From contig JADHSL010000009.1 in assembly GCA_016776925.1 (NCBI GenBank), positions 1-64,000 of the forward strand: a DNA stretch of 64,000 nt. Reading direction: 5' to 3'. The notes below the pieces were generated by a model. The model was not told the DNA's origin. It did not search any database and saw nothing but the letters and a program-made list of their open reading frames with translations. The position numbers and the translations under genes were made by a program. Positions 1 through 64,000 of this stretch are shown here, one piece after another (within the stretch, counting starts at the first letter, position 1; each line of letters opens with the position of its first letter). The stretch is from Pirellulales bacterium. Lineage in GTDB: Bacteria > Planctomycetota > Planctomycetia > Pirellulales > UBA1268.

Positions 1-430
1 TTTCTGGGCTGGTGCCAGAGGGAGAGACCGAACTGTTTTCAGTGATCGTAGTGATTGGTTGTGCGGTTGGTTGTGCGGTTGGTTGTGCAGTTGGTTGTGC
101 AGTTGGTTGTGCGGTTGGTTGTGCGGTTGGTTGTGCGGTTGGTTGTGCAGTTGGTTGTGCAGTTGGTTGTGCAGTTGGTTGTGCAGTTGGTTGTGCAGTT
201 GGTTGTGTTCCGAGGTCTTGGGCCGAAACAGGTTCGTCTTTTGCAACCTTCTGGCTGGTGGAGCCTGTTCTTTCTTCAGCCGCGACATTTTCCTGTGACC
301 AGACGCGAGCTGTCGTAGAACCAATTGCCATAATGACAACCAGAGGCAGGCAGAGTCCTGCAACGTGACGCGTACGATAGATTTTAAAATTGGGCGGATA
401 TTCCATCCAATTACGTGCGTTCCGAGCCAT
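1..430 (-). CDS. Exported/membrane-anchored protein with PTAQ-repeat linker (partial, runs off left edge)
   Basis: This reading frame is open from an ATG at 430 to the window edge, so the ORF track omits it. I translated it directly. The first ~25 residues are hydrophilic and basic (MARNARNWMEY..., YRTRH). They are followed by a hydrophobic segment (GLCLPLVVIMAIGS, about residues 25-38) that reads as a signal peptide or N-terminal anchor. An acidic/Thr/Ser-rich stretch comes next, then about twelve PTAQ tetrapeptides encoded by the 12-bp tandem repeat, then a Ser/Thr-rich tail. An AGGA lies 8 bases before the ATG. The visible ~143 residues look like an export signal plus an extended linker; the functional domain must lie beyond the edge. 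No family can be assigned. The plus-strand ORFs here (12..368, 55..318) are low-complexity shadows. Confidence 0.7.
   Translation of the reverse strand, partial: MARNARNWMEYPPNFKIYRTRHVAGLCLPLVVIMAIGSTTARVWSQENVAAEERTGSTSQKVAKDEPVSAQDLGTQPTAQPTAQPTAQPTAQPTAQPTAQPTAQPTAQPTAQPTAQPTAQPTAQPITTITENSSVSPSGTSPE
54..209. repeat. 12-bp tandem repeat, about 13 units
   Basis: The unit gttggttgtgcg/a is repeated head to tail about 13 times, with a G/A alternation at the last base and slightly diverged end units. The unit length is a multiple of three. Read on the minus strand it encodes Pro-Thr-Ala-Gln and keeps the frame of the partial gene at 1-430. The units are uninterrupted, so it is not a CRISPR array. 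Confidence 0.95.
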
Positions 431-595
431 ATGGTTTTCCTGAATCGAGAAGACCAAGACACTCACAAAAGCGTGTCTGAGCCGTCAACCGGACTTTGTT
501 GCAAAGGAGATAACGAGGCTCCCCAACGTTCTGTAGCTTACCGATGTTAAGCTGTTTACGAAACTGGGGTGAGTGAGCCTCTAAAGACGGAAGAA

Positions 596-2563
596 TTAGC
601 TCGCAGCGTCAAGATATGGGTCCTGGCTCATTTGGATGTGCGACTCAGCTTTTTGTCTTTCCATGTATTCAAGAGCCCTCCGCTGCCGTCGATGTCGAGC
701 CTCAACCCGTTGTTGAGCACGTTGAAAGAAAGCCAGAAGTCGTTCAGGATGACCACCGAGTTGTCGCTGGAGGCGGCGTCCTATTCTCTTGGCACGTTTT
801 GGTCCATACCCCTCAATCAGGATGTCATCGTCAACAGCTAAGAACTGCCGCCATGTTCCGGGGTCGCCCTGACGGCCGCATCGCCCAACCAACTGTCGGT
901 CAATTCGAGCGGAGTCGTGGAGTTCAGTGCAGATGACATGGAGTCCACCAAGTTCCTCAACACCATCTCCTAGCTTTATGTCAGTACCGCGTCCTGCCAT
1001 ATTCGTCGAAACGGTAATCTGGCCACGACCACCTGCTGCGGCAACGATCTCGGCTTCTGAAGCAACATTTCGCGCATTCAAAACAGTGTGGGGTAGGCCC
1101 TCGGATGTCAAGATTTTCGAAAGATCTTCTGATTTATCGATCGATCGTGTGCCAACCAGTATGGGCCTTCCTGTCACGTGAACCGCTTTAATATCATCGA
1201 CGATCTCACGCAATTTTTCATCATAATTTTTACACACCTTTGGCTCGAGGCGTTGACGTACGGCAGGTCTGTTGGTTGGAACGATCGCAATTCCGACATC
1301 GTAGGTGCGACCAATTTCACTCGCGCTTGTCGCGATGGTTCCTGTCATGCCAGCCAGATTGGGCCATCGTGCAAAAAGATCTTGAATTGTTATTCGGGCT
1401 GCATGGCCACCTCGCCCAGTTTTTACTTCCAGCCCTTCTTTTGCCTCAACGGCCTGATGAAGCCCGTCTCGCCATGACCTACCCTCGGCAATACGACCAG
1501 TAAATTCATCGATGATAACGATCTCCTGGCCAGGCTCATCCTGTTTGTCTCGCACGACGTAATGTCGGTCACGAATAAAAGCAATTTTGGCCCGGAGAGC
1601 AAGTTCGACCGAGTCGTAGAGTTCAAGCATGCTCACAGAGTCGACGAATCGAGGCCGTTTTGATGCCCGCACGGCACTGCGACCGACGCCGAGAAGTTCA
1701 GCCGATCTTTTTTGAGGGTCATACTCATAGTGAACATCAGAAACCATGTCGCCTGCCAATTCACAAGCGAATTGAAACAGAGCTGCCTTCCGCTGTTCAC
1801 GCTCTCCCATTTCCCCGTCAGGTGAGGAAATAATTAACGGTGTCCTCGCTTCATCAATCAAAACATTATCGGCTTCATCCACGAGGGCGAACCAGTACGG
1901 CCGTTGGAGAAGCTTCGATTCGCCGGAACGAGCTTCTCCCATGAGGGTGGCCCCAAGATTTACTCGGCCTTCCTTCAATTCTCGCTGCATCAGCCGGTCT
2001 TTCAGGAAGTCGAAGCCAAATTCTTTTGCAGTGCCATAGGTGACATCCGTTGCGTACGCTTTTCGACGAGCGTCAAAATCCATCTGAGACTCAACGATGC
2101 CCACGCTCAAACCAAGTGCTTTAAATATTGGTTCCATCCATTCGGCATCACGTTTCGCAAGATAATCATTTACTGTCGCAAGGTGAGTACCCCGTCCGGC
2201 GAGTGCATAAAGAACCAGTGGCAGTGTCGCGACAAGGGTTTTTCCTTCACCCGTCTGCATTTCTACAATCGAGCCGTTGACGAGTGCGATTCCAGCCAGA
2301 AGTTGCACGTCATAATGTCGCATGCCAAGAGTGCGGCGACCAGCTTCACGAGTTGCCGCAAAGGTTTCAATCAGCAAGTCATCAGTTGGTTCGCCCGCTC
2401 TCGCACGATAGGAGAGAGACCTTCCAAGTCGACGCAGTCTGGTGTCATCCAGAGCCTTCATGCTTTCTTCGAGGCTTTCAATGCGATCAACCATGGCGTA
2501 GGTCGATGCATTAATCGATGAACGGAGTCGCTGTGGAAGTATTGGTTGCCAGTTCCAGAACAT
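596..2563 (-). CDS. Short SecA-like preprotein translocase ATPase
   Basis: A 655-residue SecA-family motor. The Walker A box MQTGEGKT lies near residue 103, followed by TVNDYLAKRD, a DEAD-type VDEADNVLIDEARTPL stretch, a TGRIAEGR segment, MTGT, NMAGRGTDIKLG and the motif VI region QLVGRCGRQGDPG. Both nucleotide-binding folds and the preprotein cross-linking region are therefore present. Canonical SecA is about 800-900 residues or more. This one stops soon after motif VI, within what would be the first long helix of the helical scaffold. It lacks the helical wing domain and the C-terminal Cys-rich zinc motif. About 25 extra residues sit just before the DEAD motif (around GEARSGES). I infer an accessory (SecA2-like) paralogue rather than the housekeeping SecA. 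It follows a Pro-rich lipoprotein gene on the same strand after 241 bp. Confidence 0.85.
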   Translation of the reverse strand: MFWNWQPILPQRLRSSINASTYAMVDRIESLEESMKALDDTRLRRLGRSLSYRARAGEPTDDLLIETFAATREAGRRTLGMRHYDVQLLAGIALVNGSIVEMQTGEGKTLVATLPLVLYALAGRGTHLATVNDYLAKRDAEWMEPIFKALGLSVGIVESQMDFDARRKAYATDVTYGTAKEFGFDFLKDRLMQRELKEGRVNLGATLMGEARSGESKLLQRPYWFALVDEADNVLIDEARTPLIISSPDGEMGEREQRKAALFQFACELAGDMVSDVHYEYDPQKRSAELLGVGRSAVRASKRPRFVDSVSMLELYDSVELALRAKIAFIRDRHYVVRDKQDEPGQEIVIIDEFTGRIAEGRSWRDGLHQAVEAKEGLEVKTGRGGHAARITIQDLFARWPNLAGMTGTIATSASEIGRTYDVGIAIVPTNRPAVRQRLEPKVCKNYDEKLREIVDDIKAVHVTGRPILVGTRSIDKSEDLSKILTSEGLPHTVLNARNVASEAEIVAAAGGRGQITVSTNMAGRGTDIKLGDGVEELGGLHVICTELHDSARIDRQLVGRCGRQGDPGTWRQFLAVDDDILIEGYGPKRAKRIGRRLQRQLGGHPERLLAFFQRAQQRVEARHRRQRRALEYMERQKAESHIQMSQDPYLDAAS

Positions 2564-2804
2564 CAGAAAACTTCAAGTTGAGTTTAAAAACCCCTGCCGC
2601 CTATATGGTACCAGAGCACGCAATGCCAACGGATGAGATTGGTGCTGCATACTGGTCTTTGAACTACCTTCGAGCCTCTGCCTTGCCAACAGCCCGAGAA
2701 AGACGTATGCCGCAGAGCCCTGGTTCTACACGTCTTGAGAGACAAAAGGATCAAGACTGAGATGAAAGCCGATTCAAAGGAACAGCAGTTGTGGGCTCAG
2801 ACGA

Positions 2805-3548
2805 CTAGTATCTGGGCATAGATGTTGGTGTTGCACGAGCTGGTGGAACGGCATTGGGGTCAGAGAAGGGCCACCAACTTCCATTTGTTGTCTGCTGTTG
2901 AGGTGCTTGCGGAGAGCCTTGGGGATATTGTCCCGTCCACGGTTGTGGCTGTCCTGCTGGGGGTTGCTGGTAGCCGGTTGGCGGAGGTGTCCCGTAACCT
3001 GGATTTGGATTGTATGTAGGAGGTGGTTGTTGCGTCGTGGTAGGTGGTGCCGTGGCTCCATTGGATGGGGCTATCGGTGGCTGTCCGGGGGTGCCGGCTG
3101 GTGGTTGGCTCTGCGACCAATTCCACGCTGAACCGGTTGCTGCCGGAGGCGGCTGCGTTCCTGGTGCTACTGGTTGCGTTGGGGCAGCAGGTGGCGGATA
3201 GCCTGTAGGCGGTGGTGTTGCGCCCTGCCACGTTGAAGCAGGGCCAGGCATTGGTGTTTGGGCGTAAGAAACTTGGGGTGCTCCAACTGGGCCATACGGA
3301 CCTGGTTGGCCAATGGTACCAGTTGGCGGTGGCGGAACCATTGCGCCGTTATAGGTTGGTTGCGTTGGCGTTTGGCATCCAGCCAGCGAGAGCAAAAGTG
3401 CTGCACCCAACGCGACGGTTGCAAATGTAAGGTAGGCACGATGAACTGTTGAACCTCTCCGCTTTGCGTGTTGAGAGATCTCTTGTTCGGCCTGAGCAGT
3501 CATGGTGTTGTCCGTGCGCTGTCCGAGTGTTTTGTGATGTTTTTGCAT
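2805..3548 (-). CDS. Proline/glutamine-rich lipoprotein
   Basis: A 247-residue protein with a lipobox (LSLAGC, Cys about residue 58) after a hydrophobic stretch (TVALGAALLLS). The mature part is almost entirely Pro, Gln, Gly, Thr and Tyr, with motifs such as PPPTG, QPPAG and TGYPPP, and ends in a short basic tail. It is probably exported and lipid-anchored, with an unstructured, collagen- or mucin-like body. The region before the hydrophobic core is long for a signal peptide; an internal ATG at 3503 (MTAQAEQE) would shorten it, and neither start has a strong ribosome site. I recognise no domain. The many other ORFs across this GC- and repeat-rich stretch are shadows. Confidence 0.7.
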   Translation of the reverse strand: MQKHHKTLGQRTDNTMTAQAEQEISQHAKRRGSTVHRAYLTFATVALGAALLLSLAGCQTPTQPTYNGAMVPPPPTGTIGQPGPYGPVGAPQVSYAQTPMPGPASTWQGATPPPTGYPPPAAPTQPVAPGTQPPPAATGSAWNWSQSQPPAGTPGQPPIAPSNGATAPPTTTQQPPPTYNPNPGYGTPPPTGYQQPPAGQPQPWTGQYPQGSPQAPQQQTTNGSWWPFSDPNAVPPARATPTSMPRY

Positions 3549-3779
3549 GGCGGTTGAAAGCCCTTGGAGTGGCTAAGACCGAGCTAGCTTGGTTTGAAGC
3601 TAACTACTGGAAAATTTGTGTGCGACAGTGCTGTTTCAGGACAATACTATCTATGCTGTACGAAGCCATAGCAGTTCTGCAGGAAAGCTGTCGAATCATG
3701 CATCAGAAGCCGATGCTCGTGGTGTGCCTTTGAACAATAGAAGTAGCCAGAGTCCGTAGGGCCCCTAGCTTCCGACGAA

Positions 3780-4961
3780 ATGCCAACAAAAATATCCAAC
3801 CAGGACAAAGGCGTAGTTGATGAACTTCAGCAAGAGGCTCATCGTCTCGGGTTTTCACGGCTTGGCATCACGTCGGCAGAACCACCACCACGGCAAGATC
3901 GGTTTGCTCAATGGCTCGATCAGGGGTTTGCGGGTGTCATGGAGAACTGGTTGCGACGACATCTTCCCCTTCGCAGCAGCCCTGAGAGTCTGCTGCCCGG
4001 TACGCAAAGCGTGATCATGCTGGCTACCGATTACGAGGCGAAGACTGTTGCTTCAAGGGAAAGCCCCAATCACGGACAGATTGCTCGATACGCTGTCGGA
4101 CGTGACTATCACGACGTCCTGAGGTCACGTCTGAATCACCTTGGCGGGTGGCTGGAACACGCGATACCGGGTTGCAAAACCCGAGGTGTTGTCGATTCTG
4201 CGCCGCTGGCAGAACGAGAGTTTGCTGCCCGTGCCGGTCTTGGCTGGTTTGGTAAGAACACCATGTTGATTGACCAAGGTGCAGGAAGCTATTTTTTCCT
4301 TTCGGGTCTCCTTGCAACGGTTGCACTTCCGACGCATCAGCCCATAGAGGTTGATCATTGTGGAACGTGTACCGCCTGTCTCGATATCTGTCCGACAGAC
4401 GCTCTGCCTGAGCCTCGCGTTCTTGATGCAACTCGTTGCATTAGTGCCTTAACGATTGAAGATCGAGGGCCTGTTGAGGGCGGCCTCCGCTCACATTTCG
4501 GGAACTGGATATTCGGTTGTGATCTATGCCAGGAGGTGTGCCCGTGGAATCGGCATGCCCCTGGAACCGAAGATCCAGAACTCCAAGCTATAGAAAATGA
4601 AGAGATGCCGTCCCTCATTGAACTCTTACGTCTTGACCAGGCAGCTTTCCGGAAAAAGTTTCATGATTCGCCGATCCTTCGAGCCAAACGAGTTGGGTTG
4701 CTGCGGTCAGCTGCTATTGCACTGGGAAATCATCCATCAGCAAGCGGTGATGTACCGGCCGGCCTGGCGTCCTTGTGTGGTGTCCTTCAGGACAAGGAGC
4801 CTGTTATTCGTGGTGCGGCGGCATGGGCCCTCGGACAATGGCACTACCGTATGCCAGAGATCGCACCCACGATTGTTGACGCTTTAAAAGCTCGGCTTGC
4901 AGAGGAGTACGACGAAACCGTTCGTCAAGAAATTTTTTCAGTACTCAGTCACAAAGAGTGA
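3780..4961 (+). CDS. queG: Epoxyqueuosine reductase QueG
   Basis: A 393-residue cytoplasmic, cobalamin-dependent iron-sulfur enzyme that makes the last step of queuosine synthesis at tRNA position 34 (family knowledge). The sequence shows the QueG N-terminal domain, with the conserved DSAPLAEREFAARAGLGWFGKN region around residues 140-160. Two 4Fe-4S binding motifs follow, CGTCTACLDICPTDAL and the cluster around CDLCQEVCPWN, each with a following proline. The C-terminal ~90 residues read as HEAT-like repeats (VIRGAAAWALGQW), a known QueG extension. The length matches longer family members. Its 3' end overlaps the convergent dihydrouridine synthase gene by 13 bp. Both genes modify tRNA, but they are on opposite strands and so not in one operon. 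Confidence 0.95.
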   Translation: MPTKISNQDKGVVDELQQEAHRLGFSRLGITSAEPPPRQDRFAQWLDQGFAGVMENWLRRHLPLRSSPESLLPGTQSVIMLATDYEAKTVASRESPNHGQIARYAVGRDYHDVLRSRLNHLGGWLEHAIPGCKTRGVVDSAPLAEREFAARAGLGWFGKNTMLIDQGAGSYFFLSGLLATVALPTHQPIEVDHCGTCTACLDICPTDALPEPRVLDATRCISALTIEDRGPVEGGLRSHFGNWIFGCDLCQEVCPWNRHAPGTEDPELQAIENEEMPSLIELLRLDQAAFRKKFHDSPILRAKRVGLLRSAAIALGNHPSASGDVPAGLASLCGVLQDKEPVIRGAAAWALGQWHYRMPEIAPTIVDALKARLAEEYDETVRQEIFSVLSHKE

Positions 4962-6118
4962 GAGCGATACGTCAGTGTTGCCACCGAGCGTTCAAGATGC
5001 CGGGTTTGACTCCCAAGCTGATTGGCCGTTTCCTCTATGGTTTCATCGATATCTTCTGAAGGGTCTCTGCCAGGCCCGTCCTGGCTGTAGTATTTCAGTA
5101 AGACTGCCTGCCAGTCGTCTAAGTTTTTTGCAGCAATAAATGCATTTCTGACCGTGAGTGAATCTGGGTGAAGCTTGGCGTACTTGATCGCAAATTTTCT
5201 CATTGTTCGGCTGGCGAGTTGTTCGCCATGGAGCTCTACCGCGAGCCGGAAGTGTTCCGATAGAACATCTCGTTGTGACAGAATTCTTGGCGGCTGAAGG
5301 TCCTCTGCTGAATGCCCGTTGAGCAAGTTCTGTGTCTGCTCGAAGATCCAAGGGTTTCCGATCGCACCTCGGGCTATCGTCACGCCATCGACACCGGTGT
5401 GAGCAAGCATGGACACGCATGCCTGTGCAGAGAAAAGATCCCCGGATCCGAGCACGGTGCGGTCGCCTGCGTGACGCTTCACGGCAGCCAGAAAACCCCA
5501 GTTGCTTGGGCCGTTGTACCGCTGCATAACGCTTCGGCCATGCACAGTAATGGCAGAGATTCCGCGAGAAAATGCCCCATCGAAAATCGTAAAAAACTTG
5601 TCTTGGCTATCTTGTGAGTCGTCAATGCCGCGACGCATTTTCAGGGTGACTGGGAGGTTTGCCGGCACTGCTTCTCGAACGCGGGAAACAATTTCGAGGG
5701 CCGTGTCTGGTGTGCTGAGAAGGAAGCCGCCGCGGCAGCGTCCGAGGACTTTTTTGACAGGGCAGCCAAAGTTGATGTCGATACAGTCAAACCCTGCTTC
5801 AACAAGTCGACGTGCGGCTGGTGCGAAGTCGTCTGGGTTTGCGCCCATGAGTTGACCACCAACAGGATGCTCTTCATCAGCAATGGCAAGTCGGGCAAGG
5901 TTTCTATGGCTGGTGCCCACTCGTGCGAGAAACTGGTCAAGCATGACTTCACAGAGTGTGTACGAAGCTCCAAAGCGTCGAGCCATCACCCTCATTGGCA
6001 GATCGCTGTATCCTGAAAGTGCCGCCTGGACAATCTGGGAATCAAGGGACAAAGAACCGATCTGTAGTTTTTGTTGCCGGGGTCGATTTTCTGGTGGGCT
6101 AAGAAGCATGGATTTCAT
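4949..6118 (-). CDS. tRNA-dihydrouridine synthase (Dus family)
   Basis: A flavin-dependent TIM-barrel enzyme that reduces uridines in tRNA D-loops. Diagnostic stretches are AALSGYSDLPMR near the N-terminus, the catalytic-Cys region INFGCPVKKV, LKMRRGID, ITVHGRS and the FMN/phosphate-binding loop DGVTIARGAIGNPWIF. Roughly 389 residues is a little longer than DusB types because of a loosely conserved N-terminus and an acidic tail. I chose the ATG at 6118 because it overlaps the zwf stop as ATGA, which suggests translational coupling. The ORF track start at 6133 lies five codons upstream, inside zwf. The GCP loop differs slightly from the usual DusB form (GRCRGG rather than KxxGSALL), so the subfamily is left open. 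Confidence 0.93.
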   Translation of the reverse strand: MKSMLLSPPENRPRQQKLQIGSLSLDSQIVQAALSGYSDLPMRVMARRFGASYTLCEVMLDQFLARVGTSHRNLARLAIADEEHPVGGQLMGANPDDFAPAARRLVEAGFDCIDINFGCPVKKVLGRCRGGFLLSTPDTALEIVSRVREAVPANLPVTLKMRRGIDDSQDSQDKFFTIFDGAFSRGISAITVHGRSVMQRYNGPSNWGFLAAVKRHAGDRTVLGSGDLFSAQACVSMLAHTGVDGVTIARGAIGNPWIFEQTQNLLNGHSAEDLQPPRILSQRDVLSEHFRLAVELHGEQLASRTMRKFAIKYAKLHPDSLTVRNAFIAAKNLDDWQAVLLKYYSQDGPGRDPSEDIDETIEETANQLGSQTRHLERSVATLTYRSHSL

Positions 6119-7575
6119 CTCAGAACAGGGCATAGATCAAACCAGCTTTGTCCTTGTTCGTGCATCCAGGCATTGCTGGCGGCAGGCCCCCAGTCCCCTG
6201 GCCGATAGCTTGGAATCGGAGGCGTGGTGTCGCTGCCCCAGGCACGTACGAACGGATCAATAATTCCCCAGGACTTTTCAACTTCATCAGAGCGAGCAAA
6301 GAGGCTGGCGTCTCCTGTCATACAGTCCAAAAGAAGTGGTTCGTAAGCCTCCGGGAGCCTTCCTGAGAATTCACGAGAGTAGCTGAATTCAAGGTCAGTG
6401 AGTCTCAGTCGCATGCCGTCTCCAGGCACTTTGGTGTGGAAGTGAAGTTGGATGCCCTCTGCCGGTTGAATCTGAATAACAAGACGATTGGCTTCTCGTT
6501 GTGCTTGGGAATTGTCAGCCGCAAAGAGTTCGAGTGGGGGCTGTCGAAAACCAATGACAATTTGTGTCGTTCGGCAACTCATTGCCTTTCCGCTTCGTAA
6601 ATAGAAGGGAACTCCCTGCCATCTCCAGTTGTCTACTTCGAGCCGCACGGCACCGAAAGTTGCGGTATTACTTGCAGGACGCACGCCAGGCTCTTCAAGG
6701 TAGCCCGAATATTGTCCGCGAATGCTGGCATCAGCTACTTGTTCAAGCGTAAGAGGTCGAATCGCATCGAGTACTTTTACTTTTTCATTACGGACGGCAT
6801 CGGCGTTGAAATGTACCGGTGCTTCCATGGCAGTGACCATCAGCAATTGCAGGAGATGGTTTTGGAACATGTCACGGAGTACGCCGGCTGAGTCGTAGTA
6901 ACCGCCTCGTCGGCCAACAGGTACTTCTTCTGCGACTGTAATCTGAACATGATCGATATAGCGGCGGTTCCAGATGGGCTCAAAGATTGTGTTTGCAAAC
7001 CGCAGCGCAAGAATGTTTTGGACAGATTCTTTTCCGAGATAGTGATCGATACGATAGACCTGTGATTCATCAAACACAGTGTGGATGTAATTGTTCAATG
7101 CCTTGGCAGTAGCCAGGTCAGTCCCGAATGGTTTTTCAATAACGATGCGACGAGCACCATGATCCTCCGAGGCCATATTGAGGTTGCCGATCGCTGCAAC
7201 CGCAGGGGTGTAGAAACGCGGTGCTGTAGCAAGATAGTAGACCCGTGGGGTCGGGTTGCCTTCTTCGAGTGAGGAAAGCCTCTGCTGGAGTTTTTCAAAG
7301 TCTTCCGTGCTCTCAATATCACCAGGTTGATAATGAATAATTGGTTCAAAGACACTCCATGCCTCTGGTGAAAATGGTTCCCCGCCAGCATGTTTTTCTG
7401 TCGACTCGCGAAGACTTGCTCTCCACTCGCTATCAGACATTTTTGTCCGCGAAAAGCCGATGATTTTTGTTTCGTCTGGCAAAAGCCCAGCCCGCATGAG
7501 GTTGTAAAGAGCGGGTACCAATTTGCGACTTGTGAGGTCACCAGATGCGCCGAAGATAACAAAGGTGTGCGGCAT
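6115..7575 (-). CDS. zwf: Glucose-6-phosphate 1-dehydrogenase
   Basis: The first enzyme of the oxidative pentose phosphate pathway; it oxidises glucose 6-phosphate to 6-phosphogluconolactone with NADP+. The 486-residue length is normal. Visible motifs are the dinucleotide-binding N-terminus (FVIFGASGDLTSRKL), the substrate-binding signature RIDHYLGKE near residue 178 with its catalytic neighbourhood, FANTIFEPIWNRRYIDHVQI, and the conserved YFRSGK-type segment (here FYLRSGKAM). It is preceded by an SDR gene and gnd on the same strand, and overlaps the downstream dus start by 4 bp. No separate lactonase gene (pgl) is visible nearby. Confidence 0.97.
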   Translation of the reverse strand: MPHTFVIFGASGDLTSRKLVPALYNLMRAGLLPDETKIIGFSRTKMSDSEWRASLRESTEKHAGGEPFSPEAWSVFEPIIHYQPGDIESTEDFEKLQQRLSSLEEGNPTPRVYYLATAPRFYTPAVAAIGNLNMASEDHGARRIVIEKPFGTDLATAKALNNYIHTVFDESQVYRIDHYLGKESVQNILALRFANTIFEPIWNRRYIDHVQITVAEEVPVGRRGGYYDSAGVLRDMFQNHLLQLLMVTAMEAPVHFNADAVRNEKVKVLDAIRPLTLEQVADASIRGQYSGYLEEPGVRPASNTATFGAVRLEVDNWRWQGVPFYLRSGKAMSCRTTQIVIGFRQPPLELFAADNSQAQREANRLVIQIQPAEGIQLHFHTKVPGDGMRLRLTDLEFSYSREFSGRLPEAYEPLLLDCMTGDASLFARSDEVEKSWGIIDPFVRAWGSDTTPPIPSYRPGDWGPAASNAWMHEQGQSWFDLCPVLR

Positions 7576-7693
7576 CAGTCTGTGTTCTGGAAGGGTGCGG
7601 AGGGGAGGGCTTTAATTGGTGCAAGTAGTGTATTTGATTGAGAGAGCTTTCACTGAATGCTTTGCCGAGTTTCTCAGCCAAAGCTGTTTTCCT

Positions 7694-8476
7694 CTAGATA
7701 CGCATCCCAGTAAAGCCACCGTCTACGTAGATGCTCGTGCCGGTAATAAAACTGCCCGCATTCTTGCTGCAAAGCAGGATGGCAGCACCGATGAGTTCGT
7801 CAGGATTGCCAAAGCGATCCATCGGTGTTTGGCCCATGATCTGTGAAATTCTTTCAGGGGAAAGAATTTTTCTGTTCTGTTCAGCTGGGAAAAAGCCAGG
7901 GCATAAGACATTCACTCGGACGTCTTTCGTGGCAAACTCTCGCGCTACATTTTGCGTGTAATTTACGACCGCAGCTTTTGAGGCCGAATACGCAAAGACC
8001 TTTGAGAGCGGTTTGTCGGCCGAAACGCTACCTATATTAAGGATTGCCCCGCCTCCAGTTGTGGCCATATGGCTGCCGAAAATCTGACAGCCAATGTGTG
8101 TGCTTTTAAGATTTGTGTTCAGGACGCGATCCCAGTCATCATCAGGAATTTCTGCGTAGGGAATGGACGAATTGACTCCGGCACAGTTCACCAGAATGTC
8201 GGCACGGCCGCAGGTGTCGAGGGTTGTTGATAGGAGACTCTCAATACTTTTCCTTTCAACGGCATCTACAGCGATAAAGCAAGCATCTCCCCCGGCTTCA
8301 CGAATAGCAGCAACTCGAGCTTCACCACGTTCCGCATTGCGGCCAGCAACAACAACATTCGCACCAGCCGCTGCGAGCCCATCGGCCAGGGCGCCGCCAA
8401 GCACACCAGTGCCACCAACAACAATCGCTGTCTGGCCGGAAAGCCCAAAGAGTCTGTCAAGATAGTCGTGTTTCAT
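7694..8476 (-). CDS. SDR-family oxidoreductase, probable sugar-acid dehydrogenase
   Basis: A 260-residue short-chain dehydrogenase/reductase with all core motifs. These are the cofactor loop GGTGVLGGALA near residue 22, NCAGVN, the catalytic Ser in NIGSVSA, YSASK with the Tyr and Lys, and a C-terminal GTSIYVDGGFTG. The N-terminal LFGLSGQTAIVVGG form and overall length resemble the gluconate 5-dehydrogenase / 2-deoxygluconate / mannonate oxidoreductase branch. The position between gnd and zwf supports a sugar-acid substrate, but the precise substrate cannot be read from sequence. Spacing is 35 bp from gnd and 118 bp to zwf, consistent with one transcript. Confidence 0.85.
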   Translation of the reverse strand: MKHDYLDRLFGLSGQTAIVVGGTGVLGGALADGLAAAGANVVVAGRNAERGEARVAAIREAGGDACFIAVDAVERKSIESLLSTTLDTCGRADILVNCAGVNSSIPYAEIPDDDWDRVLNTNLKSTHIGCQIFGSHMATTGGGAILNIGSVSADKPLSKVFAYSASKAAVVNYTQNVAREFATKDVRVNVLCPGFFPAEQNRKILSPERISQIMGQTPMDRFGNPDELIGAAILLCSKNAGSFITGTSIYVDGGFTGMRI

Positions 8477-8511
8477 TATTTATTTCTGGTAAGAGAATGT
8501 GTTGGCAGGAA

Positions 8512-9960
<1,449 letters not shown>

Positions 9961-10263
9961 GGAACTTTCCAGCAGAATAAGAACAGGCACAAGACGAAAG
10001 AAAGTTCTCGTCTTGTTGAAAGAAAACGGTCAGTCTTCGTTTCCTGCAGATCATAGCGAGAAATAGGCGATCAAACCACTCCCACTGGTCAATGTTCGGG
10101 GAAAACATCATCAAGAACTTGCGTGGGGCTGCCGATAACCAAAGCCAAGGGTGTGGATGACCGACACATTCGTTTTCATGTGAATCACTAGCGTCGAACG
10201 AACGATCAGTTTTTCTGGCAGCCTTGACCTAATCGTCACTATTGCAATAGCTTTTCACAATAA
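9961..10263. other. Intergenic region between divergent gnd and tRNA-Cys
   Basis: About 300 bp with no credible gene. It must carry the gnd promoter (minus strand) and the tRNA-Cys promoter (plus strand); only the latter could be guessed. Confidence 0.5.
10224..10251 (+). promoter_or_regulatory. Possible promoter of tRNA-Cys
   Basis: A TTGACC hexamer is followed after 16 bases by AATAGC, ending about 12 bases before the mature tRNA 5' end. The -35 is good and the -10 weak. The position is right for a sigma-70 tRNA promoter but this is a guess by eye. Confidence 0.3.
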
Positions 10264-10335
10264 GGCGCCGTAGCCAAGTGGCTAAGGCAGCGGATTGCAA
10301 ATCCGCCATCGTCGGTTCGACTCCGACCGGCGCCT
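10264..10335 (+). tRNA. tRNA-Cys (GCA)
   Basis: A complete cloverleaf can be drawn. The acceptor GGCGCCG pairs with CGGCGCC, the D-arm contains AAGTGGCTAAGG, the anticodon stem GCGGA/TCCGC carries loop TTGCAAA with anticodon GCA, and the T-arm GTCGG-TTCGACT-CCGAC is intact. The discriminator base is T, as expected for tRNA-Cys. No CCA is encoded. A pyrimidine-rich T run follows directly. The ORF track's 10278..10817 frame begins inside this tRNA, which is why its start is moved downstream. Confidence 0.97.
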
Positions 10336-10394
10336 CTTTTTCTTTTCTGCAGAAATGTGTTTTCCCGGTGGGGTCGTCCACGAGGGGTGGGGAA

Positions 10395-10817
10395 ATGGTT
10401 GCATCTCATTCTGGTGATTCAAAGGTGACAAAGCGCACCGTTATGATTGTTGAGGCTGCTGGTAAAAGCCAGGAGTCTCTCCAGAAATTTTTCATGGACC
10501 GGGGGTATCGAGCGTTCATTACTCAGGATCCCGAGCGGGCATTGATGCGATTCAAGACATGGCCTCGACCAGATCTGCTTCTTGTAAGTGCGCAGATAAT
10601 GCAAGAGCCTGTAATGAAGCTCTTCAATTCATTTTCGAAGGACCGTTATCTCGCGCGTGTCCCCGTTTTGATGATTGGAAGTAGACAGCGAAAACAGTTT
10701 TTTATTGATAATGCAAAGACAGACGAACTGCGAAAAGTACTTTTGATCCCCTTTAAGGCGGACACGCTCCTGTCCCTTGTCGAGTCTTTGATTGATCAGT
10801 CGAAATCTGACGAATGA
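10395..10817 (+). CDS. Degenerate (pseudo-)receiver domain protein
   Basis: A 140-residue single-domain protein with the alternating beta/alpha pattern of a response-regulator receiver. The key positions are altered. The N-terminal acidic pair reads VEAA instead of V(D/E)DD, and the phosphoacceptor region reads PDLLLVSAQI with Ser where Asp is expected. The Thr/Ser switch segment reads VLMIGS, and the KPF loop reads LIPF without the Lys. I infer a phosphorylation-independent docking or signalling module. I chose the ATG at 10395 because a G-rich GAGGGGTGGGG ribosome site precedes it and the ORF-track start lies inside tRNA-Cys. There is no output domain and no kinase next to it. Confidence 0.7.
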   Translation: MVASHSGDSKVTKRTVMIVEAAGKSQESLQKFFMDRGYRAFITQDPERALMRFKTWPRPDLLLVSAQIMQEPVMKLFNSFSKDRYLARVPVLMIGSRQRKQFFIDNAKTDELRKVLLIPFKADTLLSLVESLIDQSKSDE

Positions 10818-10865
10818 CTTCGGAACTGAGTAGCTGAACTTCAGGCACTGCGATTCCAGTCGCCA

Positions 10866-12248
10866 TCAAAGATGGTTGTAGGACCCTTGCTGAGCAGGGG
10901 AGGGGATTGCCTTCTGAGGGTGGAGACGGAGATAAGCGATCGCCTGCTTTATGTCGGCAAGTAAAAGATCAGCCATCTCACGGTTGAAACCACGTTTTAC
11001 GAGAATGCGCTGGAATGCTTTGTGAGCGAGTTCGCCCGTAAATGGGTAGGCGGGAACTTGCCATCCGCGCATTCGAAGTCGGTCTGCTAAATCGTACAGC
11101 GTAAAGCCATGGTCAGACCCCTCAGTTTGTGTCCAGACGACAGTAGGTATGCCCTTTGACGGGGCTCCATCATGGATGATTTCAAAACCATCAACGCTCC
11201 CAATCTCTTGAGCACAGTACTGTGCGATTTCATGGGAGCTACCGTGAATGGCTGTGTAGCCAGCCCTGCCGAATCGCACAAAGTCAAAGTACTGTGCAAT
11301 CACTTGGCCTGCAGGACGCGAAAAGTTGATCTGAAAGGTAGGCATGTCGCCTCCCAGATAGCTAACGTGAAAGACAAGTTCTTCTGGTAAGTCAGCAACA
11401 TCTCTCCAGAGCACCCAGCCGACTCCGAGCGGAGCGAGACCGAACTTATGGCCAGAGGCATTGATTGACTTCACACGTTCAAGCCGAAAGTCCCATGGCT
11501 CGTGATCTGGAGAAGTAAATGGTGCTAAAAAGCCACCACTCGCCGCATCAACATGAATAGGAATATCAATTCCGGTGCGAGCCTGAAAGTCATCGAGTGC
11601 GCGACTAATGCCGGCAACATCCTCGTAGAGACCATGGTATGTCACACCCATTGTCGGTACGACAAAAATAGTATTTTCATCGACTTGTTTGAGCATGGCA
11701 TCCGGTGCCATGCAGAGGTTGCCGGGAGACATTTCAATTTCCCGAAGTTCAATGTCCCAGTAGCGAGCAAATTTTTTCCAGCAAATCTGGACGCTTCCAC
11801 ACACCATGTTCGGGCGATCAGTTGGTTTGCCTGCTGCTTTCTGACGTGCTTTCCACCGCCATTTTGCTGCCATGCCGCCAAGCATTGAGGCTTCGCTTGA
11901 CCCAATTGTTGAGCATCCGACCGGCTTCCCAGGTGAGTGCCAAAGGTCTGCCAGAAGATTGATGCATCGCTCTTCAATTTCGGCTGTCTGGGGATATTCG
12001 TCTTTATCGATCAGGTTTTTATCGATGGCCAAGTCCATTAAATTGCGGACTTGCTGGCTCTCCCACGTCTGACAAAATGTCGCGAGATTCTGCTTGCTAT
12101 TGCCGTCGAGTAGCAATTCTTCACTGAGAATTTGATAGATAATATCGGGATTGCTTGTCCCGTCCGGGAAATGATCGCGAGGAAGCGGTTGAGTGAGGAG
12201 TGGCGTAATCTCAGCGTCTGAGCCTAATGCTGATGAATTCGAAGCCAT
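10866..12248 (-). CDS. gadB: Glutamate decarboxylase
   Basis: A PLP-dependent group II decarboxylase that turns glutamate into GABA while consuming a proton. The roughly 460-residue length is normal for GadA/B. Visible features are the N-terminal segment [13 protein letters not shown], the [15 protein letters not shown] loop, HVDAASGGF with the PLP-contacting Asp, and [10 protein letters not shown] with the Schiff-base Lys. The C-terminal His/Asp-rich pH-sensing features of the E. coli enzyme are not obvious. I chose the ATG at 12248 (MASNSS) because AAGG lies nine bases upstream; it directly abuts the other ATG at 12257. No glutamate/GABA antiporter is adjacent, so an acid-resistance role is not supported by context. 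Confidence 0.94.
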
Positions 12249-12938
12249 TGTGATCATCCTTGAGTGAGGTTGCTTAACGTGTTCGCATCGCGTGCAGAAT
12301 GAGACGTATCGTACTCAATGAATGCCGGTGCGTCCCGTGCTTTTTGAAGGTGATTAGGAACAACGTGATGGCAACGGCATGTTAGCCGGATTGCCGACAG
12401 CAATCCGGCTGATGAAGCCATCAGTTTCGTAACGGTGTCGCCACGCAAATAACGAACGGCAGACATAATCTGAAGAAAAAATCTCAAAATCACGGTGTTT
12501 TCTGTCGCCGCTTGACCCGGACGCCGCTGCCGACTAACTTTCCGAATCTGGAAAATGGCTGCTAGCACTGCGGCATGTATGTCTCGTGCTTGGCGTGTTT
12601 TTCATCAAAAGCGGTTCTTTTGAGGCTTTAAACCCGAAGTTCCGTCGCGGTCATTGTGTCTGGTTTGTTTTCAAGCCGTGTTCACATGAAGCTGCTTGGT
12701 TCGTTGACAATTTGGTTGTGGTAATTGGCATCTTGATAGAATGTCGAAGAGAAATGATGTTTCTTATGATTCATCATTGATTCTTTTGCGTTCTCCCAAG
12801 GCAAACAATTTCGTGAGGTTCGTACTGAATCTCACAGAATTTAAGAGCGAGAAAAAAAACGTTACAAAAGGTGAGCCAAGCAATTTTGTTGTATTGGTTC
12901 ATCTGGTTGCGTGATATCCGATAGAAGTTCGCTTTGCG
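12249..12938. other. Long leader/intergenic region upstream of 23S rRNA
   Basis: About 690 bp without a convincing gene. The 104-aa minus ORF (12254-12568) and 64-aa plus ORF (12586-12780) show no domain and no clear ribosome site. It contains no 16S rRNA and no tRNA. It probably holds the promoter of the rRNA unit and the 5' leader. One weak sigma-70-like pair, TTGTGG-15-TAGAAT (about 12716-12742), and an isolated TTGACA at 12704 are visible. Confidence 0.6.
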
Positions 12939-15874
<2,936 letters not shown>

Positions 15875-15952
15875 CACTCTATTGCTCTCTTGCGAAAGCA
15901 TGAGAGTGCCAATTACCACAACATTTTCACCGTGAAAACGGTGACACAAGAT

Positions 15953-16064
15953 TTTCCGGTGAACATATTTGAAAGGTCACACCCGTTCCCATCCCGAACA
16001 CGGTAGTTAAGCTTTCAGAGCCGATGGTAGTGCCAAAAGTGCGAGAGTAGGTATTGCCGGAAAT
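15953..16064 (+). rRNA. rrf: 5S ribosomal RNA
   Basis: About 112 bases, closed by a terminal helix TTTCCGGTG.../...TTGCCGGAAA, with the typical internal stretch CCCGTTCCCATCCCGAACACGG and the loop E/helix region around GCGAGAGTAGG. It begins about 95 bp after 23S in the same orientation, and an intrinsic terminator follows immediately, so 23S and 5S form one transcript. Confidence 0.95.
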
Positions 16065-16072
16065 TTTTTACG

Positions 16073-16109
16073 AACCCCTCGGGCTCCTTTTGGGCCCCGA
16101 GGGGTTTTT
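16073..16109 (+). terminator. Intrinsic terminator of the 23S-5S unit
   Basis: The inverted repeat AACCCCTCGGG(C)TCC-TTTT-GGGCCCCGAGGGGTT forms a GC-rich stem of about 14 pairs closed by a short T loop. It ends in a run of five T. It also sits downstream of the convergent maf gene and could stop both transcripts. Confidence 0.92.
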
Positions 16110-16113
16110 GTTT

Positions 16114-16764
16114 CTATGGTGCTTCAATATGTCGACGAATCAGTTGTTCAATAAATGCAACAGGTAGTCCAACAACGGTGTCGGCGGATCCCTTAAGCAA
16201 ACGAAGGGGTAAAAGACCGTCTTGGAAACCGCATGCGCCCGCCTTGCCGCACCATTCATTTGTTGCAATGTACGAGTCAATTTCTTTTTTGTTGAGTGAT
16301 TCCATAAAAACTTCACTTGAAATACACCCCTCGATCGTTGTGTAACGATGCGGCCGTTCATTCGCATCGGTTGTACCGAGAGCTTCCGGAAACCAAATGC
16401 TCACGCCCGTAAAAACGCGGTGTTTTTCACCGGAAAGTGCTTCAATCATTCGTCGGGCATCATGAGCATTGCTTGGCTTTCCCAGTATTAAGCCATCGAT
16501 TTCACCGACAGTATCGCATGCAAGAATGGCGCGGGCTTCAGGTAGAGGTGCGTGTCGTGATACTGCAGAGGCTTTGACATGAGCCAATCGAGTTACAAAA
16601 TCTGCCACAGTCTCACCTGGCCGGTGCGGCGATGCCGATGCCTCTGCTTGTTCCGGTGGAGGGATAATGGCAACGTCCCAACCTGCAGAAATCGCCAGTT
16701 CTCGGCGACGGCGAGATTGGCTTGCTAGGATCAGAGGGAGTGGCAAAGGTGGTGTCATAGACAA
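16114..16764 (-). CDS. maf: Maf-family nucleoside triphosphate pyrophosphatase
   Basis: A 216-residue house-cleaning pyrophosphatase that hydrolyses non-canonical or modified nucleotides. The family signature is clear: ILASQSRRRRELA with the phosphate-binding SxSxRR loop near residue 14, FVTRLAHVKA, LACDTVGEIDG with the conserved Asp, LGKPSNAHDARRMIEALSG, and HRVFTGVS. The YF/UTP versus m7GTP specificity cannot be read. It is divergent from the adjacent RluA gene (41 bp apart) and its 3' end abuts the rRNA terminator. The C-terminus carries the usual VVGLPV motif. Confidence 0.93.
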   Translation of the reverse strand: MSMTPPLPLPLILASQSRRRRELAISAGWDVAIIPPPEQAEASASPHRPGETVADFVTRLAHVKASAVSRHAPLPEARAILACDTVGEIDGLILGKPSNAHDARRMIEALSGEKHRVFTGVSIWFPEALGTTDANERPHRYTTIEGCISSEVFMESLNKKEIDSYIATNEWCGKAGACGFQDGLLPLRLLKGSADTVVGLPVAFIEQLIRRHIEAP

Positions 16765-16805
16765 GTGGTTCGTGGAATGAATGACCGATAGGCTAAGGTA
16801 ATCAC

Positions 16806-17513
16806 ATGAAGGTTCTCCTTGATGATTCAGATATCATCGTTCTCGACAAGCCTGTTGGCCTTGCAACGGCTAACAGTCCACGGGGTGAGACGAGCCTCTA
16901 TGTTGAATTGGTAAGCAGGTTTGGGACCGGGTGTTTCGTTGGAGTCGTAAGCAGATTAGACAAGCCTGTGTCAGGTGTAGTTGTTTTTGGAAAGAACAAA
17001 TCTGCTGCGGCAAGTCTAGCTGAACAGTTCCGTCACCGAACTGTTCAAAAAGAATATGTTGCTATTATTGAAAAACGATTTCCATCAGCTCTCGGCGAAT
17101 GGGTGACCTGGCGAGATCTTATTCATTGGGATGATGCGTCACGTCGTGCTGTTATCGAAGCCACAAGAGGACAGAATAGCACTCAGGCAAGATCACAAAA
17201 AGCTGGGACGAATAGCGGCTCGGCAGAAACTTCGGCACGCGTAATAAAACGGGCAGGAGAAGTCTCGCTTGTCGAGTTGCTGCCAAAAACTGGTCGACGA
17301 CATCAATTGCGTGCTCAGTTGGCTTTCCGGGGATGTCCTATCGTCGGGGACCGTATGTATGGCAGTCGGCTTCCACTGAGTTTTGGAGACGGCATGGCCG
17401 TAGCACTCCATGCTCAGAAACTGACGTTTGAGCATCCAAAGACAGGCGACGAAACGACAGTCGAAGCAGAGATACCAAAGCTTTGGAAGTCACGCTGCGC
17501 GGCCCTGTTTTAA
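16806..17513 (+). CDS. RluA-family RNA pseudouridine synthase
   Basis: A 235-residue single-domain enzyme without an N-terminal S4 domain. It shows the fold motifs IIVLDKPVGLAT, the catalytic-Asp loop SRLDKPVSGVVVFGK near residue 58, EYVAIIE, and the C-terminal LLPKTGRRHQLRAQLAFRGCPIVGDRMYG. The catalytic loop reads SRLD where most RluA proteins read HRLD; the essential Asp is kept. About 25 residues of hydrophilic insertion lie in the middle (RGQNSTQARSQKAGT). The target (23S rRNA or tRNA) is unknown. AAGG lies seven bases before the ATG. Confidence 0.9.
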   Translation: MKVLLDDSDIIVLDKPVGLATANSPRGETSLYVELVSRFGTGCFVGVVSRLDKPVSGVVVFGKNKSAAASLAEQFRHRTVQKEYVAIIEKRFPSALGEWVTWRDLIHWDDASRRAVIEATRGQNSTQARSQKAGTNSGSAETSARVIKRAGEVSLVELLPKTGRRHQLRAQLAFRGCPIVGDRMYGSRLPLSFGDGMAVALHAQKLTFEHPKTGDETTVEAEIPKLWKSRCAALF

Positions 17514-17724
17514 GTGGCAATTCCGTGTGGTTTCGATGCAAGGTGTTCTTCGTCAGGTTTTTAAGAGATTCTGGCGAGAAGTTAATAGATCAAGTCCTTC
17601 GCCGGGTTCTGTGTCACGGAAAACCTTCAGTCGTGATGAGTGATTTGGTAGAGTCTGGCAAGCAATATATTCACGTGATACTCAAGATTCATCACTATAT
17701 TTATTCATTTTTATTTAAATTATC

Positions 17725-19326
17725 ATGTCTCAAAAACCTTCCCTGATTCGACGCTTTCGGCAAGCGGTGATTGATTCAGGATCGATAGAAAAATCAGTAC
17801 TAAACGCTGCAGAGTCATCAGTCCGAACATCTCCAGGGATGACTGCTTCCGATGAGATTGGAATTATTCGTGCGACACTCAATGTACTTGTAACGAAGGG
17901 GCACCTCGGTGAGGCTGATGCTGCAAGCGTCATAGGGTCGACATTAACGCAACTCGACTTGTTTCGTGAAGCATCACTAGCTAGCGGGCTCGGCTTAACT
18001 TCACAGGTACTGAATGATGCGGAAAATGCTGTTCGTTTGTTGCCCGACAACAAATCAGTTGATGAGGCGGCGATTGCAAAAGCCGTAGCGGACCGCCTTG
18101 TTGAGCAGGGACTTCTTACACCTTTTCAGGCAGCCCAGCTTCTCATGGGGCGAAAGAAATTTCAGTTAGGCCATTACCGAATTCTTTCACAAATTGGAAA
18201 GGGTGGAATGGGGCTTGTGTTTCTTGCGGAGCATGAGCTTATGGGGCGAAAAGTAGCAATCAAGGTGTTGCCACGGAAGAAGGTGACGAAGCAGTCAGAA
18301 GAGGCTTTTCGTCATGAGATTCGCATGCTTGGTCGTCTTGATCATGAGAATTTAGTACGGGCGATTGATGCGGGATTTGATGGCAATGTGTTTTATATGG
18401 TGACAGAGTTTATTGATGGTCTTGATCTCAATCGTCTGGTCAAGCAATACGGACGTCTGACCGATGATGTCGCTGCATCAATTATCTCGCAAGCCGCACG
18501 AGCTTTAGGGCATGCGCACGAAAACAAAATTGTGCATCGTGACGTCAAGCCCGGGAATATATTCGTCGGTTTTGATGGCTGTGTGAAACTCCTTGATCTC
18601 GGTCTTGCTCGATCGGAAGCGGATGGGGAGGCCAGTTCGTTTAGCGGTGTAGTTGGGACGATCGACTATATTGCGCCAGAACAGTTGGACAAAAACAGTG
18701 CAGGAAGTGTTGGTTCGGCGGCTGATGTATACAGTCTCGGGTGTACGCTCTACTACACAGTGACAGGGAATCCGCCGTATCCCGGAGGAGATCGTGGGCA
18801 TAAAGCCCGGCGTCATCTCGATCCCAAGCCAATCAGTAAACGTGAAATTCAAGAAAATGCAAAACATAGTAGTACTGGCTTCTGTGATGTGATTTATGGA
18901 ATGCTTTTGAAGGAGCCGAGCGATAGGTACCAGTCTATGGACGAGGTGATCGATTCACTGGGTAATTGGCTTCCACAGAACCCTCAGCAGGCCGTTATGA
19001 ATTGGATGAGTTCGTCGCCTGAAGCCAATCCGCATGATGAATGGGTGCTCTCAGGAGATGATCTTCTCGAGGACGGCAATGAGAACATAGCGCTGGAGCA
19101 GCCTGGGCGTGGTCTGGGGCAGGATCAATCAAGCATGCAAGCAGAAGTGCTGCAAGTAGCAGTACGATCCATTATCGTCGGTGTCGGTGTTAGTGTGTTA
19201 GTGGCTGTTGCGGATTTGTCGTTCCGTGAAGGTGTGAGCTATCGTCCGATCCTTTTCGGCTTGGTTGGTGTAGTTGTAGCTGGATGTGTTCAAGCTCTCC
19301 TGCGGGTCGTGAAGTCAAGCAGCTAG
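17725..19326 (+). CDS. Membrane-anchored Ser/Thr protein kinase
   Basis: A 533-residue Hanks-type kinase of planctomycete style. Residues 1-145 form a helical region with two similar halves (each ending near LT-x-x-QVL or LTPFQAAQLL) of unknown role. The kinase domain runs from about 150 to 420, with IGKGGMGLVF, the ATP-binding Lys in VAIKVL (about 180), HRDVKPGN with catalytic Asp 273, and DLGLAR in place of DFG. It also has GTIDYIAPEQ and ADVYSLGCTLYY. After an acidic linker, two hydrophobic segments (about 475-495 and 505-525) anchor the C-terminus. There is no extracellular sensor domain, so the N-terminal region may provide input. Upstream DNA is very AT-rich, and no ribosome site is obvious. 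Confidence 0.92.
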   Translation: MSQKPSLIRRFRQAVIDSGSIEKSVLNAAESSVRTSPGMTASDEIGIIRATLNVLVTKGHLGEADAASVIGSTLTQLDLFREASLASGLGLTSQVLNDAENAVRLLPDNKSVDEAAIAKAVADRLVEQGLLTPFQAAQLLMGRKKFQLGHYRILSQIGKGGMGLVFLAEHELMGRKVAIKVLPRKKVTKQSEEAFRHEIRMLGRLDHENLVRAIDAGFDGNVFYMVTEFIDGLDLNRLVKQYGRLTDDVAASIISQAARALGHAHENKIVHRDVKPGNIFVGFDGCVKLLDLGLARSEADGEASSFSGVVGTIDYIAPEQLDKNSAGSVGSAADVYSLGCTLYYTVTGNPPYPGGDRGHKARRHLDPKPISKREIQENAKHSSTGFCDVIYGMLLKEPSDRYQSMDEVIDSLGNWLPQNPQQAVMNWMSSSPEANPHDEWVLSGDDLLEDGNENIALEQPGRGLGQDQSSMQAEVLQVAVRSIIVGVGVSVLVAVADLSFREGVSYRPILFGLVGVVVAGCVQALLRVVKSSS

Positions 19327-19363
19327 CGAGAAGCTCAGCACAAGATGTCTGACCGAATACGAG

Positions 19364-20269
19364 TTAAACTGACAGGATGTCTTTCAAAGCCTCTTTAATG
19401 AACGGGAATTGATAGGCAAAGCCTGTTTCAAGTGCAGCCTGTGGTACGACTTTTTGGGAGGCGAAAAGTACTTTGGCAAATTCACCAAAAACCAGCCGAA
19501 GGCCAAGGTATGGTGCAGGCATAAAAGCGGGGCGTTTCAATTGTGCCGCGAGTGCTTTCGTGAATTCACTATTGCGCACTGGATTGGGAGCAACGGCGTT
19601 CATGGGTCCGTTTATTGAGAAGGTTTCGTTGGCGTGTATGTAAAGTCGTGCCAAATCAGCAACATGTACCCACGGCATCCACTGCCGTCCATTGCCAAGA
19701 GGGCCGCCGGCGCCGAGTCGAAATGGAGTCAGCATTTTGGCTAGTGCACCACCACCCGCCCCAAGTACGATCCCTGTCCGCATCGTGACAACACGGACAC
19801 CTTGTTCGCGAGCAATGTCTGCTTCTCGTTCCCAGTCAATACATACATCAGCGAGAAAGTCATTTCCTGGCGGTGACGATTCAGTTAAATCTTCTTCGCC
19901 TCGATCGCCGTAGTAGCCAACAGCACTGCTCGAAACAAGCGTCTTGATACCTGTTTTATTTTGCAGAATGCCTGAAACAAGATTTTTTGTTCCAAGTATA
20001 CGACTGTCTCTGATCGTGGCTTTCTGTGCAGTTGTCCAGCGGCCCTCAGCAACCGACTCGCCAGCAAGATGAAAAACACAATCAACACCGTCGAACGATT
20101 CAGGTGGCGGAGGTCCTTCCATCGGATTCCAACCGATCACATCTCCTGCGAGGTGGCCAATTTTTTCGGCAGCACGTTCTGGATTTCGTGTGAGTACGGT
20201 TGGTTTGTTAAGAAGTCGTAAGAGGCGTGGGCCAACAAAACCAGTGCCACCGGTGACGAGAGCTTTCAT
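19364..20269 (-). CDS. TIGR01777-type NAD-dependent epimerase/dehydratase
   Basis: A 301-residue extended-SDR protein like E. coli YfcH. Motifs are VTGGTGFVGPRLLRLL at the N-terminus, VFHLAGESVAEGRWT, SSSAVGYYG with the catalytic-type Tyr, RTGIVLGAGGGAL, PWVHVADLARL, and the C-terminal DUF1731-like segment (NAVAPNPVRNSEFTKALA, FAYQFPFIKEAL). The physiological substrate of this family is unsettled. It is convergent with the kinase gene (37 bp between stops) and otherwise stands alone. Confidence 0.93.
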   Translation of the reverse strand: MKALVTGGTGFVGPRLLRLLNKPTVLTRNPERAAEKIGHLAGDVIGWNPMEGPPPPESFDGVDCVFHLAGESVAEGRWTTAQKATIRDSRILGTKNLVSGILQNKTGIKTLVSSSAVGYYGDRGEEDLTESSPPGNDFLADVCIDWEREADIAREQGVRVVTMRTGIVLGAGGGALAKMLTPFRLGAGGPLGNGRQWMPWVHVADLARLYIHANETFSINGPMNAVAPNPVRNSEFTKALAAQLKRPAFMPAPYLGLRLVFGEFAKVLFASQKVVPQAALETGFAYQFPFIKEALKDILSV

Positions 20270-20345
20270 GAAGGAAATCTGCCTTTAGAGGATTGGGTGT
20301 GTGCAGTGTTAAATACTTTTAAATAAAAAATCGGTCATGGCTACC

Positions 20346-20371
20346 CAACCTCGAAGTGTTAAGTGAGGTTG
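20346..20371 (-). terminator. Possible terminator after the secreted hypothetical gene
   Basis: CAACCTC and GAGGTTG form a 7-bp stem around a 12-base loop, about 45 bp past the stop of the 20415 gene. A T-rich stretch follows on the minus strand, but about 15 bases away, so the call is weak. Confidence 0.3.
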
Positions 20372-20414
20372 CCACGCATTGATCAAGCCGGGTATTCCAA
20401 GACCAACATAATTC

Positions 20415-21107
20415 TCAGCCAGCAGGAAAGTTGGCTTCATTCGAGAGACTGTTCAAGAAGACTCGTGCCTTGCCATATTCACTCGAAGGATAGTCCTTTA
20501 CGTGTTCTTTGAGGACCTCCATGAATTTTGTGACCGTCTTGCGAATGGCTTGAAAATCTTTGAGCTGAAGGCCACTCCCAGATGAAGCACGGCCTGCAAA
20601 AAGCGAGTCAAGTTCTGAACGATAGGGAGTGAAAATGCTGTCCTGAAGAACAAGAGGGTATTGAATGTGACCGGTAACCGGGTCAAGTTGGGTTGAGCTA
20701 AGACGAGGAGGTGCCACTGATTTCGCAAGACGAATCGCATCTTCGTGTGAAATCCGCGAGGGTGCCTCATCAGCACGAGCTTGTCGGTTCGTCTTTCTCA
20801 TGTCGAAATAGGTTTCAGTCCATTTCTTTCGGTTATCAATTTGCTGGGACTGCGCCGACTGAAGATTCTTTGCAGCTTCTGAATTTTGTAAGTTTTGATA
20901 CCCCTGAGCCTTCATCATGGACGCCATCCCATAGTCTGCTCCCTGCTGCGCGGTCGATGCGAAATTCCCTCCACCCCAGCCACGTCTGCCCATGCCACCC
21001 ATCTGTGCTGCGACTGGTAGCACTAATAAGATCCAGCAAAAGATCCCACATAAAAACCGATGTTCCTTGAGAAGTGAGAGCGTCAGCGGCCAAGTTCGAA
21101 TCTTCAT
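20415..21107 (-). CDS. Secreted protein of unknown function
   Basis: A 230-residue protein with a clear signal peptide (hydrophobic CGIFCWILLVLPVAA, cleavage likely after AAQ). A short Gly/Met/Arg/Trp-rich segment (MGGMGRRGWGGG) follows, then a Gln/Asn/Ala-rich helical stretch and a C-terminal part with charged helices. I recognise no catalytic motif or named domain. The GAGGCCCC stretch upstream is a plausible ribosome site. The pattern of a signal peptide plus a low-complexity Gly/Gln stretch is common among planctomycete cell-envelope proteins, but function cannot be stated. Confidence 0.7.
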   Translation of the reverse strand: MKIRTWPLTLSLLKEHRFLCGIFCWILLVLPVAAQMGGMGRRGWGGGNFASTAQQGADYGMASMMKAQGYQNLQNSEAAKNLQSAQSQQIDNRKKWTETYFDMRKTNRQARADEAPSRISHEDAIRLAKSVAPPRLSSTQLDPVTGHIQYPLVLQDSIFTPYRSELDSLFAGRASSGSGLQLKDFQAIRKTVTKFMEVLKEHVKDYPSSEYGKARVFLNSLSNEANFPAG

Positions 21108-21317
21108 GGAAGGGGCCTCGTCGAATAAACAGTCAATATTTTGGAAACTACGCTATATAGTTTCAGCGAAAATCTACTGATGATAGTATACTTCGAAAGT
21201 TGAAAAATCGCGACGTGAGCCTCCTGCTGGACACGTGGCCTATGTTTTTAGGTGCCGGATCAAGGGCTTGCTGAAGTGCCTTTGGAATAAAAAACCCACG
21301 CAAATCGGAAAAATATT

Positions 21318-23396
21318 ATGAATTCTTTTCGGATTTTTGGTTCTCTATTGGCTCTTGTTGTCTTGTTCGGTCTTATCGCGGGCTGTTCCCAGTCCAAACA
21401 GGCATCAGGGACTTCTTCTGTCGTCCGAACTGATCAAACGGAAGGTGACGGTGCCACGGACGATCAGCAGACGGCCAGTTCTTCAGAAACAATGAATCCG
21501 AGTGAGAACTCCAAGGAAGCAGCCAAGGAATCAGTCAAGGATCAGCAAGATGAAGTTGTTCCGCAGCAAGCAAAGTCTTCGGAAGATAAAGAAGGAAGCG
21601 GTCCAGTTCTCAGCCCATCGGCATCTGAACAACCAGAGGAACGCGGGCTGAGTATTGACGAGCTTCGTAAAAAACTTTCAGCCGCCACGAATCCAGATGC
21701 TGTCGTTAAGGCGACTGATGCAATTGGTAGGCTTCGAGGCCAGGGACGATCAGCTTTACCTGACCTGCTCAAACTGACAGCAGATGCGGATCCAAGAGTG
21801 CGATGGCACGCTGCGCGTTCCGTTGGACTCATCGGTGAAGATGCAGTCTCATCCATCCCGGCACTTCTCACGCTACTCCAAGATGCTGATCCAGTTGTTG
21901 CAACTCAGGCGGCTGCAGCGATCGGTCATATACGGGAGGACGATGATCTCAAGAGCCTGTCAGATGCTGACAAGGAGTTGTATGCTGACGCTGTAACCCA
22001 ACTTGTGGGAACGCTTGTTCATAATGATGCCCGTGTCCGTCGTGCCTGTTTGCGTTCCCTTCGGTCGCTCGATCCATCTCCAGAGCAGCTCATGCCGGTT
22101 GTGGATACAGTTTTTGCGTCACAGGATCCCGCTAGCATACTGCCTGTCCTTCAAAGTATTGCTGATATGGGGTCAGAGGCAGTGCCGTTCCTAGTCGAGC
22201 GACTCAAGCTTCCTCAGGGACGGTTCTGGGCGAGTGTGGCCATTACTGAAATTGGTCCAGGTGCTGCAGGTGCCACGCAAGCACTTATCGAAGCCCTGCC
22301 AGAGAGTGCGTTAGATGAGCAGCTCCACGAGGTATTTGCCCTGGCCGCGATCGGTGAGGGTGCTCAGAGTGCGGGAGAAGCTCTGGTGAAATTATACAGC
22401 GATGGGGATTCGTCGCTGCATGGTCCAATTTTGTATGCGATAGGAAAGATGAAATACAGAGATGCTGAGTCGGTGCTGACGCAAACGGTTGCAGAGGAAT
22501 CGCCGCTTTCCGCTACGGCAGCGTGGGCTCTCGCCAAAATAAATCCAGATGACTCAGCGCTGGTGGGAGATGCAGTAAAAAGGATGCGTGCTCAGTGCCA
22601 AAGTGAGAGTGTATTTGAACGAGCTGCAGCTGCATCAGCTTTGTCAGACTTGTCGGCCTCTATGGATACAACACAGCGGCAAAGCCTCGGAATCTTTCTT
22701 GAAAACATGCTGGTGGATACATCAGGGCCGGTTCAGGAAGCTGCTGCAGCAGCAATTGTTCGGCTTGGTGGTGACAGTGTTCCTGCTATTCTTTCACTTC
22801 TGAAAGACACGCAGACGCAGTTCTTTGCTCTTGGGATCGCCTCAGCAATTGGTGAACCTGCATCCGAAGCAGTTGCTGATATCGTGGGACTACTTGATTC
22901 GAAAGACGACGAGATTGTTCACGAGGCTATTCTTGCCCTTGCCGCGATCGGTCCCGCATCAGCCGCTGCTTCAGACCGACTTCTTACGATCCTTAATGAA
23001 TCAGTGCGTAATCAGGACGAAGTCGAAACTCGTCTTCATTATGCTGCAGCGTATTGCCTTGGACGCATTGGGTCACCTGCCGCAAAGAAAGCTCTTCCAC
23101 GACTGAAGGAGTTGAGTGCCTCCTCAGATGGCATGCAGGCAACCGTTGCAATTTGGGCAGTTTTGCAAATCACCCCGGATGATCAGGAGCAATTTGAGAA
23201 TGCAGTACCCTTACTCATAGAGGCCTTAACCTCTGAGGTGCAGACCGTTCGCCTTGAGGCGACTATTGCACTTGGTGACTTAGGTCCGCAGGCGAACGAT
23301 GCGGTACCTGCCATCGAGCTAGTCAGCGAAGATGATCCGGTCCGGACGATTCGGTTGGCAGCACAGCAAGCACTTGAAAAAATCCGGGCTGATTGA
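21318..23396 (+). CDS. HEAT-repeat lipoprotein
   Basis: A 692-residue lipoprotein. The signal peptide ends in the lipobox LIAGC (Cys about residue 23). Residues 24-110 are a Ser/Gln/Glu-rich linker. The rest is a near-continuous array of HEAT/PBS-lyase-like repeats of about 37 residues, with recurring ALPDLLKL-type helices followed by DxxPRVRWHAARSVGLIG and similar (for example ALAAIGPASAA, ATIALGDLGPQA). This is a protein-interaction solenoid expected to be tethered to a membrane on the periplasmic side. No enzymatic domain is visible. It is followed after 165 bp by a methyltransferase-like gene on the same strand. Confidence 0.85.
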   Translation: MNSFRIFGSLLALVVLFGLIAGCSQSKQASGTSSVVRTDQTEGDGATDDQQTASSSETMNPSENSKEAAKESVKDQQDEVVPQQAKSSEDKEGSGPVLSPSASEQPEERGLSIDELRKKLSAATNPDAVVKATDAIGRLRGQGRSALPDLLKLTADADPRVRWHAARSVGLIGEDAVSSIPALLTLLQDADPVVATQAAAAIGHIREDDDLKSLSDADKELYADAVTQLVGTLVHNDARVRRACLRSLRSLDPSPEQLMPVVDTVFASQDPASILPVLQSIADMGSEAVPFLVERLKLPQGRFWASVAITEIGPGAAGATQALIEALPESALDEQLHEVFALAAIGEGAQSAGEALVKLYSDGDSSLHGPILYAIGKMKYRDAESVLTQTVAEESPLSATAAWALAKINPDDSALVGDAVKRMRAQCQSESVFERAAAASALSDLSASMDTTQRQSLGIFLENMLVDTSGPVQEAAAAAIVRLGGDSVPAILSLLKDTQTQFFALGIASAIGEPASEAVADIVGLLDSKDDEIVHEAILALAAIGPASAAASDRLLTILNESVRNQDEVETRLHYAAAYCLGRIGSPAAKKALPRLKELSASSDGMQATVAIWAVLQITPDDQEQFENAVPLLIEALTSEVQTVRLEATIALGDLGPQANDAVPAIELVSEDDPVRTIRLAAQQALEKIRAD

Positions 23397-23561
23397 CAGA
23401 AGCTTCCGTTGAAGTTCTGTCCGAGGGTCTGGCTGACCGTTTTAACCCTACTGGTTGGCACTGAGTCAAGAAACGACCCGCCTTTCGTCGATATCTCCTT
23501 TACTAGGGATATTGGCGTTGCCCGTGTCGCTTTCTCTGATAGCGGGACTTATGGTGTGAAT

Positions 23562-24098
23562 ATGGGTCGAATTGGAATATTCAAAAAATTGTGGCTCCTT
23601 CGATGCTCGCGTTCCGTTGGGGAGCGACCGCTTGTCCGGAGCATTCTTGACGGCCGACCAAAGAAAATTTTAGAGCTTGGGCTCGGTGAGTTGAATCGCA
23701 CGCCGAAGATGCTTTCACTTGCGGCGCAAGCTTCTGATGGTCCGATTCACTATGTCGGACTCGATCGTTTCGAGGCAAGGCTGCCTGAAGATCCTGCCGG
23801 CGTAACGCTTAAGGAGGCCCATAGCTGTTTGCAAAGTTTTGGGCGTGTACAACTTGTTCCAGGCAGCCCCGACTCAACACTTGCTCGTCTGTGTAATCAT
23901 CTCGGCTGGTTCGACCTCATTTTGGTTTCTGCTGCAATCGATCAGGCGACCGTGTCTCGATGTTGGTTTTTTTTGCAGCGTTTAACTCGATCCCATACGG
24001 TTGTTTTTCAGGAAATAGCCGAAGGCGCCTGGGAGCCAGTCTCCCATCAAAATATTGATGATCGGGCAAGTCAGCAGGTCCTTCGCAAGGCCGGATAA
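23562..24098 (+). CDS. Methyltransferase-fold protein of unknown function
   Basis: The aligned-looking part begins at MGRIGIFKKLWLLRCS. It contains a class I SAM-methyltransferase-like glycine loop (KKILELGLGELNRTPKML), an acidic motif II position (IHYVGLDRFEAR) and a later strand FDLILVSAAID, giving a Rossmann-like order. Catalytic residues for a given substrate are not identifiable and the fold is short (178 residues), so it may bind SAM without known activity. The ORF-track start at 23409 adds 51 residues with no domain and no ribosome site; I prefer the internal ATG, but this is uncertain. Confidence 0.6.
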   Translation: MGRIGIFKKLWLLRCSRSVGERPLVRSILDGRPKKILELGLGELNRTPKMLSLAAQASDGPIHYVGLDRFEARLPEDPAGVTLKEAHSCLQSFGRVQLVPGSPDSTLARLCNHLGWFDLILVSAAIDQATVSRCWFFLQRLTRSHTVVFQEIAEGAWEPVSHQNIDDRASQQVLRKAG

Positions 24099-24203
24099 CC
24101 CGTGGCCGCGTTCATACAGTGGATCGGGGTCTCCTGGTAGCGTCGCCCCTCGCTCCCGGCTACATTAAATGTTTCGTTTCCCTCCTCAATTAAATTCTGA
24201 AGC

Positions 24204-25610
24204 ATGCCAAGTCCGCGAACACTCCTTGATAAAATTTGGGACAATCACCTTATCTGTTCCCCAACAGGTGAGAATCCTTTGATTTATATAGACCGGCACC
24301 TTGTGCATGAAGTAACGAGTGCACAAGCATTCGAAGGTCTTCGATTAGCAGGCCGCCGTGTTCGAAGGCCTGAAGCGACTTTTGCAACGCCGGACCATAA
24401 TGTGCCAACGACGGATCGCCGGTTGCCAATTGCTGATCCAATTTCAAAACAGCAGATAGATACTTTACGAAATAACTGTAAAGAATTTGACATCCGACTT
24501 TTTGATCTAGACGACGCGGATCAAGGTATTGTTCATGTTATCGGGCCAGAGTTGGGTATTACTCAGCCGGGGATGACAATAGTGTGTGGCGATAGTCATA
24601 CCGCAACTCATGGGGCGCTAGGAGCTCTTGCCTTTGGGATTGGTACGAGTGAGGTAGAGCATGTTCTGGCAACGCAGGCACTCCGGCAATCAAAACCAAA
24701 AGCATTAGAAGTGCGGGTGCAGGGAAGCCTGCCCAATGGGGTCACAGCAAAAGATCTTGTGCTGTATATCATTGGTCAACTTACCACCGAAGGAGGGTCC
24801 GGTTATGTCATTGAATACACTGGAGAATGTATTCGTAGCCTTGGGATGGAACAGCGAATGACAGTTTGCAATATGTCAATCGAGGCGGGTGCCCGTGCAG
24901 GCATGATTGCACCAGACGCAGTAACATTTGATTATCTCCGTGGCCGAGATTTCGTGCCAAGGGACTTTGAAAAAGCTGTTCAAGAATGGCAGAAGCTTCC
25001 TTCTGATGAAGGGGCAACTTATGACCGAGTAGAGGTTTTTGAGTCTGCTGATATTGTGCCGCAGGTGACCTGGGGGACCAATCCAGCTCAAGTCGTGGGC
25101 GTTGATGCAGCCGTTCCTAATGTCGGTGCTATGAGTGATCCAAGTGAACGGTCTTCAGGAGTGAAGGCGCTGGAGTACATGGGGCTCTCTTCTGGTACTC
25201 AGATTACAGATATTCCACTTGATCGAGTTTTTATTGGATCGTGCACGAATAGTCGTATTGAGGACCTACGGGCAGCAGCTGCCGTTGTTCGAGGGTACCA
25301 CGTTTCGAGAGATATTCATGCGATGGTTGTACCCGGTAGTGGTCGTGTGAAGCGTCAGGCAGAGCATGAAGGACTCGATAAATTATTTGTAGCAGCAGGA
25401 TTTGAATGGCGAGAAGCTGGTTGCAGCATGTGTCTTGCGATGAATCCAGATACTCTTTCGGCGGGTCAACGATGTGCATCGACGAGTAACCGAAATTTTG
25501 AGGGTCGACAAGGACAGGGAGGTCGAACCCACCTTGTTTCCCCTGCTATGGCAGCGGCGGCGGCAGTTGAGGGACATTTTGTTGATGTCCGAAAATGGCA
25601 GTATCAATAG
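24204..25610 (+). CDS. leuC: 3-isopropylmalate dehydratase large subunit
   Basis: The aconitase-family subunit that, with LeuD, isomerises 2- to 3-isopropylmalate in leucine synthesis. The 468-residue length is standard. It shows [11 protein letters not shown] at the N-terminus, [32 protein letters not shown], and the 4Fe-4S ligands in FIGSCTNSR (Cys about 347) and in GCSMCLAMN (about 407-410). The C-terminal NRNFEGRQG motif and [13 protein letters not shown]-type ending (here [13 protein letters not shown]) are present. leuD follows after 56 bp, so the two form an operon. Other leucine genes (leuA, leuB) are not in the window. Confidence 0.97.
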
Positions 25611-25666
25611 TTAGCTTGATTTAGTTAGCGTGATTTCAACTGTTTCAAGTTGAAGAGAGGTTTCCT

Positions 25667-26290
25667 ATGCAGTCTTTCACAAAGCATTCGGGTGTTGTCG
25701 CAGCGATGGACCGGTCGAATGTTGATACCGATCAGATAATACCGAAACAATTTTTGAAACGAATAGAGCGAACTGGATTCGGTCAATTTTTGTTTAATGA
25801 TTGGAGATTTCTCTCCGACGGTACGCCAGACCCTAGCTTTGAACTCAATCGTCCTGAGGCAGAGGGAGCAACAATTCTCCTTGCCAGGCGTAACTTTGGT
25901 TGTGGTTCGAGTAGAGAGCATGCTCCCTGGGCTTTAGCTGATTACGGGTTCCGATGTGTCATTGCACCTACGTTTGCAGATATTTTTTATTCCAATTGTT
26001 TTTCGAACAGTATCTTACCAATTCGGCTTTTGGAAGAAGATGTTGAGCAGTTGTTTGAACTTGCGAAAGCGGCGACAGCTAGTAATACAGGAAAGTACGA
26101 ATTGAATATTGATCTCAACGAGTGCACTCTTTTTGACGACGATAGTTTTCAGCGGTCATTTGAGGTGGAGCCATTCCGGAGACGCTGTCTCCTTGAGGGG
26201 CTTGATAACATTTCTTTGTCGCTAAAGCATACGGATGAAATCAGTGCCTGGGAGAAAGCACATGGGCTGCCTTCAGTAGTTTCCGGTTAG
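25667..26290 (+). CDS. leuD: 3-isopropylmalate dehydratase small subunit
   Basis: The swivelling-domain partner of LeuC; 207 residues, normal length. Motifs are MDRSNVDTDQIIPKQFL, the substrate-loop region RNFGCGSSREHAPWAL, and IAPTFADIFYSNCFSNSILPI. A GAGAGG ribosome site precedes the ATG. It lies 56 bp after leuC, and 63 bp separate it from a TPR-like small gene on the same strand. Confidence 0.96.
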   Translation: MQSFTKHSGVVAAMDRSNVDTDQIIPKQFLKRIERTGFGQFLFNDWRFLSDGTPDPSFELNRPEAEGATILLARRNFGCGSSREHAPWALADYGFRCVIAPTFADIFYSNCFSNSILPIRLLEEDVEQLFELAKAATASNTGKYELNIDLNECTLFDDDSFQRSFEVEPFRRRCLLEGLDNISLSLKHTDEISAWEKAHGLPSVVSG

Positions 26291-26353
26291 GATAAGTGCA
26301 GCGTGAAGTGACACGAGAAGCAGTTTGAAGAAGTGCTTGAGGAGTGATACGAA

Positions 26354-26674
26354 ATGACACATTCTCGACGTCAAAAAATTGAGGCAATGTTGCAAGATGA
26401 GCCCGATGATATCTTTCTTCGCTACAGCCTGGCTCTTCTTATGGAGGCAGATGGTGAATGGGAGGCGTCGCTTGATATTTTGCAGGAGCTCGCGAGAGGT
26501 GCTCCTCCGTATGTGCCTGCTTATCAGATGGCGGCACAGCACCTTGTCAAATATGGAAAGCCGGAAGATGCACGTCGAGCACTTCGTGAGGGAATTGAAG
26601 AAGCTCGGCGCCAAGACCTGACCCATGCCGCCGGTGAGATGGCAGAATTGCTCGTCTCTATAGGTGATACTTAA
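26354..26674 (+). CDS. Small TPR-like protein
   Basis: A 106-residue protein made of amphipathic helix pairs matching tetratricopeptide spacing (LRYSLALLMEADGEWEASLDILQEL, PAYQMAAQHLVKYGKPEDARRALREGI). It has no signal peptide, so it is probably cytoplasmic and mediates protein contacts. A GGAG ribosome site lies ten bases before the ATG. It may be co-transcribed with leuCD, but nothing links it to leucine synthesis. It is convergent with bioB, 6 bp between stops. Confidence 0.8.
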   Translation: MTHSRRQKIEAMLQDEPDDIFLRYSLALLMEADGEWEASLDILQELARGAPPYVPAYQMAAQHLVKYGKPEDARRALREGIEEARRQDLTHAAGEMAELLVSIGDT

Positions 26675-26680
26675 GCAGCC

Positions 26681-27727
26681 CTAGCTGGTCGTCTCCTCTA
26701 AGACAGGCGATGGCTCTGCTGCTTCAGAACCTTTTGTAATAACAAAGCCCATCTCTTTGATCATCCGATAATCGGCCTCAGGAAGCTGCCCTTCTGTAGT
26801 CAGGTAGTCACCAACAAAAATGGAATTGGCGGCATATAAGCCGAGAGGTTGTAGGCTGCCAAGATGAATCTCTCGGCCACCGGCAATACGGATTTCTGCA
26901 GCAGGGTTTATCAGTCGCATCATAGCAAGGCCTCGTAAGCAGTCACGAGGCGAGATCTCATCAACACCCTCAAGGGGTGTCCCGTCAATCGAATTTAAAA
27001 AATTGAGAGGAATTGACTCCACATTCATTTCTTTGAGGGCAAATGCCATGTCAATGAGATCATCAGCAGTCTCTCCCATTCCCATGATCCCACCACTACA
27101 GAGTTGGAGCCCTTCTGAGCGACATGCTTCAAGAGTTGCAATACGATCAGCGTATGTGTGTGTACTACATATTTCTCCGTAATGTCGCTCACTCGTGTTG
27201 AGATTATGATTCACTTTATCAACCCCGGCAGCTGCAAGCTTCTTTGCTTGGTCGGGTGTTAGTAAGCCAAGGCACGCGCATACATTGAGACCATATTGTT
27301 CCTTTATTTGAGGGACAACATGACAAACAAAATCAACTTCACGCTCTGTTGGACCGCGAGCTGAGATTACAATGCAAAATGTTTTCGATTGTCGCTCACT
27401 GGCGAGGCGGGCTGCTTCGAGTAACTTGGGCACGGAGAGCAAGTTGTATCGAGGAATTTCTGCATCAGAAACTTTTGATTGTGAGCAATATCCACAATCC
27501 TCTGGACAGAGCCCACTTTTTGCATTCATGAGAAAGAAAAGCTGAACCGTGTTGCCGAAAAAATGATGTCGTACCTGATATGTCGCTGCAAGAAGGTCGA
27601 GAATTTCGTCATCAGAAGAATTCAGGATTGCTCGAGCATCTTCTTTTTCAAGGGAACGGCCCGCGAGCACACCAGTTGCCATTTGGTGCCAGCGTGAGGC
27701 GGAGGTTGTTTCAAAGCTGCCTGTCAT
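26681..27727 (-). CDS. bioB: Biotin synthase
   Basis: A radical SAM enzyme that inserts sulfur into dethiobiotin. The SAM-cluster motif CPEDCGYCSQS is visible near residue 77. FFLMNAKSGLCPEDC, the second-cluster Cys region, the CSGGIMGMGET loop, INFLNSIDGTPLEG-type NFLNS, and an IRIAGGRE C-terminal signature are also present. I chose the ATG at 27727 (348 residues) because AAAGGA precedes it at good spacing and the family alignment begins there. The ORF-track start at 27859 adds 44 unsupported residues. No other biotin genes are nearby. Confidence 0.95.
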   Translation of the reverse strand: MTGSFETTSASRWHQMATGVLAGRSLEKEDARAILNSSDDEILDLLAATYQVRHHFFGNTVQLFFLMNAKSGLCPEDCGYCSQSKVSDAEIPRYNLLSVPKLLEAARLASERQSKTFCIVISARGPTEREVDFVCHVVPQIKEQYGLNVCACLGLLTPDQAKKLAAAGVDKVNHNLNTSERHYGEICSTHTYADRIATLEACRSEGLQLCSGGIMGMGETADDLIDMAFALKEMNVESIPLNFLNSIDGTPLEGVDEISPRDCLRGLAMMRLINPAAEIRIAGGREIHLGSLQPLGLYAANSIFVGDYLTTEGQLPEADYRMIKEMGFVITKGSEAAEPSPVLEETTS

Positions 27728-28204
27728 AAGATTCCTTTCCAGAGCATAGAGAGAGTGTTCAGGATAGTAACCCGTAGACGCCTGATCAGAAAAGGATTTT
27801 GGTCGATTTTCTGGTGTTCTCTCGTTTCCGTAACCTAACGATTGATAGTTTGCAGTCAATTACAGGGCTCGGAATGCCTGCTGTGGGCAGCTGTTTTGGA
27901 ATGCGCTTAAAAAGCCTCGTTAGGCACTGCCCGAAATGAGGTGCAGTCGAGGCGTGGCGAGATATGCCGGAGAGACATAGAAAACACTGCAGGTTCTACT
28001 TCAGTCGTGCTGGGAATCATCAGCACGTGCGTTTATGATCCGCTCGTTTTCTATCCCAAAGGACCTGCGAGGAAGTAAAAAGGTGCCTTAGCCATTCCAT
28101 ATTTGATGGTGCTCTTATTAAAACCAAAGACGAGATGAGAGCATGGATAAGAGGACAGACGGTCCATTGCAGAGGTGCGTATTAGATTGCCAATGGCATC
28201 CGTA
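27728..28204. other. Intergenic region, nothing recognised
   Basis: About 475 bp between the bioB start and the end of a small hypothetical gene on the same strand. It holds the bioB promoter region by position. I see no RNA gene, no repeat and no supported coding region; the 89-aa ORF at 28051-28320 is out of frame with the better-supported neighbour. Confidence 0.5.
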
Positions 28205-28558
28205 CTAAGAAGGATGGGAATTGTCGTACAGCGCCGCCCGTGAAGAAACGAGCCGTTGCCTTCTTTGAGATTTTGGCAAGGAGGCGAGTTGACCATGAAA
28301 TTGTAGCTGTCGATCATCAATACAATTGAGTAGGGGTTCCGCTAACTCATTCTGTTCGTTTAAGCAGTTCGCAAATTGCTCATGATCAGTGAATAGTTCA
28401 TCGATCGCTTCAACTGTAATAGCCCGAACGATGCATCGCTCGTTGCGGATATTAATTTCATAGTTTTCGGGTGCAGGCTGCTTGCAATCAAACGTCTTGA
28501 GACGATTGAGTCGATGCGTGACATTTTCAAGAAGGGTGTCATGTGGTGTATTTGCCAT
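28205..28558 (-). CDS. Small hypothetical protein
   Basis: A 117-residue soluble, charged protein beginning MANTPHDTLLENVTHR. It has mixed helix/strand composition, a basic C-terminal segment (KSQRRQRL) and no membrane segment. I chose the ATG at 28558 because GGAG lies seven bases upstream; the ORF track begins seven codons earlier. I recognise no family. The ribosome site and compositional normality are the only support, so this may or may not be a real gene. Confidence 0.5.
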   Translation of the reverse strand: MANTPHDTLLENVTHRLNRLKTFDCKQPAPENYEINIRNERCIVRAITVEAIDELFTDHEQFANCLNEQNELAEPLLNCIDDRQLQFHGQLASLPKSQRRQRLVSSRAALYDNSHPS

Positions 28559-28839
28559 TCTGTTCTCCACGTGTACCAAATAGGTGCTGATGCGAGTAAA
28601 TGTTTCCTGCTTTGCCGAAAAAGGCTACCGAAACATGAACGAATGGTATGCAGATCCCGTGCCAATCGAAGAAGAAAAAAACATGACGCTGAGCAGGCAT
28701 CACGATTGCGCCAGTCGTCCTACTTTAACGTCTCGTAAGCTTCAGGAGTTGCACGGTCTTCCTATCTTGACGTGAACGACAGGCTCCTTGGGAACATAGT
28801 TTGAAAAAGTTTCAAACCGTTGCCCAATGACCGAAGGCT

Positions 28840-29643
28840 TTAGCAACCACCATTTTCGCATGAAGAGCGTTGGGGCATTGAATCTGAGCGACTTGAGGTG
28901 CTTGGTTCCGTTACTTGCTTGTGGTGCATCTTGTCACGCAGTTGTGCAGCTAATTCATAGTTCTCAGACTTGACTGCTTCAGCAAGTTGCTCATCGAGGG
29001 TGTCGCCTAATTCGAATCTTTTACGGACGCTCTCCCGCATGTCACGAAGACGGACAACAAGTTCGTCATTTTCAAATTGGTCTTCGGCTTCATACTGAAG
29101 AAATAATTCATGAAACGTGTCCAGCCCTTTATTAATCTCAGTAATAGCAAGTTCGGGACCATCATCATCGAGGGCAGCGAGTGCACTTGCCTGGATTCGG
29201 TGAAAGAGCACAAACGGTCGGTATTGTTCGTGCGAAAGAATCCATTCTTCATCAGGTGAGTGCTCCCGAACAAAATCCATGAAAGCAAGGCTGTGGTCGG
29301 CATCTTTTGCTGCTTTGCCGTATTCTCGTAGTGATAACCAGCACAGTCGGCGGTGGTAGTACTGCACGAATTCTCGGTCGGCTTCGGTGCACTGATCTTG
29401 GGAAAGTTCAAATTCTTCGCCTTCTCGTACAACCTCACCCACGAGGTAGTCAAAATAGGTTTCTGCGCCATGTGGCCGCGTGCCGTCGGGACGAAGTTCG
29501 CTTTCCATCTGTAACAGGCCCATATCAACACGCATCTGCAGAAGCTCTCTGCCGTCGCGTGCCGTGACACGACGTGCGTTGACTTCGCCCGGGATATAGT
29601 CCCAGTCTTCGATTACAGAATCGATATCTTGCGGTGATGGCAT
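28840..29643 (-). CDS. UVR-motif protein of unknown function
   Basis: A 267-residue soluble protein. Most of it is helical and acidic, with Trp/Tyr-rich stretches (REYGKAAKDADHSLAFMDF and EWILSHEQYRPFVLFHRIQ). Near the C-terminus lies a UVR helix pair (about residues 212-238: LDEQLAEAVKSENYELAAQLRDKM), the motif by which UvrB and UvrC interact and which also occurs in ClpC/McsA. It ends in a Ser/Cys-rich tail. No nuclease or helicase domain is present, so it is not UvrB or UvrC. A role as a partner or adaptor is inference. Confidence 0.75.
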   Translation of the reverse strand: MPSPQDIDSVIEDWDYIPGEVNARRVTARDGRELLQMRVDMGLLQMESELRPDGTRPHGAETYFDYLVGEVVREGEEFELSQDQCTEADREFVQYYHRRLCWLSLREYGKAAKDADHSLAFMDFVREHSPDEEWILSHEQYRPFVLFHRIQASALAALDDDGPELAITEINKGLDTFHELFLQYEAEDQFENDELVVRLRDMRESVRKRFELGDTLDEQLAEAVKSENYELAAQLRDKMHHKQVTEPSTSSRSDSMPQRSSCENGGC

Positions 29644-29780
29644 AATATGTTTCTCTAAGGAAAGCTACCCACGACGTCGATGCATCCCAGCGTAATCCAG
29701 CCGCTATAATTTTCTACCAAATGGTCAATCATTCCAATAGAAGTATATCATTCGTCGGCTACTTGTCGGTCTGTAACGCT

Positions 29781-30212
29781 CTAGTCCATTATTTTTCGCC
29801 GGAGTTTTTTGGTTGCACTTCGATGTTTTTTTCTCTCCAGACGCCTAGTTTTTGATGCGCGCGTCGGTTGGGTTGCACGACGGGTTTTTGGTAGATCGAG
29901 TGCTTTTATGAGTAGAGCGGAGAGTTTTGCGAGGCAATCATTAATATTTCGGTTTTGTTCTCTGAACCGCTGGCTTGTGAGGACAAGTTCGCCGGCTGTT
30001 GTGACACGATTGCCGGCTTCAGTTCGTAGTCGTCGGGCAACCGCTGGTGAAAGAAAATCAGTTTGTTGAATATCAATACGGAGTTCCGCTCGTGAATTTG
30101 TTTTGTTGACGTGTTGGCCTCCCGGCCCTTGGCTGCGGGAGAATTGCCAGTGGATTGCATGAGCGGGTATGACAGTCTTGCCAATAAGGATGGATTTTTC
30201 GTCACGAGGCAT
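29781..30212 (-). CDS. arfB: Alternative ribosome-rescue factor / release-factor-like protein ArfB
   Basis: A 143-residue peptidyl-tRNA hydrolase of the release-factor domain 3 type. The catalytic GGQ lies in SRSQGPGGQHVNKTNSR (about residues 26-41), and the protein ends in a long Lys/Arg-rich tail (RKKHRSATKKLRRK) that in ArfB enters the mRNA channel of stalled ribosomes. It lacks stop-codon recognition domains, as expected. The length is typical for ArfB (about 140). It is divergent from the propeller-protein gene. Confidence 0.92.
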   Translation of the reverse strand: MPRDEKSILIGKTVIPAHAIHWQFSRSQGPGGQHVNKTNSRAELRIDIQQTDFLSPAVARRLRTEAGNRVTTAGELVLTSQRFREQNRNINDCLAKLSALLIKALDLPKTRRATQPTRASKTRRLERKKHRSATKKLRRKIMD

Positions 30213-30317
30213 TGTGTTTTCGACTGCTCTGGTTGAAATGATATGGTAGCACCTTCGATTGATGCAGTCTGGCTGGTTGATCTGGCTGGTAGACGCAGGA
30301 GAGGGAAAGGCCTCCAG

Positions 30318-31751
30318 ATGAATGTATTGAGAATATTTGCAAAGTGCCTGATAAGTACTTTTATTGTGTATGGGAGTATATGCGGAAATGGATTCTCTCA
30401 GGACAGGGATGCTGACAGCAAGCCGGGCACGGATGAGCTGAACTCGTTATGGTCGAGGCCCGGCGAAGACTGGTCTTTATTTCTCGGGCCAACCGGAAAT
30501 GGGCGGAGTGAATTACGGGGTTTGGTGGTGCCTTGGGCGGAGACGGGGCCCCAAGTTTGTTGGACTATTGAACTTGGTGAGGGGTATTGTGGACCCTCGG
30601 TTTTCAAAGGTCGTGCGATTGTTTTTGATCGGATTGCAGGCGACGAACGGTTGCGGTGTGTTCATGCAGAAACAGGCGAACTTATTTGGGAGGAAAGGAG
30701 TCCAACGGGCTACGTTGATATGTTTGGGTACGATGGAGGTCCCCGATCATCACCAATACTTTGTGACGGCTACGTTATTTCGTATGGTGCAGAAGGCTTG
30801 TTGGCGTGCCGTCGGCTGGTAGACGGGAGCCTTCAGTGGAAGGTTGAGACAGGGAAAGAATTCCACGTTGTCCCCAATTTCTTTGGTGTGGGCGCGTCGC
30901 CTGTTATCTATAAGACAACTTCAGGCTCACAGAGAAAACTCGTCATTGTTCAGGTTGGTGGGAGTGGCAGTGACGGATCTCCGGCTGATCCGCAGCGACT
31001 TGACCTTGTGAAAGGCTTTGACAGCGGTCTGGTTGCATTTGATATTGAAAACGGAACTGAAGTCTGGCGAACGAGTAATGAGTTAGCGAGTTATAGTACT
31101 CCTCTGCTGAATACCTTCGATGGAGAAGTTCGACTGCTTGCCTGGATGCGTGATCGCTTGCTACTTATCGACCCGGAGTCAGGAGCTGTAAAAGACTCAT
31201 TTTTTTGGCGAGCCAAAGAATTATTTAGCGTTGTTGCCGCCAGCCCAGTTGTTCATGCTGCTGAAGTGCTTTTGTCTGAAACATATGGGCCGGGGAGTGT
31301 GCTTCTTGGTGTTGAGAATGATTTGTTTGTTGAACACCGCCGCGACCCTCCTCGTAGCCGTCACAGGAATTCATTGCGGTGCCATTGGGCGACTCCAGTG
31401 CTACACGATGGTTGTGTCTATGGTACGACAGGCCGTAATGCTGGTGATGCCTTATTTGTTTGTACCGATTGGAGAACAGGCGAATTGCATTGGAAAGAGC
31501 CTGGTCTTGGCAGGGCGGGCTGTGTGCTTGTTGACGGCGTCTTAATTGTTCTCAGTGAATTTGGCGAATTACTTGTCATCAAAGCTTCCAAGAAGACGTG
31601 TGAAATAATCAGTCGCTGTGAACTTGTGGATAGGCAAACCAGAGACACGTTGTTGAGTCCACCATGCTGGGCCTCACCCGTTGTGGCTCACGGGTATCTT
31701 TATATTCGTGGTGCCGGAAAGCTCGTGTGCATTGACCTCATGAATCAATGA
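30318..31751 (+). CDS. Exported PQQ-type beta-propeller protein
   Basis: A 477-residue secreted protein. The signal peptide MNVLRIFAKCLIST...GFSQD leads into blades with the outer-membrane-assembly/PQQ-like repeat style: RIAGDERLRCVHAETGELIWEE, LACRRLVDGSLQWKVETG, GLVAFDIENGTEVWRTS, LFVCTDWRTGELHWKE. Such WD40-like propellers are abundant in planctomycetes; PQQ-binding residues cannot be confirmed. I chose the ATG at 30318 because GGAAAGG precedes it by seven bases and a signal peptide follows; the ORF-track start at 30243 lacks both. Confidence 0.85.
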   Translation: MNVLRIFAKCLISTFIVYGSICGNGFSQDRDADSKPGTDELNSLWSRPGEDWSLFLGPTGNGRSELRGLVVPWAETGPQVCWTIELGEGYCGPSVFKGRAIVFDRIAGDERLRCVHAETGELIWEERSPTGYVDMFGYDGGPRSSPILCDGYVISYGAEGLLACRRLVDGSLQWKVETGKEFHVVPNFFGVGASPVIYKTTSGSQRKLVIVQVGGSGSDGSPADPQRLDLVKGFDSGLVAFDIENGTEVWRTSNELASYSTPLLNTFDGEVRLLAWMRDRLLLIDPESGAVKDSFFWRAKELFSVVAASPVVHAAEVLLSETYGPGSVLLGVENDLFVEHRRDPPRSRHRNSLRCHWATPVLHDGCVYGTTGRNAGDALFVCTDWRTGELHWKEPGLGRAGCVLVDGVLIVLSEFGELLVIKASKKTCEIISRCELVDRQTRDTLLSPPCWASPVVAHGYLYIRGAGKLVCIDLMNQ

Positions 31752-32122
31752 TGCCGTCGTCCTATTGCTACAACGAGACTTCGGCAGTGTGGGTGTTTCT
31801 TTTGTCAAGAGCAGGGTGAGAAGAAAATGAACTGTTCCAGTGCTTTCATGACTTCATGAGAGGATCAGAAAAAAATGCTATTTACGCAAGGAAATCCCAT
31901 TCCTGGAATTGTTTCGTCACTACGTAAATTTTCTATAGACAGTTCGGCATTCGGGCGACCATACTTTTCGCTTCGGTTTGACGAGTTCCTAATTTATCGG
32001 TGTGCCAAATTAAGTCTGTCTGACCGGCTTGTTGCTTTGTTCTATGTGCCGTCACGTGCAGGGTGAATTCGTTCATTATTCATACATCAGGCGGCACGCC
32101 CGATCCTGGAGAATTCTCGCCT
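31752..32122. other. Intergenic region
   Basis: About 370 bp between the propeller gene and a TIM-barrel gene on the same strand. A 63-aa ORF (31875-32066) has GAGG before its ATG but no recognisable features. I see no RNA gene or terminator. Confidence 0.45.
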
Positions 32123-33001
32123 ATGCTTTCCTCAACGTCGTTGCGGATCGCAGTTAGTCAACTAGCGACGCTGCGATGGGGTCTTGCGGAAGAACTTTGC
32201 CATTACACTGAGCATGGCTTTGATGCGATCTCACTGTGGCGGCCAAAGTTGTCGGATTTATCTATTTGTGAGGCGAAAGAGCTTCTGGATAGTGCCGGTG
32301 TACGAGTCTCTTCTATTCAGTGGCCAGGAAGCTTTACTGGGAGTGAAGGCCAGACGTTTCGAGAAAGCCTTGAGGATTCCTACGAGGCTATCGACATTGC
32401 AGAGCAACTGGACTGCCCGCTTGTTGTCTTACGTACCGGAGCACGCGCTGGGCATACGCTCTCGCATGCTCGGCGACTGATACGGCTCGCCATTGAAGAA
32501 CTTGCTCCGGCCGCTGAAACAGCCGGAGTCACTCTTGTCATGAAGCCGTCGAAAGCCGAAGCCAGTTTTTTGACAACATTGAGAGACACGCTTGCGATGC
32601 TTGACGCCTCTGGTTGTCCGAATGTTGGCTTAGCAGTCGATCTTTGGTCATTTTCTGAGGAGCTGATTTCTTTACAAAGTGGAACGTCTGTATTCGAACG
32701 GACTAAAATTGTCTCAGTTGCTGATCAGGCCAAAAGTATTTCTTCCTGCTATGAAAGGTTGCCCCCCGGTGCTGGAGATCTTCCACTCACCGGATTGCTT
32801 CGTCTCCTTTTTGAGTCTGGGTACCGCGGTGAAATCGAGTTCGACCCAGTTGGGCAAACCGTTTCTTCCATGGGGTATGAAGAACTTCTAGCTTCACTTC
32901 GTCACTATGTTGATGATGTCCAGAGTGAATTGAATGTTGTCGAATACAACACTCGTCGCAGTAAAAAGCCTCTGGCGATGGCAGAAGTGTTTCCTCGGTA
33001 A
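32123..33001 (+). CDS. Sugar isomerase/epimerase-like TIM-barrel protein
   Basis: A 292-residue xylose-isomerase-like (AP endonuclease 2-type) barrel protein with the recurring pattern VSSIQWPGSFTG, GVTLVMKPSKAEASF, GLAVDLWSF, GYRGEIEFDPVG. In active members the strand carrying a metal-binding Glu reads like LEP or LEN; here it reads VMKPSK, with Lys instead. The D-x-x-H pair also reads DLWSF without the His. It could therefore be an altered or inactive enzyme. I chose the ATG at 32123, preceded at about ten bases by GGAG; the ORF-track start is a GTG at 32063. Substrate is unknown. Confidence 0.75.
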   Translation: MLSSTSLRIAVSQLATLRWGLAEELCHYTEHGFDAISLWRPKLSDLSICEAKELLDSAGVRVSSIQWPGSFTGSEGQTFRESLEDSYEAIDIAEQLDCPLVVLRTGARAGHTLSHARRLIRLAIEELAPAAETAGVTLVMKPSKAEASFLTTLRDTLAMLDASGCPNVGLAVDLWSFSEELISLQSGTSVFERTKIVSVADQAKSISSCYERLPPGAGDLPLTGLLRLLFESGYRGEIEFDPVGQTVSSMGYEELLASLRHYVDDVQSELNVVEYNTRRSKKPLAMAEVFPR

Positions 33002-33009
33002 GAGGGTCT

Positions 33010-33933
33010 TCATTTGGGCTGCGGAGTAGGGTCTCTGAGATTCCACGCCTCGAGCCAAACAGCTTCGGTTGGCTCAAGATTGAAATCCTTGCGGAGTCGC
33101 TGGTCAAAGTCATGCATGTGCGCAGCACCATAGAAGATCGCTATGGACTTGGACCCTTTTTGTAATTGTTGTCGAAGAACAGATAAAGCAGCAGTGTTTC
33201 GGTCTGTAATTAACGATGACCCGTCTTCTCCACCAAAAGCTGTGGTCAATACTTCCATGTCAGAAAACTGCTCTGCGAGTAGTCGTTTCATTCGGAGTTC
33301 TCTATTTGATCCAAAAACAATGCCAAAGAGATCGCCGAGTGACAGGTCGGGTGAGTTCTTCTTTCCTTCTCCGTTCGCCCGATCCATGCTTTCCTGCATT
33401 AATTTTGAAAACATGGTCCACCATGATTCTCCCCTACGCTGCATTGCGGCGCTAAACTGTCGAGGTGAAAGATCTGCGTGGACAAAGTTCCGCGGCTTGT
33501 AATTTATCTCATCGAGTTGGAACTGGAGTCCTAGCAATTTCGTGAGTCCTTGCTGTGCCGTACCAATGGCTCCAGACGGCTTACCGCCAGCTTGTGGAAT
33601 ACGTGCATTTGGCGGAGCGACTAATTCATAGAGAACGGCGTCGTATGTCCGAAAAAGCATGTTTAGAGTTGAAAAGTATTCTCTTTCACCAATATGTACA
33701 GCAGCAACAAGATCCACATGAGTTGGCTGGTCAGACTTGTTCTGCCCGTGGCCGTATCGCACGACAGCAGTTTCAAGAGCGACTGGGCCACCATCCTCGT
33801 TGCGGTGAAGGCGTAAGAACTGAGGAGACTCACTAGGTTTTGAAGGTAATGGTGGGTCGGCTGCAGAAACAGAAAAAATCGTAGCTATGGCAACGTAGGC
33901 AAGAACTGAAGGTGGCGTCAAAAAGGTCCGCAT
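33010..33933 (-). CDS. Exported TraB/GumN-like protein
   Basis: A 307-residue protein with a signal peptide (FLTPPSVLAYVAIATIFSVSAADP). It has the two hallmark patches of the TraB/TIKI-like fold: LVAAVHIGEREYF...YDAVLYELV near residues 73-105 (His and Glu) and a C-terminal IAIFYGAAHMHDF. A charged middle segment lies between. Members of this superfamily include metalloproteases acting outside the cytoplasm; activity here is inferred only. I chose the ATG at 33933, since the ten preceding residues disturb the signal peptide. It is convergent with the isomerase gene, 8 bp between stops. Confidence 0.7.
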   Translation of the reverse strand: MRTFLTPPSVLAYVAIATIFSVSAADPPLPSKPSESPQFLRLHRNEDGGPVALETAVVRYGHGQNKSDQPTHVDLVAAVHIGEREYFSTLNMLFRTYDAVLYELVAPPNARIPQAGGKPSGAIGTAQQGLTKLLGLQFQLDEINYKPRNFVHADLSPRQFSAAMQRRGESWWTMFSKLMQESMDRANGEGKKNSPDLSLGDLFGIVFGSNRELRMKRLLAEQFSDMEVLTTAFGGEDGSSLITDRNTAALSVLRQQLQKGSKSIAIFYGAAHMHDFDQRLRKDFNLEPTEAVWLEAWNLRDPTPQPK

Positions 33934-34168
33934 GGCAGTTTGTCTCTGAGAGGTTTGTAACACTTTACTTTAGCAGGCTTTCTTCCACTCGTTCCGTGGG
34001 GGAGCTCATTGCAGAATGGTAGGGCGGGTGAAATAGGGGGCTTGTCATTCAGAATAATCGTCATTGTTTCTCAACTTTAGTCAATGCGAATGATCGTTAG
34101 GACCGATACCAGAGAAGAATCCGCAGGTGCGGATCGATTTGGATACTGATCCTTGGGACGACTGAGCA

Positions 34169-36277
34169 ATGGTTATTCAGAAGCATTTTTTGAGTCTTAT
34201 TACAAGGTTTTCACGCGTTGCTGTTACGGTGATGCTGAGCGTGGCAATGACTGGGATATCTGGTCCGTGGATGTCAAAAACGACCGCCAGCGATTGGATG
34301 CCAATGTTGCCGGATCAGGACTTTTATGACTTCCAGCTATTCGCACCACCTGATTTAGGTTCATACAACATGTATGAACGCGACGATGATGGTGTCTACT
34401 TTAAATACGATCGTCTGTTTTGGGGTATCACTATTCCTCGAACTGTCCGGACAGCTGAGACTGACAACGGAACTGCAATTATTCCGACGCAACCAATATC
34501 TCCTTTTACGATTGTTGACCTAAATAACGACTATTTGGAATTTTCACGGGACAATCCGATTGTTGTTCAGACGACAGAAGACAACGCACAGACAGAAGTT
34601 AATACGCTTGATAATATTTCATCGAATACCACTCTTTTTGAAGTTGGCTCAGATCCACTTCGACTTGATCTCAATACAAGTTGGATGCGAACCAAGATGA
34701 CAATGGGAAATCGATATGAGGGAGGTTGGTCGTATGGCGGTCGGGGTGTCAACATTTCCTACTTCCAGATTGGCAAGCAGGAACAGACCTTCGGTACATC
34801 GAGTGAGTTCGCGGTTAATTCACCGACACAGACATTCACATTTGAAACATCTCTGGCCGGCGGTGGTGCTGGTGGCGGTGGTGGTACTGGTGGCGGTGGT
34901 ACTGGGGGTAGTTCAGGAACGACTGTTTCCCTTGAAACCACAACCGACAGTCCACAGCCCGATCATGTGATAACTCAGAATCTCTTCCAAAAAAATGCAA
35001 CACAAATCAATTCTGCTGGAGTTTCACTGACGCTGCGGAAACAGTTGGGGAGACGAAAGGGATCAACACGACTCACCTATGCCCTGGGGCCACGCTTTGT
35101 CCAGCTTGAAGATCGGTATGAGCTTGACTATGTGAGTTTTCAGAACACGTTTAATACTCAGGCTGGTGGTGGGGGTGGTACAGGCGGTGGTACAGGCGGT
35201 GGTACGGGAGGCACGACAGGCGGTACCACAGGCGGCACGACGGGCGGCACCACAGGCGGGAACAACAACACCGGCGGGAACAACAACACCGGCGGGAACA
35301 ACAACACCGGCGGGAACAACAATACAGGTGTGACTGGTCCTGGGGGTGATGTTCAGCAGACCTTTACGACAAGTATGGGAGGGGCCGGAATGCTCGGTAT
35401 AACGACCGGAGATCTCCCCTCGACTATTACAGGAGACGGGCCAGGGTCAATCTTTCAGACAGCACAGTGGGATACATTTACGTCCAATAATATGGTTGGC
35501 CCTGAATTCGGCATGATGTTTGAGGGTAGTCAGGGAGCGTGGGACTGGTACGCAGGCGGTTCATTTACAGCCGGATTCAACTGGCAGAATAATATTTATA
35601 AAGGCGCGAATTTGCCCCAGAATCTGGGGGCAGATTATCTGAGAACCAATTTTGCTGGAGGTGGCGTAACCACGGTAAACTTCTCTTCACCAGCACAGGG
35701 AAACGATTCAACTTCGGTGGTTTCTGTTCCAACAAGTCCATTAATCGTTCAAGTATTTCCTACAGGTCAATCAGCTGCGACAAATTCAGCAGAACATGAC
35801 TTCTCGTTCTCTCCTATTGGGGAATGGAGGTTTGGAGGGCGTTACCGAATCTCAAAAGCAATCAGTTTTAATTTTGGTTATACGGGCATGTGGTTATCAC
35901 AAATTGCCCGTGCTAGTTCGAACACCGCATATCGGAGCGTTATCAAGCGGAATCCTGCAGCTGCTAGGAATCAAACAGCAATTATTGAAGACAATGTTGC
36001 TACAAACCCTGGTGCGACTGCAATCGTTAATCCACAAGGGTTTGTAACAGGCTATACGACGACTCCAGTAGCTGCTCTTCCGCCACTTACTGGGGGAGCT
36101 CGTTATGTGCCAGCAACGATCACTTATGGTAATGGGAATGGTGCCCGTACCGTGCGAAACCCCGAAGAATTTCTGGAATTGCAGGAGACAGCGTATACAC
36201 AACAAGTACCAGGGAATTCCGGCAATGAGTATGTGTTTACAAACGGAATCGATTTTGGTCTAGAAATAAAATACTAG
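34169..36277 (+). CDS. Large exported Gly/Asn-repeat protein, probably outer-surface beta-rich
   Basis: A 702-residue protein with an N-terminal signal/anchor (RVAVTVMLSVAMTGISG). A large beta-rich body contains alternating aromatic/polar strands (FKYDRLFWGITIPR, SYGGRGVNISYFQIGK, SFNFGYTGMWL) and ends in an amphipathic strand with terminal aromatic FGLEIKY, as in outer-membrane beta-barrels. It carries two low-complexity linkers: a Gly-rich run at about residues 230-250 and a long Gly/Thr then GGNNNT-repeat run at about residues 332-390. It resembles planctomycete BBP7-like surface proteins in style, but no domain is certain. It stands alone, with a long upstream region (205 bp) for its own promoter. 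Confidence 0.75.
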   Translation: MVIQKHFLSLITRFSRVAVTVMLSVAMTGISGPWMSKTTASDWMPMLPDQDFYDFQLFAPPDLGSYNMYERDDDGVYFKYDRLFWGITIPRTVRTAETDNGTAIIPTQPISPFTIVDLNNDYLEFSRDNPIVVQTTEDNAQTEVNTLDNISSNTTLFEVGSDPLRLDLNTSWMRTKMTMGNRYEGGWSYGGRGVNISYFQIGKQEQTFGTSSEFAVNSPTQTFTFETSLAGGGAGGGGGTGGGGTGGSSGTTVSLETTTDSPQPDHVITQNLFQKNATQINSAGVSLTLRKQLGRRKGSTRLTYALGPRFVQLEDRYELDYVSFQNTFNTQAGGGGGTGGGTGGGTGGTTGGTTGGTTGGTTGGNNNTGGNNNTGGNNNTGGNNNTGVTGPGGDVQQTFTTSMGGAGMLGITTGDLPSTITGDGPGSIFQTAQWDTFTSNNMVGPEFGMMFEGSQGAWDWYAGGSFTAGFNWQNNIYKGANLPQNLGADYLRTNFAGGGVTTVNFSSPAQGNDSTSVVSVPTSPLIVQVFPTGQSAATNSAEHDFSFSPIGEWRFGGRYRISKAISFNFGYTGMWLSQIARASSNTAYRSVIKRNPAAARNQTAIIEDNVATNPGATAIVNPQGFVTGYTTTPVAALPPLTGGARYVPATITYGNGNGARTVRNPEEFLELQETAYTQQVPGNSGNEYVFTNGIDFGLEIKY
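34855..34920. repeat. Gly-rich low-complexity coding repeat
   Basis: GGTGG/GGTACT-like triplets encode a Gly/Thr run (GGGAGGGGG...) inside the 702-aa surface protein. The tract stays in frame. Confidence 0.8.
35161..35326. repeat. 12-bp and 18-bp in-frame tandem repeats
   Basis: First come GGT/GGC-ACN units encoding Gly-Gly-Thr-Thr. Then four copies of an 18-bp unit (ggcgggaacaacaacacc, 35255-35326) encode Gly-Gly-Asn-Asn-Asn-Thr. All are multiples of three within the 702-aa protein gene. Confidence 0.9.
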
Positions 36278-36311
36278 GGTTTCGTTCCTGGTACATAATT
36301 TCATGGCTGGG

Positions 36312-36830
36312 TTATCTGTTTCCCGCTGCTATCCATTCTGCCGTCGCACCACGAGTTTTGGTTTCTGCAAGACGCTTGAGAAGAGGGCTCCAAAATGTTG
36401 TATTGGAAGCCGTTTGGATCTTTTCTGGTAATTCAGTGGGCAGACCCTTCTGGTCAACCTGCACAAATCCAAAAAGTCCATCCATCCATGGCAGATCTCC
36501 GTTAGCCAGAGGCATGCCCACAACACCGACAACGATATGACATTGTCGCACCTGCAGAATAGCCCCTTGTATTTCAACAAGGGTGCCCACAGGTACAGTC
36601 CGACGGCACTCCACGCTCAATACTCGTCGCAGCATGAGGTTCGCCTCGGGTCCAACACCTCGTGTAGCGGCTGCATAAGCAGCCTCAAGACCATATTTTA
36701 AGAGACTGCCGGCATAAAGCGTGCCATAGTGGTTCGCATCTGCAGGGAGTACAAGTCGGTGTGTAGTCGTTTCATGGTTTTCGGACATCCATCCGTTATA
36801 GCGATGCATTCCAACAAAAACATAGTCCAC
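36312..36830 (-). CDS. Hotdog-fold acyl-CoA thioesterase
   Basis: A 172-residue protein of the 4HBT/acyl-CoA hydrolase type. It shows THRLVLPADANHYGTLYAGSLLKYGLEAAYAAATR, with the Asn-His region and Asp/Glu-type catalytic helix of the BACH/YciA group, followed by strands VECRRTVPVGTLVEIQGAILQVR. It hydrolyses acyl-CoA or acyl-ACP thioesters. It sits 84 bp after the FAAL-ACP-oxoamine synthase gene on the same strand and may be co-transcribed with it, where it could edit or release acyl groups. Several starts are possible: GTG 36830, ATG 36809, ATG 36788. None has a clean ribosome site, so the start is uncertain. Confidence 0.85.
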   Translation of the reverse strand: MDYVFVGMHRYNGWMSENHETTTHRLVLPADANHYGTLYAGSLLKYGLEAAYAAATRGVGPEANLMLRRVLSVECRRTVPVGTLVEIQGAILQVRQCHIVVGVVGMPLANGDLPWMDGLFGFVQVDQKGLPTELPEKIQTASNTTFWSPLLKRLAETKTRGATAEWIAAGNR

Positions 36831-36914
36831 CTGGTTGGCCGGTGATTAGTGTGTGCTTTTATTCTCGACTGCCGAAGAATGGCGTGCAATTATGTCACTG
36901 TTGGTCTGCAGTGA

Positions 36915-39900
36915 TTAAGCAACTGAAACAGGAGGGTTTTTTTCACGTAGGTGGGCAGCATACGACGGATCAATTTTGAGGAGTTCTTCTCGCACGGCAG
37001 TCACGGTTTTCTTTATTTGATCCGACGTGTGATTTGCTGTGATAAAGAATCGAAGTCGTGCCGCTTTCTCTTCAACGGCAGGATACAAGATCGGCTGCAC
37101 ATTGATGCCTCGTTCAAACAGCGCCCGTGACAACTTCAGGCTGTTAATTGAGTTGCCCAAGATGACGGGTACCACGCCGGACCCACCGGAAGCTCCAGTA
37201 TTCAGCCCAGCTTTCCCTGACAGTTCGATAAAAAGTTTTGCATTTTCCTGAAGTTTTGTGACTCGCTGTGGCTCATTTTTGAGCAGACGCAGAGCTCCCA
37301 AAGCAGCACCCGCTGCTGGTGGTGGTAGGCCAATTGAGTAAACAAACCCCGGCACAGTGTATTTCAGCCACTCAATAAGCGTGGAAGATCCAGCAATAAG
37401 CCCACCACAACTACCAAATGCCTTTGATAACGTCGCCATCCAAATATCAACATCCTTTGGATTCACTCCGTAGTGCTCGCCAATTCCTCGTCCAGTAGGT
37501 CCCATCACCCCGAGTGAGTGGGCCTCGTCTACCATAAGAAGTGCCTTGTGTCGTTTTGCAAGGCCGATGAATTGGGGAAGATCAGCGAAGTCGCCATCCA
37601 TGCTATAGATGCCCTCAATAACAACAAGAACGCGTCGGTATTGGCTCCGGAGTTCCGCAAGCATGGCTTCTGCTGCTTCAAAGTCATTGTGTGGAAAGGG
37701 CCTTCGACGAGCACCTGAGAGAATGGCGCCTTGGAGTAGGCTGTTGTGGGCGAATGCGTCGTGGAGTACGAGATCACCCGGGCCAACCACATGGCCAATA
37801 ACTGTTTCGTTTGTTGCGTGACCTCCAACCATTGTGACGGCATCTTCCGTGCCAATGAAGTCAGCAAATGCTCTTTCAAGTTCTTGGTGGATTGTTTTTT
37901 CCCCAGAGACGAGCCGACTTGCTGAGACACTTGTCCCAAATTGGTCAAGGGCGTCTTTTGCCGCCGCGGTCACAACTGGGTCACCAGACATTCCAAGGTA
38001 GTTGTAGGACGCCCAGCTAATGAGTTCACGACCATCAATCGTTGTCTTGTCAGTTGTTTTTCCTTCGTGCACGCTGAAGTAAGGGTTCTGGAGGCCTGCA
38101 TTCCGAACCATTGTAAAATTCTGTTGAAGAGCTCGCACTTCTGGAAATTGTGAGATGTCATACGAGTCGGGAGTGATCTCTGCCACAATACGGGCAGAAT
38201 GGGAATGTTTATGACCCTCAAGTGGCATGTGGTCAAGAATTGCCTCTGTGACTTCACGACATGTTTCAATAGTGGGCAAGACCTGTTCCGGGAAGCGTGC
38301 ACCAAATGCTTCTTCGAGACTTGAAACAATTTCCATTCGTTCAAGTGAGTCGAGACCAAGTTCGACGATGTTTGTGTCTAGAGTGAGGTTGCCGGCACGT
38401 TCCTTCGCTATTCTTTGAACATGATCAAAAACAGTTTGAACAACTTCAGTTGGAAGTTCTCTGTCTGGTCTATGGCCGCGAGAGTTCTCTCCAAGAGGCC
38501 GCTGCCGCGCAAGCCTTGGGGGCTCAGGAGAAGAAGTTTCTTTGGTTGATTCCAGCCAACTAATGTACTGTTCGATGACAGCGAGCGACTCATCTGAGAA
38601 CTGACGTCGGCACGCATGTCGCTGAATCTTCCCGCTTGAAGTTTTTGGAATGCTGTTTGGTCGCACTAAAACAATAGCTTCCGTCGCAACTTCATGCTCA
38701 GTAGCAAGACGCTTACGAATGGCGTCGAATGCGGCCAGAACGTCCGCCTCCTCTCGCTTGCCTCGTTCCAGTTCTGCCACGATGACGACTCGTTCTCGGC
38801 CATCTATATCTACAGCAAAGGCTGCGACACAGCCTGGCCGAATAAGGGCACTTGCTTCCTCCGCAGAATGTTCAAGGTCTTGAGGGTAGTGATTTCTTCC
38901 TCTGATAATTATCAGATCTTTTAGTCGGCCGGTGACAAAAAGTTCTCCATTGTCAAAGAATCCAAGGTCTCCAGTCCGCATGTACGGTCCTTGGTTCGGC
39001 TTCCATCGCCCAACCTGTCCTGCCGTGGTTGCAGGCAGCTTAAGCATTGCTTGAAAAGTGGATTTGGTTTCATCAGCACGATTCCAGTATCCCTGTGCAA
39101 CACTTGGGCCACTTACCCAGATTTCACCAACTCGATCAGGTGGAAGTGGCTCAAAGGTTTGCGGGTCGACAATTAAAACATCCTGTCCATCCAGTTCCCG
39201 TCCACTGCCAACAAATTGTCGTGCATCGGGGGAAGAGTTTTCATTGAGAGTGACAATTCCAGTCTCGACTGAAAGCGGGTCGAAACGATGAATGACTGGT
39301 GGCTCGAATTTCATGCCACCAGTTACCATCAATGTGCTCTCTGCTAATCCATAGCATGGATAGAAGGCCTCGTTTCGGAAGCCACTGATTGCAAAGGCCT
39401 CAGAAAATGCCTTCATTGTTTCGGCTCGAACTGGCTCGGCACCATTAAATGCGAGTGACCAACTCGACAGATCGAGAGACGCTCGCTGTTCGGGCGTTGT
39501 CTTTCGGACGCAGAGTTCATAGGCAAAATTTGGGCCACCGCTAATTGTCGCTCTGTATTTGGCAATTGCTTGCAGCCAACGGAGTGGTTTTTGAAGGAAT
39601 GCAACCGGAGACATCAGGACGTTGAATTTGCCACCATAAAGCGGAACGAGAATTCCCCCAATTAGCCCCATGTCATGAAAGCTTGGTAGCCAAAAGACTC
39701 CTGATTGGCTTCGGGTAATTTCGAAGGCTTGCATAATACGGAGAGAATTATGCAACAGGTTTTCATGACTCAGCATGACGCCCTTTGGGGTGCCAGTAGA
39801 ACCGCTTGTGTACTGCAGAAAAGCAAGCGTGCTGCCCTTAATGTCAGGGCGATTCCACCGATTCGACCATGATTGGTCGAGTTCATCATTGACTTGCCAT

Positions 39901-40337
39901 ACGAGATGTTCAAGGCTCGGTGCGGAGGCCTTAAGAGACTCGAAACGGTCGAGGACATCTCGGGTAGTGAGCGCTACAGAAGCATTTGCGTCAGCTGCAA
40001 TAGCTTCAATCCGTTCAACCGAGCGGTTTTTGCGTGGAGGATATGCGGGAACGGCAATAGCACCCCCGTAAAGGCAGCCCATGAATGCGGCGATAAAATC
40101 AAGGCCGGAAGGGTAGAGAAGCAGGACTCGTTTGCCTGACATGTCCTGGTCCATCAACCAGGCACCAATTGTTCGAGCTTTCTGGTCAAGTTCAGCGTAC
40201 GTAATGTTGAGTTCTTCGTTTTCCCCATCGACGAGAAATGTAAATGCTCTGTCGTGAGGGCGATACGCCGCTCGTTGACGCAAAAGGTCAACAATGGTTG
40301 GGGCAAAAGAGCCTTCGGGTAAAGGGGTCGGATTCAC
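36915..40337 (-). CDS. Fatty-acyl-AMP ligase / acyl carrier / alpha-oxoamine synthase fusion
   Basis: A 1140-residue, three-part enzyme. Residues 1-590 form an acyl-AMP ligase of FAAL type: the P-loop YTSGSTGTPKGV at 176-187, YGLAEST, YMRTGDLG, and the C-terminal Lys in SSGKIQRH (about 570). Residues 630-705 form a carrier domain with the phosphopantetheine serine in LGLDSLE (Ser 664). Residues 735-1130 form a PLP enzyme of the alpha-oxoamine synthase group (KBL, AONS, SPT, ALAS), with GHATNETVIGHVV, VDEAHSLG at 936-943 and the Schiff-base Lys in LSKAFG (about 972). The arrangement implies activation of a fatty acid, loading on the carrier, and decarboxylative condensation with an amino acid. 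The start is a GTG with GGAGAG about ten bases upstream. Confidence 0.93.
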   Translation of the reverse strand: MNPTPLPEGSFAPTIVDLLRQRAAYRPHDRAFTFLVDGENEELNITYAELDQKARTIGAWLMDQDMSGKRVLLLYPSGLDFIAAFMGCLYGGAIAVPAYPPRKNRSVERIEAIAADANASVALTTRDVLDRFESLKASAPSLEHLVWQVNDELDQSWSNRWNRPDIKGSTLAFLQYTSGSTGTPKGVMLSHENLLHNSLRIMQAFEITRSQSGVFWLPSFHDMGLIGGILVPLYGGKFNVLMSPVAFLQKPLRWLQAIAKYRATISGGPNFAYELCVRKTTPEQRASLDLSSWSLAFNGAEPVRAETMKAFSEAFAISGFRNEAFYPCYGLAESTLMVTGGMKFEPPVIHRFDPLSVETGIVTLNENSSPDARQFVGSGRELDGQDVLIVDPQTFEPLPPDRVGEIWVSGPSVAQGYWNRADETKSTFQAMLKLPATTAGQVGRWKPNQGPYMRTGDLGFFDNGELFVTGRLKDLIIIRGRNHYPQDLEHSAEEASALIRPGCVAAFAVDIDGRERVVIVAELERGKREEADVLAAFDAIRKRLATEHEVATEAIVLVRPNSIPKTSSGKIQRHACRRQFSDESLAVIEQYISWLESTKETSSPEPPRLARQRPLGENSRGHRPDRELPTEVVQTVFDHVQRIAKERAGNLTLDTNIVELGLDSLERMEIVSSLEEAFGARFPEQVLPTIETCREVTEAILDHMPLEGHKHSHSARIVAEITPDSYDISQFPEVRALQQNFTMVRNAGLQNPYFSVHEGKTTDKTTIDGRELISWASYNYLGMSGDPVVTAAAKDALDQFGTSVSASRLVSGEKTIHQELERAFADFIGTEDAVTMVGGHATNETVIGHVVGPGDLVLHDAFAHNSLLQGAILSGARRRPFPHNDFEAAEAMLAELRSQYRRVLVVIEGIYSMDGDFADLPQFIGLAKRHKALLMVDEAHSLGVMGPTGRGIGEHYGVNPKDVDIWMATLSKAFGSCGGLIAGSSTLIEWLKYTVPGFVYSIGLPPPAAGAALGALRLLKNEPQRVTKLQENAKLFIELSGKAGLNTGASGGSGVVPVILGNSINSLKLSRALFERGINVQPILYPAVEEKAARLRFFITANHTSDQIKKTVTAVREELLKIDPSYAAHLREKNPPVSVA

Positions 40338-40640
40338 GTCTAGAAGGCTCTCCTGACCAACTCCCTCGGCAAAGGAGACCTTTCATGCCGGGCAGCAAGG
40401 TATCAGTTGTTGGTGAACTATGGCCCGCCTGGCCCTGGCACACTACGGCTCGCTCCACTTCCTCCATGGAACTTTCGTGACGCATCCGGCGACACTTTTG
40501 ATGAAATCCGCTGGGAAATCTTCAACTCATTTTAAAATCGGCAGAAACTTCCTGTCAGCAAGAAAGTATAGCGGGGGAGTTGGTGTAATCGATACTTTCG
40601 TCGCGACCAGCCCTGTATAACACGGAAGATCCAACACTTT

Positions 40641-40868
40641 TCAGGCCCACGTGCGGCCGCTGGCACGTTCTGCCCGTTGAGCAAACCCACCAAGAAGGAC
40701 CCCGATAAGGTCCCAGCGGTCATGTCTTCTCACTTCAACGTCACCTTGTTCATTGACTCGGACAAGGCAGGTCTCGGTGAGCCCAACTTGTTGGAGTTTC
40801 TCTGGTGAAACCTCATCTGGTTCAATCATGCTCATTAATGCGTGGCCGGTCATTTCAATAAATTTCAT
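40641..40868 (-). CDS. Small hypothetical protein
   Basis: A 75-residue acidic soluble protein (MKFIEMTGHALMSMIEPDEVSP...). It has a balanced sequence with Trp and Arg near the end (RHDRWDLIGVLLGG). I chose the ATG at 40868, which follows a GGGAAAGAG stretch; the ORF track starts 11 codons earlier. I recognise no domain. It is just upstream (304 bp) of the FAAL-fusion gene on the same strand. Because the sequence looks protein-like rather than a shadow, it is probably real. Confidence 0.65.
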   Translation of the reverse strand: MKFIEMTGHALMSMIEPDEVSPEKLQQVGLTETCLVRVNEQGDVEVRRHDRWDLIGVLLGGFAQRAERASGRTWA

Positions 40869-41034
40869 AGTAGAGCACTCTTTCCCTTGCCGTTTAAGCA
40901 TGGCATGTCTTAGTTGTGGTTACTCAGATGTGTGTACTTAGAATATCTCAACGAGTGAATGAAGAGGGTGTTTCTCAGAAGAATACGACTGCCGGCGTGG
41001 TGCTGGTTTTTTTCATTCGGCTTCTTCTACGGTA

Positions 41035-42066
41035 TCACGAACGTGAAAACTCATGTTCAAGGTGTACAAATGTGTCAGGGTCAATCGACTCGGCACGTAT
41101 GTTTTTTTCAAGTCCAAACGTGTCGTACAGCCGATCAATTCGGCTCACTGCGTCAGGACTTTTTTTCCCTCCTGCTAAAGTCACGAGAACACCACGTAAC
41201 ACCTTCCTGCGATGGCAAAAGATATCGCGGACAAATGTGTGGAACCGTGGCAGGTCAGAGATCTGTGCCCGTCGATGTTCTTCTAGATCTAATCGCACGA
41301 TTGCCGAGTCGATCTTGGGTCGAGGCCAGAATGCTGCAGGCGGAAGGACTCGAATAATCTCACTCCGGCATTGCGAACCAATCCAAATGGAAAGCGCGTT
41401 GTAAGAATGATGGCCAGCTGAAGCAGTCATGCGATCAGCCATTTCGTATTGAACAGTTACAGTGGCAGAAGAAAAGGGCCTCGTTAGCAAGAGATTTGAG
41501 ATGACAGGTGTAGCGACACAATAGGGAAGATTTGCGACAAGAAGAAAACGCCCTTTTTTGCCAGCTGCCTGTCGTTGTTTCTCGGCTTCGTCCAATGCGC
41601 TGAGAACGTGAGGCGATAACCTGTTTTTGCCAGCTAAAACGTCTGTGTTGACGAGGTTGACGTTGTCAGCATCGATGAGCCGGTCGCGAGCCAACGTCGC
41701 AAGTCGACTGTCAATTTCAATTGTGACAACCCGATATGCAGAGCGAGCAAGCCGTTCCGTGAGTGCGGCAGTGCCACTGCCAACCTCAAGGACAATGTCG
41801 TCAGGTTGTATATCAGCTGTCCGCTCAAGCAGGTCGAGCAGGTTTAAGTCAACAAGAAAGTTCTGGCCTTTTTTAGTGTCAATTGAAAAGCCAACTTCTG
41901 AGAAAAGCTTTTTCAGATAAGCAGTAGTTTGTCGAGTGGCCTGTGAAGCCGCAACACTTTGTTCACTCTTTGCGTTTTCGTCAGCTGTAGGCGAGCTGTC
42001 CTGACGCTTTCGGCCAGATCGTTTTTTGTGCACCGTCTTCGGTCGTCCCCGGCCTAATTTTTTCAT
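41035..42066 (-). CDS. rsmA: 16S rRNA dimethyladenosine transferase
   Basis: A KsgA-type methyltransferase that dimethylates two adjacent adenines near the 3' end of 16S rRNA. Motifs are KKGQNFLVDLNLL, the SAM loop VLEVGSGTAALTERLA, VTIEID, motif IV NLPYCVATPVI, and the C-terminal part FFHRRKVLRG-type (here CHRRKVLRG). Motif IV has Cys where most KsgA proteins have Asn (NLPYN). The first ~50 residues are an unusual Lys/Arg-rich extension (GRGRPKTVHKKRSGRKR). I chose the ATG at 42066, which overlaps the ribE stop as ATGA; the ORF track begins six codons upstream. Confidence 0.93.
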   Translation of the reverse strand: MKKLGRGRPKTVHKKRSGRKRQDSSPTADENAKSEQSVAASQATRQTTAYLKKLFSEVGFSIDTKKGQNFLVDLNLLDLLERTADIQPDDIVLEVGSGTAALTERLARSAYRVVTIEIDSRLATLARDRLIDADNVNLVNTDVLAGKNRLSPHVLSALDEAEKQRQAAGKKGRFLLVANLPYCVATPVISNLLLTRPFSSATVTVQYEMADRMTASAGHHSYNALSIWIGSQCRSEIIRVLPPAAFWPRPKIDSAIVRLDLEEHRRAQISDLPRFHTFVRDIFCHRRKVLRGVLVTLAGGKKSPDAVSRIDRLYDTFGLEKNIRAESIDPDTFVHLEHEFSRS

Positions 42067-42656
42067 GAACGTGCTTCCAGCCAACGGCAGACATATTTGG
42101 AAATAAGGTCAGTTTCGAGGTTTACTTCGTCTCCAACAGCAAGTTCTCCCAAAGTAGTGTGGCTTAGGGTGTGCGGGATGAGGGCGACGCTGAAAGATGT
42201 CTCGTTGACGTCGACTACGGTCAGGCTCACTCCATCAACAGCGACTGATCCCTTTGCTGCCAACTGTGCAAGCAAGTTTTTTGGGCATGTGAATCGACAT
42301 GTGACCCAATCCTTTTCCTGGATTCGGTCTTCGAGAATACCGAGGCCATCGATGTGACCAGTTACGAGATGGCCATCGAGTCGGTCCTGAAGCGTGAGAG
42401 AGCGTTCAAGGTTAATTGAATCAGCCGCTTTACAAGTTCCAAAATTCGTACGCTGTATTGTTTCAGGGCCGAGCTGGAACTCAAGCGTTTCTCCGTCTGT
42501 TTGCACCACTGACAGACAACAGCCATTCGTACAAATACTGTCACCGATGCGTACGCCCTGAGCCAAGGGGCCAGCGTGCACAGCAAGCCGTACGCCGGGT
42601 GGCTCATGGGCGATGCTGTTTATCGAACCGAGGTATTGCACGAGACCTGTAAACAT
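42063..42656 (-). CDS. ribE: Riboflavin synthase alpha chain
   Basis: Converts two lumazine molecules into riboflavin; the usual 197-residue protein of two homologous barrels. It begins with the classic MFTGLVQ at 42656, preceded by AAGGA. Barrel 1 has GDSICTNGCCLSV, and barrel 2 has GSVAVDGVSLTVVDV and GHIDGLG-type VTGHIDG. The ORF-track start at 42737 adds 27 residues not seen in the family. The stop overlaps the rsmA start as ATGA, so the two are translationally coupled. No FMN riboswitch is visible upstream. Confidence 0.95.
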   Translation of the reverse strand: MFTGLVQYLGSINSIAHEPPGVRLAVHAGPLAQGVRIGDSICTNGCCLSVVQTDGETLEFQLGPETIQRTNFGTCKAADSINLERSLTLQDRLDGHLVTGHIDGLGILEDRIQEKDWVTCRFTCPKNLLAQLAAKGSVAVDGVSLTVVDVNETSFSVALIPHTLSHTTLGELAVGDEVNLETDLISKYVCRWLEARS

Positions 42657-44287
<1,631 letters not shown>

Positions 44288-44384
44288 TAGGTGGCAGTGC
44301 CGCGATTCGGTGGGGTACTCGCATTCGGTCTATCTGTCTTGATGAAATACTTCACAGTGCAGCATCACAATTGAAGGTGGGCTG

Positions 44385-44744
44385 ATGGAGAATAATGACA
44401 CCCCTACTTCGGCCTTTCGGCTGATTGATAGCCCTTGGTTATGGGGGCTCATGTTCTCGTTGATGGCACTTGTTGGCTTGGGGCTTATTCGTCCAAAGTT
44501 TGATGTCCGACAAAGTCAAATTGAAGGGCGCTTCTTAGGTCGTAGACAGTCGACTGTCGAACGCTGGCGGCGACAATCAGGACTCAAGGAGATCGACCTT
44601 GCCGATTCTGCGGTTGACCCTTCAACAGTGAAGCCAAAACGTATTGTTCCTCTATGGACCCTTGCATCGGCTGCAACGATTTCAGTGTGCGGCTGTGGAT
44701 ACATGCTTTATCGCGAGTGGCGAAAAAAAGAGAACGCTCGATAA
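44385..44744 (+). CDS. Small two-pass membrane protein
   Basis: A 119-residue protein with two hydrophobic segments: WLWGLMFSLMALVGLGLI (about 18-35) and LWTLASAATISVCGCGYML (about 89-107). They are separated by a basic loop (RFLGRRQSTVERWRRQ), and the tail is basic (REWRKKENAR). AAGG lies just before the ATG. I recognise no family, but the length and topology are consistent. It is downstream of eno by 97 bp and convergent with the following histidine kinase. Confidence 0.65.
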   Translation: MENNDTPTSAFRLIDSPWLWGLMFSLMALVGLGLIRPKFDVRQSQIEGRFLGRRQSTVERWRRQSGLKEIDLADSAVDPSTVKPKRIVPLWTLASAATISVCGCGYMLYREWRKKENAR

Positions 44745-44786
44745 ACTGCTGGTTATTCCAGCAGCAGGGGCATTGCCATGTTCAGA

Positions 44787-45614
44787 CTATCCGGCTGCAG
44801 CAACTGGCCGAAGAGATGGGAAACGGATTGTAATACCTGTTCCCTTACCAATGCTGCTTTCTACACGAATGCGGCCTTTATGTGACTCGATTATCTCTCT
44901 GCAGGCGGTGAGTCCAAGGCCAGTGCCTCCCTTACCCGTTTCATCAGGACCGGCTTTTGTTGAAAAGTTTGCGTCAAACATTTTCTGCATAACTTCTCGA
45001 GACATGCCACAGCCCATATCACGAACGAGCAGACTCACAGATTGTCTGGCCGGGGTCGTAGCGATACGAAGAATGAGACGTCCGCCATCGGGCATTGCCT
45101 GCCGGGCATTGACTAGAAGGTTCAAGAGTACCTGTTGAAGTTGGCCCGGGTTGGCTAAGACTTTAGGAACTTCTGAAAATTCTCGTTCGACTTGTACCCG
45201 ATATTTCATCATCTCACGTTCAAGCAAGACGAGTACTTCTTCAGTCAAGCTTACAAGGTTCACTGGTTCCATACGATTGGATGACCGATGACTGCGAGAC
45301 ATTGAAAGAACACTCGCTGTTATCTTAGCTGCCCGTGTGCTGGCAGAGAGAATGCGATTGAGGGCCTTGTCGCGGGTTTCTTTGTCTGGATGCCTTATAC
45401 CAAGCCGGGCGTAATTGAGAATGGTTGTCAAGGCATTATTGAATTCATGGGTTGTCGTTCCGAGGAGTTCTCCCAAGGTGGCCTGTTTCCGGGCTTCGAG
45501 GAGTTGTGCCTTGAGGGATTCAATCTCGGTCACTGATGGGGAGATTGCGGCCGACTGTTCGACAGAATCACCCCTTGGATGGGGTGCATCAGGCGTGTGG
45601 CCGGCTATGTGCAT
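44787..45614 (-). CDS. Cytoplasmic histidine kinase without sensor domain
   Basis: A 275-residue two-domain kinase. After a short acidic N-terminus comes a coiled helix (EIESLKAQLLEARKQATLGELLG) leading to the phosphoacceptor box THEFNNALTTILNYA (His about residue 56), then the HATPase with N box LLNLLVNARQAMPDGG, G1 box DMGCGM, F box and G2 box GGTGLGL. There are no transmembrane, PAS or GAF domains, so the signal is probably received through a partner. No response regulator lies beside it. Confidence 0.9.
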   Translation of the reverse strand: MHIAGHTPDAPHPRGDSVEQSAAISPSVTEIESLKAQLLEARKQATLGELLGTTTHEFNNALTTILNYARLGIRHPDKETRDKALNRILSASTRAAKITASVLSMSRSHRSSNRMEPVNLVSLTEEVLVLLEREMMKYRVQVEREFSEVPKVLANPGQLQQVLLNLLVNARQAMPDGGRLILRIATTPARQSVSLLVRDMGCGMSREVMQKMFDANFSTKAGPDETGKGGTGLGLTACREIIESHKGRIRVESSIGKGTGITIRFPSLRPVAAAG

Positions 45615-45922
45615 GAATATTCCAACAAATGAAAGGCAAATACAAGAAAGGCTGTTTCAGGCATTTTTATGCAAAAACACTCTTCTTTATCCATCGACGA
45701 TCTCTCGTGAGCACTTCATTTCGATAGAAGCGAACATTTTTTGCCACTTGACCGTTGAAGTCACTGTGAGTCGCTCAGGTTTATCCGTTCCGTATTGATG
45801 CTCTGAGTTCTGTAAGTGTTCCCTTCTGGGTTTCCGGCAGGATATGCTTTTATTGCCAGTTCAGGTTTACCGAATGGGTGGATTAGGCGAACATAGAGTT
45901 CATCCTTGAGGAGTTGTGTTGA
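45615..45922. other. Intergenic region between divergent histidine kinase and DUF1559 genes
   Basis: About 310 bp holding the promoters of both neighbours by position. GAGGAG precedes the DUF1559 ATG. No coding region or RNA gene is supported. Confidence 0.5.
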
Positions 45923-46666
45923 ATGAAACGAAAAGCTTTTACGCTCATTGAGTTATTAGTGGTCATTGCGATCATCGGGCTTATGATCGGTTTGTTGCTT
46001 CCGGCGGTACAACAGGCCCGTGAAGCTGCTCGGCGTGCGTCGTGTAAATCAAATATGAAGCAGATAGGTATTGCCTTCAATTTGTATCTTGATCGAGTCA
46101 ATCGTGGCAAGTTTCCAGTGGCAGCTCAGATGCCAAGTCTCGAGCCCACATTTTACACAAGTGGCAGCCGTCCTCTTTATCCGACTATTGTTTCTCAGCT
46201 TGGTTCGTATATCGAAAATCAAAAGGGAACATTCCGCTGTCCATCAGATATAACGTACTTCGAAAGAAATCCTACGTCACAAGCGGTGCTAGATGCTCAG
46301 AGTGCCCTTGCGTCGATACCAGATTCGGAGAAGCCGGAAGAGTACAAGCCGGCAAATCTTTCCTTGGAGGGAACCAGTTACGAGTACCCACAGCGACGCC
46401 TCACGACGTCTGATCTTAAGTCCCCATACAACATACGTGGTAAGACTCGTGAGGAAGCCCTTTCTTCCCGCCGCACCGGAGATAATCTTGCCTCATCGAA
46501 GCTGTGGATTCTCTACGAGTTTGCTCCCTTTCATGGAGGAGGAGTAGGTTCACTTTTTGGCAGTTCCCAGACCGAATACAACAATCCAGATGATGGCAAC
46601 AACTGGAGTGTTCCGGATGGGGCACGCGTTTTTCTTTATCTTGATGGCCACGTTGAGAATAAGTAA
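45923..46666 (+). CDS. Prepilin-type DUF1559 (H-X9-DG) protein
   Basis: A 247-residue protein with the type IV pilin-like N-terminus [35 protein letters not shown], a prepilin peptidase/methylation signal and a long hydrophobic helix. The globular part follows and ends in YLDGHVE, the C-terminal DG signature of the family that is greatly expanded in planctomycetes. It is expected to be processed by a prepilin peptidase and assembled with, or anchored to, the cell envelope. The next gene begins 3 bp after its stop, so the two form a transcription unit. Confidence 0.9.
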
Positions 46667-46669
46667 GCA

Positions 46670-47380
46670 ATGGCAAGCTCTTCCAAGAAAAAAACAGGTG
46701 ACAGTTCTGGGAGTAACAGGTGGTGGCTACCTGCTCTATTTCTCACGGTATTTGTCATCGCTATTTCCGCTTATTTTCTTCTTCGTCCTCGCGACTACTC
46801 CAATGATCCACAAGTCGTTGAAATTCGTGAGATTCAGGAAGAGGCTAGGAAGCGTTATTTGTCGAACGGTGGGCCTTCGACGAAAGCTGAAGCAAGGGCA
46901 TTCGTGCAGTCGATGGAACAAGTCCGAAAAAAAATGGAAGGTTTGCCTTCCGATGCGCGTCGTGAACTCTATCGGGGGGGAGGTAATGTTTTCTATTCCT
47001 CCATGCGGCAACGAATAGATGACTACTTTAATGCTTCTCCTGCCGAGCGGCAGCGAGTACTCGATCAACAGATTCGTCAATCGGATCTGATGAGTAACGC
47101 ATTCTCGGAGGCTCGTGCTGCCCGTGCGGCCGAGGAAAGCTCGGAAAACGGTTCGGCGAGAGAAGGTCAGTCGAGCAATGGTCAGAGCAATGGTCAGAGC
47201 AATGGTCAGAGCAATGGTCGGTCGTCATGGGCGAATCGGCCACAAGGTGACCGTAATGAATGGTTCAAAGATCGAATTCTTGATAGGACCACACCGGAGC
47301 AACGTGCTAAATACGTGGAGTACCGTCGTGCAGCGTCTGAGCGTCGCGAGGAATTAGGGCTTCCAGCAGGTTGGCCTTAA
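46670..47380 (+). CDS. Single-pass membrane protein with NGQS repeats
   Basis: A 236-residue protein. It starts with a Lys/Ser-rich segment, then a transmembrane helix (WWLPALFLTVFVIAISAYFLL, about 19-39), then a charged helical domain rich in Arg, Glu and Gln (EIREIQEEARKRYL, ARAFVQSMEQVRKKM). Next come four NGQS repeats (about 170-183) and a Trp-containing C-terminus. The ATG is 3 bp past the stop of the DUF1559 gene, so co-translation is likely. No domain is recognised; a partner or scaffold role for the pilin-like protein is conjecture. Confidence 0.75.
   Translation: MASSSKKKTGDSSGSNRWWLPALFLTVFVIAISAYFLLRPRDYSNDPQVVEIREIQEEARKRYLSNGGPSTKAEARAFVQSMEQVRKKMEGLPSDARRELYRGGGNVFYSSMRQRIDDYFNASPAERQRVLDQQIRQSDLMSNAFSEARAARAAEESSENGSAREGQSSNGQSNGQSNGQSNGRSSWANRPQGDRNEWFKDRILDRTTPEQRAKYVEYRRAASERREELGLPAGWP
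47174..47221. repeat. 12-bp in-frame tandem repeat
   Basis: Four copies of agcaatggtcag encode Ser-Asn-Gly-Gln in frame inside the membrane protein gene. Confidence 0.9.
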
Positions 47381-47427
47381 GTCGTCAGGCTTCATTCAGT
47401 TGTGGTGGATAATACAGTATTAAAAAA

Positions 47428-47682
47428 ATGGTTGACACTTTAGGACTTCTAGCTGAAGCAATCCAATTAGCATGTGAATTGGGTTACGACGTTCGAGAAG
47501 AACCGCTTGGCGATACTGCAAGTGGTGAGGTGCGTATTGGTGCTTCCCGACATATTCTCTTAAACGTTTCAGACCTTCCCGCTGACCAATTAGAGCAGCT
47601 TACGAAAATCCTGGCAGCTGATGACCGTTGGAAGACTGTGCCGGTAAGTCACCTCCTGAAGCGAACACTTCGTGGTGACTGA
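47428..47682 (+). CDS. Small hypothetical protein
   Basis: An 84-residue soluble protein with a tidy alpha/beta sequence (MVDTLGLLAEAIQLACELGYDVREEPLG, ASRHILLNVSDLPADQLEQLTKIL, AADDRWKTVPVSHLL). The composition and length suggest a real small domain. I recognise no family. It follows the membrane protein gene by 47 bp on the same strand and converges with nadD. Confidence 0.7.
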   Translation: MVDTLGLLAEAIQLACELGYDVREEPLGDTASGEVRIGASRHILLNVSDLPADQLEQLTKILAADDRWKTVPVSHLLKRTLRGD

Positions 47683-47713
47683 CTTCCCACGAAGAAGTGG
47701 CTCTACAGTTTTT
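47668..47713 (+). terminator. Possible terminator between convergent genes
   Basis: CTTCGTGG pairs with CCACGAAG (8 bp, 11-base loop), followed after about 14 bases by six T. It straddles the end of the 47428 gene and lies opposite the nadD end. The distance to the T run makes it weak. Confidence 0.35.
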
Positions 47714-48344
47714 TCTCAGCTGTGCGGTAAAGCTGTTTGTTGTTAATAAATTGTTCTACATTCCGTGGAGTGCGGAAACGTATGCTGCGTCCGGCTGCTA
47801 CTGCTTTTCGTATCTGGTTTGCCCGGATGCCAATGCCAGGAACCTGAATTCGCTCTGCCTTTATTTGTTGTGACTGCTTGTTACTCAGTAGAGCTTTGAG
47901 CTGAGGTTCTTGAAGTGTCTTTTCAATATCATCAATGCCGTGACGTTCAATCGCAAGAATCCTAACAATGCCCAGGATTTCCTGTGGTTTTCTCCATGAG
48001 GGGAGGTCCCTCAGAGCATCGGGTCCGAGTATGAGTGAAAAGCGATCGTTTGGGTGTCGAGCAACGAGGTCGCTCACTGTGTCGACGGTATAACTAATCC
48101 CACCGCGGTCACATTCATTTAGAGAAAAGTCAAGCTTGTCATGGCTTGCCAAAGCGAGTCTCAACATTTCAATCCTGTCCTCAGGGCACGCCAGCGGACT
48201 GTTTTGTTTGTGCGGTGGGGTCGCCGCAGGCATGAAGAGTACGCGGTCAAGGTGGGCCTGTTCAAGACAGCACTCCGCTATGATCAGGTGTCCGAGATGG
48301 ACCGGATTAAAGCTACCTCCGAAGATTGCCAGTTCTTTTGCCAT
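47703..48344 (-). CDS. nadD: Nicotinate-nucleotide adenylyltransferase
   Basis: Adenylates nicotinate mononucleotide in NAD synthesis. The nucleotidyltransferase fold motifs are FGGSFNPVHLGHLIIAE with the HxGH type His pair near residue 15-20, PAATPPHK, RIEMLRLAL, SYTVDTV and the ISSTxIR-like C-terminal segment here reduced to GIRANQIRKAVAAG. I chose the ATG at 48344 (213 residues); the ORF-track start adds 17 residues. It is divergent from priA, 80 bp apart. Confidence 0.94.
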   Translation of the reverse strand: MAKELAIFGGSFNPVHLGHLIIAECCLEQAHLDRVLFMPAATPPHKQNSPLACPEDRIEMLRLALASHDKLDFSLNECDRGGISYTVDTVSDLVARHPNDRFSLILGPDALRDLPSWRKPQEILGIVRILAIERHGIDDIEKTLQEPQLKALLSNKQSQQIKAERIQVPGIGIRANQIRKAVAAGRSIRFRTPRNVEQFINNKQLYRTAEKKL

Positions 48345-48424
48345 GACTGCCGCTTTTTGCGCGTATTTCGTTACTATCTGTGGTAGGTAGCCCACCCACT
48401 CGTGTTCTTAGTTGTACTGTAAAT

Positions 48425-50692
48425 ATGCCGTCTGATTCGTCACCTCAGCGAGAACTTTTTACGAATCGCCCAGCTTGGGAAGAGGATGACGTACGGAATG
48501 GCGTGATTGCAACTGTTGTGTTGCCAGAGGGGGTTGAAAAGCCACTTGATTATCTTGTGCCAAACGATTTGGTTGCAGAGGTGGAGCCTGGTCGTCGTGT
48601 TCACGTGCCTCTTGGTAAAGGTAATCGGCGAAGATTGGCGTACTGTGTTGCTGTGCGACATGGAGAGTTGCCACAGCATCCACTGAAGTCTGTGGTTGGA
48701 GTAGAGGATGAGAAGCCACTTCTTTCAGAACGGATGCTCGAACTCACAGGCTGGATGGCTGATCGCTGGATGGCGCGTCGAGGTGATGTGCTTGAAGCGG
48801 TACTTCCTGCTGGAGTGCGTTTACGGCGTCAAGTGAAACGAGTGCCGTTGTTGGTGTCGACAGGAGAGCAGGGTAATCGTCGTCCGACAAAAAATCAAAA
48901 AAAGATTCTTGACGCTGCAAGTCACCCCATACCGTTCGATGAACTCCTAAAAGTTACTGGAGTTTCGCGTGGTGTTGTTCATCGTCTGCTCAAGGCAGGT
49001 CTGTTGTTAGAGAGTGGGTCGATTGAACGTGACACCCAAACAGAGTCCGTAAATGATGGGTTTGTCAGTGATGAATTGCCAGTACTTTCTTCTGATCAAG
49101 AGAAGGCCCTGGAAGCGATTCTGCAGCCATTGCAACAAGGCGAGCATGAGACAGTCGTGTTATTTGGTGTGACTGGAAGTGGCAAAACAGAGGTTTATCT
49201 AAGGGCAGTTACAGAAACTGTCGCGAATGGCAAGCAAGCGATCGTGCTCGTTCCAGAAATCAGTCTTACGCCACAGACCTGCGACCGCTTCCGTTCGCGT
49301 TTTGGTAAAGTAGCGGTGCTCCATAGTCATCTTACGCCAGCCGAGCGTCATACTCATTGGCGAGAGATTGCTGCGGGGCGTGTCAATGTAATTGTTGGTG
49401 CTCGCAGTGCGATTTTTGCTCCCGCTCCGCGTCTGGGTCTCATCGTTATCGATGAAGAACACGAAAATTCCTTTAAGCAGGCGACTTCCCCTCGCTATCA
49501 CGCCCGGGATGTTGCTGAATGGATTGCACGAAAAGAAAAAGTTCCTCTTGTGCTCGGGTCAGCGACACCTTCTCTTGAAACTTTTGCGCGATGTCTATCG
49601 GGTGATTGGAAAATGTGCCGAATGCCGGGGCGAGTTGGCGGATCAGAACTGCCTGCAGTTTTGACAGTTGACTTGCGAGATAGGAAGGCTCGTTCCAAAG
49701 GTGCAATAAGTCCACGATTGGCGGCGGGCATTGAATGGGCATTGAATGCTGGTGGTCAAGTCATGTTGCTTCTCAATCGGCGAGGATTTGCGACTCATCT
49801 GCAATGTAAATCATGTGGTCATGCCTTGCATTGTCCACAGTGTGCTTTGGGTCTCACGCTGCATCAGCCCGGCAACCGAGGGATATGTCATGGCTGTGGT
49901 CTTGTGACGGCAGTGCCTGAGTCCTGTCCCTCCTGTGGAGTCCAGGAGATCGTTCATCGCGGGACTGGCACACAGCGATTAGAGGATCAAGTACGGTCGC
50001 AGTTTCGAGGGATTCGGGTGGCGCGTATGGATACCGATACCATGCGTACTCGCGGAAGCCACGAAAAGACACTCACAGCTTTTCGTAAGCACGAGATTGA
50101 TTTGCTGGTTGGAACACAGATGATTGCGAAAGGTCTCGATTTCCCGAATGTAATGCTTGTCGGAGTCATCAATGCAGATGCGGCACTTCATCTAGCTGAT
50201 TTTCGTGCCTCTGAACGGACGTGCCAACTTGTCACTCAGGTAGCCGGACGGAGTGGTCGCGGGCCTCGTGGTGGTCGTGTGGTTGTTCAAACAAGCACAC
50301 CTGAGCACCCTGCAATGCGGGCCGCTGCAGTTCATGATTACGAAGCATTTGTTCAAAGCGAACTCCCGATTCGGGAATCTCTTCTCTATCCTCCGTTTGG
50401 GAGTGTTGTACGAATCGTTGTTCGAGGGGCTGTCAACGACGCTGCTGCCGATTGGGCGAAGTATCTCGTTCAACGACTTACTAAAAGTGCACAGGAAAAT
50501 GACACGATTCGGATTCTAGGCCCGGCGCCAGCACCAATTTCCCGTATTCGTGATCGCTATCGTTGGCATCTGCAGGTGCATGGGCCAGACCCAGAGATGC
50601 TCCGAAACCTTGTCCGTCGGAGCACGGCTGGTCTCAAAACGCCAAAAGAAATCGCCTGGATTGTTGATGTTGATCCAGTTGAAATGCTTTAA
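48425..50692 (+). CDS. priA: Primosomal replication-restart helicase PriA
   Basis: A 755-residue superfamily 2 helicase that reloads replication at stalled forks. It has an N-terminal DNA-binding domain, the Walker A GVTGSGKTEVY (near residue 245), the DEAD-type box DEEHENSFKQ, GSATPSLET, and the zinc-binding Cys cluster CKSCGHALHCPQC...CHGCG...CPSCG that marks PriA. TQMIAKGLDFPNV and AGRSGRG-type QVAGRSGRG follow. I chose the ATG at 48425 (MPSDSS), 15 codons after the ORF-track start. It heads a plus-strand block with a histidine kinase, rnhA and recG. Confidence 0.95.
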   Translation: MPSDSSPQRELFTNRPAWEEDDVRNGVIATVVLPEGVEKPLDYLVPNDLVAEVEPGRRVHVPLGKGNRRRLAYCVAVRHGELPQHPLKSVVGVEDEKPLLSERMLELTGWMADRWMARRGDVLEAVLPAGVRLRRQVKRVPLLVSTGEQGNRRPTKNQKKILDAASHPIPFDELLKVTGVSRGVVHRLLKAGLLLESGSIERDTQTESVNDGFVSDELPVLSSDQEKALEAILQPLQQGEHETVVLFGVTGSGKTEVYLRAVTETVANGKQAIVLVPEISLTPQTCDRFRSRFGKVAVLHSHLTPAERHTHWREIAAGRVNVIVGARSAIFAPAPRLGLIVIDEEHENSFKQATSPRYHARDVAEWIARKEKVPLVLGSATPSLETFARCLSGDWKMCRMPGRVGGSELPAVLTVDLRDRKARSKGAISPRLAAGIEWALNAGGQVMLLLNRRGFATHLQCKSCGHALHCPQCALGLTLHQPGNRGICHGCGLVTAVPESCPSCGVQEIVHRGTGTQRLEDQVRSQFRGIRVARMDTDTMRTRGSHEKTLTAFRKHEIDLLVGTQMIAKGLDFPNVMLVGVINADAALHLADFRASERTCQLVTQVAGRSGRGPRGGRVVVQTSTPEHPAMRAAAVHDYEAFVQSELPIRESLLYPPFGSVVRIVVRGAVNDAAADWAKYLVQRLTKSAQENDTIRILGPAPAPISRIRDRYRWHLQVHGPDPEMLRNLVRRSTAGLKTPKEIAWIVDVDPVEML

Positions 50693-50843
50693 GTTCTGCA
50701 TCGAGGCACTGCTGCCAAATCCTGAGTTCGTGAATTTCTTTGAATGTAATTTCATGCATTGGAAGCGTGCTATCGCGATCAGGTGATATAGATTTCGCGG
50801 ACTTCCCGGCGATGCGGTAAGATACGAGCAGAGGTAGTACTAC

Positions 50844-52553
50844 ATGGCGTATCAGTCATTTAAAGAAATTCTTGGTGAAACGAGTCTGGAGAGAAAATGT
50901 CGCTTTCTCTTTGGTCTTTGTTTGCTTCTGCTTATTACGGGAAGTTTTTGGTGGTACGGCCAACGGACTGAGGAAATCGTCTTTACGACAACAAGGAGCA
51001 CCGGAAGACACCTTGTTGACGCGGTGATGATCAATCATCACTGGAAAAATCTTGAGGCCGACAAGAAGTACACGAATCCGATTGAAACACTCGGCAAGAT
51101 GCTTCAAAATCAGCCCTACAGTTGGAGGATTCTTTCTCCGGATGCCTCGCCTGAGGAATTGGCCAGTTACACTCGACTTGATGCAGCTGTTCTCAATTAT
51201 TTTGTTGAGAATCCGCCGCCGAAGAAAGGCGATGAATCCTCAACGAGCCTCTTGCCGACTTCAGACGATGAGTACCGAGAGTACCGGACTGCTGATAAGA
51301 AAGAGTACCACTATTATCAGCCAATTCGTGTTCAGCAGTCGTGTCTTATTTGCCATGAATTTCGTGGCAGTGTTCGGGGAAAAGATGGCGAGGATCCACC
51401 AACCAATCGTCAAGAATATGCCGATGGCGATCTTATGGCCATTGTAAAAGTTGTCATGCCAGATGGAATAACACGACAAGCAATAAATTGGAATCGTGCG
51501 ATCCTGCTAGCGACAGCAATCATAACAGTGTTCCTCGCCATGCTTGCAGCCTATTTGATCGTGCGCTATGTCATTGTGAAGCCACTCGAGCATTTGCGGG
51601 ATGTGAGTGACGAAGTCCGTCGTGGAAATGTTGACGCAAGGGCTGATATTCATACAGCAGATGAGTTTGAGGAACTCGGTGTGGCTTTCAACAGAATGCT
51701 TCGGGGGCTTGTTGAGTCTCAGGAGAAACTGAAAAAAGTGAATGGAGACCTTGATGGCAAAGTTGATGAGCTTGCGAGAGCCAATATGCATCTCTATGAA
51801 ATGAATCGATTGAAGGGCGACTTTCTCGCCACCATGAGCCACGAGTTGCGGACGCCACTCAATAGTATTCTTGGTTTTTCCGATGTGCTTGGGTCCAATC
51901 AATTACTTGATGAGAAGCAGGTTCGGTATGTTGAAAATATTCGGAAGTCCGGCCGCATGCTGCTTGAGATGATTAATGATATTCTTGATCTCGCCAAGAT
52001 GGAGGCAGGCAAAATGGATGTCCGGGCAACCAGTTTTGATCTTGGTTCTATTGTCTCGGCGCAATGTGACATGATTCGTCCGATGGCAGAAAAGAGGAAG
52101 ATTGATCTCACGATAGTGGTGAGTGATGAGATTCTGAAGATTGAACAGGACCAATCAAAGTTGCAGCAAATTTTGTCCAACCTTCTGTCCAATGCCGTAA
52201 AGTTCACCCCAGAGGGTGGTCAGATTTCTGTTGCCGGAAAGCTGCTTGATGCCGAATACTTCGTACTCGAAGTTTCTGATACGGGGGTTGGCATTGCTGC
52301 TGAGGAACAACAGGCTATTTTTGAAAAGTTTAGGCAGAGCAGTGATTTTCAGGCGGGTGATGATGCAATGACGCGAGAGATTTCAGGGACCGGACTTGGG
52401 CTCTCAATTGTTCGGGAACTGTGTCGTTTGCTGGGTGGTGATGTTACTGTTGAGAGTCATCTGGGGCAGGGTAGTAGCTTTCGAGTTCGACTCCCTGTTT
52501 GTCTGAAAGCATGCGGCATGCCACCGGCGATTCCGATTGCTTCATCAGCCTGA
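50844..52553 (+). CDS. Tll0287-like heme-binding sensor histidine kinase
   Basis: A 569-residue transmembrane kinase. The first membrane helix is at about 20-40. It is followed by a periplasmic Tll0287-like (DUF3365) sensor containing one heme-c attachment motif CLICH (167-171). The second membrane helix is at about 220-243, then HAMP (about 243-297) and HisKA with the phospho-His in ATMSHELRTPLN (His 333). HATPase at about 440-550 carries DTGVGIA and GTGLGLSIV. A covalently bound heme on the outside face suggests sensing of redox state or a gas. No response regulator is adjacent, so the output partner is elsewhere. Confidence 0.92.
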   Translation: MAYQSFKEILGETSLERKCRFLFGLCLLLLITGSFWWYGQRTEEIVFTTTRSTGRHLVDAVMINHHWKNLEADKKYTNPIETLGKMLQNQPYSWRILSPDASPEELASYTRLDAAVLNYFVENPPPKKGDESSTSLLPTSDDEYREYRTADKKEYHYYQPIRVQQSCLICHEFRGSVRGKDGEDPPTNRQEYADGDLMAIVKVVMPDGITRQAINWNRAILLATAIITVFLAMLAAYLIVRYVIVKPLEHLRDVSDEVRRGNVDARADIHTADEFEELGVAFNRMLRGLVESQEKLKKVNGDLDGKVDELARANMHLYEMNRLKGDFLATMSHELRTPLNSILGFSDVLGSNQLLDEKQVRYVENIRKSGRMLLEMINDILDLAKMEAGKMDVRATSFDLGSIVSAQCDMIRPMAEKRKIDLTIVVSDEILKIEQDQSKLQQILSNLLSNAVKFTPEGGQISVAGKLLDAEYFVLEVSDTGVGIAAEEQQAIFEKFRQSSDFQAGDDAMTREISGTGLGLSIVRELCRLLGGDVTVESHLGQGSSFRVRLPVCLKACGMPPAIPIASSA

Positions 52554-52671
52554 AGCAAGGCTGGCAGTCGAAGGTGTTTCCTTCTTGAGTCAGACCTCAT
52601 ATTCTGAAATACGAGTTACAGAGACTAGTGCGACCATTCGATTCTTCAACTTCCATTTGATTAAAAAAGAA

Positions 52672-53157
52672 ATGCCTGCTGAAAAAAAGAAAAAGCCTGA
52701 GGTTTTACTGTTCACCGACGGCGCGTGTAGCGGGAATCCGGGGCCGGGAGGATGGGCTTATATTCTGCGACACCCTGAAACAGGGCGCGAGACTTCAGCG
52801 CAGGGGAGTGAGGCGGATACGACAAACAACCGAATGGAGTTGACTGCTGCAGTTCAGGGTCTTCAGCAATTGAAGCGGCCGACGTGTGTCGAACTTGTAA
52901 CCGATAGTGTGTACGTTGGGACAGGTCTTTCAGACTGGCTGCCAAAATGGAAAAAGCAGGGCTGGAAAAGAAAAGAGCGGGGACGCTTTGTGGCCGTCAA
53001 GAATGAGGATTTATGGCGAGAGTTGGATCGACTGGCAGCATCTCACAGCGTTATTTTTCAACATGTCGCGGGACATTCTGGGCATCCAGAAAATGAGCGG
53101 TGTGATGAAATGGCCGTTGCTGCATACCAGCCACTCTTGCCTGGTTCCAAGAAATAA
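52672..53157 (+). CDS. rnhA: Ribonuclease HI
   Basis: Degrades RNA in RNA-DNA hybrids. 161 residues, the normal size. All four acidic catalytic positions are visible: FTDGACSGNPGPGGW, TNNRMELTAA, TDSVYVGTG, and HVAGHSGHPENERCDEMA with the His loop. I chose the ATG at 52672 (MPAEKKKK); the ORF-track start lies 45 codons upstream and overlaps the kinase gene. It is followed directly by recG, 9 bp away, and both handle R-loops and forks with priA. Confidence 0.95.
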   Translation: MPAEKKKKPEVLLFTDGACSGNPGPGGWAYILRHPETGRETSAQGSEADTTNNRMELTAAVQGLQQLKRPTCVELVTDSVYVGTGLSDWLPKWKKQGWKRKERGRFVAVKNEDLWRELDRLAASHSVIFQHVAGHSGHPENERCDEMAVAAYQPLLPGSKK

Positions 53158-53166
53158 TGGGCCGGC

Positions 53167-55341
53167 ATGTCGATCGAAGAAGAAAACACAGAAGATGCTG
53201 GTCAGGCTGAGACAGGCTCTGAACTCAGGACTCGCCTCGAACGGTTACCGGGTGTAGGTTCGATTCGAGCGGCCAAACTTGCGAAACTTGGCCTTGTTAC
53301 TGTCCGTGATGCGCTGATGCATTTCCCACGAGACTATCGTGATTTTACTGGAAAGCATTGCCTTGATGAATTGGTTGAAGGTGAGCATGCATCTCTAGGG
53401 GGAACTGTTCTTTCTGCCTTTCTCCGGACGATATCCCGCGGCCGAACAATGCTGGCCGTAGAGGTTGAGACCGAGCAGGGACCAATGAGATGTGTGTGGT
53501 TCAATATGCCCTTTCTTGCACCCCGTTTCACAGTAGGCCGTCGATTCGTAGTAGCTGGCCAGCCTCGACGTAATGGCGCGAAGTGGGAATTTTCACATCC
53601 AGAGGTTCGGTGGCTGGATGAAGCGGAAGACAGTAGTCCCGTTGAGTGGCTTGCGGTGTATCCGCTCACGGAGGGGGTACTGCAATCTCACGTTCGATTG
53701 GCTGTACAGGCTGCCCTTAGTACGGCTGCAGATCATCTTGAAGAGTCACTTCCTAATTCTCTGCTGGAATCAAAGAACCTTATGTCGATTGGAGAGGCAA
53801 TACGCTCGATTCATTGTCCTGAGAGTCGTGATGCGATGGAAGCTGCGCGGAGACGTTTTGTATATCAAGAGCTTCTCATGTTGCAGTTAGCACTTCGGCT
53901 TCACCGTGGGCAGCAGGATGTTCGGCAGACTGCACCATCTATCGACATAGATTCTCGCCTTGATAGTCGCATCAAAGCACTCTTTTCACACGATTTTACT
54001 GCTGCACAAAAGCGAGTGTGTGTAGAAATTGCATCTGATATGCGACAGACAAAACCGATGAATCGACTCCTTCAGGGTGATGTTGGAAGTGGCAAGACGG
54101 CTGTTGCGGCCTATTGCATGCTTGCAACTGCAGCCACATCTGTGCTCGGAGCCAAGTCTGAAGAAGATAGCTCCTCAATGAGCCCATCGGGTCGCTTTCA
54201 GGCAGCGATTATGGCTCCGACTGAGCTTCTGGCACGACAGCACTACCACACACTGACTTCTCTTTTGACGGAACGCGGGTCTTCTCTTCAAGTTGGGCTC
54301 TTAGTAGGCGGACAGCGAGTAGCCGAACGGCGAAAGCTACGAGAACAGATTGAATCAGGTGAGATTCAATTAGTCGTGGGTACGCAGGCTCTTATCTGTA
54401 GTGAAGCTGCATTCGCTAATCTTGGACTAGTCGTTATCGATGAACAGCATCGATTTGGTGTTCTCCAACGGGCGCTCTTACGACAGGGTTCTCGTGACCC
54501 GCACACACTAGTGATGACGGCGACGCCAATACCTCGAACAGTAGCCCATGCCGTGTATGGGGACTTGGACATATCGGTCATTGATGAATTACCTCCAGGG
54601 AGGCAAGAAGTCGCTACATACCGGGTTGCGAACGATCAGGCAGAGCAGTGGTGGGAATTCTTTTGTAAGAAGCTGAAAGAGGGTCGTCAGGGATATGTCG
54701 TAGTTCCAACGGTTGATATATCTGGTCGAGACATGGCGAGTATTTCTTCGGCATTTGAGTCACTCGCAAATGGGCACCTTGAAGCATTTCGACTGGGGCT
54801 TCTTCATGGACGGATGAAACCAGATCAAAAAGCATCTGTGATGGCAGACTTTCGTGATCGGCGTTTTGATGTTCTCGTAGCAACAAGTGTCATTGAAGTT
54901 GGGATTGATGTGCCGAATGCCACACTCATGACGATTCTTGATGCTGAAAATTTTGGACTCGCACAACTGCACCAATTACGCGGGCGAATTGCCCGAGGTC
55001 GTGTGCAGGGTATCTGTGCTGCAGTTACTGATGCAGAGGCAAGTACATCACCCCGCATTGACGCATTCGTCTCAACCGCAGATGGATTTGTATTAGCTGA
55101 GCAAGATCTAATCTTGCGCGGTCCAGGCGATATATTAGGGTCGCGTCAGAGCGGATCCCCTCCGCTGTATCTTGCTGATCTCCTTCGAGATGGGGCCGTG
55201 GCTGCCGAAGCTCGAAGTGACGCAAAGACCATATTTGAGACCGACCCAGCGCTGGATGACCCCAAATTTATACGGCTGAAGAAAGTGTTGTTAGGCCGCT
55301 GGGCTGCGACACTCAACCTTGGCCTGGAGAGGGTAAGTTAA
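53167..55341 (+). CDS. recG: ATP-dependent DNA helicase RecG
   Basis: Remodels stalled forks and branched DNA. The 724 residues include an N-terminal helix-hairpin-helix-like region (LPGVGSIRAAKLAKLGL), the OB-like wedge domain (LGGTVLSAFLRT...), Walker A LLQGDVGSGKTAVA (near 299), PTELLARQHY, DEQHRFGVLQR, TATPIPRT, and motif V/VI RGRIARG-type QLRGRIARGR. The C-terminus carries the RecG-style DFRDRRFDVLVATSVIEVGIDVPNA and the GPGDILGSRQSG signature. It is 9 bp after rnhA. Confidence 0.97.
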   Translation: MSIEEENTEDAGQAETGSELRTRLERLPGVGSIRAAKLAKLGLVTVRDALMHFPRDYRDFTGKHCLDELVEGEHASLGGTVLSAFLRTISRGRTMLAVEVETEQGPMRCVWFNMPFLAPRFTVGRRFVVAGQPRRNGAKWEFSHPEVRWLDEAEDSSPVEWLAVYPLTEGVLQSHVRLAVQAALSTAADHLEESLPNSLLESKNLMSIGEAIRSIHCPESRDAMEAARRRFVYQELLMLQLALRLHRGQQDVRQTAPSIDIDSRLDSRIKALFSHDFTAAQKRVCVEIASDMRQTKPMNRLLQGDVGSGKTAVAAYCMLATAATSVLGAKSEEDSSSMSPSGRFQAAIMAPTELLARQHYHTLTSLLTERGSSLQVGLLVGGQRVAERRKLREQIESGEIQLVVGTQALICSEAAFANLGLVVIDEQHRFGVLQRALLRQGSRDPHTLVMTATPIPRTVAHAVYGDLDISVIDELPPGRQEVATYRVANDQAEQWWEFFCKKLKEGRQGYVVVPTVDISGRDMASISSAFESLANGHLEAFRLGLLHGRMKPDQKASVMADFRDRRFDVLVATSVIEVGIDVPNATLMTILDAENFGLAQLHQLRGRIARGRVQGICAAVTDAEASTSPRIDAFVSTADGFVLAEQDLILRGPGDILGSRQSGSPPLYLADLLRDGAVAAEARSDAKTIFETDPALDDPKFIRLKKVLLGRWAATLNLGLERVS

Positions 55342-55362
55342 CGGAGAGTGTAATCCTACTGA

Positions 55363-56496
55363 TTAGGCCGTGACGATTGCTTCGCCACTCTCCCAGAGAT
55401 GCCCGTTTCGATCCACACGGCGATATAGCGTGTCTCTTTCGATCGGTTCTCTTCCTGCTTCTCGAATTAGATTCTTAATTTTGTCTACAGTGAGGATTTC
55501 AGGTGTCTCGGCCCCGGCATCGTGGTAGATCAATTCATGCCGCACAGTACCGTCGATATCATCTGCACCGTATGCAAGTGCTGTTTGGGCCGTGCCCAAC
55601 CCCAGCATGATCCAATACGCTTTCATGTGGTCGAAGTTGTCGAGCACAAGCCGGCTTATAGCCATTGTTCTGAGGCTCATTGCAGCTGATGGCTTTGGGA
55701 TATGGGATAGTCGCGTGTTGTCTGGGTGGAAAGCCAGAGGGATAAAGGTTTGGAAACCACCAGTTTCATCTTGAAGGTCCCGCAAGCGAATTAAATGATC
55801 TGTGCGGTGGTAGGCATTTTCTAAACTTCCATAGAGCATTGTTGCGTTGGATCGTAAGCCTAAGGAATGTGCGATTCGATGAATCTCAAACCACTCTTTA
55901 GTGTCAGCTTTATGCTCACAAATTTTACTTCTTACTTCGGGATGAAAGATTTCAGCACCTCCACCCGGGAGACTTCCTAGCCCAGCCGACTTCATCTCAC
56001 TCAGAATATCCTTAATGGAACGCTTCGTAAGGTGGCAGAACCAATTGATTTCAACAGGCGTCCATGCTTTTAAATGAAGTGAGGGGTAAGTCTCGTGCAA
56101 GATTTGGATGATGTTGAGGTATGCATCGTACTTTTTTTGGTGATGCAATCCGCCAACGATATGCATTTCGGTACTCCCTGCATCAACAGCTTCCTGCCCT
56201 CGCTGAAGAATTTGTTCGTCTGTCATCCAGTAACCGCGATCGTCTCTTAAATCTGCCCGAAAAGCACAAAAAGAACAACGGTACACGCAAACATTCGTCG
56301 GATTAAGATGTGTGTTGATGTTGTAGTAGCCAGCATCTCCATTTTTTCGTTCCCGCACAAGGTTTGCGAGTTCACCAAGTTCATGAAGATCGACAGAATC
56401 ATCCCAAAGGCTCTCGGACTCTTTGGACGACAATCGCTCACCGCAGACTACTTTTTCACGAATTGAATCAAGTGATCGTTGCACTGCAGATATCAT
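55363..56496 (-). CDS. mqnE: Aminodeoxyfutalosine synthase
   Basis: A radical SAM enzyme of the futalosine menaquinone pathway that joins the adenosine part to a chorismate-derived acid. The cluster motif CVYRCSFCAF is at about residues 71-80, and GSTEMHIVGGLHH and GSLPGGGAEIF are characteristic of MqnE/MqnC relatives. Length (377) and the YWIMLGLGTAQTALAYGADDIDGTV segment fit MqnE. It is last in a minus-strand group with mqnP, ubiX and menG. Other futalosine genes (mqnA, B, C, D) are not in the window. Confidence 0.93.
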   Translation of the reverse strand: MISAVQRSLDSIREKVVCGERLSSKESESLWDDSVDLHELGELANLVRERKNGDAGYYNINTHLNPTNVCVYRCSFCAFRADLRDDRGYWMTDEQILQRGQEAVDAGSTEMHIVGGLHHQKKYDAYLNIIQILHETYPSLHLKAWTPVEINWFCHLTKRSIKDILSEMKSAGLGSLPGGGAEIFHPEVRSKICEHKADTKEWFEIHRIAHSLGLRSNATMLYGSLENAYHRTDHLIRLRDLQDETGGFQTFIPLAFHPDNTRLSHIPKPSAAMSLRTMAISRLVLDNFDHMKAYWIMLGLGTAQTALAYGADDIDGTVRHELIYHDAGAETPEILTVDKIKNLIREAGREPIERDTLYRRVDRNGHLWESGEAIVTA

Positions 56497-56573
56497 GTGT
56501 GGATCCTCAGAATGGAATTCTCGCTGTAACTAAAGATAAAACCGCAAATGAGTAAAAAAAACAACCGAATAAA

Positions 56574-57506
56574 TTACGCCAACCAGAGATCGGCACTGAT
56601 TCCTGCGAGGAGGACAAGGCCAATCACGGCATTTACCGTGAAAAAGGCCTGATTTATACGAGAAAGGTCTCGTGAACTCACTAGAAGGTGTTCAACAACA
56701 AGCAGGACTGCAATCCCGCAGACGGTCGATGTGGTGTAGATGCCAACAAGAGGGGTTGTTTGTGGAAGTGCCAAGAGGGCCACAGTTGCCAGCAGATGAA
56801 AAAAACCGGAGATGTAAAGCGCCCCTTTTATGCCGAAGCGAGCGGGAAGGCTTTGTAGGTGTTCGTTGCTGTCAAATGCAGCATCTTGACACGCGTAAAT
56901 TGTGTCGAAGCCAGCAACCCAGGCAGTAACAGCTAAGGCCAGAACACATGCAGGGACGATGTCTGAAGGATTTGAAAGTACTGCAGGGCCACGGACGGCA
57001 ATCCAGGCAGCGAGTGGAGTCAGGCCAAGTGCTGTACCAAGCCAAACGTGCGCAAATGGTGTAAATCGTTTTGCATAGCTATATCCCAAGAGCCAGGCTA
57101 ACACTGGCAAGGAGAGAGTTGCTGGCAACCAGTTTGGAAGAAACAGCAAAGTTGATCCTATGAATAGAACTGATGATGAATAGACCAGTCTTTGAACGTC
57201 ACTCACGGAAAGGAGGCCTTTTGGCAGATGCCGATCCGCAGTGCGTGGGTTGCGGGCATCTATTTCCCTATCAACGAGGCGATTGAATGCCATTGCCGCC
57301 GTGCGGGCCGTAGCCATGCAGACAACGATACCAATCGCAAGTTTCAGCCAGTGGAATGCTGAGAGTTGTGGGTTCTCAGCTACTTCAATGCGGGCCGCAA
57401 TCATACCCGACATAATTGCGAAAGGCATCGCAAAAATTGTATGTGAGAATCGAACGAGCTCGAGGTACGAGCGAAGTGTCGCCGCCATAGATTTCAATGT
57501 CCCCAA
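56574..57506 (-). CDS. mqnP: UbiA-type prenyltransferase (menaquinone, MqnP-like)
   Basis: A 310-residue integral membrane enzyme that attaches a polyprenyl chain to the menaquinone ring precursor. It has about eight hydrophobic helices, the first Asp-rich motif NRLVDREIDARNPRTADRHLP (the NxxxD type), and the second one near DTIYACQDAAFDSNEH. Size and motif order match the 4-hydroxybenzoate/MqnP polyprenyltransferase group. Its start overlaps the ubiX stop by 13 bp; an internal ATG at 57488 (MAATLRSYLEL) is an alternative. mqnE follows after 77 bp. Confidence 0.92.
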   Translation of the reverse strand: MGTLKSMAATLRSYLELVRFSHTIFAMPFAIMSGMIAARIEVAENPQLSAFHWLKLAIGIVVCMATARTAAMAFNRLVDREIDARNPRTADRHLPKGLLSVSDVQRLVYSSSVLFIGSTLLFLPNWLPATLSLPVLAWLLGYSYAKRFTPFAHVWLGTALGLTPLAAWIAVRGPAVLSNPSDIVPACVLALAVTAWVAGFDTIYACQDAAFDSNEHLQSLPARFGIKGALYISGFFHLLATVALLALPQTTPLVGIYTTSTVCGIAVLLVVEHLLVSSRDLSRINQAFFTVNAVIGLVLLAGISADLWLA

Positions 57507-58105
57507 CGGCTGACAAGTTTGTTGGCAATGTTTAGTTGGTCACAAATACGAGCGACAACAAAATTGACAAGATCATCGATGGTTTTCGCATTGTGATAGA
57601 AGCCAGGCGAAGCGGGCAAGACGACGGCTCCGGCTTCATGAATGGACTGCATGTTTTTCAGTTGAGGGAGCGAAAGGGGGCTCTCTCGTGGCACGACAAT
57701 AAGTTTTCGGCGTTCCTTCAGATGCACCTCAGCTGCTCGGTGAATAAGGTTGTCACCCATTGCATGAGTAACAGCGGCGAGCGTACTTCCGCTACATGGG
57801 CAAATCACCATTGCGCTTGTCAGGAACGAACCACTCGCAATCGGTGCCATGAGGTTTTTGTAATGATGGTAGGTGAGGCGACCAGACTGGGGCGTCGCAG
57901 TTCCGAGGAATTGCTCAGTGGAAAAATCATCAAGACCGAGTGACTCGCCGAGCTCCTGCTCAAACACTGCTTTTCCCGAAGGACTCACTGATAGATGTAC
58001 GTCGCAGTTCGCATCAAGAAGCACGTGAAGGAGCCTGCGTGAATAAATCGCTCCTGAGGCACCGGTAACCCCTAATACGATAGGGTGGTGAGAAGTAGTG
58101 CTCAT
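57494..58105 (-). CDS. ubiX: Flavin prenyltransferase UbiX
   Basis: Makes prenylated FMN, the cofactor of UbiD-type decarboxylases such as the one used in menaquinone synthesis. The 203-residue flavoprotein has GVTGASGAIYSRRLL, LAPIASGSF-type LMAPIASGSFLTSAMVICPCSG, and ERRKLIVVPRESPLSL, all family signatures, and ends normally. The ATG overlaps the menG stop as ATGA (58102-58105). No ubiD/mqnL gene is present in the window. Confidence 0.95.
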   Translation of the reverse strand: MSTTSHHPIVLGVTGASGAIYSRRLLHVLLDANCDVHLSVSPSGKAVFEQELGESLGLDDFSTEQFLGTATPQSGRLTYHHYKNLMAPIASGSFLTSAMVICPCSGSTLAAVTHAMGDNLIHRAAEVHLKERRKLIVVPRESPLSLPQLKNMQSIHEAGAVVLPASPGFYHNAKTIDDLVNFVVARICDQLNIANKLVSRWGH

Positions 58106-58860
58106 GCGTCGGTAATCTCCTGCTGTGCAGAAACTTCTGTTTTTGTTGCGATTGAAAGCGTAGCTATTCCGAGCGTGAGAGGAAACTGATCAACACGGTC
58201 AAAGCCAGCTTTCTTTATAAGCGTAGCAAGAGCCTCGCCGGACGGAAACTCTTCGACGCTCTGGTTCAGGTAGGTGTAGGCGTCGGAATGGTTGTGGGCA
58301 ATCATGTTTCCAATTCTCGGCAGGACGTTCCGGAAATACCATAAATAGCTTTTTCGAATAAATAGATTTTTTGGTAATGAGAATTCAAGAATCGCCAGGC
58401 GGCCTCCCGGCTTGCATACACGAGCCATTTCAGCGAGGCCACGATCGGTCTCAGCAATGTTGCGTAATCCAAAAGCAACCGTCACAAGATCGAATGCTGC
58501 ATCCGGGAATGGCAGGTTCATGGCATCAGCTTCAATCCATTCAACGGGCACATTGCGTGCCGCAGACTTTTCGATTCCACGGTCAAGCATTGGTTTACAG
58601 AAATCACTACCGACCACACGGACCTGCGAAGATACTTTCGCGGCGTATGTCAGTGCCAGGTCACCTGTTCCGGTACACACATCTAATATGGCTCCTTCTG
58701 AAGGCGGGGCCGCACGCTTGACAGTTATTCTTCGCCACCACGTATCAATCCCGCCCGACAGCATTCGGTTGACAAAGTCGTACCGTGGGGCAATCTCAGC
58801 AAACATCCCTTGGACTTTACCACCGCTCTTGTCAACACTTTGGATTGCTTGGCTCGTAAT
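58102..58860 (-). CDS. menG: Demethylmenaquinone methyltransferase, probable AUU start
   Basis: A UbiE/MenG SAM methyltransferase that performs the last step of menaquinone synthesis. Motifs are APRYDFVNRMLSGG, the SAM loop ILDVCTGTGDLALTYA, VVGSDFCKPMLDRG, and the post-motif VTVAFGLRN. The first ATG (58806) starts at MFAEIAPRYD, but the frame stays open upstream and encodes VDKSGGKVQG, which resembles the conserved N-terminus of the family. No ATG, GTG or TTG occurs there. A perfect GGAGGT lies 6 bases before an ATT at 58860, so I infer translation starts at ATT (about 252 residues); the conventional call is 58806. It is first in the menaquinone operon. Confidence 0.93.
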   Translation of the reverse strand: MTSQAIQSVDKSGGKVQGMFAEIAPRYDFVNRMLSGGIDTWWRRITVKRAAPPSEGAILDVCTGTGDLALTYAAKVSSQVRVVGSDFCKPMLDRGIEKSAARNVPVEWIEADAMNLPFPDAAFDLVTVAFGLRNIAETDRGLAEMARVCKPGGRLAILEFSLPKNLFIRKSYLWYFRNVLPRIGNMIAHNHSDAYTYLNQSVEEFPSGEALATLIKKAGFDRVDQFPLTLGIATLSIATKTEVSAQQEITDA

Positions 58861-58866
58861 AGCATC

Positions 58867-58872
58867 ACCTCC
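58867..58872 (-). promoter_or_regulatory. Shine-Dalgarno before a probable ATT start of menG
   Basis: GGAGGT on the minus strand, spaced 6 bases from the ATT at 58858-58860, is one of the strongest ribosome sites in the window. The nearby out-of-frame ATG (58863-58865) is only one base away from it and would give a different frame. Confidence 0.6.
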
Positions 58873-58934
58873 GCAGGTAGGATGTTGGAATTGTGTCCAG
58901 CAGACTCGTTACCGATTTGGTCAAATCAACCAGC

Positions 58935-59753
58935 ATGAACAATAAAGCAGGCCACTCAAAACAGACCATTCGGTGGTATACCCATTGCCTCCCAGATGAT
59001 ATGCCCCGAGAGTCGGTAGCGGGAGGCATTGCGATTATTGTCGATGTTCTGAGGGCATCTACAACGATTGTGACAGCTCTTGAAGCGGGAGCGGTCTTTG
59101 TGAAACCGGTGGTCGAAGTCGAAGAGGCTCGTCGCCTAAGAAGCAGTTCTGATGAGTCTTGCCTTCTCGGTGGAGAACGCGAGGGTGTTCAGATTCCTGG
59201 TTTTGATCTCGGAAATTCACCGGCTGAATATTGCCGTTCGGTTGTCAAAGGTCGTGGCATTTTTATGACAACGACGAATGGAACGCTTGCGATTGAGCGA
59301 TGTTTCGAAGCGGAGGCGGTTCTTGTCGGGAGTTTTTTGAATCGAATCTCTGTCGCAAGGGAGGCTGTTCGTCTGGCGTCGGACCGAGATGTTGACGCAA
59401 TTCATCTCGTATGTGCCGGGACGAATGGTCACGAAACAGAAGAAGATTTTCTTGGTGCAGGAGCGATCATTCATGCGGGCTTGTCAGAATCAGGGAGAGA
59501 CCATTTGCTCGATTCAAAAAGCAAAAAGGCGTCATCAGAGTTTTTTCGTATAGTGAATGGTTCGAATGATACTCAGAGTCAGCTCGTTGCGAGTTTTCGT
59601 CAGTCGCTGGGTGGAAGAAATTTAATAGAGCTAGGGATGGATTCCGACCTTGTTCTTGCGGCAGCTATGGATCAATGCTGCCTCGTGCCGTACCTGTGCC
59701 CGAAGACTGGCCGCCTTGTGTCGTTTGATGCCCTGCAGTGCATCAGGAAATAA
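58935..59753 (+). CDS. comB: 2-phosphosulfolactate phosphatase-like ComB
   Basis: A 272-residue Mg-dependent phosphatase family member. In methanogens ComB dephosphorylates 2-phosphosulfolactate on the way to coenzyme M; bacterial homologues occur without the rest of that pathway. Motifs seen are AIIVDVLRASTTIVTALEAGA, LLGGEREGVQIPGFDLGNSPAEY and GIFMTTTNGTLAIERC, all typical. No comA, comC or sulfopyruvate decarboxylase lies in the window. I chose the ATG at 58935; the ORF track begins 14 codons earlier. It is divergent from menG. Confidence 0.9.
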   Translation: MNNKAGHSKQTIRWYTHCLPDDMPRESVAGGIAIIVDVLRASTTIVTALEAGAVFVKPVVEVEEARRLRSSSDESCLLGGEREGVQIPGFDLGNSPAEYCRSVVKGRGIFMTTTNGTLAIERCFEAEAVLVGSFLNRISVAREAVRLASDRDVDAIHLVCAGTNGHETEEDFLGAGAIIHAGLSESGRDHLLDSKSKKASSEFFRIVNGSNDTQSQLVASFRQSLGGRNLIELGMDSDLVLAAAMDQCCLVPYLCPKTGRLVSFDALQCIRK

Positions 59754-59869
59754 GTGGCACTGGGATCCTGAGGTTCTCGGTAGACCCGCCTTCGGTTTGA
59801 TCACTACACTCTTATGGAAATAATGCTCTTAATTGTTTGTCCCTTAACAAAGAAGTCGCCAGTACATTT

Positions 59870-61516
59870 ATGTCAAAGCCTGTTGACCAGTCACGGATGG
59901 ATCGAATTGTTTCACTTGCGAAGCGACGTGGCTTCATATTTCAATCAAGTGAGATTTACGGTGGGTTAAATGGATTTTGGGATTATGGGCCGCTAGGAGT
60001 GGCGCTGAAGCGGAATCTCAAAGAGTGTTGGTGGCAGGACATGGTCGCCGGTCACGATGAGTTGATGACCCTCGCAGGAGCTCCCTCTTCATATGAGATG
60101 ACGGGTCTCGACTGTACGATCATCATGCATCCTCAGGTCTGGAAGTGTTCGGGGCACTTTGATCTGTTTCACGATTGGATGGTTGACTGTCGTGAGTCGA
60201 AGCGACGCTTTCGCTACGATCATCTTCACGGCAGATGGGCCATGTATCGCAATGCAAAAGTTTTTATTACGACAGATGTGTCCGGAGATGATGCAGAACC
60301 TGATCTTATCGCGAAAGCACAAAAGTTTTTTAAGTTACGGGCGAAGCAGATAGGAGACATTGAATGGTCTGGGGAGTTGGTGGCCCTCGCCGGAACGTCT
60401 CCCGATGATTCGATACCCCTCTGTGAGGCAGTTGCTCCTGACGCCAGTGAGAAGGGGACGCTTACCGAACCGCGCGAGTTCAATCTCATGTTTGAAACTC
60501 GTATCGGAGCGCTCGCTGGTGATGATGACGACCGCGCTTTTCTTCGACCAGAAACGGCTCAGGGTATATTTCTGAACTTCAAGAATGTGCTCGACACGTC
60601 GCGAGTGCGCGTGCCCTTCGGGATCGGCCAAATTGGTAAGAGTTTTCGAAATGAGATTACTCCCAGGAATTTCACATTTCGTTCGCGCGAATTTGAACAG
60701 ATGGAAATTGAGTTTTTCTGTCGACCGGATGATTCTCGGAAGTGGTATCAGTTCTGGAGAGATCGCCGTTGGCAGTGGTACCTGAACCTTGGGCTCACAG
60801 AAGGCCGCCTGCAACTGCGAGAACATCATGAAGCAGAGTTAGCACACTATTCATGTGGAACGGCTGATATTGAGTATGCCTTCCCGTTCCTTGCCGATGG
60901 CGAATACGGAGAGCTTGAAGGCATTGCTCATCGAGGTGACTTTGACCTTCGTAGTCACATGGAGGGCAAGCTTGTTCGTGAAGATGGAAAACTGGTTCTT
61001 GAAACTGACTCCAATGGAAAACCAAAGCACCGGGGAAGTGGCCGTGACCTTTCCTACTTTGATGATGTGACCCGGGAGCGTTTTGTGCCGCACGTTATTG
61101 AGCCATCAGCAGGTGCGGATCGAGCAGTTCTGGCTTTTCTCTGCGATGCCTACCATGAAGATAATGTGCCTGATGAAAAAGGAAATCCGCGGGAGCGAAC
61201 AGTGCTCAAATTACACCCACGGCTCGCCCCTCTGAAAGCAGCGATTCTTCCTCTTGTGAAGAAAGATGGCATGCCAGAAGTGGCAGCTGATTTGTACAAG
61301 AAGATCAAGAAACGCATGCCGTGCATGTACGACGCGAAAGGATCAGTAGGCCGCCGCTATGCTCGGCAAGACGAGGCTGGCACGCCGTGGTGCATCACGA
61401 TCGATGGGCAAACAATGAAGGATCAGACGGTTACACTTCGTGATCGAGACTCCCTCAACCAAGAGCGTGTGCCAATTGAAGAATGTGCTGAACTCTTAAC
61501 GGAACGCCTCTTATGA
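59870..61516 (+). CDS. glyQS: Glycyl-tRNA synthetase (single-chain type)
   Basis: A class II homodimeric-type enzyme, 548 residues. It shows RRGFIFQSSEIYGGLNGFWDYGPLG, the motif 1/2 region RPETAQGIFLNFKNV followed by IGKSFRNEITPRNFTFRSREFEQMEIEFFC, and motif 3 near GSVGRRYARQDEAGTPWCITID. This matches the eukaryote/archaeal/Gram-positive-like GlyRS rather than the alpha2beta2 type. I chose the ATG at 59870; the ORF-track start is a TTG at 59837. A 23-residue-class insertion (APDASEKGTLTEPREFN) leads to the substrate region. Its stop overlaps the next gene as ATGA, so the two are coupled. Confidence 0.96.
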   Translation: MSKPVDQSRMDRIVSLAKRRGFIFQSSEIYGGLNGFWDYGPLGVALKRNLKECWWQDMVAGHDELMTLAGAPSSYEMTGLDCTIIMHPQVWKCSGHFDLFHDWMVDCRESKRRFRYDHLHGRWAMYRNAKVFITTDVSGDDAEPDLIAKAQKFFKLRAKQIGDIEWSGELVALAGTSPDDSIPLCEAVAPDASEKGTLTEPREFNLMFETRIGALAGDDDDRAFLRPETAQGIFLNFKNVLDTSRVRVPFGIGQIGKSFRNEITPRNFTFRSREFEQMEIEFFCRPDDSRKWYQFWRDRRWQWYLNLGLTEGRLQLREHHEAELAHYSCGTADIEYAFPFLADGEYGELEGIAHRGDFDLRSHMEGKLVREDGKLVLETDSNGKPKHRGSGRDLSYFDDVTRERFVPHVIEPSAGADRAVLAFLCDAYHEDNVPDEKGNPRERTVLKLHPRLAPLKAAILPLVKKDGMPEVAADLYKKIKKRMPCMYDAKGSVGRRYARQDEAGTPWCITIDGQTMKDQTVTLRDRDSLNQERVPIEECAELLTERLL

Positions 61517-62358
61517 AGCCTGCCATTTCTACCGTCTGTTCACTCAATGCACCGCTGGAGACAATTCTGGAGGAGTATTCGGCAGGGCAGTGCCATTTTA
61601 TTGAAGTCTGGTTGGGGCATGCAGAACAGTATCTCGATGGAAAGCCCGTGGAAGCACTCAGTGAACTTTTTGTTCAGCACGGCTGCGATCCTGTAGCGGC
61701 TACTTTTCAGGGAGGGTTATTAACAAGCCAGGGCGATGCGCGTCGGGAGCACTGGGCCCACTTTGAGAAGCGTCTCGCACTCTGCTCAGCAGTGTCCATA
61801 CCCACACTAGTTCTCGCTGGAGATGTTCATGGGCCACTCGGACCTGAGGATTTAGGACGACTTTCGGCAAGCCTCGTTGAAGCCGCAAGGCGAGCGGGTG
61901 ACGCTGGCGTGAGGCTTGCTCTGGAATTCGATGCACGAGCTACTTTTCCGAATAACTTGCAGTCTGCGGTTGCACTTATCGAAGATGTCGGGTTGCCGTC
62001 CCTCGGTATTTGTCTGGACTGGTTCCACTTTTCCGTGGGGCCGAGCAAACTCATTGATTTGCATCTTCTCACGCCAGAGATAGTCGCACTCGTTCAGTTA
62101 TCTGATATCGCAGATGTCCCAAGAGAAATGGCAAGTGATGCGGATAGAATCCTGCCAGCGGAGGGAAATTCACCACCGCAACAACTGATAGCACATCTCG
62201 AGGCGATGCAGTACGACGGTCCAATTTCAATTGAACTTCAGAATCCTCAATTATGGCAGGTTCCTCCTCGGCAGTTTGGCGAAATCGCAATCACTTCTCT
62301 GCGGAAGCTGCTTGGTCAAGCGGCGATGGTGGCGACAGATGACCATCAAGCCGAATGA
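61513..62358 (+). CDS. Sugar isomerase/epimerase-like TIM-barrel protein (second copy)
   Basis: A 281-residue xylose-isomerase-like barrel. The strand metal ligands read LALEFDARATF (Glu kept), LGICLDWFHFSVG (Asp and His kept), VQLSDIADVP (Gln where many members have His), and ISIELQNP (Glu kept). It is therefore more likely active than the first copy at 32123. The ATG overlaps the glyQS stop as ATGA, an unusual partner. The substrate is unknown. Its 3' end overlaps the convergent gene by 68 bp. Confidence 0.8.
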   Translation: MKPAISTVCSLNAPLETILEEYSAGQCHFIEVWLGHAEQYLDGKPVEALSELFVQHGCDPVAATFQGGLLTSQGDARREHWAHFEKRLALCSAVSIPTLVLAGDVHGPLGPEDLGRLSASLVEAARRAGDAGVRLALEFDARATFPNNLQSAVALIEDVGLPSLGICLDWFHFSVGPSKLIDLHLLTPEIVALVQLSDIADVPREMASDADRILPAEGNSPPQQLIAHLEAMQYDGPISIELQNPQLWQVPPRQFGEIAITSLRKLLGQAAMVATDDHQAE

Positions 62359-63004
62359 TTTTTCTGGGTTCTACATGTTCGGTCAAATTGTTTGAATGGG
62401 CCTCGATCGTGTCGATTGGTCGCAGCTGATCATCTTCAAAGTCATTGGGTAGAAGATTGAAATGTCTGGCTGATGTGAGAGTTTCAATCATTTCCAGGCA
62501 GTAGCCTTGATGAGTTACCCAAAGTGCTGGATCGTATTTCTGCAGATCGATTGATACCGAGTACGTTCGAAGGGTCTTGGATCGTTTCAGTACATACTGC
62601 GGAAAGAATGAAATAGAGAGCTCTCGGAGAGTTCGGTAGATTGGATCTCGGTATCGCAAAAATGGGCTGTTGCTTTTTGAAATTGCTCCCCAATACTGCC
62701 CTCGACGAAACAGGGCGACAACATGATCAACGTCAGCCGCAGACGCCCCCATATCCATAAGAAGGGGCTGACGTCCTGCCATCCAAAGGGCGCATGCCCC
62801 GACAAATGCGCCTTCAACACAATGGGCCTGTCGGAGCCTCAGTACTTCAGAAACGGAGCGAGCAGTGTCTCCGTCTGGCTCGGTATTCCACGGTATCGTA
62901 TTGATAAAGTCCTGAATGAGTTCAGGAATGCGTAATTCGGCTAAGGTAAGCGCGGCCTCTTTCGAGAGGCCAAGTTTCTCGCCAACTTTCACCGCCTTTT
63001 GCAT
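62291..63004 (-). CDS. Transglutaminase-like cysteine-protease-fold protein
   Basis: A 237-residue soluble protein. The central segment LRLRQAHCVEGAFVGACALWMAGRQPLLMDMGASAADVDHVVALFRRGQYWGAISKSN has a Cys at the start of a helix, then a strand ending in Asp, then a His-containing DHV strand. This resembles the Cys-His-Asp order of transglutaminase-like folds. The N-terminal helix region and the acidic C-terminus are unrecognised. The family identity is inferred from the triad-like pattern only. The first 24 codons of its 3' end overlap the previous gene. It is divergent from hisD, 238 bp away. Confidence 0.65.
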   Translation of the reverse strand: MQKAVKVGEKLGLSKEAALTLAELRIPELIQDFINTIPWNTEPDGDTARSVSEVLRLRQAHCVEGAFVGACALWMAGRQPLLMDMGASAADVDHVVALFRRGQYWGAISKSNSPFLRYRDPIYRTLRELSISFFPQYVLKRSKTLRTYSVSIDLQKYDPALWVTHQGYCLEMIETLTSARHFNLLPNDFEDDQLRPIDTIEAHSNNLTEHVEPRKIIRLDGHLSPPSPLDQAASAEK

Positions 63005-63242
63005 TACGCTCGCTTCCAGATCGTTTCATGGGTCTTGGAAAATTCTTGGGGGAAACCCTAGTCTTGGCTCTAAAAATAACGAATCTGGCAATTTCCGTCC
63101 AAATTAAACACCAGGTGTTTTCTGCTTGAGAACACGCTCTGGGTCGCCGTAACGAGAACAGAGGGTATCCTCGTGGTAGTCAGATCATGTGTACGACACG
63201 GTTTGGCTTGGGATTTTTAGGATTCGACGGAGCAGATAACAC

Positions 63243-64000
63243 GTGTCAATTGAGAATAGATCAAGTCCGCCAGGTGATATTCGTCGCATCGATCTCCATA
63301 CCCCTGGTGGTCGGGATGAACTGGAATCTCTTCGTAAGACATTAGTTTCTCAGGGGGACCTCGTTTCACCTGCGGGAAGACAGCGAACAATCGATGTCTT
63401 TGGAGAACCGCTTTCACCAAGACAAGTCGTTGAAAAAATCTGTGAAGACGTAAAGCGAGAAGGACTTGCTGCGGTACTGGATTACACCAAACGCATTGAT
63501 CACGCGAATGTCACCGCAGAGACCTTCCGGGTTCCACTCGAAACTCTTGAAAAAGCCCATCAGAGCGTAGCACCAGAATTTCTTGCAGCGATAAGAAGAG
63601 TCCGCCAGCGAGTCGAACATTTCCAGAAGAAGATTTTGCCATCAGATGTATGCGTTCCACTAGATGGTGGAGGGAGCCTGCGGCAGCGATACCTCCCACT
63701 TGATCGTGTTGGTGTATGTGTGCCTGGTGGTGCAGCAGCATATCCATCAACACTTCTTATGACTGTGGTGCCAGCTCAGGTAGCCGGTGTTCCTGAAATT
63801 GTTGTTGTTGCTCCACCAACAAAGTTTGGCTCGGAAAATGAGCATGTGCTTGCGACGTGCCATGAATTGGGTGTGTCTACTGTTCTTCGGGTAGGCGGAG
63901 CTCAGGCGGTTGCTGCAATGGCCTATGGTGTCGAAAGTCTTCAGCGAGTTGATATTGTCGTTGGCCCAGGGAATCTATTTGTTGCTTTAGCGAAAGAATT
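63243..64000 (+). CDS. hisD: Histidinol dehydrogenase (partial, runs off right edge)
   Basis: The NAD-dependent enzyme that completes histidine synthesis. Missing from the ORF track because it has no stop in the window; I translated it directly. Recognisable are DVKREGLAAVLDYTKRIDH, FHQKKILP-type FQKKILPSD, RYLPLDRVGVCVPGGAAAYPSTLLMTVVPAQVAG, GVSTVLRVGGAQAVAAMAYG and VDIVVGPGNLFVALAKE. The last matches the family's VGPGNxYVxxAK. The start is a GTG at 63243; a stop codon lies two codons upstream, and GGAG precedes at about 11 bases. About 252 residues of roughly 430 are visible. Confidence 0.95.
   Translation, partial: MSIENRSSPPGDIRRIDLHTPGGRDELESLRKTLVSQGDLVSPAGRQRTIDVFGEPLSPRQVVEKICEDVKREGLAAVLDYTKRIDHANVTAETFRVPLETLEKAHQSVAPEFLAAIRRVRQRVEHFQKKILPSDVCVPLDGGGSLRQRYLPLDRVGVCVPGGAAAYPSTLLMTVVPAQVAGVPEIVVVAPPTKFGSENEHVLATCHELGVSTVLRVGGAQAVAAMAYGVESLQRVDIVVGPGNLFVALAKE

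Follow-up and report, generated by a model that had tools for sequence, protein, structure and literature searches.

A conserved AUU or AUC codon as the probable translation start of menG in a genus of Pirellulales

The menG gene in a stretch of 64,000 nucleotides from a Pirellulales bacterium (contig JADHSL010000009.1, the whole stretch that was analysed, termed the window) is very probably translated from an AUU codon behind a strong Shine-Dalgarno (SD) sequence, and comparison with related genomes suggests that this start, with AUC instead of AUU in some genomes, is used throughout the genus. An AUU start had been proposed in a preliminary description of the window. The proposal was upheld by a comparison of the ten genomes that represent the genus: each has an AUY codon at this site behind a conserved SD, the N-terminus is coding, and most of the genomes lack an alternative start.

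Results

The menG locus and its start region

The menG product was identified as a UbiE/MenG methyltransferase by a full-length match to the NCBIfam profile TIGR01934 (254.9 bits, E 5e-76, cut-off 158) and by a match of 215 bits to Pfam PF01209. The gene heads the run menG-ubiX-ubiA/mqnP-mqnE (Table 1), in which the ubiX ATG overlaps the menG stop (ATGA), an overlap that is kept in most of the genus. For the divergent comB-like gene the longest open reading frame (ORF) was called from GTG 58893. The extension 58893-58934 is unconserved outside the closest relatives, and the comB matches in most relatives begin at codon 12-15 or later; ATG 58935 is likely to be the comB start rather than GTG 58893.

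Table 1. Positions of the menG start signals and of the neighbouring genes in the window.
Feature	Position	Strand	Basis
menG/ubiE coding sequence from the putative AUU start, 252 aa, fMet-TSQAIQSVDKSGGKVQGMFAEIAPRYD...	58102..58860	minus	TIGR01934, PF01209, translation
Putative start codon ATT (AUU) of menG	58858..58860	minus	ATT/ATC in 10/10 genus genomes
Shine-Dalgarno GGAGGT of menG, 6-nt spacer to ATT	58867..58872	minus	GGAG in 10/10; 16S 3' end CCTCCTTTCT
In-frame TAA stop 5' of menG	58909..58911	minus	no ATG/GTG/TTG from there to 58806
First in-frame ATG of menG, Met of the conserved MF..IA..YD	58804..58806	minus	VDKSGGKVQG adjoining upstream, pN/pS <=0.16
ubiX, flavin prenyltransferase	57494..58105	minus	TIGR00421/NF004685
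ubiA-like/mqnP prenyltransferase	56574..57506	minus	TIGR01475, 265 bits
mqnE, aminofutalosine synthase, futalosine menaquinone pathway	55363..56496	minus	TIGR03700, 500 bits, above cut-off
comB-like 2-phosphosulfolactate phosphatase, divergent from menG	58935..59753	plus	PF04029, 207 bits

On the minus strand, the codons ACC TGC are followed by GGA GGT, by GAT GCT and by the ATT, from which the menG frame continues with ACG AGC CAA GCA ATC CAA AGT GTT GAC AAG AGC GGT GGT AAA GTC CAA GGG to ATG TTT. Re-reading of the sequence confirmed the arrangement described earlier, i.e., GGAGGT, six bases (GATGCT) and an in-frame ATT, and the frame was indeed open back to the upstream TAA and devoid of ATG, GTG and TTG. 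The 18 codons from the ATT to the first ATG had been described as encoding VDKSGGKVQG. This block is present, but it comprises only the last ten codons, and the full product is (I/M)TSQAIQS-VDKSGGKVQG.

The 16S rRNA of the window genome ends with ...GGATCACCTCCTTTCT and thus contains the anti-SD CCTCC, and therefore the GGAGGT of menG is a true SD match within the same genome; its 6-nt distance to the ATT falls in the 5-9 nt range taken for a strong SD. This perfect SD is conspicuous within the window, where just 14 of the 54 ORFs carry an SD-like tetramer ahead of the first canonical start.

The chance level of the pattern was determined in the window and 20 further stretches of its genome, which together cover 348 kb (about 11%) and contain 249 ORFs. 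An SD-like tetramer together with ATT, ATC or ATA upstream of the first canonical start was found at 12 of the 249 ORFs; most of these lie within three codons of the canonical start, while four lie at least six codons upstream. Among the 54 window ORFs menG was the sole case. Since 12 ORFs exhibit an arrangement of this kind, its occurrence at menG in a single genome proves little and is, taken alone, weak and suggestive evidence; the evidence for an AUU start of menG is strong because the pattern is conserved over ten genomes. Genome-wide use of AUY starts was considered and rejected, as the 249 ORFs (348 kb) did not contain a second convincing case.

Comparison within the genus

The comparison set comprised 58 distinct menG loci of the family, obtained from searches of genus, family and GTDB contigs. 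The genus of the window was represented by ten genomes, mostly metagenome assemblies, and forms a single clade with a support of 99/99. The preliminary description had named retention of the ATT in relatives as a check: exactly 18 codons before the conserved MF, seven of the ten genomes have ATT and the other three have ATC. GGAG is located at -12 (seven genomes) or -9 (three genomes) from the AUY, again in 10/10, and the adjacent bases vary. ATT and ATC have been exchanged at least once within the genus, and the swaps were confined to weak codons; the single T-to-G or C-to-G change that would yield ATG at this position was not seen in any of the ten genomes. No strong MenG match was obtained in 12 of 72 family genomes (G012, G022, G033, G062 and others), including five of the 34 best assemblies, which may reflect either gene loss or assembly gaps.

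Seven of the ten genus genomes lack an in-frame ATG, GTG or TTG within 45 codons, and in five (the window, L033, L036, L037 and L010) the frame is free of these codons all the way to the stop. This stop is only 10-11 codons 5' of the ATT in L036 and L037, and thus the menG start must be downstream of it. L035, L038 and L039 contain an in-frame ATG or GTG 7-21 codons 5' of the AUY, which could be used as start there. These upstream codons, as well as the internal position of the homologous Ile codon behind an ATG or GTG outside the genus, would be in accordance with the ATT being an internal Ile codon and translation starting at an upstream canonical codon or at ATG 58806. This explanation is unlikely, because it is opposed by the missing canonical start in the window and four other genomes, by the GGAG at SD distance from the AUY in 10/10 genomes, and by protein-level constraint on the stretch preceding 58806.

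The pN/pS value of VDKSGGKVQG was 0.00-0.16 in the subclades and 0.15 genus-wide, which resembles the menG body. This strong constraint at the protein level indicates that translation begins upstream of the block, and therefore ATG 58806 is not the main menG start. For the seven codons from the AUY to VDK values of 0.43-0.57 were found across subclades, compared to 0.55-0.71 for the stretch upstream of the AUY. Constraint alone can thus not position the start at the AUY, because the codons following it are only weakly constrained, barely below the upstream stretch. The exact position is based instead on the SD, the absence of alternative starts and the conserved codon.

An assembly error or a frameshift would turn the out-of-frame ATG 58865, which is found immediately behind the SD (GGAGGTGATG), into the true start. 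The probability of such an error is negligible: this ATG is just 0-2 nt away from the SD and missing in the ATC genomes, and the same in-frame layout is present across ten separately assembled genomes. The ten-genome comparison already contradicts such an error. A conserved mRNA structure masking the SD or the start was rejected, because accessibility was patternless across the ten genomes.

The homologous site outside the genus

All 48 family loci outside the genus have a canonical in-frame start within 45 codons. Many of them carry ACC/ACG-ATA at the homologous site, where the comB strand reads TA[TA][CG]GT. In 21 non-redundant loci T-N-G-N-C-N was found 17 bp from TA[TA][CG]GT on the comB strand, and at this offset the mean match to TTGACA was 3.76 of 6, versus 0.4-1.8 at other offsets. 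The -35 overlies the VDK codons at the shortest linkers and is also present where the linker is longer. Within the outside-genus menG bodies, ATA represents only 3 of 480 Ile codons. The ATA outside the genus is best explained as a putative -10 element of the divergent comB, rather than as a start. AUA as a family-wide menG start was rejected, because 48/48 loci have a canonical start and the ATA fits a comB -10 with a -35 located 17 bp off. An upstream ORF ending with TAG over the ATA, followed by re-initiation, was also rejected, as the cases inspected by hand had no start between the previous stop and the TAG.

Outside the genus, the likely start codons of menG and comB are often just about 17-25 bp apart, and in several loci (L012, L044, L046, L047, L049, L126 and others) the comB promoter is apparently situated within the 5' part of the menG coding sequence.

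The codon of the genus might likewise be conserved as DNA, i.e., as an AT-rich triplet of a comB -10 element on the other strand. Outside the genus the -10 element is the better account, given the motif pair of the 21 loci and the rarity of ATA. Within the genus, however, hand inspection revealed no -35/-10 pair of that kind at the ATT or ATC, a scan of the window yielded no sigma-70-like site, and comB starts farther off, at about 74 nt or more, so that this explanation is very improbable for the AUY codon.

The start region of infC

The gene for initiation factor 3 (IF3), infC, was detected in 8 of the 10 genus genomes and in 68 of the 72 family genomes. The infC start regions that were read (loci L154-L183, including the own copy L160) have the form GGAG-N8/9-ATC-GAG-AAR-CAG, with ATA in one case (L176). 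In L168, L170, L173, L179 and L182 an in-frame stop is located two codons upstream of the ATC, and thus there is no alternative infC start in these five genomes. As infC begins with AUC or AUA behind GGAG, weak starts of the IF3 type are used in these bacteria.

Discussion

The comparison of genomes argues for the AUY start position, the lack of alternatives, the conserved SD, the translated N-terminus and an AUC start of infC in the same cells, while low menG output, IF3 sensitivity and coupling to ubiX are features that we infer. In the proposed mechanism, the strong SD would select the AUU or AUC for initiation, the formyl-methionyl initiator tRNA would mispair with it at the third base, and the resulting initiation complex would be disfavoured by IF3. 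The strong SD would partly offset the weak codon, the output of menG and of the overlapping downstream ubiX would be kept low, and evolution would have maintained the start as a weak one. It has been described that IF3 disfavours initiator tRNA at codons other than AUG, GUG and UUG, and that known genes with such starts are accompanied by a strong SD (PMC5472188; PMC13009471). Switches to AUU were found for 1 of 61,358 AUG starts and 1 of 5,080 GUG starts in 36 genome groups (PMC5622118). Gene finders restricted to ATG, GTG and TTG would truncate the conserved MenG N-terminus, because they are unable to call AUU or AUC.

The infC gene of E. coli starts with AUU, and E. coli pcnB has an AUU start that reportedly limits translation. 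The pcnB work (Binns and Masters 2002) appears as a cited title in PMC13009471 and PMC5601948. Like menG, pcnB is a non-infC gene with AUU, and it differs in function and phylum. The infC start is AUC in Streptomyces (PMC5472188) and AUA in S. aureus (PMC13009471). infC and menG have in common a non-AUG start of the AUN type and an SD at normal distance, and the infC of menG's own family has AUC; in contrast to infC, menG does not encode IF3 and thus there would be no autoregulatory loop. The sigR gene has a GTC start, and its repression by IF3 was found by experiment. It resembles menG in its strong SD (AGGAGGTG in sigR), in its conserved non-canonical codon, which also has a minority variant (32 GTC and 2 GTT, compared to 7 ATT and 3 ATC for menG), and in heading a coupled pair. 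In contrast to menG, sigR has mismatches at the first and the third base, and its repression is experimentally established (PMC5472188). In S. aureus, cvfC1 (AUU) and ccpN (AUA) have conserved starts with an extended SD and reach about 10% of the level of AUG. They share the conserved non-canonical AUN start with menG, and cvfC1 heads an operon; they were characterized with retapamulin profiling and reporters (PMC13009471), whereas the evidence for menG is comparative. The best reading is that menG probably joins infC, pcnB, sigR, cvfC1 and ccpN as a gene with a conserved weak start.

It is tempting to speculate that the AUU acts as a sensor, as had been suggested earlier, so that menG translation would go up when free IF3 per ribosome drops and menaquinone would track the translation apparatus. 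This possibility is tentative. The infC of the same genus has AUC behind GGAG, the anatomy of IF3 autoregulation, and the repression of sigR by IF3 acts via its GTC start (PMC5472188). On the other hand, no physiological link between IF3 and menaquinone is known, the output of the AUU gene cvfC1 of S. aureus was unchanged by the medium (PMC13009471), and a constant weak start accounts for the same sequence facts and is at least as likely as IF3 sensing. A more far-reaching version, a quinone operon under IF3 surveillance with co-varying menaquinone and IF3, and a start that possibly arose from an internal Ile codon (comB -10 in relatives), is rather doubtful. If true, menG would be another IF3-sensing target beyond the translation machinery.

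Conserved AUU or AUC starts other than that of infC are few. With a weak start of menG that has probably been maintained throughout the genus, a metabolic gene and infC would share a start type across these genomes, and they may thus offer a natural test of whether discrimination by IF3 sets the expression of an ordinary gene.
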